IMG/VR virus record: IMGVR_UViG_3300037258_001224
Span: 1-43,435 of that record
Origin: a virus
Length of the DNA stretch: 43,435 nt
Direction: 5' to 3' (one strand)
A program made the position numbers and the translations under genes. Positions 1 through 43,435 of this stretch are shown piece after piece; position 1 is the first letter of the stretch; each line of letters opens with the position of its first letter. A model generated the notes under the pieces. The model was not told where the DNA came from. It did not search any database and saw only the letters and a list, made by a program, of their open reading frames with translations.

Positions 1-528
1 TCACGCGACTCTCTCTTTCCACAGCCCACGATGGATCGCCATGCGCTTCAGTGCCCACCAGACGCGGTTGGCGTCGGCAAGTGTGCGGATCGATGGATTG
101 GCGCGGCGGCCGAGCGGCGAGCGCGGCGAAGAGAGCCATGCGTCGAGCTGGGCCTGATTCCAGCCCAGCAGATCGAGCGCGTAGCGAATGCGCGCCAGGT
201 CTGCTTCTGAGACGATGGTAACCTCGCGGCTCGTGTTGCCTTTGCGGCCTTCGGTGCCCGCACGATGCGCGGCATCGCGATCGAGCCGTGGCCGGCGGCG
301 GCTTCTTTGCGCCGGGAACTTCATATGCATCTGGCCTTGCAGCCCGTCGATCAGGCGATGCGCCTCTTCGGCGGTCAGATCCTTGAAACTCGCGACGGCG
401 TGGCCCACCTGGTCACTTACCCACTTCAGGCGCGACTCGCGATCGCTGCCTTCGAGGGCGTGCGCTGCGAGCTGCCCGTACAAGGTCTGCAGGCGGCGCA
501 TCTGATTGGCTGTGATCGGCTGGCTCAT
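1..528 (-). CDS. GemA/gp16-like phage protein (tentative)
   Basis: This 175-residue protein is the last early gene visible. Its start has a strong GGAGGT site six bases upstream. The N-terminal half has the pattern of Mu GemA/gp16 proteins: a short 'ITANQMRRLQTLYG' helix and, near residues 50-65, 'LTAEEAHRLIDGL'. The C-terminal half (about 105-175) looks helical and may bind DNA. In Mu, GemA modulates host gene expression and lies just before the middle regulator mor, so a Mor-type activator may lie to the left of this window. The family call rests on pattern and position only. The first 116 coding bases overlap the preceding zinc-finger gene. Confidence 0.7.
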   Translation of the reverse strand: MSQPITANQMRRLQTLYGQLAAHALEGSDRESRLKWVSDQVGHAVASFKDLTAEEAHRLIDGLQGQMHMKFPAQRSRRRPRLDRDAAHRAGTEGRKGNTSREVTIVSEADLARIRYALDLLGWNQAQLDAWLSSPRSPLGRRANPSIRTLADANRVWWALKRMAIHRGLWKERVA

Positions 529-706
529 GGTTTACCTCCGGTTTATGCATCAGCCCGCATGTCGGGCATTTTCGCTGGCCGGCGCGGATCGCGGCGCGGA
601 GCGCGTGTCGTTCTTCGTTGTAGTCCTGGCGTCGGCATTCCTTGGAACAGAAACGATTGCTGCCCTCGACTGACTTCTTGCAGCCGGGGCGCTGACATTG
701 GCGCAC
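413..706 (-). CDS. small double zinc-finger protein
   Basis: A 97-residue reading frame starts at GTG 706, with GGGAG about eight bases upstream. Residues 1-54 hold two metal-binding motifs: C4-x4-C9 with C20-x3-C24 ('RFCSKECRRQDY'), then C47-x2-C50 and H54. The first cluster resembles short zinc fingers found in many phage accessory proteins. Beyond residue 54 the sequence turns Arg/Ser/Pro-rich where it overlaps the next gene out of frame, so this tail may be readthrough after loss of an earlier stop. The 5' end likewise lies inside the tail of the ASCH gene. Function is unknown. Confidence 0.7.
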   Translation of the reverse strand: MRQCQRPGCKKSVEGSNRFCSKECRRQDYNEERHALRAAIRAGQRKCPTCGLMHKPEVNHEPADHSQSDAPPADLVRAARSARPRRQRSRVAPEVGK

Positions 707-1092
707 GGTCCCATCTCCCGAGTTTGTGTGTGCGATGTAGGCGGAAAACGCCAGTGGATGATGTCACCGCGGAAGGGCCTGCGGCCATTCCAGAAAACCA
801 TCATGTCCACGAAGTCTTTGAAACCGTCGCTCCGGGCGAGCTGGTCGCGCTCTGCCGAATCAAGCAACACGCCGTCAATCTGGACTTGGCAATCCGAAGA
901 GATGAGTATCTCTTCGATCCGCGTGCAGCGCGTCCGCATCAACAACTGCGCGCCTTTCTGTCGCAGACCGGTGTAGAGGTGAAGCATCTCGCCGGGCTGC
1001 GTACGCCGCTTCCGCTTGGCGCGGATCGTGTGACGATTCTTACCACTGAGAATCGGCGGGGCGAAACGCTTCTGGAAGTTGTAAAGGGCCAT
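550..1092 (-). CDS. ASCH-domain protein (PUA-like fold)
   Basis: A 180-residue protein whose first 116 or so residues match the ASCH pattern: an N-terminal 'KRFAPPILSGKNRHTIRA' segment, a 'PGEMLHLYTGLR' strand, an 'ARSDGFKDF' helix and a final 'FRGDIIHWRF' strand. ASCH domains are PUA-like barrels linked to RNA or modified-nucleotide binding, and they are common in phage early operons. The start ATG overlaps the previous stop (TAATG). The last 60 or so residues are Ser/Arg/Ala-rich, lie outside the domain and overlap the zinc-finger gene by 157 bases, which suggests a lost stop codon. The substrate is unknown. Confidence 0.8.
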   Translation of the reverse strand: MALYNFQKRFAPPILSGKNRHTIRAKRKRRTQPGEMLHLYTGLRQKGAQLLMRTRCTRIEEILISSDCQVQIDGVLLDSAERDQLARSDGFKDFVDMMVFWNGRRPFRGDIIHWRFPPTSHTQTREMGPCANVSAPAARSQSRAAIVSVPRNADARTTTKNDTRSAPRSAPASENARHAG

Positions 1093-1358
1093 TAACTTTT
1101 CCCATTCTTGAGAGCGGACAGCGCGGCCGCCGGCGCGACGATGAGCGGCGGTTCCTTGGCTGTGACCACGGGCGCGGCGACCAGGTTGAGAGTCGCGCTC
1201 TGCAGCACGATGGCGACCTGCACTTTGCAGGTGAGGCAGAAGCCGGGCTTCGGATGTTCGAGCAGGATCAGGCTCGCGCCCGACGTGTTCATCGTTTGCG
1301 GTTGGGGCACCGCGGGCATATCAACCGGCTGCCCGCACTTTGTGCAGTTGATCTTCAT
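1092..1358 (-). CDS. small zinc-ribbon protein
   Basis: An 88-residue protein with two CxxC knuckles, C5/C8 ('NCTKCGQ') and C41/C44 ('FCLTCK'), which together suit a single four-cysteine zinc ribbon. The rest is hydrophobic and Ala/Val-rich without a clear membrane segment. The start is fixed by an ATGA overlap with the preceding stop, and the end overlaps the ASCH gene by one base. No specific family is recognised. It probably binds zinc, and its role in the early operon is unknown. Confidence 0.7.
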   Translation of the reverse strand: MKINCTKCGQPVDMPAVPQPQTMNTSGASLILLEHPKPGFCLTCKVQVAIVLQSATLNLVAAPVVTAKEPPLIVAPAAALSALKNGKS

Positions 1359-1927
1359 CGCGCCCCCAGATTCGAAAAGAAAGCCGCGCGAATGGCAATC
1401 GCCTTTTGTTCAAGCGTGAATGCCCGCCAGAGCGCGTCCGCGCCATTTTCGTCGATCTCGATCTTTACGGTGAGCTTGCCGATTTCGCGCTTCCCGATGG
1501 TCGCGACCTTGAGGCGCCGCTCCGGCTTTGCAGCTTTCGCGGGCTTCGCTGCGCGTTTGCCTTTGACGAGCGAGATGCCTGCCTTCTTCCGGATCAAGAA
1601 GACGGTCACGTCACTGATGCCATGTTTGCGCGCGAGGTCGGAATGCGAAATGGATGGATCCGCAGAGATGATGGCTGCGCGGATGTCGTCTGGAATACGC
1701 TTCGTCGATTTTTTGCTGCTATGAATCGTCACAGTCTTCTCCTCTACTGGTGCGGCGAACGGCCGTGTCGGAACGGCGCGGTACGCGGGCGGAGGTTGTG
1801 GAGCGCGCTTGCCTTTGCAGGGCTCGCCGGCGTCGCACTCCCAGCACACGAAATCGTCGCCGGCTTTGACGACTGCAAGGCAGCAGCCGCAATCAGAGCA
1901 TTTCGCGCCGATAGGAACTTCATTCAT
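1355..1927 (-). CDS. zinc-finger plus helix-turn-helix protein
   Basis: I place the start at 1927 because this ATG overlaps the upstream stop (ATGA), giving 190 residues. An upstream in-frame extension looks non-coding. Residues 10-31 carry a cysteine cluster (C10-x2-C13, C15, C16, then C28-x2-C31, 'CWEC'). A Pro-rich linker follows. Residues about 77-118 form a homeodomain-like HTH ('SHSDLARKHGISDVTVFLIR'). Residues 140-190 contain a beta-rich segment. The layout suggests a DNA-binding regulator or transposition accessory, but no named family is recognised. Confidence 0.75.
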   Translation of the reverse strand: MNEVPIGAKCSDCGCCLAVVKAGDDFVCWECDAGEPCKGKRAPQPPPAYRAVPTRPFAAPVEEKTVTIHSSKKSTKRIPDDIRAAIISADPSISHSDLARKHGISDVTVFLIRKKAGISLVKGKRAAKPAKAAKPERRLKVATIGKREIGKLTVKIEIDENGADALWRAFTLEQKAIAIRAAFFSNLGAR

Positions 1928-2322
1928 AGGCGATGCCTCGATTCCGGATTCGTGCGCCAGCCGTCGATGTTGAAGTAACGCCAGCCGCGAAAGCCTTCGT
2001 GAAAGAGCCGCTCCTTCAGGCGCATGCATGGCGGTGAGCAGATGGCGACTTTCGCATCCTTTGCGATCTGCCATTCGCTCTCACCGCCGGTCAGGCTGTG
2101 CAGCCGCGGCAGAGAGCCGTCGTTCACAATGATCTCGTCTATATAGAAGTAGCCGAGGATCCGGCCGCGCCAGGTGTACCAGAGGCGATCGACCTTCACT
2201 TTCGGCATGCCCCGGCCGAGCGTGAAGTAATAAGTGCACCAGGGCGGCAAGCTGGCGGAGAACATCTCCGCGACAGTTCGCGCATCGACGTTCGCCGGCC
2301 ATGTCTTGATGATGTCGGCCAT
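1924..2322 (-). CDS. hypothetical phage protein, possible PUA-like fold
   Basis: A 132-residue protein. The start ATG at 2322 shares a base with the preceding stop (TAATG). The central part, 'VDRLWYTWRGRILGYFYIDE', reads as consecutive strands and resembles barrel strands of ASCH/EVE-type nucleic-acid binding domains. A conserved-looking C-terminal segment ('HEGFRGWRYFNIDGWR') follows. This is a fold impression only, and function is unknown. It lies among the coupled small genes of the early operon, three genes upstream of the clear ASCH protein. Confidence 0.65.
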   Translation of the reverse strand: MADIIKTWPANVDARTVAEMFSASLPPWCTYYFTLGRGMPKVKVDRLWYTWRGRILGYFYIDEIIVNDGSLPRLHSLTGGESEWQIAKDAKVAICSPPCMRLKERLFHEGFRGWRYFNIDGWRTNPESRHRL

Positions 2323-2627
2323 TACGCGCAAATCCTTTCGACGAGCTCCATCATGCGATCGATTCGACTCAGTGATGCAGGCATGGGTACCGGCGTGGGC
2401 GGTTTCCGCGTTTCTGGATACCGATGCGTGCGGGCAACTTTTCCCTTGATGCAACGCGATTTCGCGAATCTCTGCACGCTCTTTCCATGCCGGCCCATCA
2501 GCTCTCCCAGTTCGGTCCACGAATAACGTTCCGCGTTGAGGCGGATCCGCTTCTCTTCAGCAACGGTGAAGAGATTCTGGCCAGACTTGCAGCGCGGCAT
2601 GTCGGGCGGCAGAGCGCGTGTCGTCAT
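2322..2627 (-). CDS. small HTH-like protein
   Basis: A 101-residue protein starting at ATG 2627, which overlaps the preceding stop as ATGA. The middle ('FTVAEEKRIRLNAERYSWTELGELMGRHGKSVQRFAKSR' region, residues about 20-60) looks like a Myb/SANT- or resolvase-type HTH: three helices with a 'SWTELGELMGRHGKSVQ' recognition unit. The tail is basic and Pro-rich. It is likely a DNA-binding accessory protein, with target and role unknown. Confidence 0.7.
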   Translation of the reverse strand: MTTRALPPDMPRCKSGQNLFTVAEEKRIRLNAERYSWTELGELMGRHGKSVQRFAKSRCIKGKVARTHRYPETRKPPTPVPMPASLSRIDRMMELVERICA

Positions 2628-2917
2628 ATCTTGCCCTCGATGATCTGCACCAGGTGCGGAAGCGACGGATGGTGACGCAGCAGCTCGCGTGCCTCGCAAT
2701 ACCGAAGCTCGCGATCGCAGTCGCCGGGCTCAAGGCTGTTTAAATCGAGCCACCGCTCGTCGTCATGGATCTCGCACCAATTACAAGAGTTGTCGATGAT
2801 GCCGGTCGCGGCCTCGGCCGCAAGCTCAAAGGCGAGCTGATAGATGCCGCCCGAGACGGTGAACGTCTGCGTCTCTTCAGGCGTGGGTGCGTCGGCCTGG
2901 ATTCTGCCGTGGATCAT
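2624..2917 (-). CDS. hypothetical phage protein
   Basis: The start is set to ATG 2917, where it overlaps the TGA of the small membrane-protein gene (ATGA) with AGGGGG nine bases upstream. This gives 97 residues. The sequence is acidic, with a 'GIYQLAFELAAEAATGIIDNSC' region and C/H residues around 'CNWCEIHDDERW' and 'CDRELRYCEARELL'. These could bind a metal, but the pattern is not one I recognise. It is one of the coupled chain of small early genes. Confidence 0.6.
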   Translation of the reverse strand: MIHGRIQADAPTPEETQTFTVSGGIYQLAFELAAEAATGIIDNSCNWCEIHDDERWLDLNSLEPGDCDRELRYCEARELLRHHPSLPHLVQIIEGKI

Positions 2918-3042
2918 CGCATGCACCCCCTGATCCAGAACCCGAGGAGGAAGGCCGCCAGCGTCAACAGCCACAGGATCGCGAAGCCGAGCATCCGATC
3001 GCCGTGGTCTTCAAACAGATCGACCTCTTTTTTGTCGGTCAT
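2914..3042 (-). CDS. 42-residue single-pass membrane protein
   Basis: A short gene easily missed. ATG 3042 overlaps the upstream stop (ATGA) and has AGGAG upstream. The 3' end TGA overlaps the next ATG. The product has a charged N-terminus (MTDKKEVDLFEDHGDR), one transmembrane helix at residues about 17-37 ('LGFAILWLLTLAAFLLGFW') and a short basic end. The layout is N-in or N-out single pass with no signal cleavage site. Function is unknown. Small membrane proteins in early phage operons sometimes act in exclusion or host takeover, but nothing here shows that. Confidence 0.75.
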   Translation of the reverse strand: MTDKKEVDLFEDHGDRMLGFAILWLLTLAAFLLGFWIRGCMR

Positions 3043-3257
3043 GACTGACTCCTCTCCTTGCGCACGCGGGCCACGCTTGCGCAGATGGCATCGACGTTGT
3101 TGACCAGCGCGCCATGCAGATCGGGCACGGGAATGCGATCGTCGCAGTCGTAGAAGAAACGGCCACCGGGCAAGATGCCGACGACGATGAAAGCGTCGGA
3201 TTGCTTGCGCGCCGACCTGACAAGGGCGAGGATGGCTTTTTCGCGAGGACTATCCAC
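3039..3257 (-). CDS. small hypothetical phage protein
   Basis: A 72-residue product starting at GTG 3257, a few bases before the upstream stop, and ending in an ATGA overlap with the membrane peptide. It is alpha/beta in character: an N-terminal helix ('REKAILALVRSARKQSD'), then strands ('AFIVVGILPGGRFFYDC', 'RIPVPDLHGALVNN') and a C-terminal helix. It has no recognisable motif. A competing frame over the same bases (3011-3223) lacks the coupled ends and is less likely. Confidence 0.6.
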   Translation of the reverse strand: MDSPREKAILALVRSARKQSDAFIVVGILPGGRFFYDCDDRIPVPDLHGALVNNVDAICASVARVRKERSQS

Positions 3258-3420
3258 GACGGCCTTCTTTCTCGCGCCGTTCCACGAGCTCGTCCAGCAA
3301 CTGGATCAGCAGGCGCGCGTTGCGGCGCGTGGCTCCGGATTTCTCGGCGTCGTCGGCAACCTGCTCGAAGCCGCCGCGCATCACGAGGATCTGGCCAATA
3401 GTGATGGGCAATTCAGGCAT
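3250..3420 (-). CDS. 56-residue hypothetical protein
   Basis: A short frame that fills the space between two coupled genes. ATG 3420 lies eight bases inside the end of the upstream wHTH gene, and the TAG at 3250 lies inside the start of the next gene. The product begins MPELPITIGQILVMRGGFEQ and is otherwise charged and helical, ending in a Lys/Arg/Glu-rich helix. Seamless overlap at both ends is the main evidence. No family is recognised. Confidence 0.65.
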   Translation of the reverse strand: MPELPITIGQILVMRGGFEQVADDAEKSGATRRNARLLIQLLDELVERREKEGRRG

Positions 3421-3898
3421 GCGCGATCTCCGTGTCCTGCTCCATCTCCATGTGGAGCTGGCCGAGAAGTTCCAGCCCCGCCTGGCGGCCGGCGGCGGCG
3501 CGCAGCACGGCCACTTCGGCGCGCACCTGGTCGAGCACGTCCTTTACCCATGCCGCGCGATCGGCCTCGTCGACGATGAGGTAATAACCGCCGCGATCCG
3601 CGTGTTTCCAGCTTGCGATGGGCAGGCAGAAATTCAGGCGAAGCGTGCGCACAGCCTGCTTGATCGAGCGCGGTTCCATCTTGGTGCGCAACTGGATCTC
3701 GCGAATGGTCATGGCGTTGGCCAGGCCGCGGCGGTAACGCAGGCATTGCAGCACCGCCTTTTCGCTGTCGTCGAGCGGGAACCTCAGCGTGCCGCCGGCA
3801 TGGCCCATGAGCAGGTGCAGGATCTCCGCATCGAGGCGCTGCAGGCGCATCTCCTGCGATTCGGGAAAGAGTGAGGGCATGATCGAAGATTCAGTCAT
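3413..3898 (-). CDS. winged-helix-like phage protein
   Basis: A 161-residue protein whose start ATG overlaps the upstream stop (ATGA). Residues about 40-115 look like a winged helix ('AMTIREIQLRTKMEPRSIKQAVRTLR' as helix-turn-helix, then 'GGYYLIVDEADRAAW' as the wing). A coiled, Ala/Glu-rich helix fills the C-terminus. Winged-helix proteins of this shape in phage early regions often act in replication initiation or regulation. Here the role is not determined. Confidence 0.7.
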   Translation of the reverse strand: MTESSIMPSLFPESQEMRLQRLDAEILHLLMGHAGGTLRFPLDDSEKAVLQCLRYRRGLANAMTIREIQLRTKMEPRSIKQAVRTLRLNFCLPIASWKHADRGGYYLIVDEADRAAWVKDVLDQVRAEVAVLRAAAGRQAGLELLGQLHMEMEQDTEIAHA

Positions 3899-4188
3899 CG
3901 TTTTCCCTTCCTGAGCAGCTCGGCGGTTCTGTGGTTGCGGCCGACGTGCCAGCCAGTCTTGCGCGGGCAGCGATATGGCTTCAGCGTGTAGCCGTCAATC
4001 CTCCGCGGCTCGGTATGCAACAGCAGGCCGATGTAGCTGCGGGCGTCCGGTTCGGTGGCCAGTAGCAGCTTGCGGCAAAAGCCGCAGAATGGAGCGCGCA
4101 GCATCCGCTCACGGGCCTCGGGCTCGCTCGACCACGACACCGCATCTTTGCGGTGGCGCGGGATATCGGAGCTGGAGGTGTGTTTCAT
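3895..4188 (-). CDS. small zinc-binding phage protein
   Basis: A 97-residue product from ATG 4188, chosen because GGAGC lies upstream. A GTG at 4248 would add 20 residues but has no ribosome binding site. The metal ligands are C35-x2-C38 and C74 with H81 and H86 ('YRCPRKTGWHVGRNH'), a pattern seen in many short phage proteins in which a 'CP...WHxGH' block closes a zinc site. It overlaps the wHTH gene by four bases. It lies 85 bases downstream of the Gly-dipeptide repeat gene. Confidence 0.7.
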   Translation of the reverse strand: MKHTSSSDIPRHRKDAVSWSSEPEARERMLRAPFCGFCRKLLLATEPDARSYIGLLLHTEPRRIDGYTLKPYRCPRKTGWHVGRNHRTAELLRKGKR

Positions 4189-4273
4189 CGCTTTCGCTGC
4201 TCCTGAAAATTCGTTGGGTGGCGATTGGTTGAGCGGCAGCTCGCGCACCGCGAGAGCTGCCGCGAATTTTTGT

Positions 4274-4555
4274 TTAGCCGGAGCCGGAGCCGTAGCCGTA
4301 GCCGGAGCCGTCGCCGTCGCCGTAGCCGTAGCCGGAGCCGTCGCCGTCGCCGTCGCCGTAGCCGTCGCCGTAGCCGTAGCCGTAGCCGTAGCCGTAGCCG
4401 TAGCCGGAGCCGTCGCCGTCGCCGTAGCCGGAGCCGTAGCCGTCGCCGTCGCCGTAGCCGGAGCCGGAGCCGTAGCCGTCGCCGTAGCCGGAGCCGGAGC
4501 CGGAGCCGGAGCCGTAGCCGGAGCCGGAGCCGGAGCGAACGGCTAGACGCGCCAT
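4274..4555 (-). CDS. (Ser/Tyr/Asp)-Gly dipeptide-repeat protein
   Basis: A 93-residue product: a seven-residue leader (MARLAVR) followed by 43 uninterrupted X-Gly dipeptides. X is Ser (15), Tyr (17) or Asp (11), and the stop follows directly. The start ATG lies inside the end of the DUF6948-like gene (12-base overlap), as with the other coupled genes. The strand, frame and position favour this reading over plus-strand frames, which would give Arg/Ser or Ala/Val repeats. The product should be disordered, flexible and mildly acidic. Tyr-Gly/Ser-Gly low-complexity chains can self-associate, and Asp-Gly-rich repeats can bind calcium, but neither is shown. Function is unknown. Confidence 0.6.
   Translation of the reverse strand: MARLAVRSGSGSGYGSGSGSGSGYGDGYGSGSGYGDGDGYGSGYGDGDGSGYGYGYGYGYGYGDGYGDGDGDGSGYGYGDGDGSGYGYGSGSG
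4277..4534. repeat. hexanucleotide tandem array, 43 units
   Basis: Forty-three head-to-tail hexamers of the form GCCGNN on the plus strand use only three variants: GCCGGA, GCCGTA and GCCGTC. On the minus strand these are TCCGGC, TACGGC and GACGGC, coding Ser-Gly, Tyr-Gly and Asp-Gly. There is no indel or other substitution across 258 bases. A unit length divisible by three means copy-number change would keep the frame. It is not a CRISPR: there are no spacers and the unit is six bases. Confidence 0.97.
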
Positions 4556-4854
4556 TCCGGGACCGCCTTGAGATTCTCTTCGGCAGCTGGGGTCGTTTCG
4601 AGGATCTCGATCACGCCGAGCAGCAATTCACGCGGAGCGGCTACGCTGAACTTGCAGTTCTTCGGTTTCGAGACGCCGAGAAGAGCGATCTGCGAGAGCG
4701 AGCACGCGCCATCCCAATACCAGAGCCTGCGCGCGTTGACGAGTACGGCCTCTCCACCTTCACGCGATTCCAGGTTGCCGGCAAAGACGCCTGCATTGTT
4801 AGTGCGAACGACGACGAATGCGCCGTCGTTGAAGCCAGTTTTATTTTGTTTCAC
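4543..4854 (-). CDS. DUF6948-like phage protein
   Basis: I start this gene at GTG 4854, with GGAG six bases upstream, giving 103 residues. The earlier TTG at 4890 has no ribosome site. The body ('VVVRTNNAGVFAGNLES', 'VLVNARRLWYWDGACSLSQ', 'GVSKPKNCKFS') closely matches my memory of DUF6948 proteins, small beta-rich proteins of unknown function widespread in phages. In several phages I believe this family is followed by Gly-rich repeat sequence, as here, which hints at a functional pair. The end overlaps the dipeptide-repeat gene. Confidence 0.8.
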   Translation of the reverse strand: MKQNKTGFNDGAFVVVRTNNAGVFAGNLESREGGEAVLVNARRLWYWDGACSLSQIALLGVSKPKNCKFSVAAPRELLLGVIEILETTPAAEENLKAVPEWRV

Positions 4855-4906
4855 TCGTTTCTCCTTTTGCTTCGTTGTTACCTGCCTCAAATTCGAACTA
4901 CGGCGG

Positions 4907-5131
4907 CTATCGCGCAGCAGCCTTTCGCTTCTGCTCGCGGACGAGCAGGCTGAAGTTCTCCTGGAACTGGCCGAGAGCGCGCTTGGCGTGATGTACAGTG
5001 TGCGGCGGAAGTTCGAGCGCGCCTTCCTGGGCGATGTGCGTCCCGAAGATCTGCATCACGTCCGCCAGCTCGTCGAGCGCGGCCTTGGACTTCTGCCAGA
5101 AGCCCCAGGTGTCGATGGGCTTCGGCGTCAC
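4907..5131 (-). CDS. small helical phage protein
   Basis: A 74-residue product from GTG 5131. That start overlaps the upstream stop (GTGA) and has GGAGG eight bases upstream. An upstream in-frame extension to 5350 is Arg-rich shadow sequence. The protein is predicted mostly helical ('QKSKAALDELADVMQIFG', 'HHAKRALGQFQENFSLLV') with a basic C-terminus. No family is recognised. A 52-base gap separates it from the DUF6948-like gene. Confidence 0.65.
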   Translation of the reverse strand: MTPKPIDTWGFWQKSKAALDELADVMQIFGTHIAQEGALELPPHTVHHAKRALGQFQENFSLLVREQKRKAAAR

Positions 5132-5766
5132 GATTGCGCCTCCGTGGCCCGCACGCTCTCGCGCAGCTGCGTCTTCAAGTCGGCGCCCTTCAGGCGTTCG
5201 ACCTTCGCGTTCCACTCCTCTGCCGTTTCGCCGACGGTGCCCAGGACGGGAACGCCGCTCTCGATGTGAATATGCGAATTGCGGCCGTCGTTGCCGAGGG
5301 ACCATTGCGACCAGGCGTCGGCCTTGGCCTCGACATCGAGATTCGCCCACCAGTTGTCGAGCTCCTCTTCGTCAACGCAGAGCAGCGCGGTGGCAGGCGC
5401 CTCGGGTTCATGATGCTCGCAGATGGTGACCTGGGCGGCCGCCGGCTGCGCGCCCTTCGGCTTCAATGGATGGTTCTCAATGCGCTCGCCGAAAATGTTC
5501 TTCGCGTCGGCAGCGCAGAGAAAGGCGCGGCCTTTCTCAGTAATGCGATATTTCGGAACGTCGCTGTCGGCTCCGGGAATCGAAACGACGCGGTAAATGT
5601 CGATGAGACTTGAGAGATGAAACGAAAGAGCGGTGTTGCTGATCCACTGTTCGCGCGGGCAGACAAGTTCCCGCAACAATGTGAAGTCGACGGCGTCCGC
5701 GCACTTCGAGAGCGCATCCAGGATGGCCAGATCAGAGCGACCGGCTTTCTGATAGTCCGACATCAT
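5128..5766 (-). CDS. winged-helix DNA-binding protein
   Basis: A 212-residue protein whose ATG shares a base with the previous stop (TAATG). Residues about 8-90 make a clear winged helix ('NTALSFHLSSLIDIYRVVSI' recognition region, then 'KYRITEKGRAFLCAAD', the typical wing and final helix of MarR/PadR-like domains). The C-terminal half is acidic and Trp-rich ('EEELDNWWANLDVEAKADAW') and matches nothing I know. It may be a phage regulator of host or phage genes, acting on DNA. No target is visible. Confidence 0.75.
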   Translation of the reverse strand: MMSDYQKAGRSDLAILDALSKCADAVDFTLLRELVCPREQWISNTALSFHLSSLIDIYRVVSIPGADSDVPKYRITEKGRAFLCAADAKNIFGERIENHPLKPKGAQPAAAQVTICEHHEPEAPATALLCVDEEELDNWWANLDVEAKADAWSQWSLGNDGRNSHIHIESGVPVLGTVGETAEEWNAKVERLKGADLKTQLRESVRATEAQS

Positions 5767-6302
5767 TATCTGCCGGCCTTTCTGGACTTCTTTGCGGAGC
5801 GCTCGGCAGCGGCGCGTTCCTTTTCGACCAGGGCGGACGCGAGCGACACCTTCAACGAAGGAGCTTTTGAGTTGACGTCGAAGCAGCGCGCGAACATGCC
5901 GAGCAGGCGGCTCTGCGTTTCCTCAGCCAGGGCGCCGATCTTGAGGCGAAGGATGTCGCCGGCATCTTTCAAAAGCTGATGCTTCACCTTGCGATCGAAG
6001 AGCAGGCGGAAGAGACCGGGCTTCTTGATGCGCGAGAGTTCGAAGTGGAGCTCGGCAACGGCCTGCTCGTCGATGTCGACGGTTGAGCCGACGGTGAGAT
6101 CGGCGATGTAGAGCGAGCCTTCGAGACGCGTGGTTTTGTCGGCGCGCGGAGCGATCACGCCCTGCGTCTGGACAACCGCGGTGAGCGCAGCCTTGGCTGT
6201 CGAGTGCGCCTGCTGCGCGGATGTGAGCGCGATGCAGGCATTGTCGTACTCGATGCAGAGATCGTCGATCTCATCGGACGAATAGAGCCTTTTGTCAGTC
6301 AT
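5766..6302 (-). CDS. hypothetical phage protein with coiled-coil N-terminus
   Basis: The start is ATG 6302, overlapping the preceding stop (ATGA), and the product is 178 residues. Residues 10-55 form a helical, probably coiled-coil segment ('EYDNACIALTSAQQAHSTAK'). A beta-containing middle follows ('LEGSLYIADLTVGSTVDI'), then a helical bundle and a Lys/Arg-rich tail. The position downstream of the transposition genes and the coiled coil recall Mu Gam, the DNA-end-binding host-nuclease inhibitor, but there is no clear sequence match. I treat that as speculation. Confidence 0.7.
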   Translation of the reverse strand: MTDKRLYSSDEIDDLCIEYDNACIALTSAQQAHSTAKAALTAVVQTQGVIAPRADKTTRLEGSLYIADLTVGSTVDIDEQAVAELHFELSRIKKPGLFRLLFDRKVKHQLLKDAGDILRLKIGALAEETQSRLLGMFARCFDVNSKAPSLKVSLASALVEKERAAAERSAKKSRKAGR

Positions 6303-6553
6303 GCGGATTGCCTTTCGGGTTGGGCTGGAAGAGTCCACGGGGATTCGAGCCAGCGGGAGAAGTGCTTGTGCGCGCAATCGTGGCCGCAGATGTCCTCATA
6401 GACCGCCAGAGGATTGCGAGACTCCTCAACGCATTCGGCGGGAATAAACATGATGCCGGCGCGGTTTGAGACCGTGACGGCGACGAGCCAATGATTGGTC
6501 TCGCCTTTGACGGCCCCGCAGACGTCGCACTTGATCTGGCCGGGGATGATCAT
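6299..6553 (-). CDS. small zinc-binding protein
   Basis: An 84-residue product from ATG 6553, overlapping the preceding TGA. The metal ligands are C9-x2-C12 ('KCDVCGAVKGETNHW') and C56-x-H58-x-C60 ('ICGHDCAHKHFSRWL'), the arrangement of a treble-clef or ribbon-like knuckle with a C-terminal helix carrying further His residues. Similar small proteins are frequent in Proteobacteria and Acidobacteria phage early operons. No function is known. Confidence 0.7.
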   Translation of the reverse strand: MIIPGQIKCDVCGAVKGETNHWLVAVTVSNRAGIMFIPAECVEESRNPLAVYEDICGHDCAHKHFSRWLESPWTLPAQPERQSA

Positions 6554-6744
6554 CGTTTGCCGCCGCTCGTTGCGAGCACTTTCGCGTTTCGCTGAGCTGC
6601 AGCCTGCGCGGAATGCTTTTTCAAACACTCCGCGAACCACTTAGCCTGTTCCGGACTCAGATCTATCCGGACTTGATCGTTCTCCACTATCACGACCCCG
6701 TTGGCATGCGTGATGTCGAAGGTGAGACTTGGATCCGTTTTCAC
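6550..6744 (-). CDS. small hypothetical phage protein
   Basis: A 64-residue product from GTG 6744, which overlaps the previous stop (GTGA); its own stop overlaps the next ATG. An N-terminal beta hairpin ('ITHANGVVIVENDQVRIDLS') precedes a helix ('PEQAKWFAECLKKHSAQAA') and a basic tail. No motif is recognised. Both ends are fixed by coupling, which supports it as a real gene. Confidence 0.65.
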   Translation of the reverse strand: MKTDPSLTFDITHANGVVIVENDQVRIDLSPEQAKWFAECLKKHSAQAAAQRNAKVLATSGGKR

Positions 6745-6956
6745 CGTTTGCCGCCTTTCTTCTTCGCCGGCTTGGCGGAGCAACGTCTGCAGAAATCCCT
6801 GCGGTGACCATCGCGACTCCAGCCGCTCAGCTTGGCTTCCTTCCGCAGCATTCCTGCCGTGTAGAGCACGCCGTCGACAGGAGACGGAAAAATCCCGCAA
6901 GCCGGATAGGGATTGCCGCAGTCGTCGCACGTCAGATGGAGCCGCGCCTGCAACAT
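6741..6956 (-). CDS. small zinc-finger protein
   Basis: A 71-residue product from ATG 6956, which shares a base with the upstream stop (TAATG). The ligands are C10-x2-C13 ('LTCDDCGNPYPAC') and C56-x2-C59 ('FCRRCSAKP'), followed by a strongly basic end (KPAKKKGGKR). The layout suits a four-cysteine zinc module that touches nucleic acid. An upstream frame extension to 7079 is His/Arg-rich shadow and was not used. Confidence 0.7.
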   Translation of the reverse strand: MLQARLHLTCDDCGNPYPACGIFPSPVDGVLYTAGMLRKEAKLSGWSRDGHRRDFCRRCSAKPAKKKGGKR

Positions 6957-7261
6957 TACTGGCTCGCTTTCGAGATGCCGTCGAGGATCTGCTGCGCGCG
7001 GCCGGTGACGATGGCCATGAGAATGCGGCTGATGATGAAGAGCAGGCCCACGGCCGCGCCGGTGAGCAGGATGGGCCACAGATAGCCCGCCCAGCGGTAG
7101 AGGCGCACGTTGATATCGACATGCGATCCACGCACCGTAGTGGTCACGCTGCCGTGGCGGGAACGGTTCCAGCGTTCCACTTCAGGCTTCGAAAAGTCGG
7201 TGCGCTGACTGGTGCCCTGGCGCCACCGCTCGACGTCGGAAAGATTCATTTGGCGATTCAT
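6956..7261 (-). CDS. single-pass membrane protein
   Basis: A 101-residue product whose ATG overlaps the stop of the MuB-like gene (ATGA). The N-terminal 55 or so residues are polar and basic. One transmembrane helix spans about 58-84 ('AGYLWPILLTGAAVGLLFII'), and a short polar tail follows. There is no cleavable signal. It directly follows the transposition genes, a slot in which Mu carries kil and other host-takeover genes. That is only a positional hint. Confidence 0.75.
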   Translation of the reverse strand: MNRQMNLSDVERWRQGTSQRTDFSKPEVERWNRSRHGSVTTTVRGSHVDINVRLYRWAGYLWPILLTGAAVGLLFIISRILMAIVTGRAQQILDGISKASQ

Positions 7262-8214
7262 GAAGCTACCTCCAGGTTGGTTTGGCCGGGCTGCGCGTCG
7301 GCGGCCTCGGGCATGAGTTCCTGCAATTCGCGGATGTTGGCCATCACGCGGCCGATGGAGAGATAACGGCGGACTTCTTTGTCCGCGCGAATGTCGACGT
7401 GGGAGCGCTCAATAAGCGCGCGCACCTTGGCGGTCGAGAGCCGTGGCAGCTCGGAGCGGATGATGCCTTCGGCTTCTTCGCCCGTAACCGCGGGCAGCGT
7501 GACCTTGTCGGTGACGCGGCGTTCAAGCTGTTCGAGATCGCCGGACCACTTAGAGAAGATGCGATCGAGCTGATGCGATCCGGCAAAGCAGAGACTCCAG
7601 CGCAGCTCGTCATAGAGCTCGCGAATCGTCTCAAGGCATTCGACCGAGAGATGCTGCGCTTCATCGAGATAGAGAACAACGCGGCGACCGGCAAAGTCGT
7701 AGCGCAGATTGCCGATGGTGCGCTCGACGTGCGTGCTGCCGATGGAGCCACAGGCAACAGCGACGCGCTGCATGAGGAAGCGCGGCGTGATGGCGGCGCG
7801 GCAATAGACGCGAAAGAGAGCCGTCTCGGCCGTGGTGAACTCCGGCATCAGCGCGCGGGCGACTTCAGTCTTGCCGCTGCCTGGCGGCGCATAGGCCAGC
7901 ATGATGCAGGGCTGTTCGCAGAGGCGGCGGAAGACGTCGCGCATCACGCGCGTGTTGCCGATCTCGTAGAGCTTGCCCTTGAACTCGTTTTCGTCCTGGC
8001 TTTGCGTCGAACCGACGAAGGCCAGAATCGCTTCGGTGATGGCAGCCTCTTTCGAGTTGGCGCCGCGGGCATAGGTGCCCTTCATGAACTGCCAGAAGGT
8101 CGCGTAGTGGTAGCCGGTGCGCCGTGCGAAATCGACCGGATTCATGCCGGTGCGGCGCAGGAAGTTCCGCGCCAGGCGGCGTGCTTCTTCGGGAGCCGTA
8201 GAAAGATCGTTCAT
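7258..8214 (-). CDS. MuB-type transposition target-selection ATPase
   Basis: A 318-residue AAA+ ATPase. An N-terminal HTH region (about 10-50, 'NPVDFARRTGYHYATFWQFM') is followed by Walker A APPGSGKT (109-116), Walker B VVLYLDE (179-185) and a sensor-like 'CFAGSH' (209-214). It is about the length of Mu B (312 residues). MuB-type proteins bind DNA cooperatively with ATP, deliver target DNA to the transposase and give target immunity. It lies immediately downstream of the transposase with a four-base overlap, as in Mu. The strand is opposite to the late genes. Confidence 0.95.
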   Translation of the reverse strand: MNDLSTAPEEARRLARNFLRRTGMNPVDFARRTGYHYATFWQFMKGTYARGANSKEAAITEAILAFVGSTQSQDENEFKGKLYEIGNTRVMRDVFRRLCEQPCIMLAYAPPGSGKTEVARALMPEFTTAETALFRVYCRAAITPRFLMQRVAVACGSIGSTHVERTIGNLRYDFAGRRVVLYLDEAQHLSVECLETIRELYDELRWSLCFAGSHQLDRIFSKWSGDLEQLERRVTDKVTLPAVTGEEAEGIIRSELPRLSTAKVRALIERSHVDIRADKEVRRYLSIGRVMANIRELQELMPEAADAQPGQTNLEVAS

Positions 8215-10274
8215 TTTTCCTCCAAAATCATGCGTGCTACTTGTGCCGGGGTCATAGGCGCCTCGGCTGCTTTGTCGGGCCGCATATGCAACTTGCGGTG
8301 CGAGATGACTTCAGATGCCACCCTGGGCAGTTCCAGGCGGCTATAGAGCGCTTCCTCGGCCGACTGCGCCCCGTTGTTGCGGGCCTCAGCCTCGATAGCG
8401 CGCAGCGTGCCCCTGGTGGCTTTTTCAAGACCGCGGCGGATCTCCATGGAACTGGCGATCTGCGCCTGGGTCTTGCGGTCGCCGGGAGCGAAACGCAGGA
8501 ACTCTTCGGCCTCAAGCCAGGCGATGAAGCGGCCGTCCAGGTCGAGAGCCGCCGCGCATTCCGGATCGCCGCCGTCGAAGGCCACGAGGATTTCGCGCTC
8601 ATTCGACTCGTGCATCGCAGCCCAGGCCAGGCGATCTTCAGGCCGCGGCGTGTAACGGCGCTTGTTCAGCATCACGGCGCATTCGTGCACCTGGCGCTTT
8701 TCGTACTCCGCCATGAGCAATGCAAGCGTGGCCGGTTCCGGCGTGGGCTTCTGATCGGGATTCGCTTCGGCCAGGAACATCTCGTTCGGGCTGATCCCGT
8801 CCATGCCTTCGCCGCGGTGCGGCGTGCCGTTGTATTCCTCGATCCAGGAGAGGCAGCCGAGGATGAAGCGGCTGGCCAGCGGATGATCTGATTCCGAAAC
8901 GCGGCCTTTCTTAAACAGGCGGCGATGCTGCATCATGGCCAGCTCGGTCGAGTCGGGGCGCGTGGCCGGCGAGCCGGAAGTGTAAGTCGAGTGAATCGAA
9001 TCGAACCGGGTGTGCAGCGTGCGGAAGAAGCGTTCGACGTGCTTGGACTGCGGATGGCGCGGGATGCAATGCGTGACCGCGATACCCAGGCGTGCAAGGA
9101 AACCGGTGCGCTCGATCGATTCGATCTCTGTCTGCCACCAGTTCTCAGGAGCGAGCTGGCTTTCGGTAAGCCAGGATTCACAGCCGCGGCGCGCGCCTTT
9201 TGCGACTTTCAGGTAGTCCTTGCCGTTGTCGACATAAATGCCGTCGGGCGGTCCGAACTGCAGAATGGCGCGGCGCATGGTGGCGGCGATCGCGCGGGAA
9301 CTGCCTTCCCATGCCCAGGTGGCGCCTACCAGCTTGCGGCTGCGGTAATCGAGCATGGCGGAAAGGCGGAGGCGAACCGGCGCACCCAGCGGCGCATCGT
9401 CAAAGAGATCGTTGGCGACTTCAACGTCGTGAATCATGTGATCGCCAACCCAGATCTGATTGGCCCAGATATCGGCGTAGCCGCGGCGGATGTAAGGCGC
9501 CATGCGCTCGCGATATTCGCGCTGCCCTTCGCGGGCCAGGGCCTTCATGGCCGGCGAGATTTGCTGCGACAAAAAGATGCGCACCGTCTCGCGGCTGGGC
9601 AGGTCGCCTTCCTCGATGGCGAGCTGGGCCTGGTCGCGTTCAATCTGCTCGCAGACGAAGGTGACGGACTGGCGTTCATTGAGATGAAGGTAGGCAGCCA
9701 GGATCGCGGCCTCGCGATGACGGTTGAACCAACGGCTCTGACCTTTGTCGGCGCGGACGCGATCAGCGAGTGCGGCGAATCCGCCAGTGCGATAGCGTGC
9801 CAGCCAGCGCTTGATAGTGCGCGGCGACTGGATATTCGTTTCCGCGGCGTACTCGATCATGCGTTCGAGTGACGTGACCGGCTGGCCGCCTTCGAGCTGC
9901 AGGCGCCTGTAGCGATCGGGATTCGCTGGGAAATCGAGAACCGGCTGCAGAATCGCCAGCCGTTGTTCAGCCTGCGCCTGGGCGTCGGGATCCGGAAGCA
10001 CGATGCGTGTCTCAGGCATCGGCGGAAGATTGGCAAACAAAGGCAAAGGCGGGACCGGCGACGCGACCAGGGCCAATTGGTTCTGCGGCGCCGGCGTCTT
10101 TGGGAGAGACGGTTCGAAATATTCCACGCCTTCAGGTGTGGCGCGGAAGATCAGTTCAGATTTGCGACGGAAGAATGTCCGCCGCGACCAGCCGGTGCGC
10201 TCCATGACCTGCTCTGGCGTGAGCGCGATCCACGGGCCGCCGGCTGGGATGATGGCAAGGTGCGGGGCGCTCAT
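8211..10274 (-). CDS. MuA-type DDE transposase
   Basis: A 687-residue transposase, close to Mu A (663). The N-terminus has a HTH-like segment (19-40, 'TPEQVMERTGWSRRTFFRR'), and a second HTH region lies at 130-235. The integrase core is recognisable with D278 ('IWVGDHMIH'), D349 ('GIYVDNGKDYLK') and E414 ('SKHVERFFRTLH'). These are candidate catalytic DDE residues with spacing similar to MuA. A beta-barrel region (about 520-590) and a helical C-terminus, which in MuA contacts MuB, complete it. It drives integration and replicative transposition with the adjacent ATPase. The end binding sites it would recognise are not visible on the left. Confidence 0.96.
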   Translation of the reverse strand: MSAPHLAIIPAGGPWIALTPEQVMERTGWSRRTFFRRKSELIFRATPEGVEYFEPSLPKTPAPQNQLALVASPVPPLPLFANLPPMPETRIVLPDPDAQAQAEQRLAILQPVLDFPANPDRYRRLQLEGGQPVTSLERMIEYAAETNIQSPRTIKRWLARYRTGGFAALADRVRADKGQSRWFNRHREAAILAAYLHLNERQSVTFVCEQIERDQAQLAIEEGDLPSRETVRIFLSQQISPAMKALAREGQREYRERMAPYIRRGYADIWANQIWVGDHMIHDVEVANDLFDDAPLGAPVRLRLSAMLDYRSRKLVGATWAWEGSSRAIAATMRRAILQFGPPDGIYVDNGKDYLKVAKGARRGCESWLTESQLAPENWWQTEIESIERTGFLARLGIAVTHCIPRHPQSKHVERFFRTLHTRFDSIHSTYTSGSPATRPDSTELAMMQHRRLFKKGRVSESDHPLASRFILGCLSWIEEYNGTPHRGEGMDGISPNEMFLAEANPDQKPTPEPATLALLMAEYEKRQVHECAVMLNKRRYTPRPEDRLAWAAMHESNEREILVAFDGGDPECAAALDLDGRFIAWLEAEEFLRFAPGDRKTQAQIASSMEIRRGLEKATRGTLRAIEAEARNNGAQSAEEALYSRLELPRVASEVISHRKLHMRPDKAAEAPMTPAQVARMILEEK

Positions 10275-10741
10275 AGGTCCAACCCCTGCAGCTGCCGTTC
10301 AAGTATCTCTACCTGAGCGCTTGCGCGTTTCTGTCGCAGATATTCGCGGCCGAGCGCAAGCAACTGAGCTTCCGCAGTGTCGATGACCTGGTAGCCGGCC
10401 AGTTCCACGCGGCACTTCAGTAATGCGTCGTCGGCGACCGCGGCACAGAAGGCGCGATCCCATGCGCCAGGCCAGCGATGCAGCTCCTTCGATTCAGCGG
10501 TGAAAGACGAGATCATCCGCGCCGTCACCGCAATAGCAAGACCGCGCGACATCTCGTCGGCGATCTGTTCGCGGCTTTTGCCGCTGCGCTTGATGGAATT
10601 CGTGATGACTTCGCGCACCAGCAAGTCATCGTTGAGCGCGCCTGGAACGTCATCGCTGGAGGAATTTTGTTTAAACAGCGCCAGTGACGTTTGGGGTACA
10701 CCTGCCCCATTCTCGGAGAGCGATGCAGTTACCTTCGTCAT
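10271..10741 (-). CDS. conserved early phage protein upstream of transposase
   Basis: A 156-residue protein whose stop overlaps the transposase start (ATGA). The middle (about 45-95, 'ITNSIKRSGKSREQIADEM') looks like a HTH of the XRE-like kind, and the C-terminus is a long helix rich in Glu/Arg/Leu ('LLALGREYLRQKRASAQVEI'). Proteins of this size and layout sit between the Ner/Cro-like gene and transposase A in many B3/BcepMu-like phages. A DNA-binding role in transposition or its control is likely but unproven. Confidence 0.75.
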   Translation of the reverse strand: MTKVTASLSENGAGVPQTSLALFKQNSSSDDVPGALNDDLLVREVITNSIKRSGKSREQIADEMSRGLAIAVTARMISSFTAESKELHRWPGAWDRAFCAAVADDALLKCRVELAGYQVIDTAEAQLLALGREYLRQKRASAQVEILERQLQGLDL

Positions 10742-10950
10742 GCAGCCCGCTCCCGCTCCCCACGCTCAATGCGACGCCATTCCCGTTCGACCCTCTGCAG
10801 GACGCGGCGAGAAGTGGCGCGTCCAAGTGCAACCAGCCGAACATGCTGCGGAGTGACTCCGAGTTCGCGGGCGAGAGCGGAATAGTTCATCTTTTTCCGC
10901 TGCCGTTCGCGCAGTGCCTGCTGTGCCCGGCTAAGATGTTTAAGGCTCAA
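10738..10950 (-). CDS. small HTH protein, first gene of the early operon (Ner/Cro-like position)
   Basis: I start it at TTG 10950: GGAG lies seven bases upstream and the predicted leftward promoter would give a leader of about 20 bases. An ATG at 10890 would give a shorter version. The 70-residue product has a HTH ('MNYSALARELGVTPQHVRLV') flanked by strongly basic helices. Its place as first early gene opposite the repressor matches Ner (Mu) or Cro. It would be expected to bind near 10976-10995 and limit early transcription. Confidence 0.75.
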   Translation of the reverse strand: MSLKHLSRAQQALRERQRKKMNYSALARELGVTPQHVRLVALGRATSRRVLQRVEREWRRIERGERERAA

Positions 10951-10975
10951 TTTGTAGCTCCGAGTGAAACTGAAC

Positions 10976-10995
10976 AATATCGTCGCAGCGATATT
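10976..10995. promoter_or_regulatory. operator-like inverted repeat
   Basis: AATATCG and CGATATT form a perfect 7-bp inverted repeat around a 6-base centre. The repeat covers the -10 element and most of the spacer of the leftward promoter. Occupancy by the divergently encoded repressor or the Ner-like protein would block early transcription. Confidence 0.65.
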
Positions 10996-11003
10996 CAAGT
11001 CAA
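10976..11003 (-). promoter_or_regulatory. leftward early promoter
   Basis: On the minus strand TTGACT (11003-10998) is followed after 16 bases by GATATT (10981-10976), a sigma-70-like pair with five and four consensus matches. Transcription would start near 10968, just ahead of the TTG start at 10950. It is the only good promoter for the 26-gene early operon. Confidence 0.7.
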
Positions 11004-11010
11004 GAGAAAA

Positions 11011-11024
11011 ATCGCATCAGCGAT
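11011..11024. promoter_or_regulatory. second small dyad at repressor start
   Basis: ATCGC and GCGAT flank a 4-base centre and overlap the repressor start codon at 11023. It shares the ATCG core with the main operator. It could be an autoregulatory site, but a 5-bp arm can arise by chance. Confidence 0.3.
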
Positions 11025-11727
11025 GCATGCCAGCGAACTTCCGTCACGAATCCGCGCACTGCGAAAGTCCTTGAGCATGAATCAAAAGGACTTTGGAAAC
11101 CTGTGTGGGGTGAAGCAGGTGGCGGTTTCGCAATGGGAAAATGAGAATGACCCGCGCATCCCGTCGACAAAAGCGCTTCTTAAAATGTCGGAATTGGCGC
11201 GGACGGCCGACCGGCAATGGTGGCGCGATCGGGCGAGTGAGCAGGCGGGAGTCGAGATTTCCACCGCGTCTAGCACTTCTGGGGCATTGGAAGTTCCGGA
11301 AGGTACGACTAAGGTGCCGCTTATAAGTAATCCCCAGAAAGTGGGAAAAGCGGGTTCAGTGGCGACTATAGATGTTGAGCGGTTCCTATCCTTTTCCTCC
11401 GAGCTTCTGCCGGAGGGCGGTCGAAACGAAGCAGTTCGAATCGAACTTCAAACTACCTCACTTATCGCTGTGATCGATGTAAGCCGGCAGGATGCAGAGC
11501 ATCTGGTCGGAAAGATGGTGGCCGTGCGCACCATCGCCGGAATTGAAGTCCGCTGGCTGGCGCAAGAGAATGGCATGTTTCTCTTGCTGCCATTGAATCC
11601 AGGGCAGACGGTCAAGCCGATGCGCTACAAAGGCGAATGGAGTATCGTTGGCCAGGTGCGCTGGATCGGCGATGCGCCGCCGGCCGAAGTGCCGGCCGGT
11701 AAGACGCCGCATCGACGAAAGGCTTGA
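11023..11727 (+). CDS. cI/S24-like phage repressor, probably non-cleaving
   Basis: The start is ATG 11023, giving 234 residues. The frame is open further upstream but crosses the promoter region. Residues about 5-60 are an XRE-type HTH ('MNQKDFGNLCGVKQVAVSQW'). The C-terminal 100 residues follow the S24/LexA-like fold ('LVGKMVAVRT', 'FLLLPLNPG', 'EWSIVGQVRWIG'). The catalytic serine box is missing and the usual lysine is replaced by Arg in 'IEVRWL', so RecA-stimulated self-cleavage seems unlikely. It faces the early operon across a 72-base control region and should maintain lysogeny. Confidence 0.85.
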   Translation: MHASELPSRIRALRKSLSMNQKDFGNLCGVKQVAVSQWENENDPRIPSTKALLKMSELARTADRQWWRDRASEQAGVEISTASSTSGALEVPEGTTKVPLISNPQKVGKAGSVATIDVERFLSFSSELLPEGGRNEAVRIELQTTSLIAVIDVSRQDAEHLVGKMVAVRTIAGIEVRWLAQENGMFLLLPLNPGQTVKPMRYKGEWSIVGQVRWIGDAPPAEVPAGKTPHRRKA

Positions 11728-11730
11728 AAG

Positions 11731-12006
11731 ATGGCCAAATGCAAGCACTGCGGCGAATGGGCCGGCGTCGCGAGCGACGTGCACGATGAGTGCGCGGAAC
11801 TGAAGGCCAAGGGCTGGACGGATGCGCAGATCTCCGCGCATCGGTCGGGCCGCGACGTCCAGGTCGCGCCTAAAGAGCCGCGAGTTCTCAATCGCACCGA
11901 CATCATCTTCGGGGTCTTTTTCGGCAATCTCTTCTTCGCGATCGTCATCGCGGTTTTCTATCTCTTCGTGTATCTCATCGGTGCAGCGGGCCGCCCCGCC
12001 GGATAA
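11731..12006 (+). CDS. zinc-knuckle plus transmembrane protein
   Basis: A 91-residue product starting three bases after the repressor stop, probably co-transcribed with it. Residues 4-21 hold C4-x2-C7, H18 and C21 ('KCKHCGEWAG', 'VHDEC'). A hydrophobic helix spans 58-84 ('IIFGVFFGNLFFAIVIAVFY'). It is likely an inner-membrane protein with a cytoplasmic zinc knuckle. As a lysogeny-linked membrane protein it could serve in superinfection exclusion, which is inference from position only. Confidence 0.75.
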   Translation: MAKCKHCGEWAGVASDVHDECAELKAKGWTDAQISAHRSGRDVQVAPKEPRVLNRTDIIFGVFFGNLFFAIVIAVFYLFVYLIGAAGRPAG

Positions 12007-12253
12007 CTGGCGAGTCTTCGCCTTCGCCGTCCTGCGCTGCATCTATTCCTTCTCCGCCACATCTCTCCGCATTCACCCTGCGCGGCACAGCCGCGCCCTA
12101 TTCTGGCCGCACCTTACGGGGATTGGACCCGCGTAAATCTCATAAAAGGAGAATCGCGGGGTGACCAGAGCGGTGCGGAGAACGGCGCGGATGCGATCTT
12201 GAAAATCGCTCCCCCGCGCCGCCGCGCTTCGCCTGTGAGCGCGAGGCGGATGA

Positions 12254-12739
12254 ATGCAGGTAAGCGCGAACGGGATCAAGCTGGTGATGAATGCAGAGGG
12301 ATTCCGCAGCCGCGTTTACTTGGACGTCGCCGGAAATCCCACCATCGGGTACGGACATAAACTCCTGCATCCTGACAGCTTTCCAAATGGCGTCGATGAG
12401 ACAACCGCCCAGCATATGTTGGCGTGCGATCTCGATGACGTCGAGAGCGATATCCCGCGCCTGGTGAAAGTTCCGCTCACGCAAGGGCAATTCGACGCGC
12501 TTGCGGATTTCGTCTTCAATCTCGGCGCCACGCGCCTGCAGGGCTCGACCCTGCTTTCTCTTTTGAATTCCAGCCAATATGACCAGGCAGCGCAACAACT
12601 GCTGCGCTGGGACCATGCCGACATCAAAGGCAGCGAAGTCGAGCTCGCCGATCTCAAATCGCGCCGCCAGGCTGAGTTCACGCTCTGGCACTTTGTTGCG
12701 CCCAATGATCCAGCAGCAGCCGCCGAAGTCGCGGCCTGA
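12254..12739 (+). CDS. GH24 lysozyme (endolysin)
   Basis: A 161-residue phage lysozyme of the T4 type. The E-8-D-5-T catalytic triad is visible as E15, D24 and T30 in 'NAEGFRSRVYLDVAGNPT', followed by the family motif 'IGYGH'. It hydrolyses the glycan strands of peptidoglycan at lysis. No signal peptide or anchor is present, so export depends on a holin, and a holin-like gene follows. A 247-base non-coding stretch precedes it and may hold the late promoter, but no good promoter was identified there. Confidence 0.93.
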   Translation: MQVSANGIKLVMNAEGFRSRVYLDVAGNPTIGYGHKLLHPDSFPNGVDETTAQHMLACDLDDVESDIPRLVKVPLTQGQFDALADFVFNLGATRLQGSTLLSLLNSSQYDQAAQQLLRWDHADIKGSEVELADLKSRRQAEFTLWHFVAPNDPAAAAEVAA

Positions 12740-12749
12740 GAGGAGAACC

Positions 12750-13058
12750 ATGCATTTCTTCGCGATGCTTCTACTTCTGTCTGTCGCCCTCACGGTGCCT
12801 CCGGCCGCCAAGGTTCTGGCCATCGTCGGCACCATTTATGCCGTGATCCAGGCGCTTAAGAGAGTACCGGCTCTTACGCCTTATTTGAAGGGCTGGGTCG
12901 CGATCGCGTTGAATGTCGCTCTCAGCATCGGCGGCCTTCTCGTCACCGTTCCTGCGAGCCAGCTCTACACCACTGACACGCTGATCACTCTTTTGACGAC
13001 AGCTCTTGGCGCCGCCGGCATTCACGGCACTGTCAAGAGCCTCACCACCGCGCAATAG
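12750..13058 (+). CDS. holin-like membrane protein
   Basis: The start is ATG 12750 with AGGAG five bases upstream, giving 102 residues. Three hydrophobic segments at about 3-36, 48-68 and 70-95 suggest two or three membrane helices. A short polar tail follows. It lies ten bases after the lysozyme, the usual place for a holin. The call rests on size, topology and neighbour, not on a named holin family. Confidence 0.7.
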   Translation: MHFFAMLLLLSVALTVPPAAKVLAIVGTIYAVIQALKRVPALTPYLKGWVAIALNVALSIGGLLVTVPASQLYTTDTLITLLTTALGAAGIHGTVKSLTTAQ

Positions 13059-13095
13059 GCGCTCTCTCTATCCCAATCTCCGAAAGGAATATCGC

Positions 13096-13770
13096 ATGAA
13101 ACGCAATCTCAACTCGACGCAAAAGCTCGGCGCACTGGCGCTGATCGCTCTCACCTGCATCATCCCGTTTGAGACGGGCTGCACGCAGCAGCAGAAGGTC
13201 ACCGTGGCCCAGGAGATCGTGAACTGGACTCCGGTCTTCATCTCGACGGCGGACACGGTCAACGCATCGATCGAGGCGCTCGATCCGGCGACGGCCATCG
13301 TTCTCAGCCCACTGACCATGGGCATCAATGCCTTTGGTCCGGAGCTGCAGAAGGCCGCGCAGAACTATCTGGCCAACCCGAGCCAGACCACGCTGCAGGT
13401 ATTGCAGGCTCTCGTGACCCAGATCCAGCAGGACGCAAGCACCGCATTGCTGGCCGCGGCCAAGATCACCAATCCCACAAGTCAGGCGACGGCGACCAAG
13501 GATATCAACCTGGTGGCCACCGTCATCAACACGATCCTTGCGCTGGTGCAGTCGATCTCGACCAAGGCGCAGCTCGCCGCGATGGCAACGCATGTGCATG
13601 TGACGTTGGCCGAAGTGCGCCCGTATATGGATGCATCCGGATTGCTCGCAGCCAAAGCCCGCGTGACGAACGATCTCACCCGAAGCGGCCAATTCCAGGG
13701 CGAGCTCGCTATGAATCATATGCCGACGCTGAATCAGTGGTACGCGGCTGAAGCGCAGGCCGGCTTCTAA
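13096..13770 (+). CDS. predicted exported helical (lipo)protein
   Basis: A 224-residue protein from ATG 13096 with a clear export signal (basic start, hydrophobic 'LGALALIALTCIIPF') and a possible lipobox cysteine at 'ETGC'. Glu at -3 is atypical, so lipidation is uncertain. The mature part is almost all helix and rich in Ala/Thr/Gln ('QALVTQIQQDASTALLAAAK'), with no disulphide pattern. Its position after holin/lysozyme would suit a spanin or envelope-directed factor. No family is recognised. Confidence 0.7.
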   Translation: MKRNLNSTQKLGALALIALTCIIPFETGCTQQQKVTVAQEIVNWTPVFISTADTVNASIEALDPATAIVLSPLTMGINAFGPELQKAAQNYLANPSQTTLQVLQALVTQIQQDASTALLAAAKITNPTSQATATKDINLVATVINTILALVQSISTKAQLAAMATHVHVTLAEVRPYMDASGLLAAKARVTNDLTRSGQFQGELAMNHMPTLNQWYAAEAQAGF

Positions 13771-13803
13771 GAAGCTCTCGCAATGAGAGAACCAAGGCAA
13801 CTT

Positions 13804-13836
13804 GGGGCGTCGCGAGAAAACGGCGCCCCGATTTTT
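13804..13836 (+). terminator. hairpin with T tract after exported protein
   Basis: GGGGCG (13804-13809) pairs with CGCCCC (13824-13829) across a 14-base loop and is followed by GATTTTT. It has the form of a weak intrinsic terminator. It sits between two co-directional genes and could reduce downstream expression rather than end it. Confidence 0.5.
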
Positions 13837-13848
13837 AGAGGTAACGAG

Positions 13849-14097
13849 ATGAACAGCTTCACGCTCACGCTCACGCAAAGCGAATTCGAATCGGCGCTGG
13901 CAAATGCAAAGGCGGCCGGCATCGAGCTGAATCCTTCAGGTGGAACACTGCCCGAAGCCGATGGGGTTGCCGCGCATTACACAGTCGAAACGCAGACCGC
14001 CTCGTATGTGGTAACCGTGATTGTCGACAAGAAACCATTCTTCGTTTCGATCGGATTGATCGAAAGCCACGTCAAGCAGCTGCTCGGCGTCGCGTAA
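13849..14097 (+). CDS. small hypothetical protein
   Basis: The start is ATG 13849, with AGAGGT upstream; the frame is open from 13783, but that part overlaps the hairpin. The 82-residue product is an alpha/beta mix: an N-terminal strand ('SFTLTLTQSEFESALANAK'), then 'YTVETQTASYVVTVIVDKK' strands and a C-terminal helix. No signal peptide is visible, unlike its neighbours. Function is unknown. Confidence 0.6.
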   Translation: MNSFTLTLTQSEFESALANAKAAGIELNPSGGTLPEADGVAAHYTVETQTASYVVTVIVDKKPFFVSIGLIESHVKQLLGVA

Positions 14098-14105
14098 AGG
14101 AGCCG

Positions 14106-14696
14106 ATGATGACAAAAGCCTTGATCTCGTTTGTATTCGCGATGCTCCTCGCGAATTCGCTCTTTGGCCAGCGCAATGAAGCCGCAGGCTATGCGATGGG
14201 CAATTTCAACCCCGCATACTTCGCCAATCAGTCGGGAACGATCTTCGCTGGCGACAACACGGCCGCGATCGGATTCGGGTTCGATTACGACCGCGCGCTG
14301 ACCAGGCATAACGCCATCGGCATCTTGGCCGGTCAGGACGATGTGACCGCCGAACTCTACGAGGGCAAGAACACGTTCGATACGTGGACCCTGAAGCGGT
14401 ACGAGGTCTCTGTTCTGGCGACGCAGCAGTTCACGCGCAAGAAGATCACCGGGTTCATCTTCGAAGGGCCCGGCGCCATTGTGACCGATGGGGGCGCGAA
14501 GGAATCGGGATGGACAGCAAATTTCGCCGTCGTGACCGGGTTTGGCTTCGACTACGCGATTGCGAAACACCTCGCGATGCGAACGCGCGTGTCCTTTGAA
14601 GACTCGAACGCCGGATGTTACCTGGACAAATCCTGCAACCAAGCGCGGTGGTCTGTGGCTCAGGATCTCTGGTCGGGCTTTGCGTTTAAGTGGTGA
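14106..14696 (+). CDS. exported outer-membrane beta-barrel-like protein
   Basis: A 196-residue protein with a Sec signal ('ALISFVFAMLLANSLFGQ', probable cleavage near residue 21-23) and GGAG ahead of the start. The mature part alternates in the manner of a small outer-membrane barrel: amphipathic strands ending in aromatic residues ('AAIGFGFDYDRAL', 'AVVTGFGFDYAIAKHLAMR') and a final 'WSGFAFKW' strand with C-terminal Trp. It would sit in the outer membrane or be secreted. A phage-encoded surface barrel could alter receptor availability in lysogens, but this is inference. Confidence 0.7.
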   Translation: MMTKALISFVFAMLLANSLFGQRNEAAGYAMGNFNPAYFANQSGTIFAGDNTAAIGFGFDYDRALTRHNAIGILAGQDDVTAELYEGKNTFDTWTLKRYEVSVLATQQFTRKKITGFIFEGPGAIVTDGGAKESGWTANFAVVTGFGFDYAIAKHLAMRTRVSFEDSNAGCYLDKSCNQARWSVAQDLWSGFAFKW

Positions 14697-14709
14697 AGGA
14701 GTTAATGCA

Positions 14710-15186
14710 GTGAGAAAGCTTTCTGTATTCGGTGTTCTGTTAGCGCTTGCGATCGCGCTCCCAGCGAGTGCGCAGGCGCAAAAGTCGGCGTCCCACACGC
14801 GCAGTTCATTCACGGTGCGGCCGCGGGCCGCTGCGACTGGCGCCCCCGATACGAGTATCGATTTCGATTGGGCCTACGGATTTACATCGCCGCCGACATG
14901 CCCGGCGAACGGTACGCTTGCGGATTGCGTAATCGGCTTCACGTTGACCGACACAACCTCAAATTCGGTGCTGGCCGGACCGACGGTGCTGCCGATCGGC
15001 ACGGTCGCCTGGAAATGGACGCCCAGCGGCGGCCTGTATTTTGGCACGCATTGCTTCGCGCTTGTGACCAACGGGTATGACGACAGCGGCAATCCGCTGG
15101 CTTCCACGGCGGCTACGACCTGCGCTACCAACAGCGTGACCACGCTTAACCCGCCGACTGGCTTTACGGCAACGCCTGGACCATGA
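14710..15186 (+). CDS. secreted beta-sandwich-like protein
   Basis: It starts at GTG 14710, with AAGGAG eight bases upstream, giving 158 residues. The signal peptide is clear ('VFGVLLALAIALPASAQAQ', cleavage after AQA). The mature protein is Thr/Pro/Gly-rich with four Cys and resembles an Ig/Fn3-like sandwich, ending 'NPPTGFTATPGP' like inter-domain linkers of acidobacterial surface proteins. No specific family is recognised. Its stop overlaps the next start. Confidence 0.65.
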   Translation: MRKLSVFGVLLALAIALPASAQAQKSASHTRSSFTVRPRAAATGAPDTSIDFDWAYGFTSPPTCPANGTLADCVIGFTLTDTTSNSVLAGPTVLPIGTVAWKWTPSGGLYFGTHCFALVTNGYDDSGNPLASTAATTCATNSVTTLNPPTGFTATPGP

Positions 15187-15521
15187 GGACGCTTCTCGCC
15201 ATTTCGATTGTCTGCCTCGTGTTCGCATCTATCGAGGGGTGCGCCTCTTTCCACGCGCGCAGCGTGACAATCGCATGGCAATCGGATGGCAACCCGGAAT
15301 TGCCAGTGTGTCCCGCGCCGGGGCAGTTCTGTAAGAGCTCGGTCGAGATATTGGATCTGACCACGGGGCAAAGCGTGAAGGTGCCCGTCACTGCGCCCAG
15401 ATATCTCGTCGAGGCCGCCGCGCTCGATGTTTATCAGGGCCGCACGGTTGGCCTCGATGCGACGGGGAACGCGATCGCAAGCAACTGGGAGCCGGTAGCC
15501 GGTACCGCCGGCGGGAGGTAA
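15183..15521 (+). CDS. small predicted lipoprotein
   Basis: A 112-residue protein whose ATG overlaps the previous stop (ATGA). The signal peptide 'TLLAISIVCLVFASIEGC' ends in an acceptable lipobox (I-E-G-C, Cys20). The mature part contains a C-x6-C pair ('VCPAPGQFC') and beta-rich sequence. It should be anchored in a membrane by lipid. It could be the outer-membrane half of a spanin pair, but it lacks the short Pro-rich form typical of Rz1. Confidence 0.65.
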   Translation: MRTLLAISIVCLVFASIEGCASFHARSVTIAWQSDGNPELPVCPAPGQFCKSSVEILDLTTGQSVKVPVTAPRYLVEAAALDVYQGRTVGLDATGNAIASNWEPVAGTAGGR

Positions 15522-15524
15522 CTG

Positions 15525-16136
15525 ATGCGGATCATCTCGCGACGTGGGCTTGAGCGGTGCGGCTGGGAGCTGCTGGCATTCATGGCTCTGTGCGTGATCG
15601 CCAGCACGCTGCACTCCTGCGACGATGGCGGCTACGGTCACCGCGTCTTCGCGCAGACCAAAGCCGCGACGTATGGGCTTGAAAGCGGCATGGCGTTGCC
15701 CGATCGCGATGTGACACCGGGCGCCGCAGATCCGCTGGCGCTCGCGGATCCTTCCGGTAAGGCTCATCGCGTCGACGGCCTTGAGCGCAACGTGTGCGCC
15801 AAGGACTTTCGGGCGACGGCGATTCGGGCGACGATCCGGAACTTTCCAAAATTAAAGAAGGCGGCCTGCGCCGAGTACTCGCTGAAGAAGTGCGACGGCT
15901 CGGTCGAGGGCGATCACCTGATCTCGATCGAGATCGGCGGCTGCCCGAACTGCCTGACAAATCTCTGGCCTCAGCCGATGGACGAAGCGCGGATCAAGGA
16001 CCACCAGGTGGAAGACGTCCTGCCGAAGCTGGTGTGCTCCGGAAAGATCACCCTGAAGGCCGCCCAGGAATGCATTGCTTCGGACTGGGTGGCATGCCAA
16101 AAAAAGGTGAAGCAGCTGCAGGGGATCGTCGAGTGA
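15525..16136 (+). CDS. secreted HNH-type nuclease
   Basis: A 203-residue protein with an N-terminal hydrophobic signal (about 15-31, possibly a lipoprotein at 'LHSC'). Its C-terminal domain carries an HNH/ββα-metal pattern: D130-H131 in 'VEGDHLISIEIGG', N146 in 'TNLWPQP', then 'KDHQVEDVL' and 'AAQECIASDW'. I recognise this as the exported HNH-like family in which 'DHLIPLELGG..NLWPQ' is conserved. Eight cysteines in the mature part suggest disulphides, fitting action outside the cytoplasm. The likely role is cleavage of extracellular or periplasmic DNA, possibly against competing phages or as a nutrient enzyme. Confidence 0.75.
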   Translation: MRIISRRGLERCGWELLAFMALCVIASTLHSCDDGGYGHRVFAQTKAATYGLESGMALPDRDVTPGAADPLALADPSGKAHRVDGLERNVCAKDFRATAIRATIRNFPKLKKAACAEYSLKKCDGSVEGDHLISIEIGGCPNCLTNLWPQPMDEARIKDHQVEDVLPKLVCSGKITLKAAQECIASDWVACQKKVKQLQGIVE

Positions 16137-16233
16137 GGTCCGCGACCGGGATTCGGGGCAAAAACGGCTTTTCCGGGAGCCGATTTAAGGCGTTCGGAGG
16201 GGGTAGGGAGGACGAATCCCCCGTCCGCGGTTG

Positions 16234-16249
16234 TTGGGACGCGTCCCAA
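16234..16249. promoter_or_regulatory. perfect 16-bp palindrome
   Basis: TTGGGACGCGTCCCAA reads the same on both strands with no central spacer. A hairpin without a loop is unlikely, so a dimeric DNA-binding protein site is the better reading. It lies upstream of the head operon. Confidence 0.5.
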
Positions 16250-16294
16250 AGGGTGTTTTGTGCGATGGCGGGCAGCTTTATTTGGGCGTCTTAG

Positions 16295-16314
16295 CCGGTT
16301 GAAACCGGTTTTTT
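16295..16314 (+). terminator. intrinsic terminator
   Basis: CCGGT pairs with ACCGG across a TGAA loop and is followed by six T residues. It would end rightward transcription from the lysis and exported-protein block before the head genes. Confidence 0.7.
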
Positions 16315-16375
16315 CCGGTCCGAGGGGGTTAGAAGGGGTGTTTTGCATGAATTTCGGGTCTCAAGGCGGTCTCGG

Positions 16376-16846
16376 ATGATGACTCTCGGCCTGGGCGCCG
16401 CAAAATCGGTCAGCGAGGTTCGGATCGGTCTCAGGAACGGCTGGATCCGGTCGGTCGCGATCACCATGGGAGGCGCCAGCGTCATCGGCCTGGTGGTTGG
16501 GCTTTTCAACCTGGCCGAGCGCCAACCGACTCAGATGTTCGAATTGCTTTCGCGGTGGGGATTTGTCTGGCTGCTCGCCCTGGCCGCCATGTTTTTATGT
16601 TGGGACCTGGCCAAGATCGGACTCGGCTACTTGGGGAAGCTAGCCGATTCCGTACAAGATTCGTCGGTCGCCATGAATCGCATCGCCGATCGGGATGACC
16701 GGGAGCGCGATCGCATGATCACCGAGACCGCGTTCATCGGGCAACGGCTCGAACGGCTGACCGAAGAGATGCGTCGCGAACGCCAGGAGCAGAAGGAGCA
16801 CAACGACCGTATCGAAGTGATGATGCGTTCGTTGGTGAAGAAGTAA
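16376..16846 (+). CDS. membrane protein with coiled-coil tail
   Basis: The start is ATG 16376 (an ATG at 16379 is also possible), giving 156 residues. Two transmembrane helices lie at about 28-49 and 61-82 ('WGFVWLLALAAMFLCWDLA'). A long charged helix follows (about 95-150, 'DRDDRERDRMITETAFIGQR', 'TEEMRRERQEQKEHNDRIE') that should form a coiled coil. The shape would suit an inner-membrane lysis or spanin-like component, or a structural scaffold. No family is recognised. Confidence 0.7.
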   Translation: MMTLGLGAAKSVSEVRIGLRNGWIRSVAITMGGASVIGLVVGLFNLAERQPTQMFELLSRWGFVWLLALAAMFLCWDLAKIGLGYLGKLADSVQDSSVAMNRIADRDDRERDRMITETAFIGQRLERLTEEMRRERQEQKEHNDRIEVMMRSLVKK

Positions 16847-16859
16847 TCGGGGGGATGGG

Positions 16860-17171
16860 GTGACGATCGACGCGGCTCAGAACAAACGAATCAGGGGCGT
16901 GATTATCGAGGTGCTCTACGGGCGCCATACAGCGCAATTGCCTCGCGCAGACCACGTCATGCTGTGGCATACGCTCAAGGACCTGGGCGCCGACGTGGGC
17001 GAAAACGATGTCATCACCGCGCTGCAGGATCTGAGCGATCGCAGCTGCCTGCGCTATGAGGAAAAGAAGAACAGGCTCACCAACCGCGCCGAGATTTCGT
17101 TGATCCAATTGACGCCGCGGGGCCGCGACCTGGCCGAAGGAACCATCACCGATCCAGCGATCCAGTTTTGA
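16860..17171 (+). CDS. winged-helix protein, Mu gp26-like position
   Basis: A 103-residue product from GTG 16860. It looks like a winged helix: helix 'IRGVIIEVLYGRHTAQL', a middle helix pair ('DVITALQDLSDRSCLRY') and a wing ('RLTNRAEISLIQLTPRGRDL'). In many Mu-like phages a protein of this kind sits directly before the small terminase. It may help DNA packaging or regulate late genes. The assignment rests on fold impression and position. Confidence 0.75.
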   Translation: MTIDAAQNKRIRGVIIEVLYGRHTAQLPRADHVMLWHTLKDLGADVGENDVITALQDLSDRSCLRYEEKKNRLTNRAEISLIQLTPRGRDLAEGTITDPAIQF

Positions 17172-17179
17172 GAGGCGCG

Positions 17180-17890
17180 ATGAAGAAACAGATGCCGCGC
17201 ACGGGCGAAAAACGGCGGACGCAGCAACCTCTGAAGATCGACAGGCTGCCGGTGGAAGTGCGCGATGCGATCCAATACCTGAAGAACGTCGCGGGCAAGA
17301 CATGGCAGGAGATCGAGGAGATCAGCGCTCTGCCCTACGATGAGAAGTGGCAAGCGAAGCGCGCCGGCTTCGTGAACTGGGATGCGTTGCCGACGGCGGT
17401 ATTAGAGCTTTTCCCGGATATGCATTTGCCTCATACAAATCTGCATCGCTGGTACGACCTGCGCTTCCGCCAGGTGATGAAAGAAGTCCAAAACCGTTCG
17501 GCGCAGGCGCGGGAGCTGGCAACGGCTTTCGCTAAGTCGGTAGTCGCCAAAGATGATCAAGCGGTGCTGAATGCCGCGCGCGACCAGCTTATGTCGCTGC
17601 TGGCCGAGGATGCGTCGCCGAAAGCCCGCATCAACGCGACCAAAGGATTGATCTCCCTGGCTGAGATGCTGCAGGAGAAGCGGCTCAACGACATCAAGGA
17701 GCGCAAGGTCGCGACCGATGAACGCCGCATGAAGCTACTCGAAGACCGCGAAAAGCAAGCGCGTGAACGCGTCGACCAGGCCACGCAACAGGCGGCGAAG
17801 AAGGGCACTGGCCAGTTCTCGATCGAAGATATCAATTTGCTGCGCGAGCGCACCTTCGGCTTGCCGCCGTTGGTGATCGCTCATGATTGA
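17180..17890 (+). CDS. small terminase subunit (Mu gp27 / DUF3486-like)
   Basis: Starts at ATG 17180 with GAGAGG upstream, giving 236 residues. The N-terminal part ('IDRLPVEVRDAIQYLKNVAG', 'TWQEIEEIS') matches the DUF3486/gp27 pattern that recognises phage DNA for packaging. The middle includes 'LHRWYDLRFRQVMKEVQNR', and the rest is a long charged helix expected in oligomer rings. It lies directly upstream of the large terminase with an eight-base overlap. Confidence 0.85.
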   Translation: MKKQMPRTGEKRRTQQPLKIDRLPVEVRDAIQYLKNVAGKTWQEIEEISALPYDEKWQAKRAGFVNWDALPTAVLELFPDMHLPHTNLHRWYDLRFRQVMKEVQNRSAQARELATAFAKSVVAKDDQAVLNAARDQLMSLLAEDASPKARINATKGLISLAEMLQEKRLNDIKERKVATDERRMKLLEDREKQARERVDQATQQAAKKGTGQFSIEDINLLRERTFGLPPLVIAHD

Positions 17891-19313
17891 AATCCGCGAC
17901 CATGACATCAAAATGCCGGCCGTGCTGCAGATGCGGCCGTACCAGGTGCGCTGGATCGACGACGACACGCGCTTCAAATGCGCTGTAAAGTCTGCCCGTA
18001 TCGGCTATTCCTTCGCGACGGCCTATCGTCGCGACGAGATCTCGATGCGGATCCCCGGTCGCACTACGACGGTGCTCAGCGCTTCAAAGGCGCAATCTGT
18101 GGAATTCGTCGAGACAGCTGCAAAGCTATGCCAGCTGATGGGCGGAACAGCTCAGTACATCGCCAATGAGGATTTCGTCGATTCGCTCGGCCGCATCGAG
18201 GCGATTCAAAGCAAGATCAGCTTTCCCAACGGCTCGCGTATTATCGCGCTGCCCGCGAATCCGCGCACCGCGCGCGGCTATCCTGGCGACGCCGTCCTTG
18301 ACGAGTTCGCTCATCATGAAGACAGCTATGCGATCTTCGCGGCCGTCTTCCGCCAGGTGGCGTTGGGTAATTCACTCGAAGTACTTTCGACGCCCAACGG
18401 CGAGCAGGGCAAATTCTTCGACATCGCGCGCCAGCTCGGGCTGGAGGCCGGCGTCGCGCCGGCCGTACTGCCTGTCAAGAAGGATGGCTGGTCGGGTCAC
18501 TGGGTGGATGTGTATAAGGCGGTAGCTGAAGGTTGCCCGATCGACATCGAGGTGATGCGTAAAGGTCTGAATGACGACGATACCTGGAATCAGGAATTCT
18601 GCTGCATCTTCCTTAAATCGGTCGGAGCCTGGCTCACGCTCGATCTGATCGCCGCATGCGAAGATGCCGGCGCAACCATTGATCTCCCTCCGGACTTTCA
18701 TCCGCGCGGGCCGCTCTTCTCGGGCATCGACGTGGGCCGCGATCATGATGCGACTTGCCTCTGGCTTGACGAGAAGCTTGGCGACGTGGCCTGGACGCGC
18801 GCGGTGATCAAGCTGCATGCGATGAGTTTTCCGGAGCAATGCAAGAGGCTGAATCCCGTTGTGCGCATGACCTCGCGCTCGGCAATCGACAAAACCGGCA
18901 TGGGCGTTGGTCTCTTCGACTTGCTCAATCTTGAAAACGAAGGGCGCCTCATGGGTGTGAGCTTCGGCGGATCAAACGATGACGGTGTGAAGATGAAGAC
19001 CGACCTCGCGATCCGGATCAAGAAGCGTTTCGAACAAATGCGTAGCCGCATCCCTTATGATCCGCAGATCCGCACTGAGCTGCAGGCGATCAAGCGCCAG
19101 GCCACACCTAGCGGCGTCACCTTCGACGCTCCGCGGATCGAGGTCGACACGGCCGTCGCCGGCGGCGTCAAGAAAAAGCTCTTCGCCCACGCCGACGCGT
19201 TCTGGGCCAAGGCCCTGGCTGACCTGGCCGGCGATGGCGGCATGTGCGTGCTTGATGGCGTCCAAGCTTCGGAGAAGTCGACCTCCTATTCGCAATTGAA
19301 AGGATTTGTGTGA
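17883..19313 (+). CDS. large terminase (Mu gp28-like)
   Basis: A 476-residue packaging motor. The ATPase part has a deviant Walker A 'KSARIGYS' (36-43), as in Mu gp28, Walker B 'AVLDEFAHHED' (137-147, D140/E141) and a coupling motif 'STPNG' (169-173). The nuclease domain begins near residue 280 with 'GIDVGRDHDAT'. Together with the small subunit and portal it pumps DNA into the prohead in headful fashion. Its stop overlaps the portal start (TGATG). Confidence 0.93.
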   Translation: MIEIRDHDIKMPAVLQMRPYQVRWIDDDTRFKCAVKSARIGYSFATAYRRDEISMRIPGRTTTVLSASKAQSVEFVETAAKLCQLMGGTAQYIANEDFVDSLGRIEAIQSKISFPNGSRIIALPANPRTARGYPGDAVLDEFAHHEDSYAIFAAVFRQVALGNSLEVLSTPNGEQGKFFDIARQLGLEAGVAPAVLPVKKDGWSGHWVDVYKAVAEGCPIDIEVMRKGLNDDDTWNQEFCCIFLKSVGAWLTLDLIAACEDAGATIDLPPDFHPRGPLFSGIDVGRDHDATCLWLDEKLGDVAWTRAVIKLHAMSFPEQCKRLNPVVRMTSRSAIDKTGMGVGLFDLLNLENEGRLMGVSFGGSNDDGVKMKTDLAIRIKKRFEQMRSRIPYDPQIRTELQAIKRQATPSGVTFDAPRIEVDTAVAGGVKKKLFAHADAFWAKALADLAGDGGMCVLDGVQASEKSTSYSQLKGFV

Positions 19314-20773
19314 TGGCCAACCAAGAGAGTCAAGTCGTTCCGGCGATGCCGCCCAAGGGTGAGATCGTCTCGGCGACGAGCCTTTATATGCAGCAGATCT
19401 CGCTCTACCGCAATACTCTCGCCTTTGGGGGCACGCGCAATCCCTCGGAGATCTGGGGATCGATGAGCTATAACCTCCCGCAGACGATGGCCTACTTCCG
19501 GGAGATCGAAGATAAAGATGAAGACGTGGCCAACGCTCTCGATGACTTGAAGCTGAGCGTGCTGAGCCGGAACATCACGGTCCAGCCGGCGAACGACAAG
19601 GATTCGGCTGCAATCGATATCAAGGAATTCATTGAGGCCCAGCTGAAGAAAGTGAAGTTTGACGAGGTCTTGGATTGCGTTCTCGACGCGATGGGCTATG
19701 GTTTCAGCGTGCAGGAGATGGTTTTTGATACGTCCATGGGGCAGGCATCGCTTGAAAAGATCGACGACTGTCCGCAGGAACTCTTTCTTTTCGGAAATCG
19801 CTTCTATCCGCAAATCGGTCCGATGCAGCTGCTGGACAATCCTTGGATGTCCGAAGGACAGCTTGTGCCCGAGCAGAAGTTTATGATCTTCAGCTATCGC
19901 AAGCGTTCGCGCAATCGCATGGGGCGCCCGCTGCTCAAGGCTGTCTTCTGGCCGAGTTGGTTCAAGCGCAACGTTGAAAGACTCTGGCTGCAGTTCGCTG
20001 AAAAAGGCCCTGGCACCGCCATGGTCGATTACAACGACGCTGACAATGCATCGGAGCGCCAGAAGGCCGTGGATATTGCTCAGTCGATCGTGGACAACGT
20101 AGCGGTCGCAGTACCCAAGGGATTCAACGTGCACGAGGACCTGCTCAAGATCGCGCGCTCGCAAGATCCGAAAGTCTACGAAAGATTCTTCCTCACGATG
20201 CAATATTCAATCATCCGGCGCGTGCTCGGCGAGACGCTCACCAGCTTCGGCAACGAGGGCGGAACGGGCTCGAATGCGCAGGGCGAAACGCATTCGGAAA
20301 CCAAAAACCAGCGATCTGTGTTTGTCGCAAAGGCGTTGATGTCTGTTGTGAACGATCAGTTGGTAGCGCCGCTGGTGCTATGGAACTATGGCCCGAATGC
20401 GTTGATTCCACAATGGACCATCGAGATCAAGGAAGGCGAAGATCTGGAGTCCCGCCTCACCATCGACTCGGGCCTGCAGCGGATGGGAAAGAAATACACC
20501 GTCGGCTACGTCGCCGAGCGATACGATGTTCCGCTGGCGTCCGGTGAGAACGGCGAGAACCCCGAAGACATCCTCGAACCCAACGTCAACGCGCCGATGG
20601 TAGCCCTCCGCGACAATGTGAGCTCCACCTTCAGCGAAGCCAAAGCGGCGCAAATGCGATCGGAGATGGCGCAGTATGACCGTCTTTTCGACCAGCTTCG
20701 CATTGAGTCCGAGGGCATTTTCAAGGAACGGGTGAGGCAGATCGCGGCCACGGCCGTGCCGCCGAGGGGGTAG
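19313..20773 (+). CDS. portal protein (Mu gp29 / DUF935)
   Basis: The start is ATG 19313, sharing bases with the terminase stop; a GTG three bases earlier is possible. The 486-residue product shows the DUF935 pattern ('MAYFREIEDKDEDVANALDD', 'FSYRKRSRNRMGRPLLKAVF', 'LGETLTSFGNEGGTGSNAQG'). It should form the dodecameric DNA entry ring at a head vertex. Its length suits the family (Mu gp29 is 512). Confidence 0.93.
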   Translation: MANQESQVVPAMPPKGEIVSATSLYMQQISLYRNTLAFGGTRNPSEIWGSMSYNLPQTMAYFREIEDKDEDVANALDDLKLSVLSRNITVQPANDKDSAAIDIKEFIEAQLKKVKFDEVLDCVLDAMGYGFSVQEMVFDTSMGQASLEKIDDCPQELFLFGNRFYPQIGPMQLLDNPWMSEGQLVPEQKFMIFSYRKRSRNRMGRPLLKAVFWPSWFKRNVERLWLQFAEKGPGTAMVDYNDADNASERQKAVDIAQSIVDNVAVAVPKGFNVHEDLLKIARSQDPKVYERFFLTMQYSIIRRVLGETLTSFGNEGGTGSNAQGETHSETKNQRSVFVAKALMSVVNDQLVAPLVLWNYGPNALIPQWTIEIKEGEDLESRLTIDSGLQRMGKKYTVGYVAERYDVPLASGENGENPEDILEPNVNAPMVALRDNVSSTFSEAKAAQMRSEMAQYDRLFDQLRIESEGIFKERVRQIAATAVPPRG

Positions 20774-20777
20774 GAGT

Positions 20778-21626
20778 ATGGCTTTCGGCCTCACTTCGCC
20801 CGAGCACATCCAGCAAGTGCAGCTCGGCAACCTGCTCGCGGCGCACCTGGCCGCGGCAGATCTGCTCGGCCGCCTGCACGTCGCCCAGGTTGGGCTCAGG
20901 AAGATCAGGCGTCCGGTGCAGCTCGCCAGGGGCATGAGCCAGATCCACGCCTTCGCAGAAGATGATCAGCAGCAGAGCAGCGACGGAACGCTCGGCGTTA
21001 ACTTCAGTTTCGATCTGCCGCCGACGGGCGCTGTCGATTTTCTGCGCAATCTCACCCCGGTCACGCGGGATGTATTCGATGGCCTGACGCAGCAATATCG
21101 CAATGACGCCTTCACCGTCGCCGGCGTCTCCGATCAGAAGCTCCTCGGGAAGATCCGCGATGCATTGAGCGAGACGCTCGCTAAAGGTGGCACGCGCGAA
21201 GATTTTCACCAGGCCGTCGACAGAATGACCACCGAAGCCGGTATCGAGAAGATCTCGGCTTTCGAACTCGATACTATCTTCTCGACCAACGTGGGCCGCG
21301 CCTACTCGGCCGGGCGACTCATCCAGATGCGCGAACCGCACATGATGGATGCGTTGCCTTACTGGCAGTATTGGACTGCGGGCGATCTGCGCGTGCGGCC
21401 TGAACATGCGGTGCTCGATGGATTTTTGGCTCGCGCGATCGACCCGGTGTGGGCTAAGATCTATCCACCATCGGGATTCAACTGCCGCTGCTCGGTCGTG
21501 CCAATTCCGGCCGATGAGGCGTTGAAGATCGACCCGGATGCAGAGCACGGCGGCTTCGAACGGTTGCCTATGCTCGCTCGTGTTCTCGTTCCGCAGCGCG
21601 GATTTCACACCCTCATTCACGCATAA
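20778..21626 (+). CDS. head morphogenesis protein (Mu gpF/gp30-like)
   Basis: A 282-residue product with the Phage_Mu_F/SPP1-gp7 signature: 'TIFSTNVGRAYSAGRLIQM' (about 168-186), 'RVRPEHAVLDGFL' and the closing 'PPSGFNCRCSVVPI' (about 230-243) with its Cys pair. It is shorter than Mu F (425) and lacks the long N-terminal extension. It is a minor capsid protein needed for head assembly, injected or bound near the portal. Confidence 0.9.
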   Translation: MAFGLTSPEHIQQVQLGNLLAAHLAAADLLGRLHVAQVGLRKIRRPVQLARGMSQIHAFAEDDQQQSSDGTLGVNFSFDLPPTGAVDFLRNLTPVTRDVFDGLTQQYRNDAFTVAGVSDQKLLGKIRDALSETLAKGGTREDFHQAVDRMTTEAGIEKISAFELDTIFSTNVGRAYSAGRLIQMREPHMMDALPYWQYWTAGDLRVRPEHAVLDGFLARAIDPVWAKIYPPSGFNCRCSVVPIPADEALKIDPDAEHGGFERLPMLARVLVPQRGFHTLIHA

Positions 21627-21628
21627 TC

Positions 21629-21658
21629 GGACCGCGCAAGAGAAACGCTGAGCGGTCC
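21629..21658 (+). other. hairpin after gpF-like gene
   Basis: GGACCGC (21629-21635) pairs with GCGGTCC (21652-21658) across a 16-base loop, starting two bases after the stop codon. There is no T tract, so it may protect the transcript end or attenuate rather than terminate. The 90 bases that follow, before the protease gene, show nothing else recognisable. Confidence 0.45.
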
Positions 21659-21748
21659 TCCGCGTGTAATTGTGTCGCATCTATTTCGCCTCTTCCGCAT
21701 CTGGCGCGTGAGCCATCGTAGGCCATCGCCGTCGCGTAATTTCGGCTC

Positions 21749-23059
21749 GTGGCCGCACTCACGAAGACGATCGACGGCAATCCGGTTCCTGTGGAGGACT
21801 TCGCTTATGTAGGCGATCCGAAGAACATCGAGACCTGGCATCTGCCGCTCGATACGAAGGCGCATGTCGATTCCGCCCTCGACATGTTCGCGCACACCGA
21901 TCTTCCTTCGAGTGCGAAAGCTCCGACAGCGCGCAAGATTGCGACCAAGGCGAAGTCGCTTGGACTCGACACTACAGACTTCATGAAGAATCATCTGTCG
22001 CAGACGCATGGCGAAGCGCCGCGGCCCTGGATCGAGATCTTCCGCGCCGGCGATTATTCGAAAGCCGGCAAAGGCGTGATCACGCCCGAGGATCTGCAAC
22101 GCGTGGTGCGCAGCTATGATCCCACCTACCACGAAGCGCCCGTCACCATCGGTCATCCTGTCGATAACAAGCCGGCCTATGGCTGGATTGACGGCCTCAT
22201 GGTGGACGGAGACAAGCTGCTGGCCAGGGAAAAGCAGGTCGATCCTAAATTCAATGACGCTCGTCAAGCGGGCAAATTCAAGAAACGTTCGGCCGCGTTC
22301 TATACGGACGAAAACGATAAGGTCACGGGATTGCGGCATGTCGCCTATCTTGGCGCGATGCCTCCCGAGGTCAAGGGACTGCAGGACGTCGCATTCGACG
22401 ATCACGGATCGAAGTTCATTTCGGTGGACTTTGGGGAGGATGAAACAGTGGCAGAAAAAAGCGTTGCGGAGCAGGTGAAGGAAGCCGTGAAGGCATTCTT
22501 CGCTGAACATTTCAGCGGCAAGTCCGGCGAGACCAGGACCTTCAGCGAAGACGATGTCAAGCAGCTCGTGGCCTCCGCGGTCACCGAAGCCGTCAAGCCT
22601 CTGAACGAAAAGCTCACCGCGCAGGAAGTGAAGTTCACTGAGCGCGAAAAGGTTCTCGTCGCGGGCGAGACCGGCCAGCGTGCTGCAGCTGCAATTGTCA
22701 AGCTGAAGACCGCAGGCAAATGGATCCCGGCCTATGACGTCGCTGGCGTTCCAGTGATGTTTGCCGAGCTTGCGAAGCTGACAACCACGGTGGAATTTGG
22801 CGAAGGTGATAAGAAGAAGCAGACGGCTGTCTTCGACATGCTGGTCAACTTCCTCGAAGGTTTGCCGAAGATCGTGCCCGTCGGACGCGTTGTCGACCCA
22901 AGCGTGCGCGCCACAGGAAAGGGCACTGGGGATCCTCTCACGGACGCAGCGAAGGCTCGCCAGAAGGAAAAGAACATCAGTTTCGGCGAGGCGCTTGCAC
23001 AGGTCGCGGCCGAGCAGCCCGAGTTGACTGTTGCGCAGACTGCGGCAGGCTCGGTCTAG
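21749..23059 (+). CDS. prohead protease-scaffold protein (Mu gpI/gp32-like)
   Basis: A 436-residue product from GTG 21749, which has only a poor ribosome site. Residues 1-75 look like the DUF6582-type domain ('VEDFAYVGDPKNIETWHLPL'). The protease domain spans about 90-225 ('RPWIEIFRAGDYSKAGKG', 'APVTIGHPVDNKPAYGWIDG', 'KKRSAAFYTDEND'). From 234 on the chain is helical and charged, as in scaffolds. It processes and shapes the prohead. An internal start at 22448 would make the scaffold alone. Confidence 0.9.
   Translation: MAALTKTIDGNPVPVEDFAYVGDPKNIETWHLPLDTKAHVDSALDMFAHTDLPSSAKAPTARKIATKAKSLGLDTTDFMKNHLSQTHGEAPRPWIEIFRAGDYSKAGKGVITPEDLQRVVRSYDPTYHEAPVTIGHPVDNKPAYGWIDGLMVDGDKLLAREKQVDPKFNDARQAGKFKKRSAAFYTDENDKVTGLRHVAYLGAMPPEVKGLQDVAFDDHGSKFISVDFGEDETVAEKSVAEQVKEAVKAFFAEHFSGKSGETRTFSEDDVKQLVASAVTEAVKPLNEKLTAQEVKFTEREKVLVAGETGQRAAAAIVKLKTAGKWIPAYDVAGVPVMFAELAKLTTTVEFGEGDKKKQTAVFDMLVNFLEGLPKIVPVGRVVDPSVRATGKGTGDPLTDAAKARQKEKNISFGEALAQVAAEQPELTVAQTAAGSV
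22448..23059 (+). CDS. predicted nested scaffold protein (Mu gpZ-like)
   Basis: Inside the protease gene and in its frame, GGGGAGG (22433-22439) lies eight bases before GTG 22448. This is a far better ribosome site than that of the full gene. It would give a 203-residue, mainly helical protein starting at 'VAEKSVAEQVKEAVKAFFAE', the scaffold part without the protease. Mu makes gpZ in just this way from inside gene I. Expression here is inferred from the ribosome site and the family precedent. Confidence 0.65.
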   Translation: MAEKSVAEQVKEAVKAFFAEHFSGKSGETRTFSEDDVKQLVASAVTEAVKPLNEKLTAQEVKFTEREKVLVAGETGQRAAAAIVKLKTAGKWIPAYDVAGVPVMFAELAKLTTTVEFGEGDKKKQTAVFDMLVNFLEGLPKIVPVGRVVDPSVRATGKGTGDPLTDAAKARQKEKNISFGEALAQVAAEQPELTVAQTAAGSV

Positions 23060-23105
23060 GACTTTAAGCCGGAGTCGCCTGGTTCGGTCTCGGCTTGAAT
23101 AATGA

Positions 23106-23136
23106 CCTCGCGCCAGTAACCAGGACAGGCGCGAGG
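23106..23136 (+). other. 9-bp-stem hairpin between scaffold and decoration genes
   Basis: CCTCGCGCC (23106-23114) pairs perfectly with GGCGCGAGG (23128-23136) across 13 bases. No run of T follows. It sits 35 bases before the decoration gene and may act in mRNA processing or stability. Confidence 0.5.
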
Positions 23137-23170
23137 CCGACCTAAAGATTTTCAGCCCCGAGGAGGGCAC

Positions 23171-23584
23171 ATGGCGAATATCTACGTTGAAGCAAAAGGC
23201 CCCAAGGGCGTCCAGGCGAAGGAATCGCTTCTGCCTTCGGTCGTGGCAACCTGCCAGCGCGGCCTGGCTGTCGTTTACGGCGCCGATGCGTATCACGCAG
23301 CTCCGGCCGGCGCGGCAGCCGCTGCGATCGGGATCCTCGAAGAGGATGCGATCAACCTTGCCAATCCGTGCGCTGTGGTCGAGTTTGGCCAGGTCGTCGC
23401 GCAGATCGGCGCCAATGTCACAGCCGGCGAGTCTCTCGCGGTCAACGCCGCGGGGCAGCTGGTGCCAGCGGTGGCTACCAACCCCATCGTCGCGATCGCT
23501 CTGGAGACACAGGTCTATGTCTCGCCGGGCAGCTTTGCCAGTGTTTGGGTGCCAGGGTTCTTTGGCACCGTGATCCATCCATAG
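23171..23584 (+). CDS. head decoration (capsid cement) protein
   Basis: A 137-residue product with GGAGG before the start. It is beta-rich and Ala/Val/Gly-rich ('GLAVVYGADAYHAAPAGAAA', 'AIGILEEDAINLANPCAVVE', 'AGESLAVNAAGQLVPAV'). This matches the DUF2190/capsid-stabilising type that lies between scaffold and major capsid genes. It should bind the outside of the expanded capsid as a trimer. The family call is by pattern and position. Confidence 0.8.
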   Translation: MANIYVEAKGPKGVQAKESLLPSVVATCQRGLAVVYGADAYHAAPAGAAAAAIGILEEDAINLANPCAVVEFGQVVAQIGANVTAGESLAVNAAGQLVPAVATNPIVAIALETQVYVSPGSFASVWVPGFFGTVIHP

Positions 23585-23623
23585 TTTGGATTGATCGCAG
23601 GGTTTTGCGTGTTCTGATTTCAC

Positions 23624-23637
23624 CCCGCCTCGGCGGG
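23624..23637 (+). other. hairpin just upstream of capsid gene
   Basis: CCCGC and GCGGG flank a CTCG loop (14 bases), ending four bases before the GGAGG-type ribosome site of the major capsid gene. A stable 5' hairpin next to the site could protect this highly translated mRNA segment. Confidence 0.45.
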
Positions 23638-23651
23638 CCAGGAGGAAGTAA

Positions 23652-24728
23652 ATGGGAGCTTATGTAGGTCTAGCGCCGGCGGGATTTCCGAATGTGGCGC
23701 TCAGCAATTACGCGAAGGAATTCGCGGACGATGAGGTGCCGCTGGTAGGTGACCTGGTTTGCCCCAAGGTTCCCGTCGAGCGTCAGTCGTTCCCCTACGT
23801 GATCTGGAATCGCGACAACCTCCGCATTCCCGGATCGACGCTGCGCGCGCCTGGCGATTCTCCGGGGACGATTCGCCGGTCCTATTCGACCAACAACTAT
23901 TTCTGCCGGTCGCATGCGCTCGAAGGCGAAGTCCCGTTCGAAGACGAGGCGTATGGATTGGGCCTGGGCTTCTCGACCAAGCAGCACCTGACGGGCGACC
24001 TCATCGGCCGCATTCGCCGAGCGCGCGAGGCGGAGATCGCAGCCCTGGTGCTCTCGACCGCGAACTTCCCTAACGGCGTCACGCTATCGGGCGGATCGAT
24101 GTGGGATTCCTACATCACCACGCCGGCCGACGACACGACTGCCACCGTGACCTCTCACCCGATCGACGACGTCGAGACGGCGAAGGAAACGTTGCGCCAG
24201 GCCGCCGTTCAGGACAACATGATGGTCCTCATTCTGTCGAGCCCGGTAGTGCGCGTCCTAATCAATCACCCTGATATCGTGGAGCGTTTCAAGTACACCA
24301 ACGTCACCGGTGTCATCGACCTGGACAAACTCACATCGGTGTTCGGTGTGAAATGCGTTCGCGCCGGCGCTCTTCAGATGTCGCAGAACAACGTGGCTTC
24401 GTGGATCTGGGGCAATCACGCGTTCCTCGGCTTCAGTAAGCCCAGCGCGGACCGCAACGATGTGAGCTGCGCCAAGACCTTCGTCTGGGCGGGCGGCCAG
24501 ATCCCCGGTTCGGATGGCGGAAGTGTGACCATGCCGGCAGCCCCTGGCACCATCGACGGCTACGGCGTTCTCGAATGGATCGACGGTCACCTGTCCAAGA
24601 AGAAGTACTGGCAGTCGGTCGACTGGTACTACAGCACGCAGGTGACGGCCACCGAGACCGGCTATCCGCTGCTCAACGCGGTCTCCGGCGACACCATGGG
24701 TCTGATCCCTGGAGACGTCGAGGGCTAA
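23652..24728 (+). CDS. major capsid protein (HK97-like fold)
   Basis: A 358-residue product with a strong AGGAAG ribosome site and a position directly after the decoration gene. The sequence has the profile of the major head proteins of this Mu-like group: 'DDEVPLVGDLVCPKVPVERQ' at the start, the 'IGRIRRAREAEIAALVL' spine-helix region, and 'YWQSVDWYYSTQVTATETGY' near the end. It forms the shell, maturing after protease action. The family call rests mainly on context and length. Confidence 0.85.
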   Translation: MGAYVGLAPAGFPNVALSNYAKEFADDEVPLVGDLVCPKVPVERQSFPYVIWNRDNLRIPGSTLRAPGDSPGTIRRSYSTNNYFCRSHALEGEVPFEDEAYGLGLGFSTKQHLTGDLIGRIRRAREAEIAALVLSTANFPNGVTLSGGSMWDSYITTPADDTTATVTSHPIDDVETAKETLRQAAVQDNMMVLILSSPVVRVLINHPDIVERFKYTNVTGVIDLDKLTSVFGVKCVRAGALQMSQNNVASWIWGNHAFLGFSKPSADRNDVSCAKTFVWAGGQIPGSDGGSVTMPAAPGTIDGYGVLEWIDGHLSKKKYWQSVDWYYSTQVTATETGYPLLNAVSGDTMGLIPGDVEG

Positions 24729-24767
24729 CATCAACCCGCAACAATGGCAGGAATGGCAGGAACAAGA

Positions 24768-24796
24768 GGCGCGCTTCCTACAAGGGCGCGCCTTTT
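24768..24796 (+). terminator. terminator after capsid gene
   Basis: GGCGCGC (24768-24774) pairs with GCGCGCC (24786-24792) across 11 bases, followed by TTTT. It likely lowers read-through from the highly expressed capsid gene into the connector genes. Confidence 0.65.
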
Positions 24797-24829
24797 GTGA
24801 ATCAGAACTGAAACCGAAGGAGAATCACC

Positions 24830-24997
24830 ATGGCCAAATCCAAAAACGTCGTCGAAGATCTGGCGACCACCGCTTACGCGGTGCTCTCGAAACTGCTGCA
24901 TAACGGCGAGACTTTCAAGAAGGGCAGCACAGTGCAGTTGACCAAAACGGAAGCCGCTCCCCTGCTCAAGATCAAAACCATCGAGCCCGCGAAGTAG
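24830..24997 (+). CDS. 55-residue phage protein
   Basis: A short gene with AAGGAG seven bases before ATG 24830. The product MAKSKNVVEDLATTAYAVLS... has the shape of small DUF7210-like proteins: 'KLLHNGETFKKGSTVQLTK' then 'EAAPLLKIKTIE', two strand pairs with a Lys-rich surface. Such proteins are common between capsid and gp36 genes in Mu-like phages and may be head-tail connectors or cement. It ends just before the next start. Confidence 0.75.
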   Translation: MAKSKNVVEDLATTAYAVLSKLLHNGETFKKGSTVQLTKTEAAPLLKIKTIEPAK

Positions 24998-25000
24998 CCG

Positions 25001-25462
25001 ATGCCCTACGCTGTCCAATCCGACCTGGTCCCGCTGCGCATGACGCAGAAGGATCTGACCGAGCTCACCGTCGACGAGCCGAGCGGTAACCCGGAAACCG
25101 ATGCCGCAACCACGGCGTCGGTCACGTCGGCTGCACTCGAAGAAGCCTCAGGCCGCGTGGACAGCTATTGCCGCGCACGCTATGTGACGCCGCTGCAACA
25201 GTCGGACGATGTGAAGGCGTTGACGCTGGATATCGCGCAGTATCTACTGTTCAGTCGGCGCCGGACCACGAAGATCAGCGAGACGGTGCAGCAGCGGTTT
25301 GACCAGGCGATCGCCTTTCTGAAGGACATCTCAATGGCAAAGGCATCGCTCGATCAGCCCGCAACGGCCGCGTCGCCGCAGACCTCTATGGCCGGTCCGC
25401 AGATATCCGAGAAGGACTGCCATCTGAAATTCAGCGAGCGCAATATCGAGGGATTCGTATGA
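25001..25462 (+). CDS. gp36-like head-tail connector (DUF1320)
   Basis: A 153-residue product with the DUF1320/Mu gp36 pattern: N-terminal 'YAVQSDLVPLRMTQKDLTEL' and the conserved 'ALEEASGRVDSYCRARYVTP' helix, then 'ALTLDIAQYLLFSRR'. The tail after 115 is Gln/Ser-rich. It is a head-completion or stopper protein at the neck. The end overlaps the next gene (ATGA). Confidence 0.88.
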   Translation: MPYAVQSDLVPLRMTQKDLTELTVDEPSGNPETDAATTASVTSAALEEASGRVDSYCRARYVTPLQQSDDVKALTLDIAQYLLFSRRRTTKISETVQQRFDQAIAFLKDISMAKASLDQPATAASPQTSMAGPQISEKDCHLKFSERNIEGFV

Positions 25463-26130
25463 GCGCGGAAGTAGTCCAGGTCGACGACAGCAAGGTCGTA
25501 ATCGCGCTGGGAAAGTTCCGTCTCTCGCTCGCGCAGAACGAGCAGCTGATGAACGAGATCGGCGCGTCGCAGCTTTTGTCGGTGCGGCACACTTTTCGCG
25601 ACCAGGGGGTTCCCGCCGGCTCCTGGGTGCCGCTTTCGCCAAACACGATTCGCAGGGATCCAAAGCGCTACGGCGCAGGGCACAAGTTGCTGATCGGCAG
25701 CGGCCGGCTCTTGAATTCGATCCGAACCGCGGTGCGGCCTGGTTCCGTGGTCATCGGCACCAATCTCGTCTATGCCGCCGTGCATCAATTTGGCTCGCTC
25801 GATCGCAGTGTGGCGATCGGTCCCCAGACCGAGGGCGAGTCAAAGGCGACGGTGAACGTGAAGACGCACGGCTACTTCCGCTTGCAACATGAGCTCGGCT
25901 CGGGGCGGCTTAAAGGCGCCGGCCGTCGCAAATTCCAAGGTCCGCAACCGCGCGCCGGCGCCCGATATTCCGACAGGCTCACCATCGTCGAGAAGCATGG
26001 GCGCCATCAGAACATCCCGCCGCGGCCTTATCTTGTGTTCCGCCCTGAAGATCCCACGCGGATCCGCAATATCGTCACGCGGTACGTGGGACAGGCAAAG
26101 CAGGCAGCGGGATTGGGAGCCCAGGCGTGA
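25459..26130 (+). CDS. virion morphogenesis / tail completion protein (Mu gpG-like)
   Basis: A 223-residue product with the Phage_tail_S/virion-morphogenesis signature: 'RHTFRDQGVPAGSWVPLSPN', 'LLIGSGRLLNSIRT', 'IGTNLVYAAVHQFGS' and 'PPRPYLVFRPED'. It is longer than the usual 150 or so residues because of an insertion at about 110-180 rich in Lys/Arg/Gly. It is required to finish head or tail joining. ATGA overlap on the left and GTGA overlap on the right. Confidence 0.88.
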   Translation: MSAEVVQVDDSKVVIALGKFRLSLAQNEQLMNEIGASQLLSVRHTFRDQGVPAGSWVPLSPNTIRRDPKRYGAGHKLLIGSGRLLNSIRTAVRPGSVVIGTNLVYAAVHQFGSLDRSVAIGPQTEGESKATVNVKTHGYFRLQHELGSGRLKGAGRRKFQGPQPRAGARYSDRLTIVEKHGRHQNIPPRPYLVFRPEDPTRIRNIVTRYVGQAKQAAGLGAQA

Positions 26131-26642
26131 GCTCGACCTTCCGTATCGACTATGTCGAAGCAGCGCTGCTGCAGCTCATGAACGCAGTGCTGCCGACAGC
26201 ATATGGCACAGCCCTAGGTGGCGCGCCTGTGGCGATCAATATCGATTCTCTGGGTGATGAAGACTTCGACGCCGAGGGGCAGCTCGTACTGCAGCCTCCC
26301 TCGATCCGCGTGCGCTTCACCGACTCTCCCTATAACCCGCTCAAAGATAATCAGCGGCTGACTTACCAGGCTGTGCCTGGGTTTCAGTTGTTGTGTTTCG
26401 AGTCTTCGCTGCGCTCGAAGGCGGATGAGCGGAAGCAGACACTGGTGCTTGTTTCCGTGGTACTGGATCAACTGGCCGGCGCGCGCATCAACCTGGCCGA
26501 CGGCTCGAAGACGCAGCCGGTGACGATTGAGAACGTGCAGCTCGTCGAGGGAGCATCCGCCGGCGTCGATCAATTATTCGATGTGCGCATCGGCATTGAA
26601 GGCTTCGCGCAGTTCAGCGGCGCAAACGCAAATCCGAACTAG
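26127..26642 (+). CDS. gp37-like tail terminator (DUF1834-like)
   Basis: A 171-residue product from GTG 26127 (GTGA overlap). The sequence ('IDYVEAALLQLMNAVLPTAY', 'GFQLLCFESSLRSKADERKQ', 'LVLVSVVLDQLAG') fits the DUF1834/Mu gp37 family of connector proteins next to gp36. It is predicted to cap the tail tube. The gene order gp36-gpG-gp37 supports the call. Confidence 0.82.
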   Translation: MSSTFRIDYVEAALLQLMNAVLPTAYGTALGGAPVAINIDSLGDEDFDAEGQLVLQPPSIRVRFTDSPYNPLKDNQRLTYQAVPGFQLLCFESSLRSKADERKQTLVLVSVVLDQLAGARINLADGSKTQPVTIENVQLVEGASAGVDQLFDVRIGIEGFAQFSGANANPN

Positions 26643-26651
26643 AGGCAAGCT

Positions 26652-26981
26652 ATGGCAACCGCGAAATCTGATTTTCTCGATATCGAACTAAGCCCGGCGG
26701 GACTGCTGATGGCCGGCGCGAGTGGCGCGATCCGCATCACAAACCGGCACTTCAACTATCAGCTCAAGGCCGGTGCTACTGCCCGCGTGCTTACCAGTGA
26801 ATGGGCAAAGGTGCTGTCAAAGCAGCTTTACCAGGGCCAGCCGATCTTCAAGCTGGCATCGCCGACGACGATGACGGCGGATCCGCAGATCACGTCGAAC
26901 ACGCTCAAAGCCCAGGAATCGGTGCCTGAAGAGCAGATCTCGCAGGGTGCCAAGCCTGCAGCCGTCAAGGGAGGCAAATAA
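26652..26981 (+). CDS. small tail-region protein, gp38-like position
   Basis: A 109-residue product. Its middle 'ITNRHFNYQLKAGATARVL' and 'VLSKQLYQGQPIFKLA' are beta-rich, and the C-terminus is Gln/Lys-rich and probably disordered. It takes the slot of Mu gp38 (DUF2635) just before the tube or sheath gene, though the sequence match is weak. It stops one base before the tail tube gene. Confidence 0.65.
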   Translation: MATAKSDFLDIELSPAGLLMAGASGAIRITNRHFNYQLKAGATARVLTSEWAKVLSKQLYQGQPIFKLASPTTMTADPQITSNTLKAQESVPEEQISQGAKPAAVKGGK

Positions 26982-28001
26982 ATGGCCGGTCCGTATAACT
27001 TTCAAGTTCAGTCCAAAACACTCCGGAACCTGATGCTGAGCTACAACTCGCAGACGGCCTGGAACACCGCCCTGGCCGATGCCGCGATGACTCTGCGCCA
27101 GCGGTTCGATGGCGGCGCGGTTTTCGAGCAGACCATCACACGCCGGTCCGATCTTGACTACGCGGGCAAAGGCTCGTTCTTTGCGACCGATGGCCAGATC
27201 ACCAGCTACGACACGAAGTTCAGCGGCTTCAAGGCTGAGCTCACACCGGAGCTCGCCGGCTACATTCCTGCATTCCTGATGGGCATCGACACGGTGACCG
27301 GCATGGCGGCGCCTTATGCGCACGCGATGACCTTCGACCAGACCACGCGCGAAGCGATTCCGACCACGGTTTACGTCGAAGACACCGAGGATGTGAAGTA
27401 CAAATGCCCAGACATGGCCATCAACGACATGACCCTTACCATCGGTGATATCGGTGCGGTGATGGTCGAGATGACCATGATGGGCACGGGGCGTCTGAAT
27501 ATGGGTGCGCTTGGCACTGCGCTCCCAGCGGCTCCGGCAGAGACCTATCTGCTGAACTCGGATGCGGTTCTCACCTTCGGCCCGACGGGAGCGCCGCTTC
27601 CATTCATTGGCCGTCACATATCGACGACGCTGAAGCTCGATAACCAGCTGCAGGTGCACAAGGCTCCCGGCGGCGGTTTGTATGGGATCTTCGTGAAAAA
27701 GGGAGTTCCGAAGTTCTCAATCTCCTCGACCTTCGCGGCGAAGGATGTCGATGACATCTATACGCTCTTCGTCAACAACACGCTCTGCTCTTACTCGCTC
27801 CTCATCAATTCCGGTGCGCAGGCACAGCTCGAAATCTCGATTCCTGCCACTCAGCTCAAAACTACCAAGATCGGCTTCGACGGCGACATGATTGTGTGGC
27901 AAGTCGAAGCGGATGAATCAACCTGCTACCAGGCGGCGGGCGTTCCGCCGATCACGCTCACGGCTACCAACGGCGTGGCTTCATATCTGGTAGCAGCTTA
28001 G
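26982..28001 (+). CDS. major tail (tube) protein
   Basis: A 339-residue, beta-rich protein with GGAGGC upstream. The features ('SYNSQTAWNTALADAAMTLR', 'ELTPELAGYIPAFLMG', 'TVYVEDTEDVKYKCPDMAIN') match the phage tail-tube family of siphoviruses ('tail tube protein', with a 'GT....ALPA' loop). There is no contractile sheath gene next to it, so the tail is probably long and non-contractile, unlike Mu. A strong terminator follows. Confidence 0.82.
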   Translation: MAGPYNFQVQSKTLRNLMLSYNSQTAWNTALADAAMTLRQRFDGGAVFEQTITRRSDLDYAGKGSFFATDGQITSYDTKFSGFKAELTPELAGYIPAFLMGIDTVTGMAAPYAHAMTFDQTTREAIPTTVYVEDTEDVKYKCPDMAINDMTLTIGDIGAVMVEMTMMGTGRLNMGALGTALPAAPAETYLLNSDAVLTFGPTGAPLPFIGRHISTTLKLDNQLQVHKAPGGGLYGIFVKKGVPKFSISSTFAAKDVDDIYTLFVNNTLCSYSLLINSGAQAQLEISIPATQLKTTKIGFDGDMIVWQVEADESTCYQAAGVPPITLTATNGVASYLVAA

Positions 28002-28011
28002 TTTGGCCTCC

Positions 28012-28049
28012 ACGGAGCGCGAATCAGAACGCCGCGCTCCGTTCTTTTT
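28012..28049 (+). terminator. strong terminator after tail tube gene
   Basis: ACGGAGCGCG (28012-28021) pairs over ten bases with CGCGCTCCGT (28033-28042) across 11 bases, followed by TTCTTTTT. This is the best intrinsic terminator in the window. It separates the abundant tube product from the low-level chaperone and tape-measure genes. Confidence 0.85.
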
Positions 28050-28050
28050 A

Positions 28051-28101
28051 ATCCGGCACCGCTCCGCCGGATTGAGGATCCACAGAGCTGCGTGGTCCTC
28101 G
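28051..28101 (+). other. two further hairpins before chaperone gene
   Basis: ATCCGGC (28051-28057) pairs with GCCGGAT (28066-28072) with an eight-base loop. Then a GAGGATCCAC segment pairs with GTGGTCCTC (28093-28101) with one bulge. With the preceding terminator they form three consecutive stems in 90 bases. They may tune the ratio of tube to chaperone expression. Confidence 0.45.
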
Positions 28102-28161
28102 AAGAAATGCAGGGTCCTTCACCCTGGCCGTACAAAATCCCAAATCCAGAAAGAAGGACCC

Positions 28162-28896
28162 ATGTCCGCAATCGAACTCGCACAGCCGCGCATCATCGCA
28201 ATCGAAGAGCGCGGCAGAAAATACCTCCTCACCATCGCCCGGATCACAAAAAAGCAATGGACGCACTATTTCGAAGGGATCGTCTCGACCTCGGAAAATC
28301 AGAGTGGCAAGCGCATCAACAGCTTTGATTCGACCTCGGCGCGTGTGGAACTGGCCGAGTCCGCTCTCGTTGACGCGCAGGGCTATAGCACGGCCGACGG
28401 CTCGGCCGTGAATTCAAAGCAGGGATGGCAGCAGCAGATTCCGTTGCGGCATCGCCAGGCGATTGCCAACGCCCTGGTCGACGTCGAGCGCGCTGAGCCG
28501 GCCGACGAAGCGATCATGCTCGGCGCCGAGGCCGTCTATCTGAACGCCGTGTGGGGCGCGGATGGCAATGGCGCGATGCTGAAGTATCGCAACCTCTGTC
28601 ACCTCTTCAATTCGCCTTCAGTTGAGCAGCAAAAGCGATTCTCGCGAGAGGCAAGCCGCTCGCGTATCGTGGGCGGTTCGCGCCGCGACAAGACGGTATG
28701 GCTCCCGGTGCAGCCCACCCTGGCTGATCTTTATGACGAACTGATCGTGAGCGTTCAGGGTTATACGGTCAATGGCGCGGATCTGGCCAGCGATCGCGAT
28801 CGCATCGTCGCAGAGATGGACACCTTCCACAAAGTCGCCGCGGCCGATGTGTTGTTCACGCCAGCTTCGGCAAACGTGCTGGATGAGGGCGAATGA
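28162..28896 (+). CDS. tail assembly chaperone-like protein
   Basis: The start is ATG 28162 with AAGGA upstream, giving 244 residues. The N-terminal part ('IIAIEERGRKYLLTIARITK', 'QWTHYFEGIVS') fits chaperone-type proteins that lie between tube and tape-measure genes. The remainder is helical and acidic. The position is the main argument. The end overlaps the following small gene by four bases (ATGA) rather than showing an obvious slippery frameshift. Confidence 0.65.
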   Translation: MSAIELAQPRIIAIEERGRKYLLTIARITKKQWTHYFEGIVSTSENQSGKRINSFDSTSARVELAESALVDAQGYSTADGSAVNSKQGWQQQIPLRHRQAIANALVDVERAEPADEAIMLGAEAVYLNAVWGADGNGAMLKYRNLCHLFNSPSVEQQKRFSREASRSRIVGGSRRDKTVWLPVQPTLADLYDELIVSVQGYTVNGADLASDRDRIVAEMDTFHKVAAADVLFTPASANVLDEGE

Positions 28897-29291
28897 TCGA
28901 TGTTGCAAACGATGCGGAAGGCGTGCGAATGGCCCTCGAAGAGATGTTCGAGGAAGACTTCGTGCACTCCCGCATCGAGCGCGATTCCAAGGGGGCAAGC
29001 GAAGAGACGCGCGAACGGCTGGCTGCGCAACTGCCGGCGCGGACGCTCTCGCCGGGTTACTACCAGTTTGGGTCGCATCTTTTCTGGCTCGATTCCTTGC
29101 GCAAGGCCGGCATCGAGTTCGGACCGGATGATTTGCTGGCCTACGAAGCGCGCGGCCTGGTCGCTCTCACCAGGGCGCGGGGCAACTTCGAATACAAACA
29201 CCCGGATTGCGGATCCTGCCACGCACGGCAGCAGACGCGTTTCGGAGCCAAGTGTGACGCATGCGGTGTTGAATTCAGGCGCAAGAGGTAG
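28893..29291 (+). CDS. second chaperone-like protein with zinc knuckle
   Basis: A 132-residue product, start overlapping the previous stop. The N-terminal 95 residues are helical ('GVRMALEEMFEEDFVHSRIE', 'YYQFGSHLFWLDSL'). The C-terminus (103-132) carries four cysteines, C106/C109 and C121/C124, forming a zinc ribbon. Tail chaperone G/T pairs of many phages share the position before the tape measure, but a zinc ribbon there is unusual. Function unproven. Confidence 0.65.
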   Translation: MIDVANDAEGVRMALEEMFEEDFVHSRIERDSKGASEETRERLAAQLPARTLSPGYYQFGSHLFWLDSLRKAGIEFGPDDLLAYEARGLVALTRARGNFEYKHPDCGSCHARQQTRFGAKCDACGVEFRRKR

Positions 29292-29294
29292 ATC

Positions 29295-32200
29295 GTGGTA
29301 GACGCACAGGCCGTTCAGATCGTCATCAACGTCACCGATGCCAACTCGGGCGCGGTGGTTGGCGGCGTCGTGCAGAACATCCAAAAGATCGGACAGGCTG
29401 GCGCCGGTACTCGTGCGCAAGTCGCCGCCATGGGGCAAGCGTTCACGCAATTCGGAACATCGGGAACCATCGCGGGAAAAGTCGTCGCACAGACAGCGAA
29501 CGAGGTCGATAAACTGGGCAACCACTTCCAGACAAATCTCGATTCCGTGCGCCTTTTCCGCCAGGAGCTCGGGATCCATGTTCCGCGTTCGATGGAGACC
29601 ATGATCTCAAGAATGCCGATGCTGATGGGAATGATCCAGAAGCTCAGCACCACGATGGCGACGGTGGGCTTTGCGACGATCGGCCTGGCGCTCGGCGAAG
29701 AATTAGTTCATGGTCTCCAGGCAGTCTGGAACCACCTGAACATCGTCAACAACAAGCTTGCCGATTATCGGGCAGAGGTTGAGAAGACGCAGCAGCAGGA
29801 ATTCGGCAACACATTCTCGATCGAGACTTCGCGCCAGCGCATCGACGAAGCCACAACGGCGGCGGAGAATTTCGGTAAGCAGGCCCAGGAAGCAGAGCAC
29901 AAAACGCTGGGCTGGCGCGATTCCCTGAATCTGCTGGCGCCTGGTCTCGGCTCCATCGTGCAATGGTGGCATCAGCTCAGTGTGGCCGGCGATCTGACCG
30001 ATCAGCAGGTGAATGCATTGCGGGAACGCGCAGCGGCCGACAAGACCGAGAGCAGCCAGTACCACGAACAACGGGTGAAAGAACTGGGCCTCGATCAAGC
30101 TCAAGCCCAGGCGCGCATCGCGAAACTGCCTGCCGGCGCGCAACCCAGAGCCAAAGCGGAGGCAGAGATTGCCGCCGCGAAGGCCAATGCTTTCGAGGAG
30201 CGGCGTTTTGGAAACGAACAGGCGCGAATGCAGGGCAACTCCGTAGCGCCCGATGCCGGTGCGAGCGCGGAGAAGCTGGCCGTGGAAACAGCCACCGCGA
30301 AGGCCAATACCGAGCTCTTTACTGCGGAAAAGGCGCAGGCCGAGGAGCTGCGGAAGATTCACGAAGAGGCCATGGAATCAGGGTTGCGCGGATCCGCGCT
30401 CTATCACGCGCAGGAAGCCGCGGCCGAGGATGATCTGAAACGGCGCGGCCTGGCGACGCCGCAGGCCATCAACGACATCCGGACAAAGTACCACAACGAA
30501 GAAATGAGGCGGCTCGAAGACGAGCAGCGCGAGACCGGGCGTATCCAGGGCGAAGCTGCATTGACCGGCCTTAAGGGAATTGCGCACACCCAGGCGGCTA
30601 CCGGTCTTGAGATTGCGGGCATTCGCGGCGACCAGAATATTTCCGATCAGACCAAGGATGCGCGCGTCATGGCAGCACGGCAGAAGATGAACTCCGAGAT
30701 TCTGGGCGAAGAGCAGGAGTTTGCCAAACAGAGCGAAGCGCTCAGCGATGAATGGGGCACGCATCAAGTTTCAGGGTTCGCGCGGATCCGCGCCGAAGCG
30801 CAGAAGGCTATTGATGCAAGAAAAGGCGCATTCAACGAGATGGCGGGTCAACTCGATCAGAGTGATCCAAGACGCCAGCAGGCACAACGGAACCTCGATC
30901 AGCAGATCGGCATCGTCAACGCCGGCGCGGGGAAGCAGGCTTCCGATCTGGCCCGGCGGAATGCCGAGGAAACCGATCAGATCGAATCCGAGGCGCGCGC
31001 GAAGCTGCTCTCGGCCGAGAAGCAACAGACCGCAGGGATCGAGGCTGAATATGAACAACGGCTGCGCAAGTTCCAGGACGAACTCGACGCGCAGGAGATC
31101 TCGCAGAACGATTACAACCGCCGCGTGCTGGCCGCTGAGGAGCTGCGCGACGCTGAGATGACTGAATCGGCGCGCCAGGCGCGCGAGAAGATGGCCGGCG
31201 AGTTCTCCCGGTTCTTTCAAAATCCCAAGGGAGCCCTCAAAGAGTTCGGCGACAAGGTGGCGGGTGAAATGGCTGCATCGCTTGCGCAGCGGGCACAGGG
31301 CCACTTCGGAGGCGGCGCCACTTCGCAATCGGCTGCATCGCCGGGGAACTTCCTGGACAATATCTACGGCCGTATCGCGGGGCATCGCCACACGCCAGGC
31401 AGTGGTCACTCGACGCAAGACTTCGCGACGGTGAAATCGATCTCGCTTGGCACGGCGCAGATCCACATCCAGAGCGCGAGCGTCCTCGGTGCGGGCGGAT
31501 CAACGCCGCTATCTGTTCCCGCAGGCGGTTTCAATGCGCCGGCGGGGTCGACGACGCCGATATTGCCAGGATCAGATCTTGGCGGTCTGGGATCAGAATC
31601 GGCAACCTGGCTTGGCGGCAAGGGAGGCGGAGGAAACACGTTCGGGCTGGGTGCGAGCGGAGGCACAGCTTCTTCCGCGCCTTCATGGACACCGGCGACA
31701 CTTTCCACTGGCAGCCAGGGCGGCGCGGGCGATATGGGCTTCGCGCCCACGGCGGCTCCCGGCTTCACTGGTGGTAGTGGAACGCAGACTCAAAAGACAA
31801 GTGTGATTGGATCCGCGCTGGGCGGCATACAGCAAGGCGTCGGCCTTCTTTCGAGTGCAAAAGGAATCTTCGGCTCGCAATCGAGCACTGCCAGTCAATA
31901 TGCCGACGTGCAGAACCCCGCGCTTAGCGGCACGCTCAAGGCGGATGGAACCTTCTCAAGTTCAAGCGGCACAAATAATGGAATGCTGGGTGCCGGCGGG
32001 ATCATGGGCAACCTCGGGGGCGCCGCCGACGGGGCGATGGGACTCTTCAGCGCGTATGAGGGCAATGGCGGCTTCGGCGGTGCAGCCTCGGGAGCGCTGA
32101 GCGGAATGAAACTCGGCATGGCGCTTGGCGGCCCGATCGGCGCGGGCATCGGCGCGGCGGCCGGCGCAGTGGTTGGCGCTATCGGCTTCGGTGGCCGGGA

Positions 32201-32750
32201 AAAAGCCCGCGTCTACGATCTCAAAACCGTGCGCCCGCGCATTGGCAACGACACCGATGCCTTCGATCAGGGATCGATGGATTACATGAGCGCCTACAGC
32301 GATCTGCAATCGCTCGATCAGGAAGCTCGCAAGACGCTCGATAAGATGGGCGGCTCAGCTCGCGCCTACTACTGGGACACCGTGAACGGCGAAATCAAAC
32401 AGGCCGAGGCGAAGCTCACCAGCCAGGAGCGCGCGGGACGCAGCCAATATGGTGACTCAGCTGCTCAATATGACGTGGGCACTGACTCGGTTCCACGGAC
32501 CGGCATGGCTGTCATCCACCAGCGCGAGCGCATCATGCCATCTGATCAAAACGAGCGCATCACGCGGGCTCTTGAGAACGGGGCCGATAGCCGCACCATG
32601 GCTGCTCAATCTTCGGGTTGGGGCGGCGATGTGCACATTCACGCGATCGATGCGAAGTCCGCGAACCAATGGATCATGAGCAACAAACATCAATTCCGCG
32701 CGGCCATCAACGCCAGCTACGCCGAAAACTCCGGAGGCGCGGATGCCTGA
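29295..32750 (+). CDS. tape measure protein
   Basis: A 1151-residue product from GTG 29295. A hydrophobic segment near residues 99-135 (methionine- and leucine-rich) is followed by a long coiled-coil, Gln/Glu/Ala-rich region (about 150-640) and a Gly/Ser-rich stretch. A small-residue hydrophobic segment lies near 935-970 ('MALGGPIGAGIGAAAGAVVG'). The C-terminal 'PRTGMAVIHQRERIMP' is the familiar tape-measure ending. It sets the tail length, predicted at roughly 170 nm using the 1.5 Å per residue rule of thumb, and leaves the tube with DNA at injection. Confidence 0.9.
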   Translation: MVDAQAVQIVINVTDANSGAVVGGVVQNIQKIGQAGAGTRAQVAAMGQAFTQFGTSGTIAGKVVAQTANEVDKLGNHFQTNLDSVRLFRQELGIHVPRSMETMISRMPMLMGMIQKLSTTMATVGFATIGLALGEELVHGLQAVWNHLNIVNNKLADYRAEVEKTQQQEFGNTFSIETSRQRIDEATTAAENFGKQAQEAEHKTLGWRDSLNLLAPGLGSIVQWWHQLSVAGDLTDQQVNALRERAAADKTESSQYHEQRVKELGLDQAQAQARIAKLPAGAQPRAKAEAEIAAAKANAFEERRFGNEQARMQGNSVAPDAGASAEKLAVETATAKANTELFTAEKAQAEELRKIHEEAMESGLRGSALYHAQEAAAEDDLKRRGLATPQAINDIRTKYHNEEMRRLEDEQRETGRIQGEAALTGLKGIAHTQAATGLEIAGIRGDQNISDQTKDARVMAARQKMNSEILGEEQEFAKQSEALSDEWGTHQVSGFARIRAEAQKAIDARKGAFNEMAGQLDQSDPRRQQAQRNLDQQIGIVNAGAGKQASDLARRNAEETDQIESEARAKLLSAEKQQTAGIEAEYEQRLRKFQDELDAQEISQNDYNRRVLAAEELRDAEMTESARQAREKMAGEFSRFFQNPKGALKEFGDKVAGEMAASLAQRAQGHFGGGATSQSAASPGNFLDNIYGRIAGHRHTPGSGHSTQDFATVKSISLGTAQIHIQSASVLGAGGSTPLSVPAGGFNAPAGSTTPILPGSDLGGLGSESATWLGGKGGGGNTFGLGASGGTASSAPSWTPATLSTGSQGGAGDMGFAPTAAPGFTGGSGTQTQKTSVIGSALGGIQQGVGLLSSAKGIFGSQSSTASQYADVQNPALSGTLKADGTFSSSSGTNNGMLGAGGIMGNLGGAADGAMGLFSAYEGNGGFGGAASGALSGMKLGMALGGPIGAGIGAAAGAVVGAIGFGGREKARVYDLKTVRPRIGNDTDAFDQGSMDYMSAYSDLQSLDQEARKTLDKMGGSARAYYWDTVNGEIKQAEAKLTSQERAGRSQYGDSAAQYDVGTDSVPRTGMAVIHQRERIMPSDQNERITRALENGADSRTMAAQSSGWGGDVHIHAIDAKSANQWIMSNKHQFRAAINASYAENSGGADA

Positions 32751-33606
32751 GACCGACATTCTCAATCCGACCTGGGTGTGGGATGAGAGCATCCAGGACT
32801 CGATGAATCCGGATTACGGCTTCGCGCGCAAGCGCGCCAGCACCAAGCTGCAGAAGAAAGCCGTTGGCGGAACGCCCTGGACGCGCGAGACGCAGAACAC
32901 CGGCCACACCTTTCAGCTCACCTGGCTCACGCGCAGCTGGGCATGCGTGCAGCGGCTGAAGCAGTACTACGAGCAATATGAAGACGGATATTTCACGATC
33001 ATCGACCATGACGGCGGCGGCCGGCATTATGTGGGCCGCTTCACTTCGGAAGTGGATCCGGTCGAGACCGCGAACGATATGTACACGGTGCAGAATGTCA
33101 CGTTCGAAGAGATGCCGCGCGTCCCGATGGTCGAATATCCATCCGACTGGGATCACGATTCGATTCTCTTCGGTGTGACCAACGACTTCGGCGATCAGAA
33201 GCTGGCGTTCAGTGGCGCGTGGACGCAGGCGGCTGCAACAGCTCCGGAGATTACGCTGGGCGGCATCGCGCGCGGCACAGGAGGCACGCTGCCGTTGCCC
33301 GCGGTGCAGATGATCAATCCCGGAACGACTGCCGGCGACTGGGCGACATACGAGTATCGCGGCTACGGCTTTCAGCTTTGGATGGTGACCGGCCCCGCTC
33401 AGGGTAAGTGCGACGTCTACATCGACGGTGTGCTGAACTCGACCGTCGATTGCTATTCCGCAGCCGCTGCAGCCGTCACCAGCGTGCTCACAATCACAAA
33501 TCAATTCCTCGATATCCACGATGTGCAGGTTGTGGTCGACGCGACCAAGAACGCTGCATCGACCGCTCCGGCCATCGGCTGGTACGGCCTGCAGGCGATG
33601 CGATGA
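32743..33606 (+). CDS. distal tail protein (tail fibre/hub-associated)
   Basis: A 287-residue product overlapping the tape measure by eight bases, with GGAGG upstream. The N-terminal part ('ARKRASTKLQKKAVGGTP', 'QRLKQYYEQYEDGYFTIIDH') follows the DUF2460/Dit-like pattern, and a second beta-sandwich domain (about 145-285) is likely a galectin/carbohydrate-binding type ('YEYRGYGFQLWMVTGPAQGK'). It should form the ring at the tail end. The carbohydrate role is inference. Confidence 0.75.
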   Translation: MPETDILNPTWVWDESIQDSMNPDYGFARKRASTKLQKKAVGGTPWTRETQNTGHTFQLTWLTRSWACVQRLKQYYEQYEDGYFTIIDHDGGGRHYVGRFTSEVDPVETANDMYTVQNVTFEEMPRVPMVEYPSDWDHDSILFGVTNDFGDQKLAFSGAWTQAAATAPEITLGGIARGTGGTLPLPAVQMINPGTTAGDWATYEYRGYGFQLWMVTGPAQGKCDVYIDGVLNSTVDCYSAAAAAVTSVLTITNQFLDIHDVQVVVDATKNAASTAPAIGWYGLQAMR

Positions 33607-34805
33607 TTCCCTATCTTCCGCCATTGAAGGCCGTCGGCGGTGCGCGCACTGGCGTCGCGCCGGTGAACTTGCTCGATGTCCAGGACGTGAACGGGAACAT
33701 CTACTACTGGGCCGACCGGCCGATCTACGCGCCGAACGCGATCGATGGCGGCATAACGCCTTACGCCTTGCTTGTGCCGCCAGTGTTGCCGGTTCCAAGT
33801 GGTCAGAATGTCGCATGGTCGATTCCGACCTCTGTCGCGGTGAGCCAAGGCTCGCCGGTCGGCTCAGGGGTAGAGGCATCGGCGTCCGCAACGCTCACTG
33901 AGGGCGTGCTCCTGGGATTCTTTGGCAATCCTCTTGGCACCGGTGCCGGTATCGTGTGGAGCGGCTTTGCGATGCCAACACTTCCGCCGGGCGCAGTAAT
34001 CGATGCCATTTATGTGACGGCCGTGATGAAGCGGGGCGCAGGGGATTCTGCTATCACGGGGCCTTTCTCGGCGTTTCCGGCTCCCGGAGATGAGGGACAA
34101 TTTTCCGGGCTTATTGGCCCCGCCACAGAGGCCACGGTGCTGGCTGCGACGATCTCGGTTGGGATGTATGCGACAGTCGGAGGTCCTGCGCCGGATGAGC
34201 TCGATATCACCGATCCGGCGATCGCAATCTATTACCATGTTCCCGGTCAGAGCGGCGCATCAGGCGGTTATTTCAGCCCAGGTGTTGCGCCCTATGGATC
34301 CGGTCCGTATCAGCCGTGGCTGCTGAGCGTGCCGAAGCTCACCTTCCATCGCAGTTCGCAGACCGATGTGGGCAACTTTATTTTGCAGAACCTCAGCGGC
34401 GATTCGATCTCGCGCGATTTCGAGAAGATCATGCGGCGCTCGGCGCTCGAAGGCGCCTATTTCGTCTATCGCTGCTGGCAGCCGGATGCGCAGGCTTCAT
34501 GGATCGAAGCCCAGGGCACACTCACCGTCGACGACGTCGGCGTCGACACGGTCACGCTCAAAGGCGCGCCCGCAATCAATCCAGCGCAGGATGATACGCC
34601 GGCCGAGGAGTACTCGGAAACCTGCCAATGGCGGTGGAGCTCGCCGCAGTGTGGCGCGACTGGCGCGACGGAGTGCCAATACAGCTACCAGACGTGCCAG
34701 GTGATCGAACGCATTTTCGTCGTACTCAATGATTTTGAAAAGAACTATGGCGAGACCACGGCGAACACACCGCTACAGGTCATCAATCGCAGGAGAAAGT
34801 TCTAG
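33603..34805 (+). CDS. tail hub protein with Cys cluster (gpL/DUF2163-like)
   Basis: The start is ATG 33603 (ATGA overlap), giving 400 residues. Residues 75-225 are a beta-rich, Gly/Ala/Pro-rich insert. The C-terminal region (about 240-400) has strands ('LSVPKLTFHRSSQTDVGNFI', 'GTLTVDDVGVDTVTLKG') and a cysteine-rich block ('CQWRWSSPQCGATGATECQY') resembling the four-Cys iron-sulphur site of lambda gpL and related minor tail proteins. The hub lies below the distal tail ring. Confidence 0.75.
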   Translation: MIPYLPPLKAVGGARTGVAPVNLLDVQDVNGNIYYWADRPIYAPNAIDGGITPYALLVPPVLPVPSGQNVAWSIPTSVAVSQGSPVGSGVEASASATLTEGVLLGFFGNPLGTGAGIVWSGFAMPTLPPGAVIDAIYVTAVMKRGAGDSAITGPFSAFPAPGDEGQFSGLIGPATEATVLAATISVGMYATVGGPAPDELDITDPAIAIYYHVPGQSGASGGYFSPGVAPYGSGPYQPWLLSVPKLTFHRSSQTDVGNFILQNLSGDSISRDFEKIMRRSALEGAYFVYRCWQPDAQASWIEAQGTLTVDDVGVDTVTLKGAPAINPAQDDTPAEEYSETCQWRWSSPQCGATGATECQYSYQTCQVIERIFVVLNDFEKNYGETTANTPLQVINRRRKF

Positions 34806-37800
34806 TGCCGAACGCATCCACAACTCAGGCATCGAGCGCGAGCGACACGACAGGGACGCCGGCGCCACTGAGCTACGGCTACGTCTGGGTGACCGGCAAG
34901 CGCGCCGAGTATTACCAGCTGCAGGATACCGGCAACTCGTGGATGGATTACACGCGCGTCGGGATCTGGCTGCTCGGCCAGGGCGAGTGGGACGGCTGCA
35001 TCGACTTGTGGATAAACGACGAGCTGGTGTGGCGCGGCGATGTGGCGGGATCTCCGCCAGGCGGCGCGTTCGGCGGCCAGCAATGGAAACAGGCACTTGA
35101 TGGCGGCTGGGATTTCGTCTTCAATGTTCACCCTGGGACGGACGCGACCATCGGCGGCGGCCTGGTGCCGAGTTCGAGCGGACCTGATCAGGGCGTCGAT
35201 GTTCTCTTCGCGCAGTTTCCTCCCGCCATCAATCCGCTGTGCTATTCGCGGATCGCTTATTACGCGATCATGCGCAAACAGCAGATCCAGAACCAGACCA
35301 ACAACCACCGCGACGATCCTTCGCAATGGACCGATATCGCACCTGCCGGGACGTGGCGGGCGTTGAAATGCCGGCTGTTCGATGCGAACGGCAACATGAC
35401 CGGCTACGCCTTCACGACAAACCCGGCCTGGCATTGGGTCGATATCCGCTGCCGGCGCAAGCTGTTTCCCGAATTCAATATCGATCTGACCGCCGGCATC
35501 GACGATCTGCCTGCCGCGGTAAAGGCGTGCTTTGACTGGAACAAGATCTACACGTCGGCGCAGTACTTCGATGAGTTTCTCCCCAACGGCCGGCGGCGTT
35601 TCCAGGGCAGCTACAGCTTCGCGCAGCAGACCTCGCTGCAGGCGATCGAGGCGCAGATTGCGCTCGTGTGCCGTAGCTTTTATTCGAGCTACGGCGGCAA
35701 GTATGCGATCAACTGCGACATGCCGCGGGGCTCGGTCTTCACTTTCACGCGCCAAGTGATTTTGCCGGGAAGTTTCGAGGCGGACGATCAAGCAATCAAC
35801 ACCGCTGCGAATCGCTATGTGGCCACCTTCCGCGACCTGCTGGTACCGGAGTGCAATCAGATTGCCTCGATCACCTGCACCGCGAATGGACGGCCGGTGC
35901 TGACCACGACTTTGCCGCATCCCTGCAATGCCGACGATTTTATTGTGATCGGCGGAACAAATACGACATATGACGGCGAGTGGCAGGTCTACAGCGTGCC
36001 CGACGTGCTCTATGTGGGAACGCCGGAAGAAGTCGATCCCACGACGATGGTTCTCGATCGCAAGGGTTCGAACTATCCCGCGGCGGTAGGCGCCGGCGGC
36101 GGCATCGGGCTGCTCTATTCACGTTTCAAGGAGCGTTCACCGGAGTTTTGGCATAAAGCGAACATGCTGGCGCGCGGCGCGGTTGGGTTGCAGATTCCAC
36201 GGCTGCGCAACAAGGTGAAAAACGCGCTCGATTTTGCGACCAGCACATATGACCAGGCCAGCCGCATCGCACGCTACGAGCGCGATCGCGCGCTGGGTGT
36301 CGATGTCACCGGCGCGAACGGACAGCTCGACGGCGCCTATGTGACGCCGCCTTTCATTAAGCTGCGCACTTCGATGTTCGCGCAGGATGCGGCTGGAAAT
36401 CTCGCTTGCGCGGTCGAGCCCGGCGACGTAGTGACCGTAGACGAGACGCTGAGCGCAACCTATGCGGGCGAATATGAGGTCATCGATCCCAAGGAATTCG
36501 TTCCGCCAACCGCGCAGGCAAGCGGCAACAAAGGAAGCATCTCGCTGATTCCCGATGCGGCCGGCGGCGAGCTTGGTTTCGCGCTTGGGCCTTACAATCC
36601 CGCAATTTTCTACGACGACAGCGACGCCGATCAGGCCGGCTGGCCGAGCGTGCCCGGCAGCGATCCAGGTAATGACACGAACTATACGAGCATTCCCACG
36701 GCCGACGGCGGCCAGTTCGTCTTCTTCACCGGGATTGAGGGGAGCGGCACTCAATTCCAATTGCCTTCTACGGGCTTTCCGCCCGCGAACATGCTGGCGT
36801 GGGCTTCTGCAGCCGGCACCAACATCAACTTTCACTCGGCGCACACCATTGAGCTCTGCGATGCCTCGTCATCGCGCCAACTCAGCCTTGTTTACGATGA
36901 CGACGACGGCAACGATTGGGGCGGCGATGTAGGCTATGGCGCGCTGACCTGGCTCGACACCTCCGTCGCCATCGCGCCGATCGGCGGCATCAACTGGGTT
37001 GTGCTCACGCTCGCCGGCGGCGAGAAGATCGCCTTCGGCCAGGGGATTCTGGCCGATGGAACGACAATCACCGGCGCCGATATGCCGGCGGGTTTTACTT
37101 TCGATCCGCGCTTCGCCGTGGCCTTTATGCATGACCAGGCTCCGAACGGCAACATCATGTTCCTGGTCGGCGCATTCGTCGATTCCGGCGGCGTGGTTCA
37201 CTTCAATGTCGGCGACGACTCGGGCCACACCTGGCACGGCAACGCTAATGTGCTGATCTTCGCCTTCCAGAACAACATGGGCACGTTCACGACGGAGACG
37301 GTCGAGGGCGCGGTGTGGGCTGAATGCACGCTCTCGACCGGGCAGAAATTCGGCGTCGGCGTATCGAAGAATCTTGCCAATGGCGCGGGGCTGGGCATTC
37401 CAGCCGCGGCCGGCGCGGCCACCACGCTTGAGGCTATTGCCGGATCGAGCGACGGAACGTATGAGTCCGGGTCAAATCATGCCCAGGGAATCGGCGGTTG
37501 TTACCTCGATGCGAATAATCAGGTTGTCATTTTCTTTCAGGACGGATCCGGCGACACCTGGTACGGAACGGCCGACGTCTTTGCGCTGTATTGCGAGAGT
37601 GGCGAAGCTACTCCGACCCTCGTCACCGTCGCTCCTGCATCCGCGACGCTTGCCGCGGGCGCGACGCAGCAGTTCACGGCGACGGTGACCGGCAACGCAA
37701 ATCCTAATGTGACATGGAGCGTAGACGGCATTGTGGGAGGCAGTCTGACTGCCGGCACCATCGACGCCAGCGGCCTCTACAACGCGCCGAATGCTGCCGG

Positions 37801-37957
37801 GGACCATACTGTGACCGCGACAAGCGTCGGCGATCCCACAGCCTCTGGCAACGCCGCGGTGAGCGTCTGGGGTTCAGTGTTGACCGGAAATCTTCTCACT
37901 GAAGATGACGGCACCATTATTTACACCGACACGGGAGATACGATCGATGTCGATTAG
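34805..37957 (+). CDS. tail tip / host-specificity protein (J-like) with Ig-like domain
   Basis: A 1050-residue product from GTG 34805 that shares a base with the previous stop and has GGAG upstream. The N-terminal two thirds resemble the central tail hub of J-type proteins ('GVWLLGQGEWDGC', 'YDQASRIARYERDRAL', 'GDVVTVDETLSATYAGEYEV'). Residues about 600-930 look like receptor-binding insertions. Residues about 936-1020 are an Ig-like domain ('LATLAAGATQQFTATVTGN'-type motif, 'SGLYNAPNAAGDHTVTATS') of the kind common in acidobacterial surface proteins. It likely contacts the cell surface first. Confidence 0.85.
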   Translation: MPNASTTQASSASDTTGTPAPLSYGYVWVTGKRAEYYQLQDTGNSWMDYTRVGIWLLGQGEWDGCIDLWINDELVWRGDVAGSPPGGAFGGQQWKQALDGGWDFVFNVHPGTDATIGGGLVPSSSGPDQGVDVLFAQFPPAINPLCYSRIAYYAIMRKQQIQNQTNNHRDDPSQWTDIAPAGTWRALKCRLFDANGNMTGYAFTTNPAWHWVDIRCRRKLFPEFNIDLTAGIDDLPAAVKACFDWNKIYTSAQYFDEFLPNGRRRFQGSYSFAQQTSLQAIEAQIALVCRSFYSSYGGKYAINCDMPRGSVFTFTRQVILPGSFEADDQAINTAANRYVATFRDLLVPECNQIASITCTANGRPVLTTTLPHPCNADDFIVIGGTNTTYDGEWQVYSVPDVLYVGTPEEVDPTTMVLDRKGSNYPAAVGAGGGIGLLYSRFKERSPEFWHKANMLARGAVGLQIPRLRNKVKNALDFATSTYDQASRIARYERDRALGVDVTGANGQLDGAYVTPPFIKLRTSMFAQDAAGNLACAVEPGDVVTVDETLSATYAGEYEVIDPKEFVPPTAQASGNKGSISLIPDAAGGELGFALGPYNPAIFYDDSDADQAGWPSVPGSDPGNDTNYTSIPTADGGQFVFFTGIEGSGTQFQLPSTGFPPANMLAWASAAGTNINFHSAHTIELCDASSSRQLSLVYDDDDGNDWGGDVGYGALTWLDTSVAIAPIGGINWVVLTLAGGEKIAFGQGILADGTTITGADMPAGFTFDPRFAVAFMHDQAPNGNIMFLVGAFVDSGGVVHFNVGDDSGHTWHGNANVLIFAFQNNMGTFTTETVEGAVWAECTLSTGQKFGVGVSKNLANGAGLGIPAAAGAATTLEAIAGSSDGTYESGSNHAQGIGGCYLDANNQVVIFFQDGSGDTWYGTADVFALYCESGEATPTLVTVAPASATLAAGATQQFTATVTGNANPNVTWSVDGIVGGSLTAGTIDASGLYNAPNAAGDHTVTATSVGDPTASGNAAVSVWGSVLTGNLLTEDDGTIIYTDTGDTIDVD

Positions 37958-37966
37958 GAGCGAAGG

Positions 37967-38326
37967 ATGACGACACTTTCAGCCGTGATTGCAACCGGCA
38001 CATATGCAGCGATTCCGGCTTTCGGCATCGATGGGCGACTCTATCTTGCGAGCGATACATTCAGGCTCTATCGCGACAATGGCACCGCTTGGGTTGATAT
38101 CACGCCGGCGAGCTTTAGTCTCGCTCCCATCGCACTGCCCGCGGCAAACGGCGCCGCGACCTACGCGCTGCCTTCCGCGCCCCAGTTCCCGGCCGCTTCG
38201 ATGTATTTCTACAACGGCCAAAAGATGAAATACGGCCTGTTTTATTCGATCGCCGGGAACACGCTGACCCTGCTCACCAGCGCACTACCTCAATCCGGAG
38301 AAACTCATGAACTCTATGCTTCGTAG
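37967..38326 (+). CDS. small tail-associated protein
   Basis: A 119-residue product with TAGGAG upstream. It is mostly beta ('GTYAAIPAFGIDGRLYLAS', 'MYFYNGQKMKYGLFYSIAGN') and Ala/Thr/Leu-rich. The 3' end overlaps the spike gene by 20 bases. Likely a chaperone, adaptor or fibre base for the following spike. No family is recognised. Confidence 0.65.
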   Translation: MTTLSAVIATGTYAAIPAFGIDGRLYLASDTFRLYRDNGTAWVDITPASFSLAPIALPAANGAATYALPSAPQFPAASMYFYNGQKMKYGLFYSIAGNTLTLLTSALPQSGETHELYAS

Positions 38327-41306
38327 GCTCGCATTTGTAATCGTGCTTTGTTTTATCGGTTCGCTGGCTCAGGCTCAGCAATTTAATCCCGTCCAGATCA
38401 AGTGGCCAACCGGGCCGAGCGGATGCGTCTATGCACCGGGAACGAACACTTGCGTTGCAATGACGAGTGGTGGCGGCGCAGGATTGCCTGCGTGCGCTGA
38501 CACCTCAGGTTCTGGGACCGCTCAGAGCTGCGCGACGACGCCTACGTTCACGCCCCTGGCCGGCAGCTGCGTCGCCTACTCGACGACGACGCCGAATAGC
38601 GGAACTGGGCTGACCCTGAATGTTAACGCGCTCGGGGCCCAGCCGGTTGCAAAATGGCTGGGGATGACAACCCTCGCGGCTGGCGACATGCCCGCGAATA
38701 AGACGGTGGTGGCCTGCTATGACGGCGCGGACTGGGAGCTTCAGACGATCGGAAACGTGCCGTCGGGCGGCGGATCGATGCCAACAGCCACCGCGCCTGG
38801 CCAGATCGTTGCGTCGAACGCCGCTGGAACCGCCTATTCGGTTGTTGGGCAACTCTTCTATTCGCAGAGCGGAGACACGCTCACCTCAATTGAAAGCGAG
38901 TGCAGCTCGGCCTGCACCTACATCGTGCAGAACCCTCAAACCATCACGCTCAGCGCCAGTCACACACTCTCTAGCAACGTAAATCTGCAATTTCTGGCGG
39001 GCGGCGAATGGACTGTGAACGGTGCTTTCACGCTCACAATTCCGGGCAATGTCTCAGGCACACTCAATCAACACTTCGCGGGAACGTCTACCGTCAAATT
39101 TGGGTTGTTAGAAAGCCTTGTACCCGTGGAATGGTTTGGCGCGGTGAACGATTGCACAGCGAGCGGCACGGGCACCGATAACACGACAGGACTGAACGCG
39201 GCGGTAAGTTCGCTTTCATCAGGACAAGTGGTCCTACAGAGCGGCATCTACTGTGTGAGCGGAACTGTAAATATCACCGCATCGCGCCAAGGCATTCATG
39301 GTGCGGGAGCGGGCCATTTTGTCAGCGGCACTCAAAATCCCTCAATGCTTATGAGCACATCCGCGACGGCTGTAACGCTGGATGTGAATGGCTCAAGTGC
39401 TCCGGGCGGAATGATTCTGTACAACAAGTTCGATAGTTTTTCTTTAGCTCGCTCGGTTGCTCCAACCGGTACTTACGGGGCTGAATTCGTCGATGCGGGT
39501 GGGATGATTCTCACGCACACAGAGTCCAGCGACAGTCTTATTCCGTACTATTTTCACAATGTTCCCAGCTATACACTGGGCGTCATCTCTTTCAATCAAG
39601 CTGACTGGGGATATAACGGCGTAACTGGATACACAGGCACCTGCGAGGGATTCGTCTTTTCCAACGGTGAGCAAAATTCACCTACACTCGATTGGAATGC
39701 TTCGAGCAGATCAACCGGAACATGTACCACTTCATATGGCCTGGTCATGGCAGGTGGTCCTTTAACGAATGCCGATCTGACCGCAAGCAATCAAACGAGC
39801 TACAACCTCGCCTATGGATTCTTCGTGGGCGCGGCGGATTTTCAGAACATCCTTTTCCCTAATATGGTGAACGATTCAGACACCTATTGCGGCGAATTTT
39901 ATGGGGTGGCCGGATCACCCGAGAGCGCTGTGGTAGACGGCGGTTGGTGCTATGCGAACGACGGAATTGTCATCAATGACGCCACCGGCGTGACGATCAC
40001 AAACAGCATCTTTTATTCAAGTGGGATCGCCGCAACGTCCTCTGCATATTTGACTTTGAGCAACAATCATTTCTACCAGCAAGGAAACAACTCACAAATT
40101 GTTTTGAACGGCGTCAACAACAGCAGCATCACCGGAAGCACAATTGTGGCGGATGGAACGACCGCGACATCAGTATCTTTTGCAAGTTCGTCCTACAATA
40201 CCTTCAGTTCAAATGCGATCAGTGGGCAAGATGCAATCGGAGTCTCGTTCGATTCATCGAGCAATCACAATACAGCGAGCAACGCAAATTCGATCGATCC
40301 CACCCACATCACCACACCAGTTTCCGATGCGGGCACGGGAAACTCGATAAGCTCGGGGAGCTTCACCGCAGCCGGTGACTTGGGTGGCTCAGGTAGTAGC
40401 CAAGAGGTGGTTGGAATTTTGAACCATGCTCTGCCCTCATTAAGTAGTGGATACCCACACTGGACCGGATCAACATGGGTGTTCGACACGCCAAGCGGCA
40501 CATCCCCTCTCACCACCAAAGGCGATTTGTTTGGATACGATACTGGAAATCAGCGCATCCCGGTTGGGGCCGATGGTACATTCCTCGAAGCCGATTCGAC
40601 GCAAGCGACAGGTATTAAATGGGGGACGCCGAGTGGAGGTGGCGGGAGTGGAGGGTTCCCTTTCACGGTAATTCAGGAAGCGCAGACCGGATCGTTTGCG
40701 CAGACCGCTTCTTACACCCTGACTTTTCCGCATGCCCTTCAATCTGGGGGGGCCACGGCCTTTATCTTGTGTTCGCTCGATGGCAGTGCCACGGTCACCT
40801 TTCCCTCGGGATGGACAGTAGATTTCAACCAAGTCGGCACAACTTACGCGCGGTTGGCGCTCATTCAAAAAACATCAGCGTCGGACACGAGTGCTGTGTT
40901 TTCTGGGGCAACGTCTAGCTTTGCCTGCTACTTCTTTGAACTATCGGGCGCACGAACTTTTGACCAATTAAGTGCATCAAGTCAGGCCGACAGCGCCACA
41001 ACGCTTTTTCCTTCTATTACACCCACAGCAGGCTCTCTTGTGTTTGGAGCGCAGAGCTTTGTCGGAGAACTGGCTACAACATCCCTTTTCTCAGATTCTC
41101 TGTTTAGCCCTCCGGCACTCTCTTCTGATTGGAAGGCTTTTGGTGTGGATGGATGGCCGAATCAGGCCACGGCAAGAGTGCTAACTGGCTATGTATCTCA
41201 AGTCGGAGCCACTGGCAGCGCAATTTCGCCTCCCACTCTAAGTATTCCGCAATGGTCCCAATATTCCGGGGGCGGCAATGCCTTCGCTTCCTTCTCGATT
41301 AAATGA
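38307..41306 (+). CDS. beta-helical tail spike with N-terminal signal peptide
   Basis: A 999-residue product with GGAGAAA upstream of ATG 38307. The first 23 residues read as a Sec signal ('RRLAFVIVLCFIGSLAQAQ', cleavage after AQA). A middle region (about 280-690) contains the Asn/Ser/Thr-rich repeats of a right-handed beta helix ('NASSRSTGTCTTSYGLVMAG', 'GVTITNSIFYSSGIAATSSA'). Residues about 733-772 carry the fibre motif 'TTKGDLFGYDTGNQRIPVGA'. A C-terminal beta-sandwich closes the chain. The helix would bind or degrade surface glycans. A signal peptide on a virion protein is odd. Confidence 0.8.
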   Translation: MNSMLRRLAFVIVLCFIGSLAQAQQFNPVQIKWPTGPSGCVYAPGTNTCVAMTSGGGAGLPACADTSGSGTAQSCATTPTFTPLAGSCVAYSTTTPNSGTGLTLNVNALGAQPVAKWLGMTTLAAGDMPANKTVVACYDGADWELQTIGNVPSGGGSMPTATAPGQIVASNAAGTAYSVVGQLFYSQSGDTLTSIESECSSACTYIVQNPQTITLSASHTLSSNVNLQFLAGGEWTVNGAFTLTIPGNVSGTLNQHFAGTSTVKFGLLESLVPVEWFGAVNDCTASGTGTDNTTGLNAAVSSLSSGQVVLQSGIYCVSGTVNITASRQGIHGAGAGHFVSGTQNPSMLMSTSATAVTLDVNGSSAPGGMILYNKFDSFSLARSVAPTGTYGAEFVDAGGMILTHTESSDSLIPYYFHNVPSYTLGVISFNQADWGYNGVTGYTGTCEGFVFSNGEQNSPTLDWNASSRSTGTCTTSYGLVMAGGPLTNADLTASNQTSYNLAYGFFVGAADFQNILFPNMVNDSDTYCGEFYGVAGSPESAVVDGGWCYANDGIVINDATGVTITNSIFYSSGIAATSSAYLTLSNNHFYQQGNNSQIVLNGVNNSSITGSTIVADGTTATSVSFASSSYNTFSSNAISGQDAIGVSFDSSSNHNTASNANSIDPTHITTPVSDAGTGNSISSGSFTAAGDLGGSGSSQEVVGILNHALPSLSSGYPHWTGSTWVFDTPSGTSPLTTKGDLFGYDTGNQRIPVGADGTFLEADSTQATGIKWGTPSGGGGSGGFPFTVIQEAQTGSFAQTASYTLTFPHALQSGGATAFILCSLDGSATVTFPSGWTVDFNQVGTTYARLALIQKTSASDTSAVFSGATSSFACYFFELSGARTFDQLSASSQADSATTLFPSITPTAGSLVFGAQSFVGELATTSLFSDSLFSPPALSSDWKAFGVDGWPNQATARVLTGYVSQVGATGSAISPPTLSIPQWSQYSGGGNAFASFSIK

Positions 41307-41433
41307 AGGGGGGGGGTGCCAGCCCAGCCATCACTCAAACCATGAGGGTCGATGGCGGCTGCCGGTAGATTGGCGGTTGGGTCCAACGGATGCTATGAAA
41401 AATGGGATATAGGCACCTGCTCAGCCCCAGAAT

Positions 41434-41495
41434 CCCAGAATTATTTGTCACACCTGTGACACTTAATTCTGGGAACCAGTGACACTTAATTCTGG
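41434..41495. repeat. three-copy GTGACACTTAATTCTGG repeat
   Basis: Copies at 41456-41473 and 41479-41495 are direct, 23 bases start to start. A third, at 41434-41451, is inverted (16 of 18 matches) and with the second makes a 40-base imperfect palindrome. The direct pair has the period of Mu R1/R2 transposase sites (22 bp), and the inverted pair resembles insertion-sequence ends. Confidence 0.85.
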
Positions 41496-41558
41496 CAGCC
41501 ACAGCAGGCAAAGAGGTCCCCGATTCCCTGACTACGGATCCCTGCCCCTAACTCCTAA

Positions 41559-41601
41559 GCGGTAAATCCTTTATTTGGGCATTTCTGCGGCTAAATCCTT
41601 T
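41559..41601. repeat. two-copy TAAATCCTTT direct repeat
   Basis: GCGGTAAATCCTTT (41559-41572) and GCGGCTAAATCCTTT (41587-41601) differ by one inserted C and are 28 bases apart. Their role is unknown, and they may be host-interspersed sequence. Confidence 0.6.
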
Positions 41602-41729
41602 GCTGAGAGGTGCTTGGCGAGAGTCCCATAAAACCATGAAAATAAGAGACTTCCGCCCAGAGTCCGGGGGCGCTCCCCATTTCCGGCGCTTGGGGCCGGG
41701 AGTGACACCTCCACCCCACCCCCAACACC

Positions 41730-41745
41730 TGTGATCCCTGTCACG
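41730..41745. promoter_or_regulatory. CRP/FNR-like dyad
   Basis: TGTGA-TCCCTG-TCACG matches the TGTGA-N6-TCACA arrangement in nine of ten arm positions. It lies about 70 bases before the small gene at 41813. Binding by a CRP-family regulator is plausible but only predicted. Confidence 0.45.
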
Positions 41746-41812
41746 CAAAATTGTTCGTCGCGGGCTTGCCTTTCCCACCGTTTGGATCACAATACTCTCG
41801 GAGGGTCCAGCC

Positions 41813-42004
41813 ATGGAGTCCATCCTCAAGCTCAATCTGCAAAGTGACAGCGAGAAGCCCCAGGCACCAGGTCTTCCCACGTCGGAACGCGAAGAGCCAA
41901 AGCCCATGGTCCCGAGCAAGAGACTGAGCCGGATCGTCAACCGGGCGGCGCACAAAGCTGCTGTCCACATGAACCGGGGCGGTTCAGGCCTCTTCTCGAA
42001 ATAG
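41813..42004 (+). CDS. small host-type hypothetical protein
   Basis: A 63-residue product with GGAGG eight bases before ATG 41813. It is polar and Lys/Arg/Ser-rich with a helical C-terminal part ('RLSRIVNRAAHKAAVHMNR') ending GGSGLFSK. No family is recognised. Convincing ribosome site and separation from the phage genes suggest a host gene. A CRP-like site lies upstream. Confidence 0.6.
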   Translation: MESILKLNLQSDSEKPQAPGLPTSEREEPKPMVPSKRLSRIVNRAAHKAAVHMNRGGSGLFSK

Positions 42005-42368
42005 CCGGGGCGGCTCGCAAGGAACAATGGTGTGACCCATCCATGCCGCATTTCGATCGCGGGATGAGTGGGAAGGATGAATTTGTCTCTTTTATCCCTA
42101 AGACTGACCGCACTTCATCGTTCAGAGTCTTGGCCACCCCTGCCGTCGCGAACCCACGTCAGTCATGACTTAGGTCCCGTTTCTGAAGTACCAGAAATCC
42201 GGTGACCACCGCCGAAAAAGCGGTGACCCTTTAGGTGACTCTTTAATTGGAGTACCCGGTGACCGTCAGGGGATGATCTTAAATTCTTTTCCAGCTAGGA
42301 TTTGTCCAGTAATCGTTCAGGTCGCTGACCGCCCATCGAGAGCGCGCTTCCTTAGGAGATAGAAATAA
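42005..42368. other. intergenic region with GGTGACC repeat array
   Basis: No gene is credible in this 364-base stretch. An inverted repeat TTTCTG-aagtac-CAGAAA lies near 42180-42198. Four GGTGAC(C) direct repeats follow between 42201 and 42264. The array ends about 105 bases before the next start codon and may regulate that gene. Confidence 0.55.
42201..42264. repeat. GGTGACC direct repeats (four copies)
   Basis: Copies start at 42201, 42222, 42234 (six-base core only) and 42258, with spacings of 21, 12 and 24 bases. Two spacings (21 and 12) are near whole or half turns of the helix. The pattern could be a regulator binding array. It may also be chance, given the short unit. Confidence 0.55.
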
Positions 42369-42635
42369 ATGACGCAGAATCGTAGTCTCTTCTCGATGCT
42401 TTCCCCATTTAAGAAGGCAGAAAAGCACGACGGACCGGATACGGAAAATTCTCCCGAGGTCGAAGCGCGGCGGAGGCTCGAACAGCGGATCGAGCAGGCT
42501 CTATCCGACCAGCTTCTCGCCATCACCATCGAGGCTCCCGCTCCCCAAAGCATTCAGTACGGCGCGGATTTCTACACTCCACTCGAGCACGCTGTCAGCG
42601 CACCCTCTTATCTGGATAAATACTCGATCGCCTAA
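42369..42635 (+). CDS. small host-type hypothetical protein
   Basis: An 88-residue product with a GGAG ten bases before ATG. The N-terminal part is basic and polar, with a helix at about 25-48 ('PEVEARRRLEQRIEQALSDQ') and a beta-like hydrophobic C-terminus ('IQYGADFYTPLEH'). No family is recognised. It converges on the permease gene, with a shared hairpin terminator between them. Confidence 0.6.
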   Translation: MTQNRSLFSMLSPFKKAEKHDGPDTENSPEVEARRRLEQRIEQALSDQLLAITIEAPAPQSIQYGADFYTPLEHAVSAPSYLDKYSIA

Positions 42636-42680
42636 CCAGAAACAGGATCAATCCACATCGCATCTCTTCGCGGGCGCATA

Positions 42681-42701
42681 CTCTTGCAGGTTCTGCAAGA
42701 G
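42681..42701. terminator. bidirectional terminator hairpin
   Basis: CTCTTGCAG (42681-42689) pairs perfectly with CTGCAAGAG (42693-42701) around a three-base loop. It lies between convergent genes, so it can serve both. The T tracts on either side are short. Confidence 0.6.
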
Positions 42702-42724
42702 CAGCGGCGCCCTGTCGCGTCGCT

Positions 42725-43435
42725 TCAGTCCTCGCGCAGCAGCACCAGCGGATCGACCTGCAGCGCCCGCTGCGCCGGAAGCCACGTTGCCACCAGTCCC
42801 AAGAGCGCCATTGCCAATAACACTCCGCCGAGCACCAGCGGATCGCGGGGAGTGGCCTGGTAGACGATGGAGGCCAGCACACGCGAAGCGAGCAATCCGA
42901 ATACAAGTCCCGCAGCCGAGCCAATCGCCAGCAAGCGGATGGCTCGCCCCAGGGCAGACCGCAACAACTCCATCCGCTGCGCACCAAGAGCTACGCGGAT
43001 TCCAAGCTCTTTAAGCCGCTTGCTTACCGAGTAGGCGGCCATGCCAAAGATACCCGTAATTGAAAGCATCGCGCCCATCAGGCCGAGCACGCCGAGTGAG
43101 AGCGTCGCCATCCGCGAAGCAAACAGCGCGCCATTCATCTCCTGGTTCCATGTCTGGATGAATGACGGAAGCCCGGGATCGAGGCCATGCAGCTTGCGCC
43201 TGATCGCGGCCGCCAATTGTTGCGGATCGCGGCTTGAACGCAGCACGAGCCAGGTGTCGTTCTGGGGGCTTTGAAGGACGGGACGAAACATCGCCGGCTG
43301 CGGATCTTCGGCCATGTTCGCGGTGTATTTTCCGTTCTCAACAATGCCGGCCACTTCGATGCGCGTTCCATCTGCGATCTTGAAGTGGTGGCCGATGGCG
43401 TTTTCTGCGGAGCCGAAGATCTTGCGCGCGAAGAC
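42725..43435 (-). CDS. ADOP-class ABC permease, FtsX/MacB type (3' part)
   Basis: The frame runs open to the window edge, so only the C-terminal 236 residues are seen and the start is missing. A periplasmic end ('IEVAGIVENGKYTANMAEDP', 'PVLQSPQNDTWLVLRSSRDP') leads into three FtsX helices ('MATLSLGVLGLMGAMLSITG'; 'LLAIGSAAGLVFGLLASRVL'; 'LLAMALLGLVATWLPAQR') and the closing 'ALQVDPLVLLRED'. This matches the tandem orphan permeases abundant in Acidobacteria, which act in export or efflux and lack their own ATPase. It is host DNA outside the prophage. Confidence 0.88.
   Translation of the reverse strand, partial: VFARKIFGSAENAIGHHFKIADGTRIEVAGIVENGKYTANMAEDPQPAMFRPVLQSPQNDTWLVLRSSRDPQQLAAAIRRKLHGLDPGLPSFIQTWNQEMNGALFASRMATLSLGVLGLMGAMLSITGIFGMAAYSVSKRLKELGIRVALGAQRMELLRSALGRAIRLLAIGSAAGLVFGLLASRVLASIVYQATPRDPLVLGGVLLAMALLGLVATWLPAQRALQVDPLVLLRED

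Follow-up and report, generated by a model that had tools for sequence, protein, structure and literature searches.

Why does a phage place a run of exported proteins, the last of them a nuclease, between its lysis genes and its head genes? We addressed this question in IMG/VR record IMGVR_UViG_3300037258_001224, analysed as one window that comprises the whole 43,435-nucleotide stretch. The window encodes a Mu-like transposase (phrog_310, 4e-77), a Mu F protein, a terminase, a portal and a major head protein, and is therefore phage- or prophage-borne. The phage is Mu-like and its host probably a soil Acidobacterium. At its right end the window carries a fragment of an FtsX-like permease that looks like host DNA, and the window's terL gene had no close match in 396 sampled genomes (phylum of an Acidobacteria genome).

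Export signals cluster in a six-gene block

All six open reading frames of the block at 13096-16136 are present (Table 1), and the best explanation of the block is that it forms the second half of a Mu-like prophage lysis region. Using a crude, uniform rule (a charged n-region followed by a 12-residue uncharged hydrophobic core), we found export signals in five of the six genes, all except g2, which confirms what a sequence-only reading of this DNA had claimed. Across the window, 7 of 60 genes were export-signal-like and 5 of these lie in the block (hypergeometric 2e-5, a post hoc value because the block was picked for that property). The lipoprotein-like signals described in the same reading are supported by the motifs ETGC in g1 and IEGC in g5. 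Its statement that the neighbouring head genes lack export signals holds for all head genes in the window, yet a 999-aa late gene (38307-41306) has a signal peptide at its start too.

Table 1 Features of the lysis region and its downstream anchors
Feature	Position	Strand	Evidence or remark
Endolysin (phage lysozyme), start of lysis operon	12254..12739	+	PF00959 4e-34, phrog_7 1e-39
Holin-like membrane protein	12750..13058	+	Hydrophobic, directly 3' of endolysin
g1, helical lipoprotein-like lysis-module protein	13096..13770	+	Export signal, Cys29
Terminator-like hairpin and T-run between g1 and g2	13802..13842 (hairpin 13802-13836)	+	11 pairs, -20.7 kcal/mol, z -2.8
g2, small cytoplasmic protein	13849..14097	+	No export signal; widespread in relatives
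g3, exported outer-membrane-barrel-like protein	14106..14696	+	Signal peptide; L007 homologue
g4, exported beta-sandwich-like protein, FnIII-like linker at end	14710..15186	+	GTG start; signal peptide
g5, small lipoprotein-like protein	15183..15521	+	IEGC lipobox-like motif
g6, predicted exported HNH (beta-beta-alpha-Me) nuclease, last lysis-operon gene	15525..16136	+	
g6 export leader, residues 1-44	15525..15656	+	Hydrophobic core, conserved SC, VFA-Q
g6 catalytic core, E128-E163	15906..16013	+	Conserved in 78 sequences; strand-loop-strand-helix in model
Terminator-like hairpin and T6 closing lysis/nuclease operon	~16293-16314	+	-14.9 kcal/mol for 16284-16322, z -1.7
g7 (membrane), g8 (phrog_436), terS	16376..17890	+	Downstream anchors, conserved 3' of nuclease slot

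Lysis genes and variable cargo

Comparison with 36 non-redundant Mu-like relatives that have the interval separates the block into parts. The first two genes, g1 and g2, are predicted lysis-module genes widespread in relatives. In g1 a cysteine follows the hydrophobic core (ETGC-TQQQ), Cys29 is invariant in all five aligned sequences, and several relatives carry the gene fused to a holin-like segment (L002, L003, L006, L039, L044 and others). It occurs in 17 of the 36 intervals and an Rz/spanin-like protein in 8, never both, and g1 may be a partner of the holin in the lysis cassette. HMM matches to g2/g2b were found in most related intervals; g2 had no family match above the cut-off, and the holin-like protein had no family match.

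Genes g3 to g5, judged by their distribution, are lineage-specific and behave as variable cargo, which would have been inserted between g2 and the nuclease. The description of g3 as a barrel-like protein is supported by a homologue in the related locus L007 (26% identity) that matches PF13505 (OMP_b-brl; 1.9e-6, 28.6 bits against a cut-off of 28.7). For g3 itself, the viral contig scan gave no match and the 396 genomes gave a single marginal one, with no convincing relative. A weak relative of g4 (E 0.007) was seen in L007 only, and g5 matched nothing in any related locus and was seen only in the window.

Transcription signals

The sequence-only reading had placed a terminator at the boundary of the block, and the hairpin after g6 fits this: it is real-looking and statistically modest, and hairpin and T-run candidates lie between the nuclease and g7 in many relatives (for example, L178, L147, L151, L199, L141, L183 and L176). 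The g1-g2 terminator, which that reading did not mention, is stronger and lies inside the block. Relatives scanned after g1 had no comparable hairpin, with one weaker match (L192), and the signal might uncouple g2-g6 from the endolysin transcript. A search of 11600-17300 for promoters of the sigma-70 type found no site (1.6 expected by chance). Late expression is favoured because the block closes the lysis operon and no promoter was recognised within it.

g6 belongs to a large, mostly exported HNH family

The identification of the last gene as an HNH-type nuclease was confirmed. HNH or beta-beta-alpha-Me nucleases are marked by a general-base histidine, a loop asparagine and metal ligands on the helix. 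An AlphaFold2 model of g6 built with cellular relatives (pLDDT 96.5) has a beta-beta-alpha HNH core, with D130 and H131 ending strand 1, N146 opening strand 2 and K158 D159 x3 E163 on the helix. Earlier modelling from 17 phage sequences had left the core at low confidence and the fold search uninformative; including the cellular relatives cured both. The pattern D-H...N...K-D-x3-E is family-wide, and by modelled core topology and residues g6 fits the HNH/beta-beta-alpha-Me superfamily. Two cysteines, like these catalytic residues, do not vary across 78 phage and cellular relatives and fit a disulfide in an exported protein.

The five best matches in a PDB profile search were HNH nucleases, each weak (E 0.06-0.4), and the three best Foldseek matches were chains of one nuclease toxin, each also weak (E 2 or worse). 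No Pfam, NCBIfam or PHROG model matched g6; curated models miss many HNH lineages, so an absent match is not strictly disqualifying. Neither g6 nor g1 had a relative among 50,697 phage records, and an early genome-contig scan with close relatives only gave no match. The family is large and mostly exported, with members in soil phages, Actinobacteria, Thaumarchaeota and Acidobacteria and no Pfam or NCBIfam model of its own.

Two unrelated nucleases share one slot and one leader

Every Mu-like relative with the HNH gene has it directly 3' of the endolysin/holin module and 5' of g7-g8-terS. In some other relatives the same slot is occupied by exported, Nuc-like PLD nucleases unrelated to HNH (PF13091 up to 7.6e-19), whose best relative of solved structure is the Nuc endonuclease 1byr. 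Among the 36 intervals, 8 had an HNH gene (that of L183 being a remnant), 15 a PLD gene, none both and 13 neither, and the absence of overlap has a P value of 0.007. The 32 of these intervals that are represented in a terL scan (80 kept), in which the nuclease was not a selection criterion, gave 5 HNH, 15 PLD, none with both and 12 with neither. In the 13 of 36 intervals with neither type, no gene of unknown function matched a nuclease. With 13 of the 36 intervals lacking a recognised nuclease, the gene is not essential. In L141 the PLD protein is fused in frame to a holin-like protein.

A hydrophobic leader, judged by a rule-based test across relatives, precedes the domain in each intact HNH or PLD protein that we read. 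In g6 it reads LHSC and then VFA-Q. HNH and PLD leaders are alike: the best pairs scored 80-88 (z 13-17) compared with at most 38 for control leaders. The catalytic domain has thus been swapped behind a conserved export device, and because a PLD domain takes the place of HNH behind the same leader in related phages, selection seems to act on the exported nuclease activity itself. We rejected a cytoplasmic location for two-helix PLD versions, which have a second hydrophobic leader before the domain. PADLOC matches of the PLD proteins to DrmC reflect the common PLD fold.

What the exported nuclease may do

Our preferred explanation, held with middling confidence, is that g6, the last gene of the lysis operon, encodes an exported HNH nuclease that degrades extracytoplasmic DNA when the cell lyses. 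We infer its enzyme activity, late expression, DNA target and benefit as follows. Made late from the operon end, g6 would cross the inner membrane by means of its leader and stay periplasmic or membrane-bound, apart from the phage's replicating genome. There it could digest extracytoplasmic DNA, the likeliest substrate being host DNA that escapes as holin, endolysin and g1 break the cell open, and this would disentangle progeny virions from that DNA. DNA being injected or taken up would be attacked as well. The sequence-only reading had suggested possible roles in excluding superinfecting phages or destroying DNA that enters the periplasm; lysis-time digestion fits the operon position and the lack of a recognised promoter at least as well. 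Superinfection exclusion and anti-transformation are its main rivals.

Superinfection exclusion, in which a membrane-held or periplasmic nuclease cuts competitor DNA crossing the periplasm late in infection or in a lysogen, is credible but rather unlikely. It would suit a nuclease with an export signal, an exported barrel-like protein in the same block and the frequent Asp after the leader cysteine (SC-DD), which predicts inner-membrane retention by E. coli rules, although acidobacterial sorting may differ. g6-type genes also occur in unrelated, larger phages (L011-L013 and L022) with no obvious lysis neighbours, which suggests a role not strictly bound to the lysis operon. However, no promoter was recognised inside the block, the operon position points to late expression, a stage at which exclusion would be of less use to a lysogen, lipobox position -2 is R or H in many members, which is atypical for lipidation, and neither g6 nor any other window gene had a PADLOC match.

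Anti-transformation, by which a prophage would degrade incoming free DNA so that the host cannot recombine it out, is improbable here despite clear precedents. Three Campylobacter jejuni elements, CJIE1 (dns), CJIE2 and CJIE4, encode secreted DNases that lower transformation 100-1000 fold, with a role in transformation block and biofilm dispersal, and YokF, a DNase of prophage SPbeta, lowers transformation in B. subtilis (PMC4774983, PMC4372405). Such a function would require expression in the lysogen and a competent host, and the nuclease is also found in larger phages not known as temperate.

A moron is a cargo gene with its own promoter and terminator that is expressed in the lysogen. The sequence-only reading had taken the five exported genes as one moron-type unit, and a joint envelope function for the whole set is very improbable. 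The exported genes are contiguous, terminators flank g2-g6 on both sides (13802-13836 and ~16293-16314), and the corresponding region of L007 encodes the nuclease together with a barrel and an Ig-like protein, in a different order. Among close relatives g3-g5 turn up sporadically, whereas 23 of 36 have a nuclease in the slot. However, the comparison of relatives found the five genes together in no other locus, g1 and g2 belong with the lysis module, g5 is unique to the window, and the recurrent nuclease varies independently of g3-g5. Locus comparison thus largely refutes a single cassette, with g3-g5 behaving as variable cargo.

In some phages, HNH proteins beside terminase genes work with the terminase. 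A cytoplasmic packaging or head-completion role for g6 would agree with its fold and its position ~1 kb upstream of terS, but is scarcely credible and was rejected on the export leader of the intact members read, with the invariant cysteines, the hairpin separating g6 from g7-terS, replacement by PLD and absence of a nuclease in a third of relatives also against it.

Relation to known nucleases and significance

Since CJIE1 and YokF are already known, a prophage-secreted DNase as such is not new and g6 is a variant. Like the CJIE DNases, it is a signal-peptide nuclease on an integrated phage-like element; it differs, by description, in its family, an HNH one with no curated model, in its lysis operon and in being exchangeable with PLD behind a common leader. 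YokF and the streptococcal prophage streptodornases are likewise prophage-encoded exported DNases (PMC4774983), likened here by description, and unlike the g6 phage they have Gram-positive hosts. The best solved relative of the alternative slot nuclease is Nuc of plasmid pKM101 (1byr), akin to H. pylori NucT, a periplasmic, membrane-associated PLD nuclease (PMC5714352); neither is a lysis gene, and their fold is unrelated to g6. The DNase domains of pyocins AP41 and S2, colicin E9 and Rhs2-CT, among the top, weak profile and fold matches, share the beta-beta-alpha-Me core. Unlike these toxins, g6 has an export leader in place of toxin delivery domains, a K-D-x3-E helix, family-invariant cysteines and no recognised immunity gene. 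The DNA/RNA non-specific endonuclease model PF13930 (Endonuclea_NS_2) matched 3 of 78 family members weakly, the single match with a listed score falling short of the curated cut-off, and did not match g6 itself.

We tentatively propose that acidobacterial Mu-like phages have a regular exported-nuclease slot in the lysis operon, with HNH or PLD/Nuc interchangeable behind a conserved leader. This would be a lysis-cassette function beyond holin, endolysin and spanin, destroying extracytoplasmic DNA as the cell opens or DNA that enters the periplasm from outside. Secreted DNases of prophages have been described singly, chiefly as factors in virulence or in blocking transformation. Across many uncultured soil phages, one leader at the same lysis-operon place precedes now one, now the other of two unrelated nuclease folds. 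The analysis also brings to light a broad exported HNH family, lacking a curated model, in bacteria, archaea and phages. The alternation is strong evolutionary evidence that an extracytoplasmic nuclease pays off for the phage, and its purpose is directly testable.

Composition of the six-gene block

The sequence-only reading described six genes (g1 to g6) at 13096–16136, five with export signals, as a moron-type cassette ending in a secreted nuclease and bounded by a terminator. All six genes were as described, and a uniform rule applied to the window genes, with gene starts from our own caller, called every block gene except g2 export-like. Of the 60 genes in the window, 7 were export-like, 5 of them inside the block (chance figure 2e-5, post hoc). 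A hairpin with a T-run was found 3' of g6 (16293–16314), and a stronger one sits between g1 and g2 (13802–13836). Searches of Pfam, PHROGs and NCBIfam placed none of g1–g6 in a recognised family.

In Mu-like relatives (reached via the nuclease, g1 or terL), the proposal that the exported genes form one unit was not borne out: both g1 and g2 are common there, weak counterparts of g3 and g4 occur in one relative alone (L007), and g5 has none in any other Mu-like locus compared. Gene order in these relatives is endolysin, holin/g1, g2, variable genes, nuclease, g7, g8, terS and terL. Some relatives also encode a small helical-hairpin module, often with an export signal and either alone or fused between leader and HNH domain. 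A papain-like-looking protein without export signal lies in the variable region, sometimes in loci that lack the nuclease.

From comparison of loci, the best interpretation of g1 is that of a lysis protein. It is fused C-terminal to a holin-like segment in L002, L003, L006, L039, L044 and further loci. Long forms (276–282 aa) are restricted to intervals without a separate downstream holin-like gene, and short forms are nearly all accompanied by one; the window is an exception, with its own holin-like gene at 12750 instead, and in L201 the holin-like gene has diverged and was missed by the HMM. g1 and Rz/spanin-like proteins never co-occurred (17 versus 8 of 36 intervals).

Features of the window and of related loci (L numbers)
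Feature	Position	Strand	Remarks
Low-complexity ORF	4274–4555	minus	early region; repeats of GSGYGDGDGSGYG type
Transposase	8211–10274	minus	phrog_310, 4e-77; AAA ATPase adjoining
Late gene, 999 aa	38307–41306		tail region; opens with clear signal peptide (MNSMLRRLAFVIVLCFIGSLAQAQ)
FtsX-like permease fragment	42725–43435		right end of window
Helical-hairpin module	L166:5825–6142, L192:2204–2785, L137:2363–2617, L002:5342–5725, L006:5668–6714		YDEL..FW..TRDP..
Papain-like-looking protein	L167:5850–6629, L190:3931–4665, L195:5722–6408
Exported protein, 541 aa	L007:7043–8668		possibly beta-helix; adjoins nuclease in lysis region
HNH relatives	L021:766–1305, L022:5974–6483		Asp for general-base His (ELDD)
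Fusion of PLD nuclease with export leader and holin-like protein	L141:5942–6964		single reading frame

Two nuclease folds behind one leader

Mu-like phages carry relatives of g6 (48–72% identity), as do phages of quite other kinds (the 42%-GC L011–L013, L018, L021, and L022, whose contig is 107 kb long). Scanning genomes with a profile confirmed 103 relatives (80 kept), the majority with an N-terminal signal or lipoprotein-like leader; cellular sources include Thaumarchaeota, Actinobacteria, Acidobacteria, Chloroflexi and others. The alignment of 78 sequences shows no variation at C91, R101, E128, D130, N146, K158, D159, E163 and C171 and almost none at H131; L021 and L022 have Asp at that position and may be inactive or altered enzymes. 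The two invariant cysteines would fit an exported, oxidised protein. In an AlphaFold2 model built from this alignment (pLDDT 96.5), a strand ending at D130-H131, a strand beginning after N146 and a helix with K158-D159 and E163 form a predicted beta-beta-alpha-Me core. Profile and fold searches of the PDB gave HNH-type nucleases as top matches (Cas8-HNH, pyocin AP41, Rhs2-CT), with colicin E9 lower, every match being too weak to count alone.

In L028, L034 and L040 the g6 slot is filled by an exported PLD-like nuclease of a different fold (PF13091, 7.6e-19 to 1.3e-11; HxK...GSxN motif; best solved relative Nuc, 1byr). The survey was widened with a terL scan, and 36 of 51 terL clusters had the interval from lysis genes to g8; of these, 8 carried HNH (L183 a remnant), 15 PLD, none both (P = 0.007) and 13 neither. 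Excluding L007, L039, L044 and the window, found by other searches, left 5, 15, 0 and 12 (n = 32). Among the accessory genes of nuclease-free intervals, three encode D12-class adenine methyltransferases and one a protein of anti-defence type with an Acb2/Tad1 hairpin domain.

Both nucleases have a common leader: the hydrophobic core is followed by a cysteine, mostly as part of SC or GC, and by a short stretch that ends in A-Q. The best HNH–PLD leader pairs scored 80–88 (z 13–17), whereas control leaders, taken from other exported proteins, reached no more than 38. Where a PLD form has an earlier helix, another hydrophobic leader stands immediately N-terminal to the domain. Because two folds share this leader and slot, we conclude that the catalytic domain was exchanged behind a conserved export device, which argues that selection acts on exported nuclease activity itself.

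Phage and host

The window, a virus record of 43,435 bases, has a Mu-like gene set, including terminase, portal, Mu F-like protein, major head protein and tail tube. The permease fragment is probably host DNA and, with the relatives, suggests an acidobacterial host; an Acidobacteriaceae genome supplied the closest cellular match to the nuclease family. The 999-aa late protein had no match in Pfam or PHROG, and its export signal is odd for a tail-region protein.

Proposed role

Comparison shows the family, fold, export leader, slot, exchange and operon position of g6. We infer that the enzyme is active, expressed late and kept outside the cytoplasm, where the replicating phage genome would be out of reach and virions with packaged DNA immune; at lysis it could digest chromosomal DNA spilled from the cell. 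It could also cut DNA on its way into the cell. Superinfection exclusion is possible, and so is anti-transformation, for which Campylobacter CJIE elements and the SPbeta nuclease YokF provide precedents (PMC4774983, PMC4372405). We prefer the lysis-time role to both because g6 is the last gene of the lysis operon, hairpin/T-run candidates lie 3' of the nuclease in many relatives and no sigma-70-like promoter was recognised for the block.

Prophage-encoded secreted DNases are already known, and a literature search with partial coverage found no such lysis-operon HNH/PLD arrangement. The new elements are the HNH family, for which there is no curated model, its lysis-operon location, and the swapping of HNH for PLD nucleases behind a shared leader.
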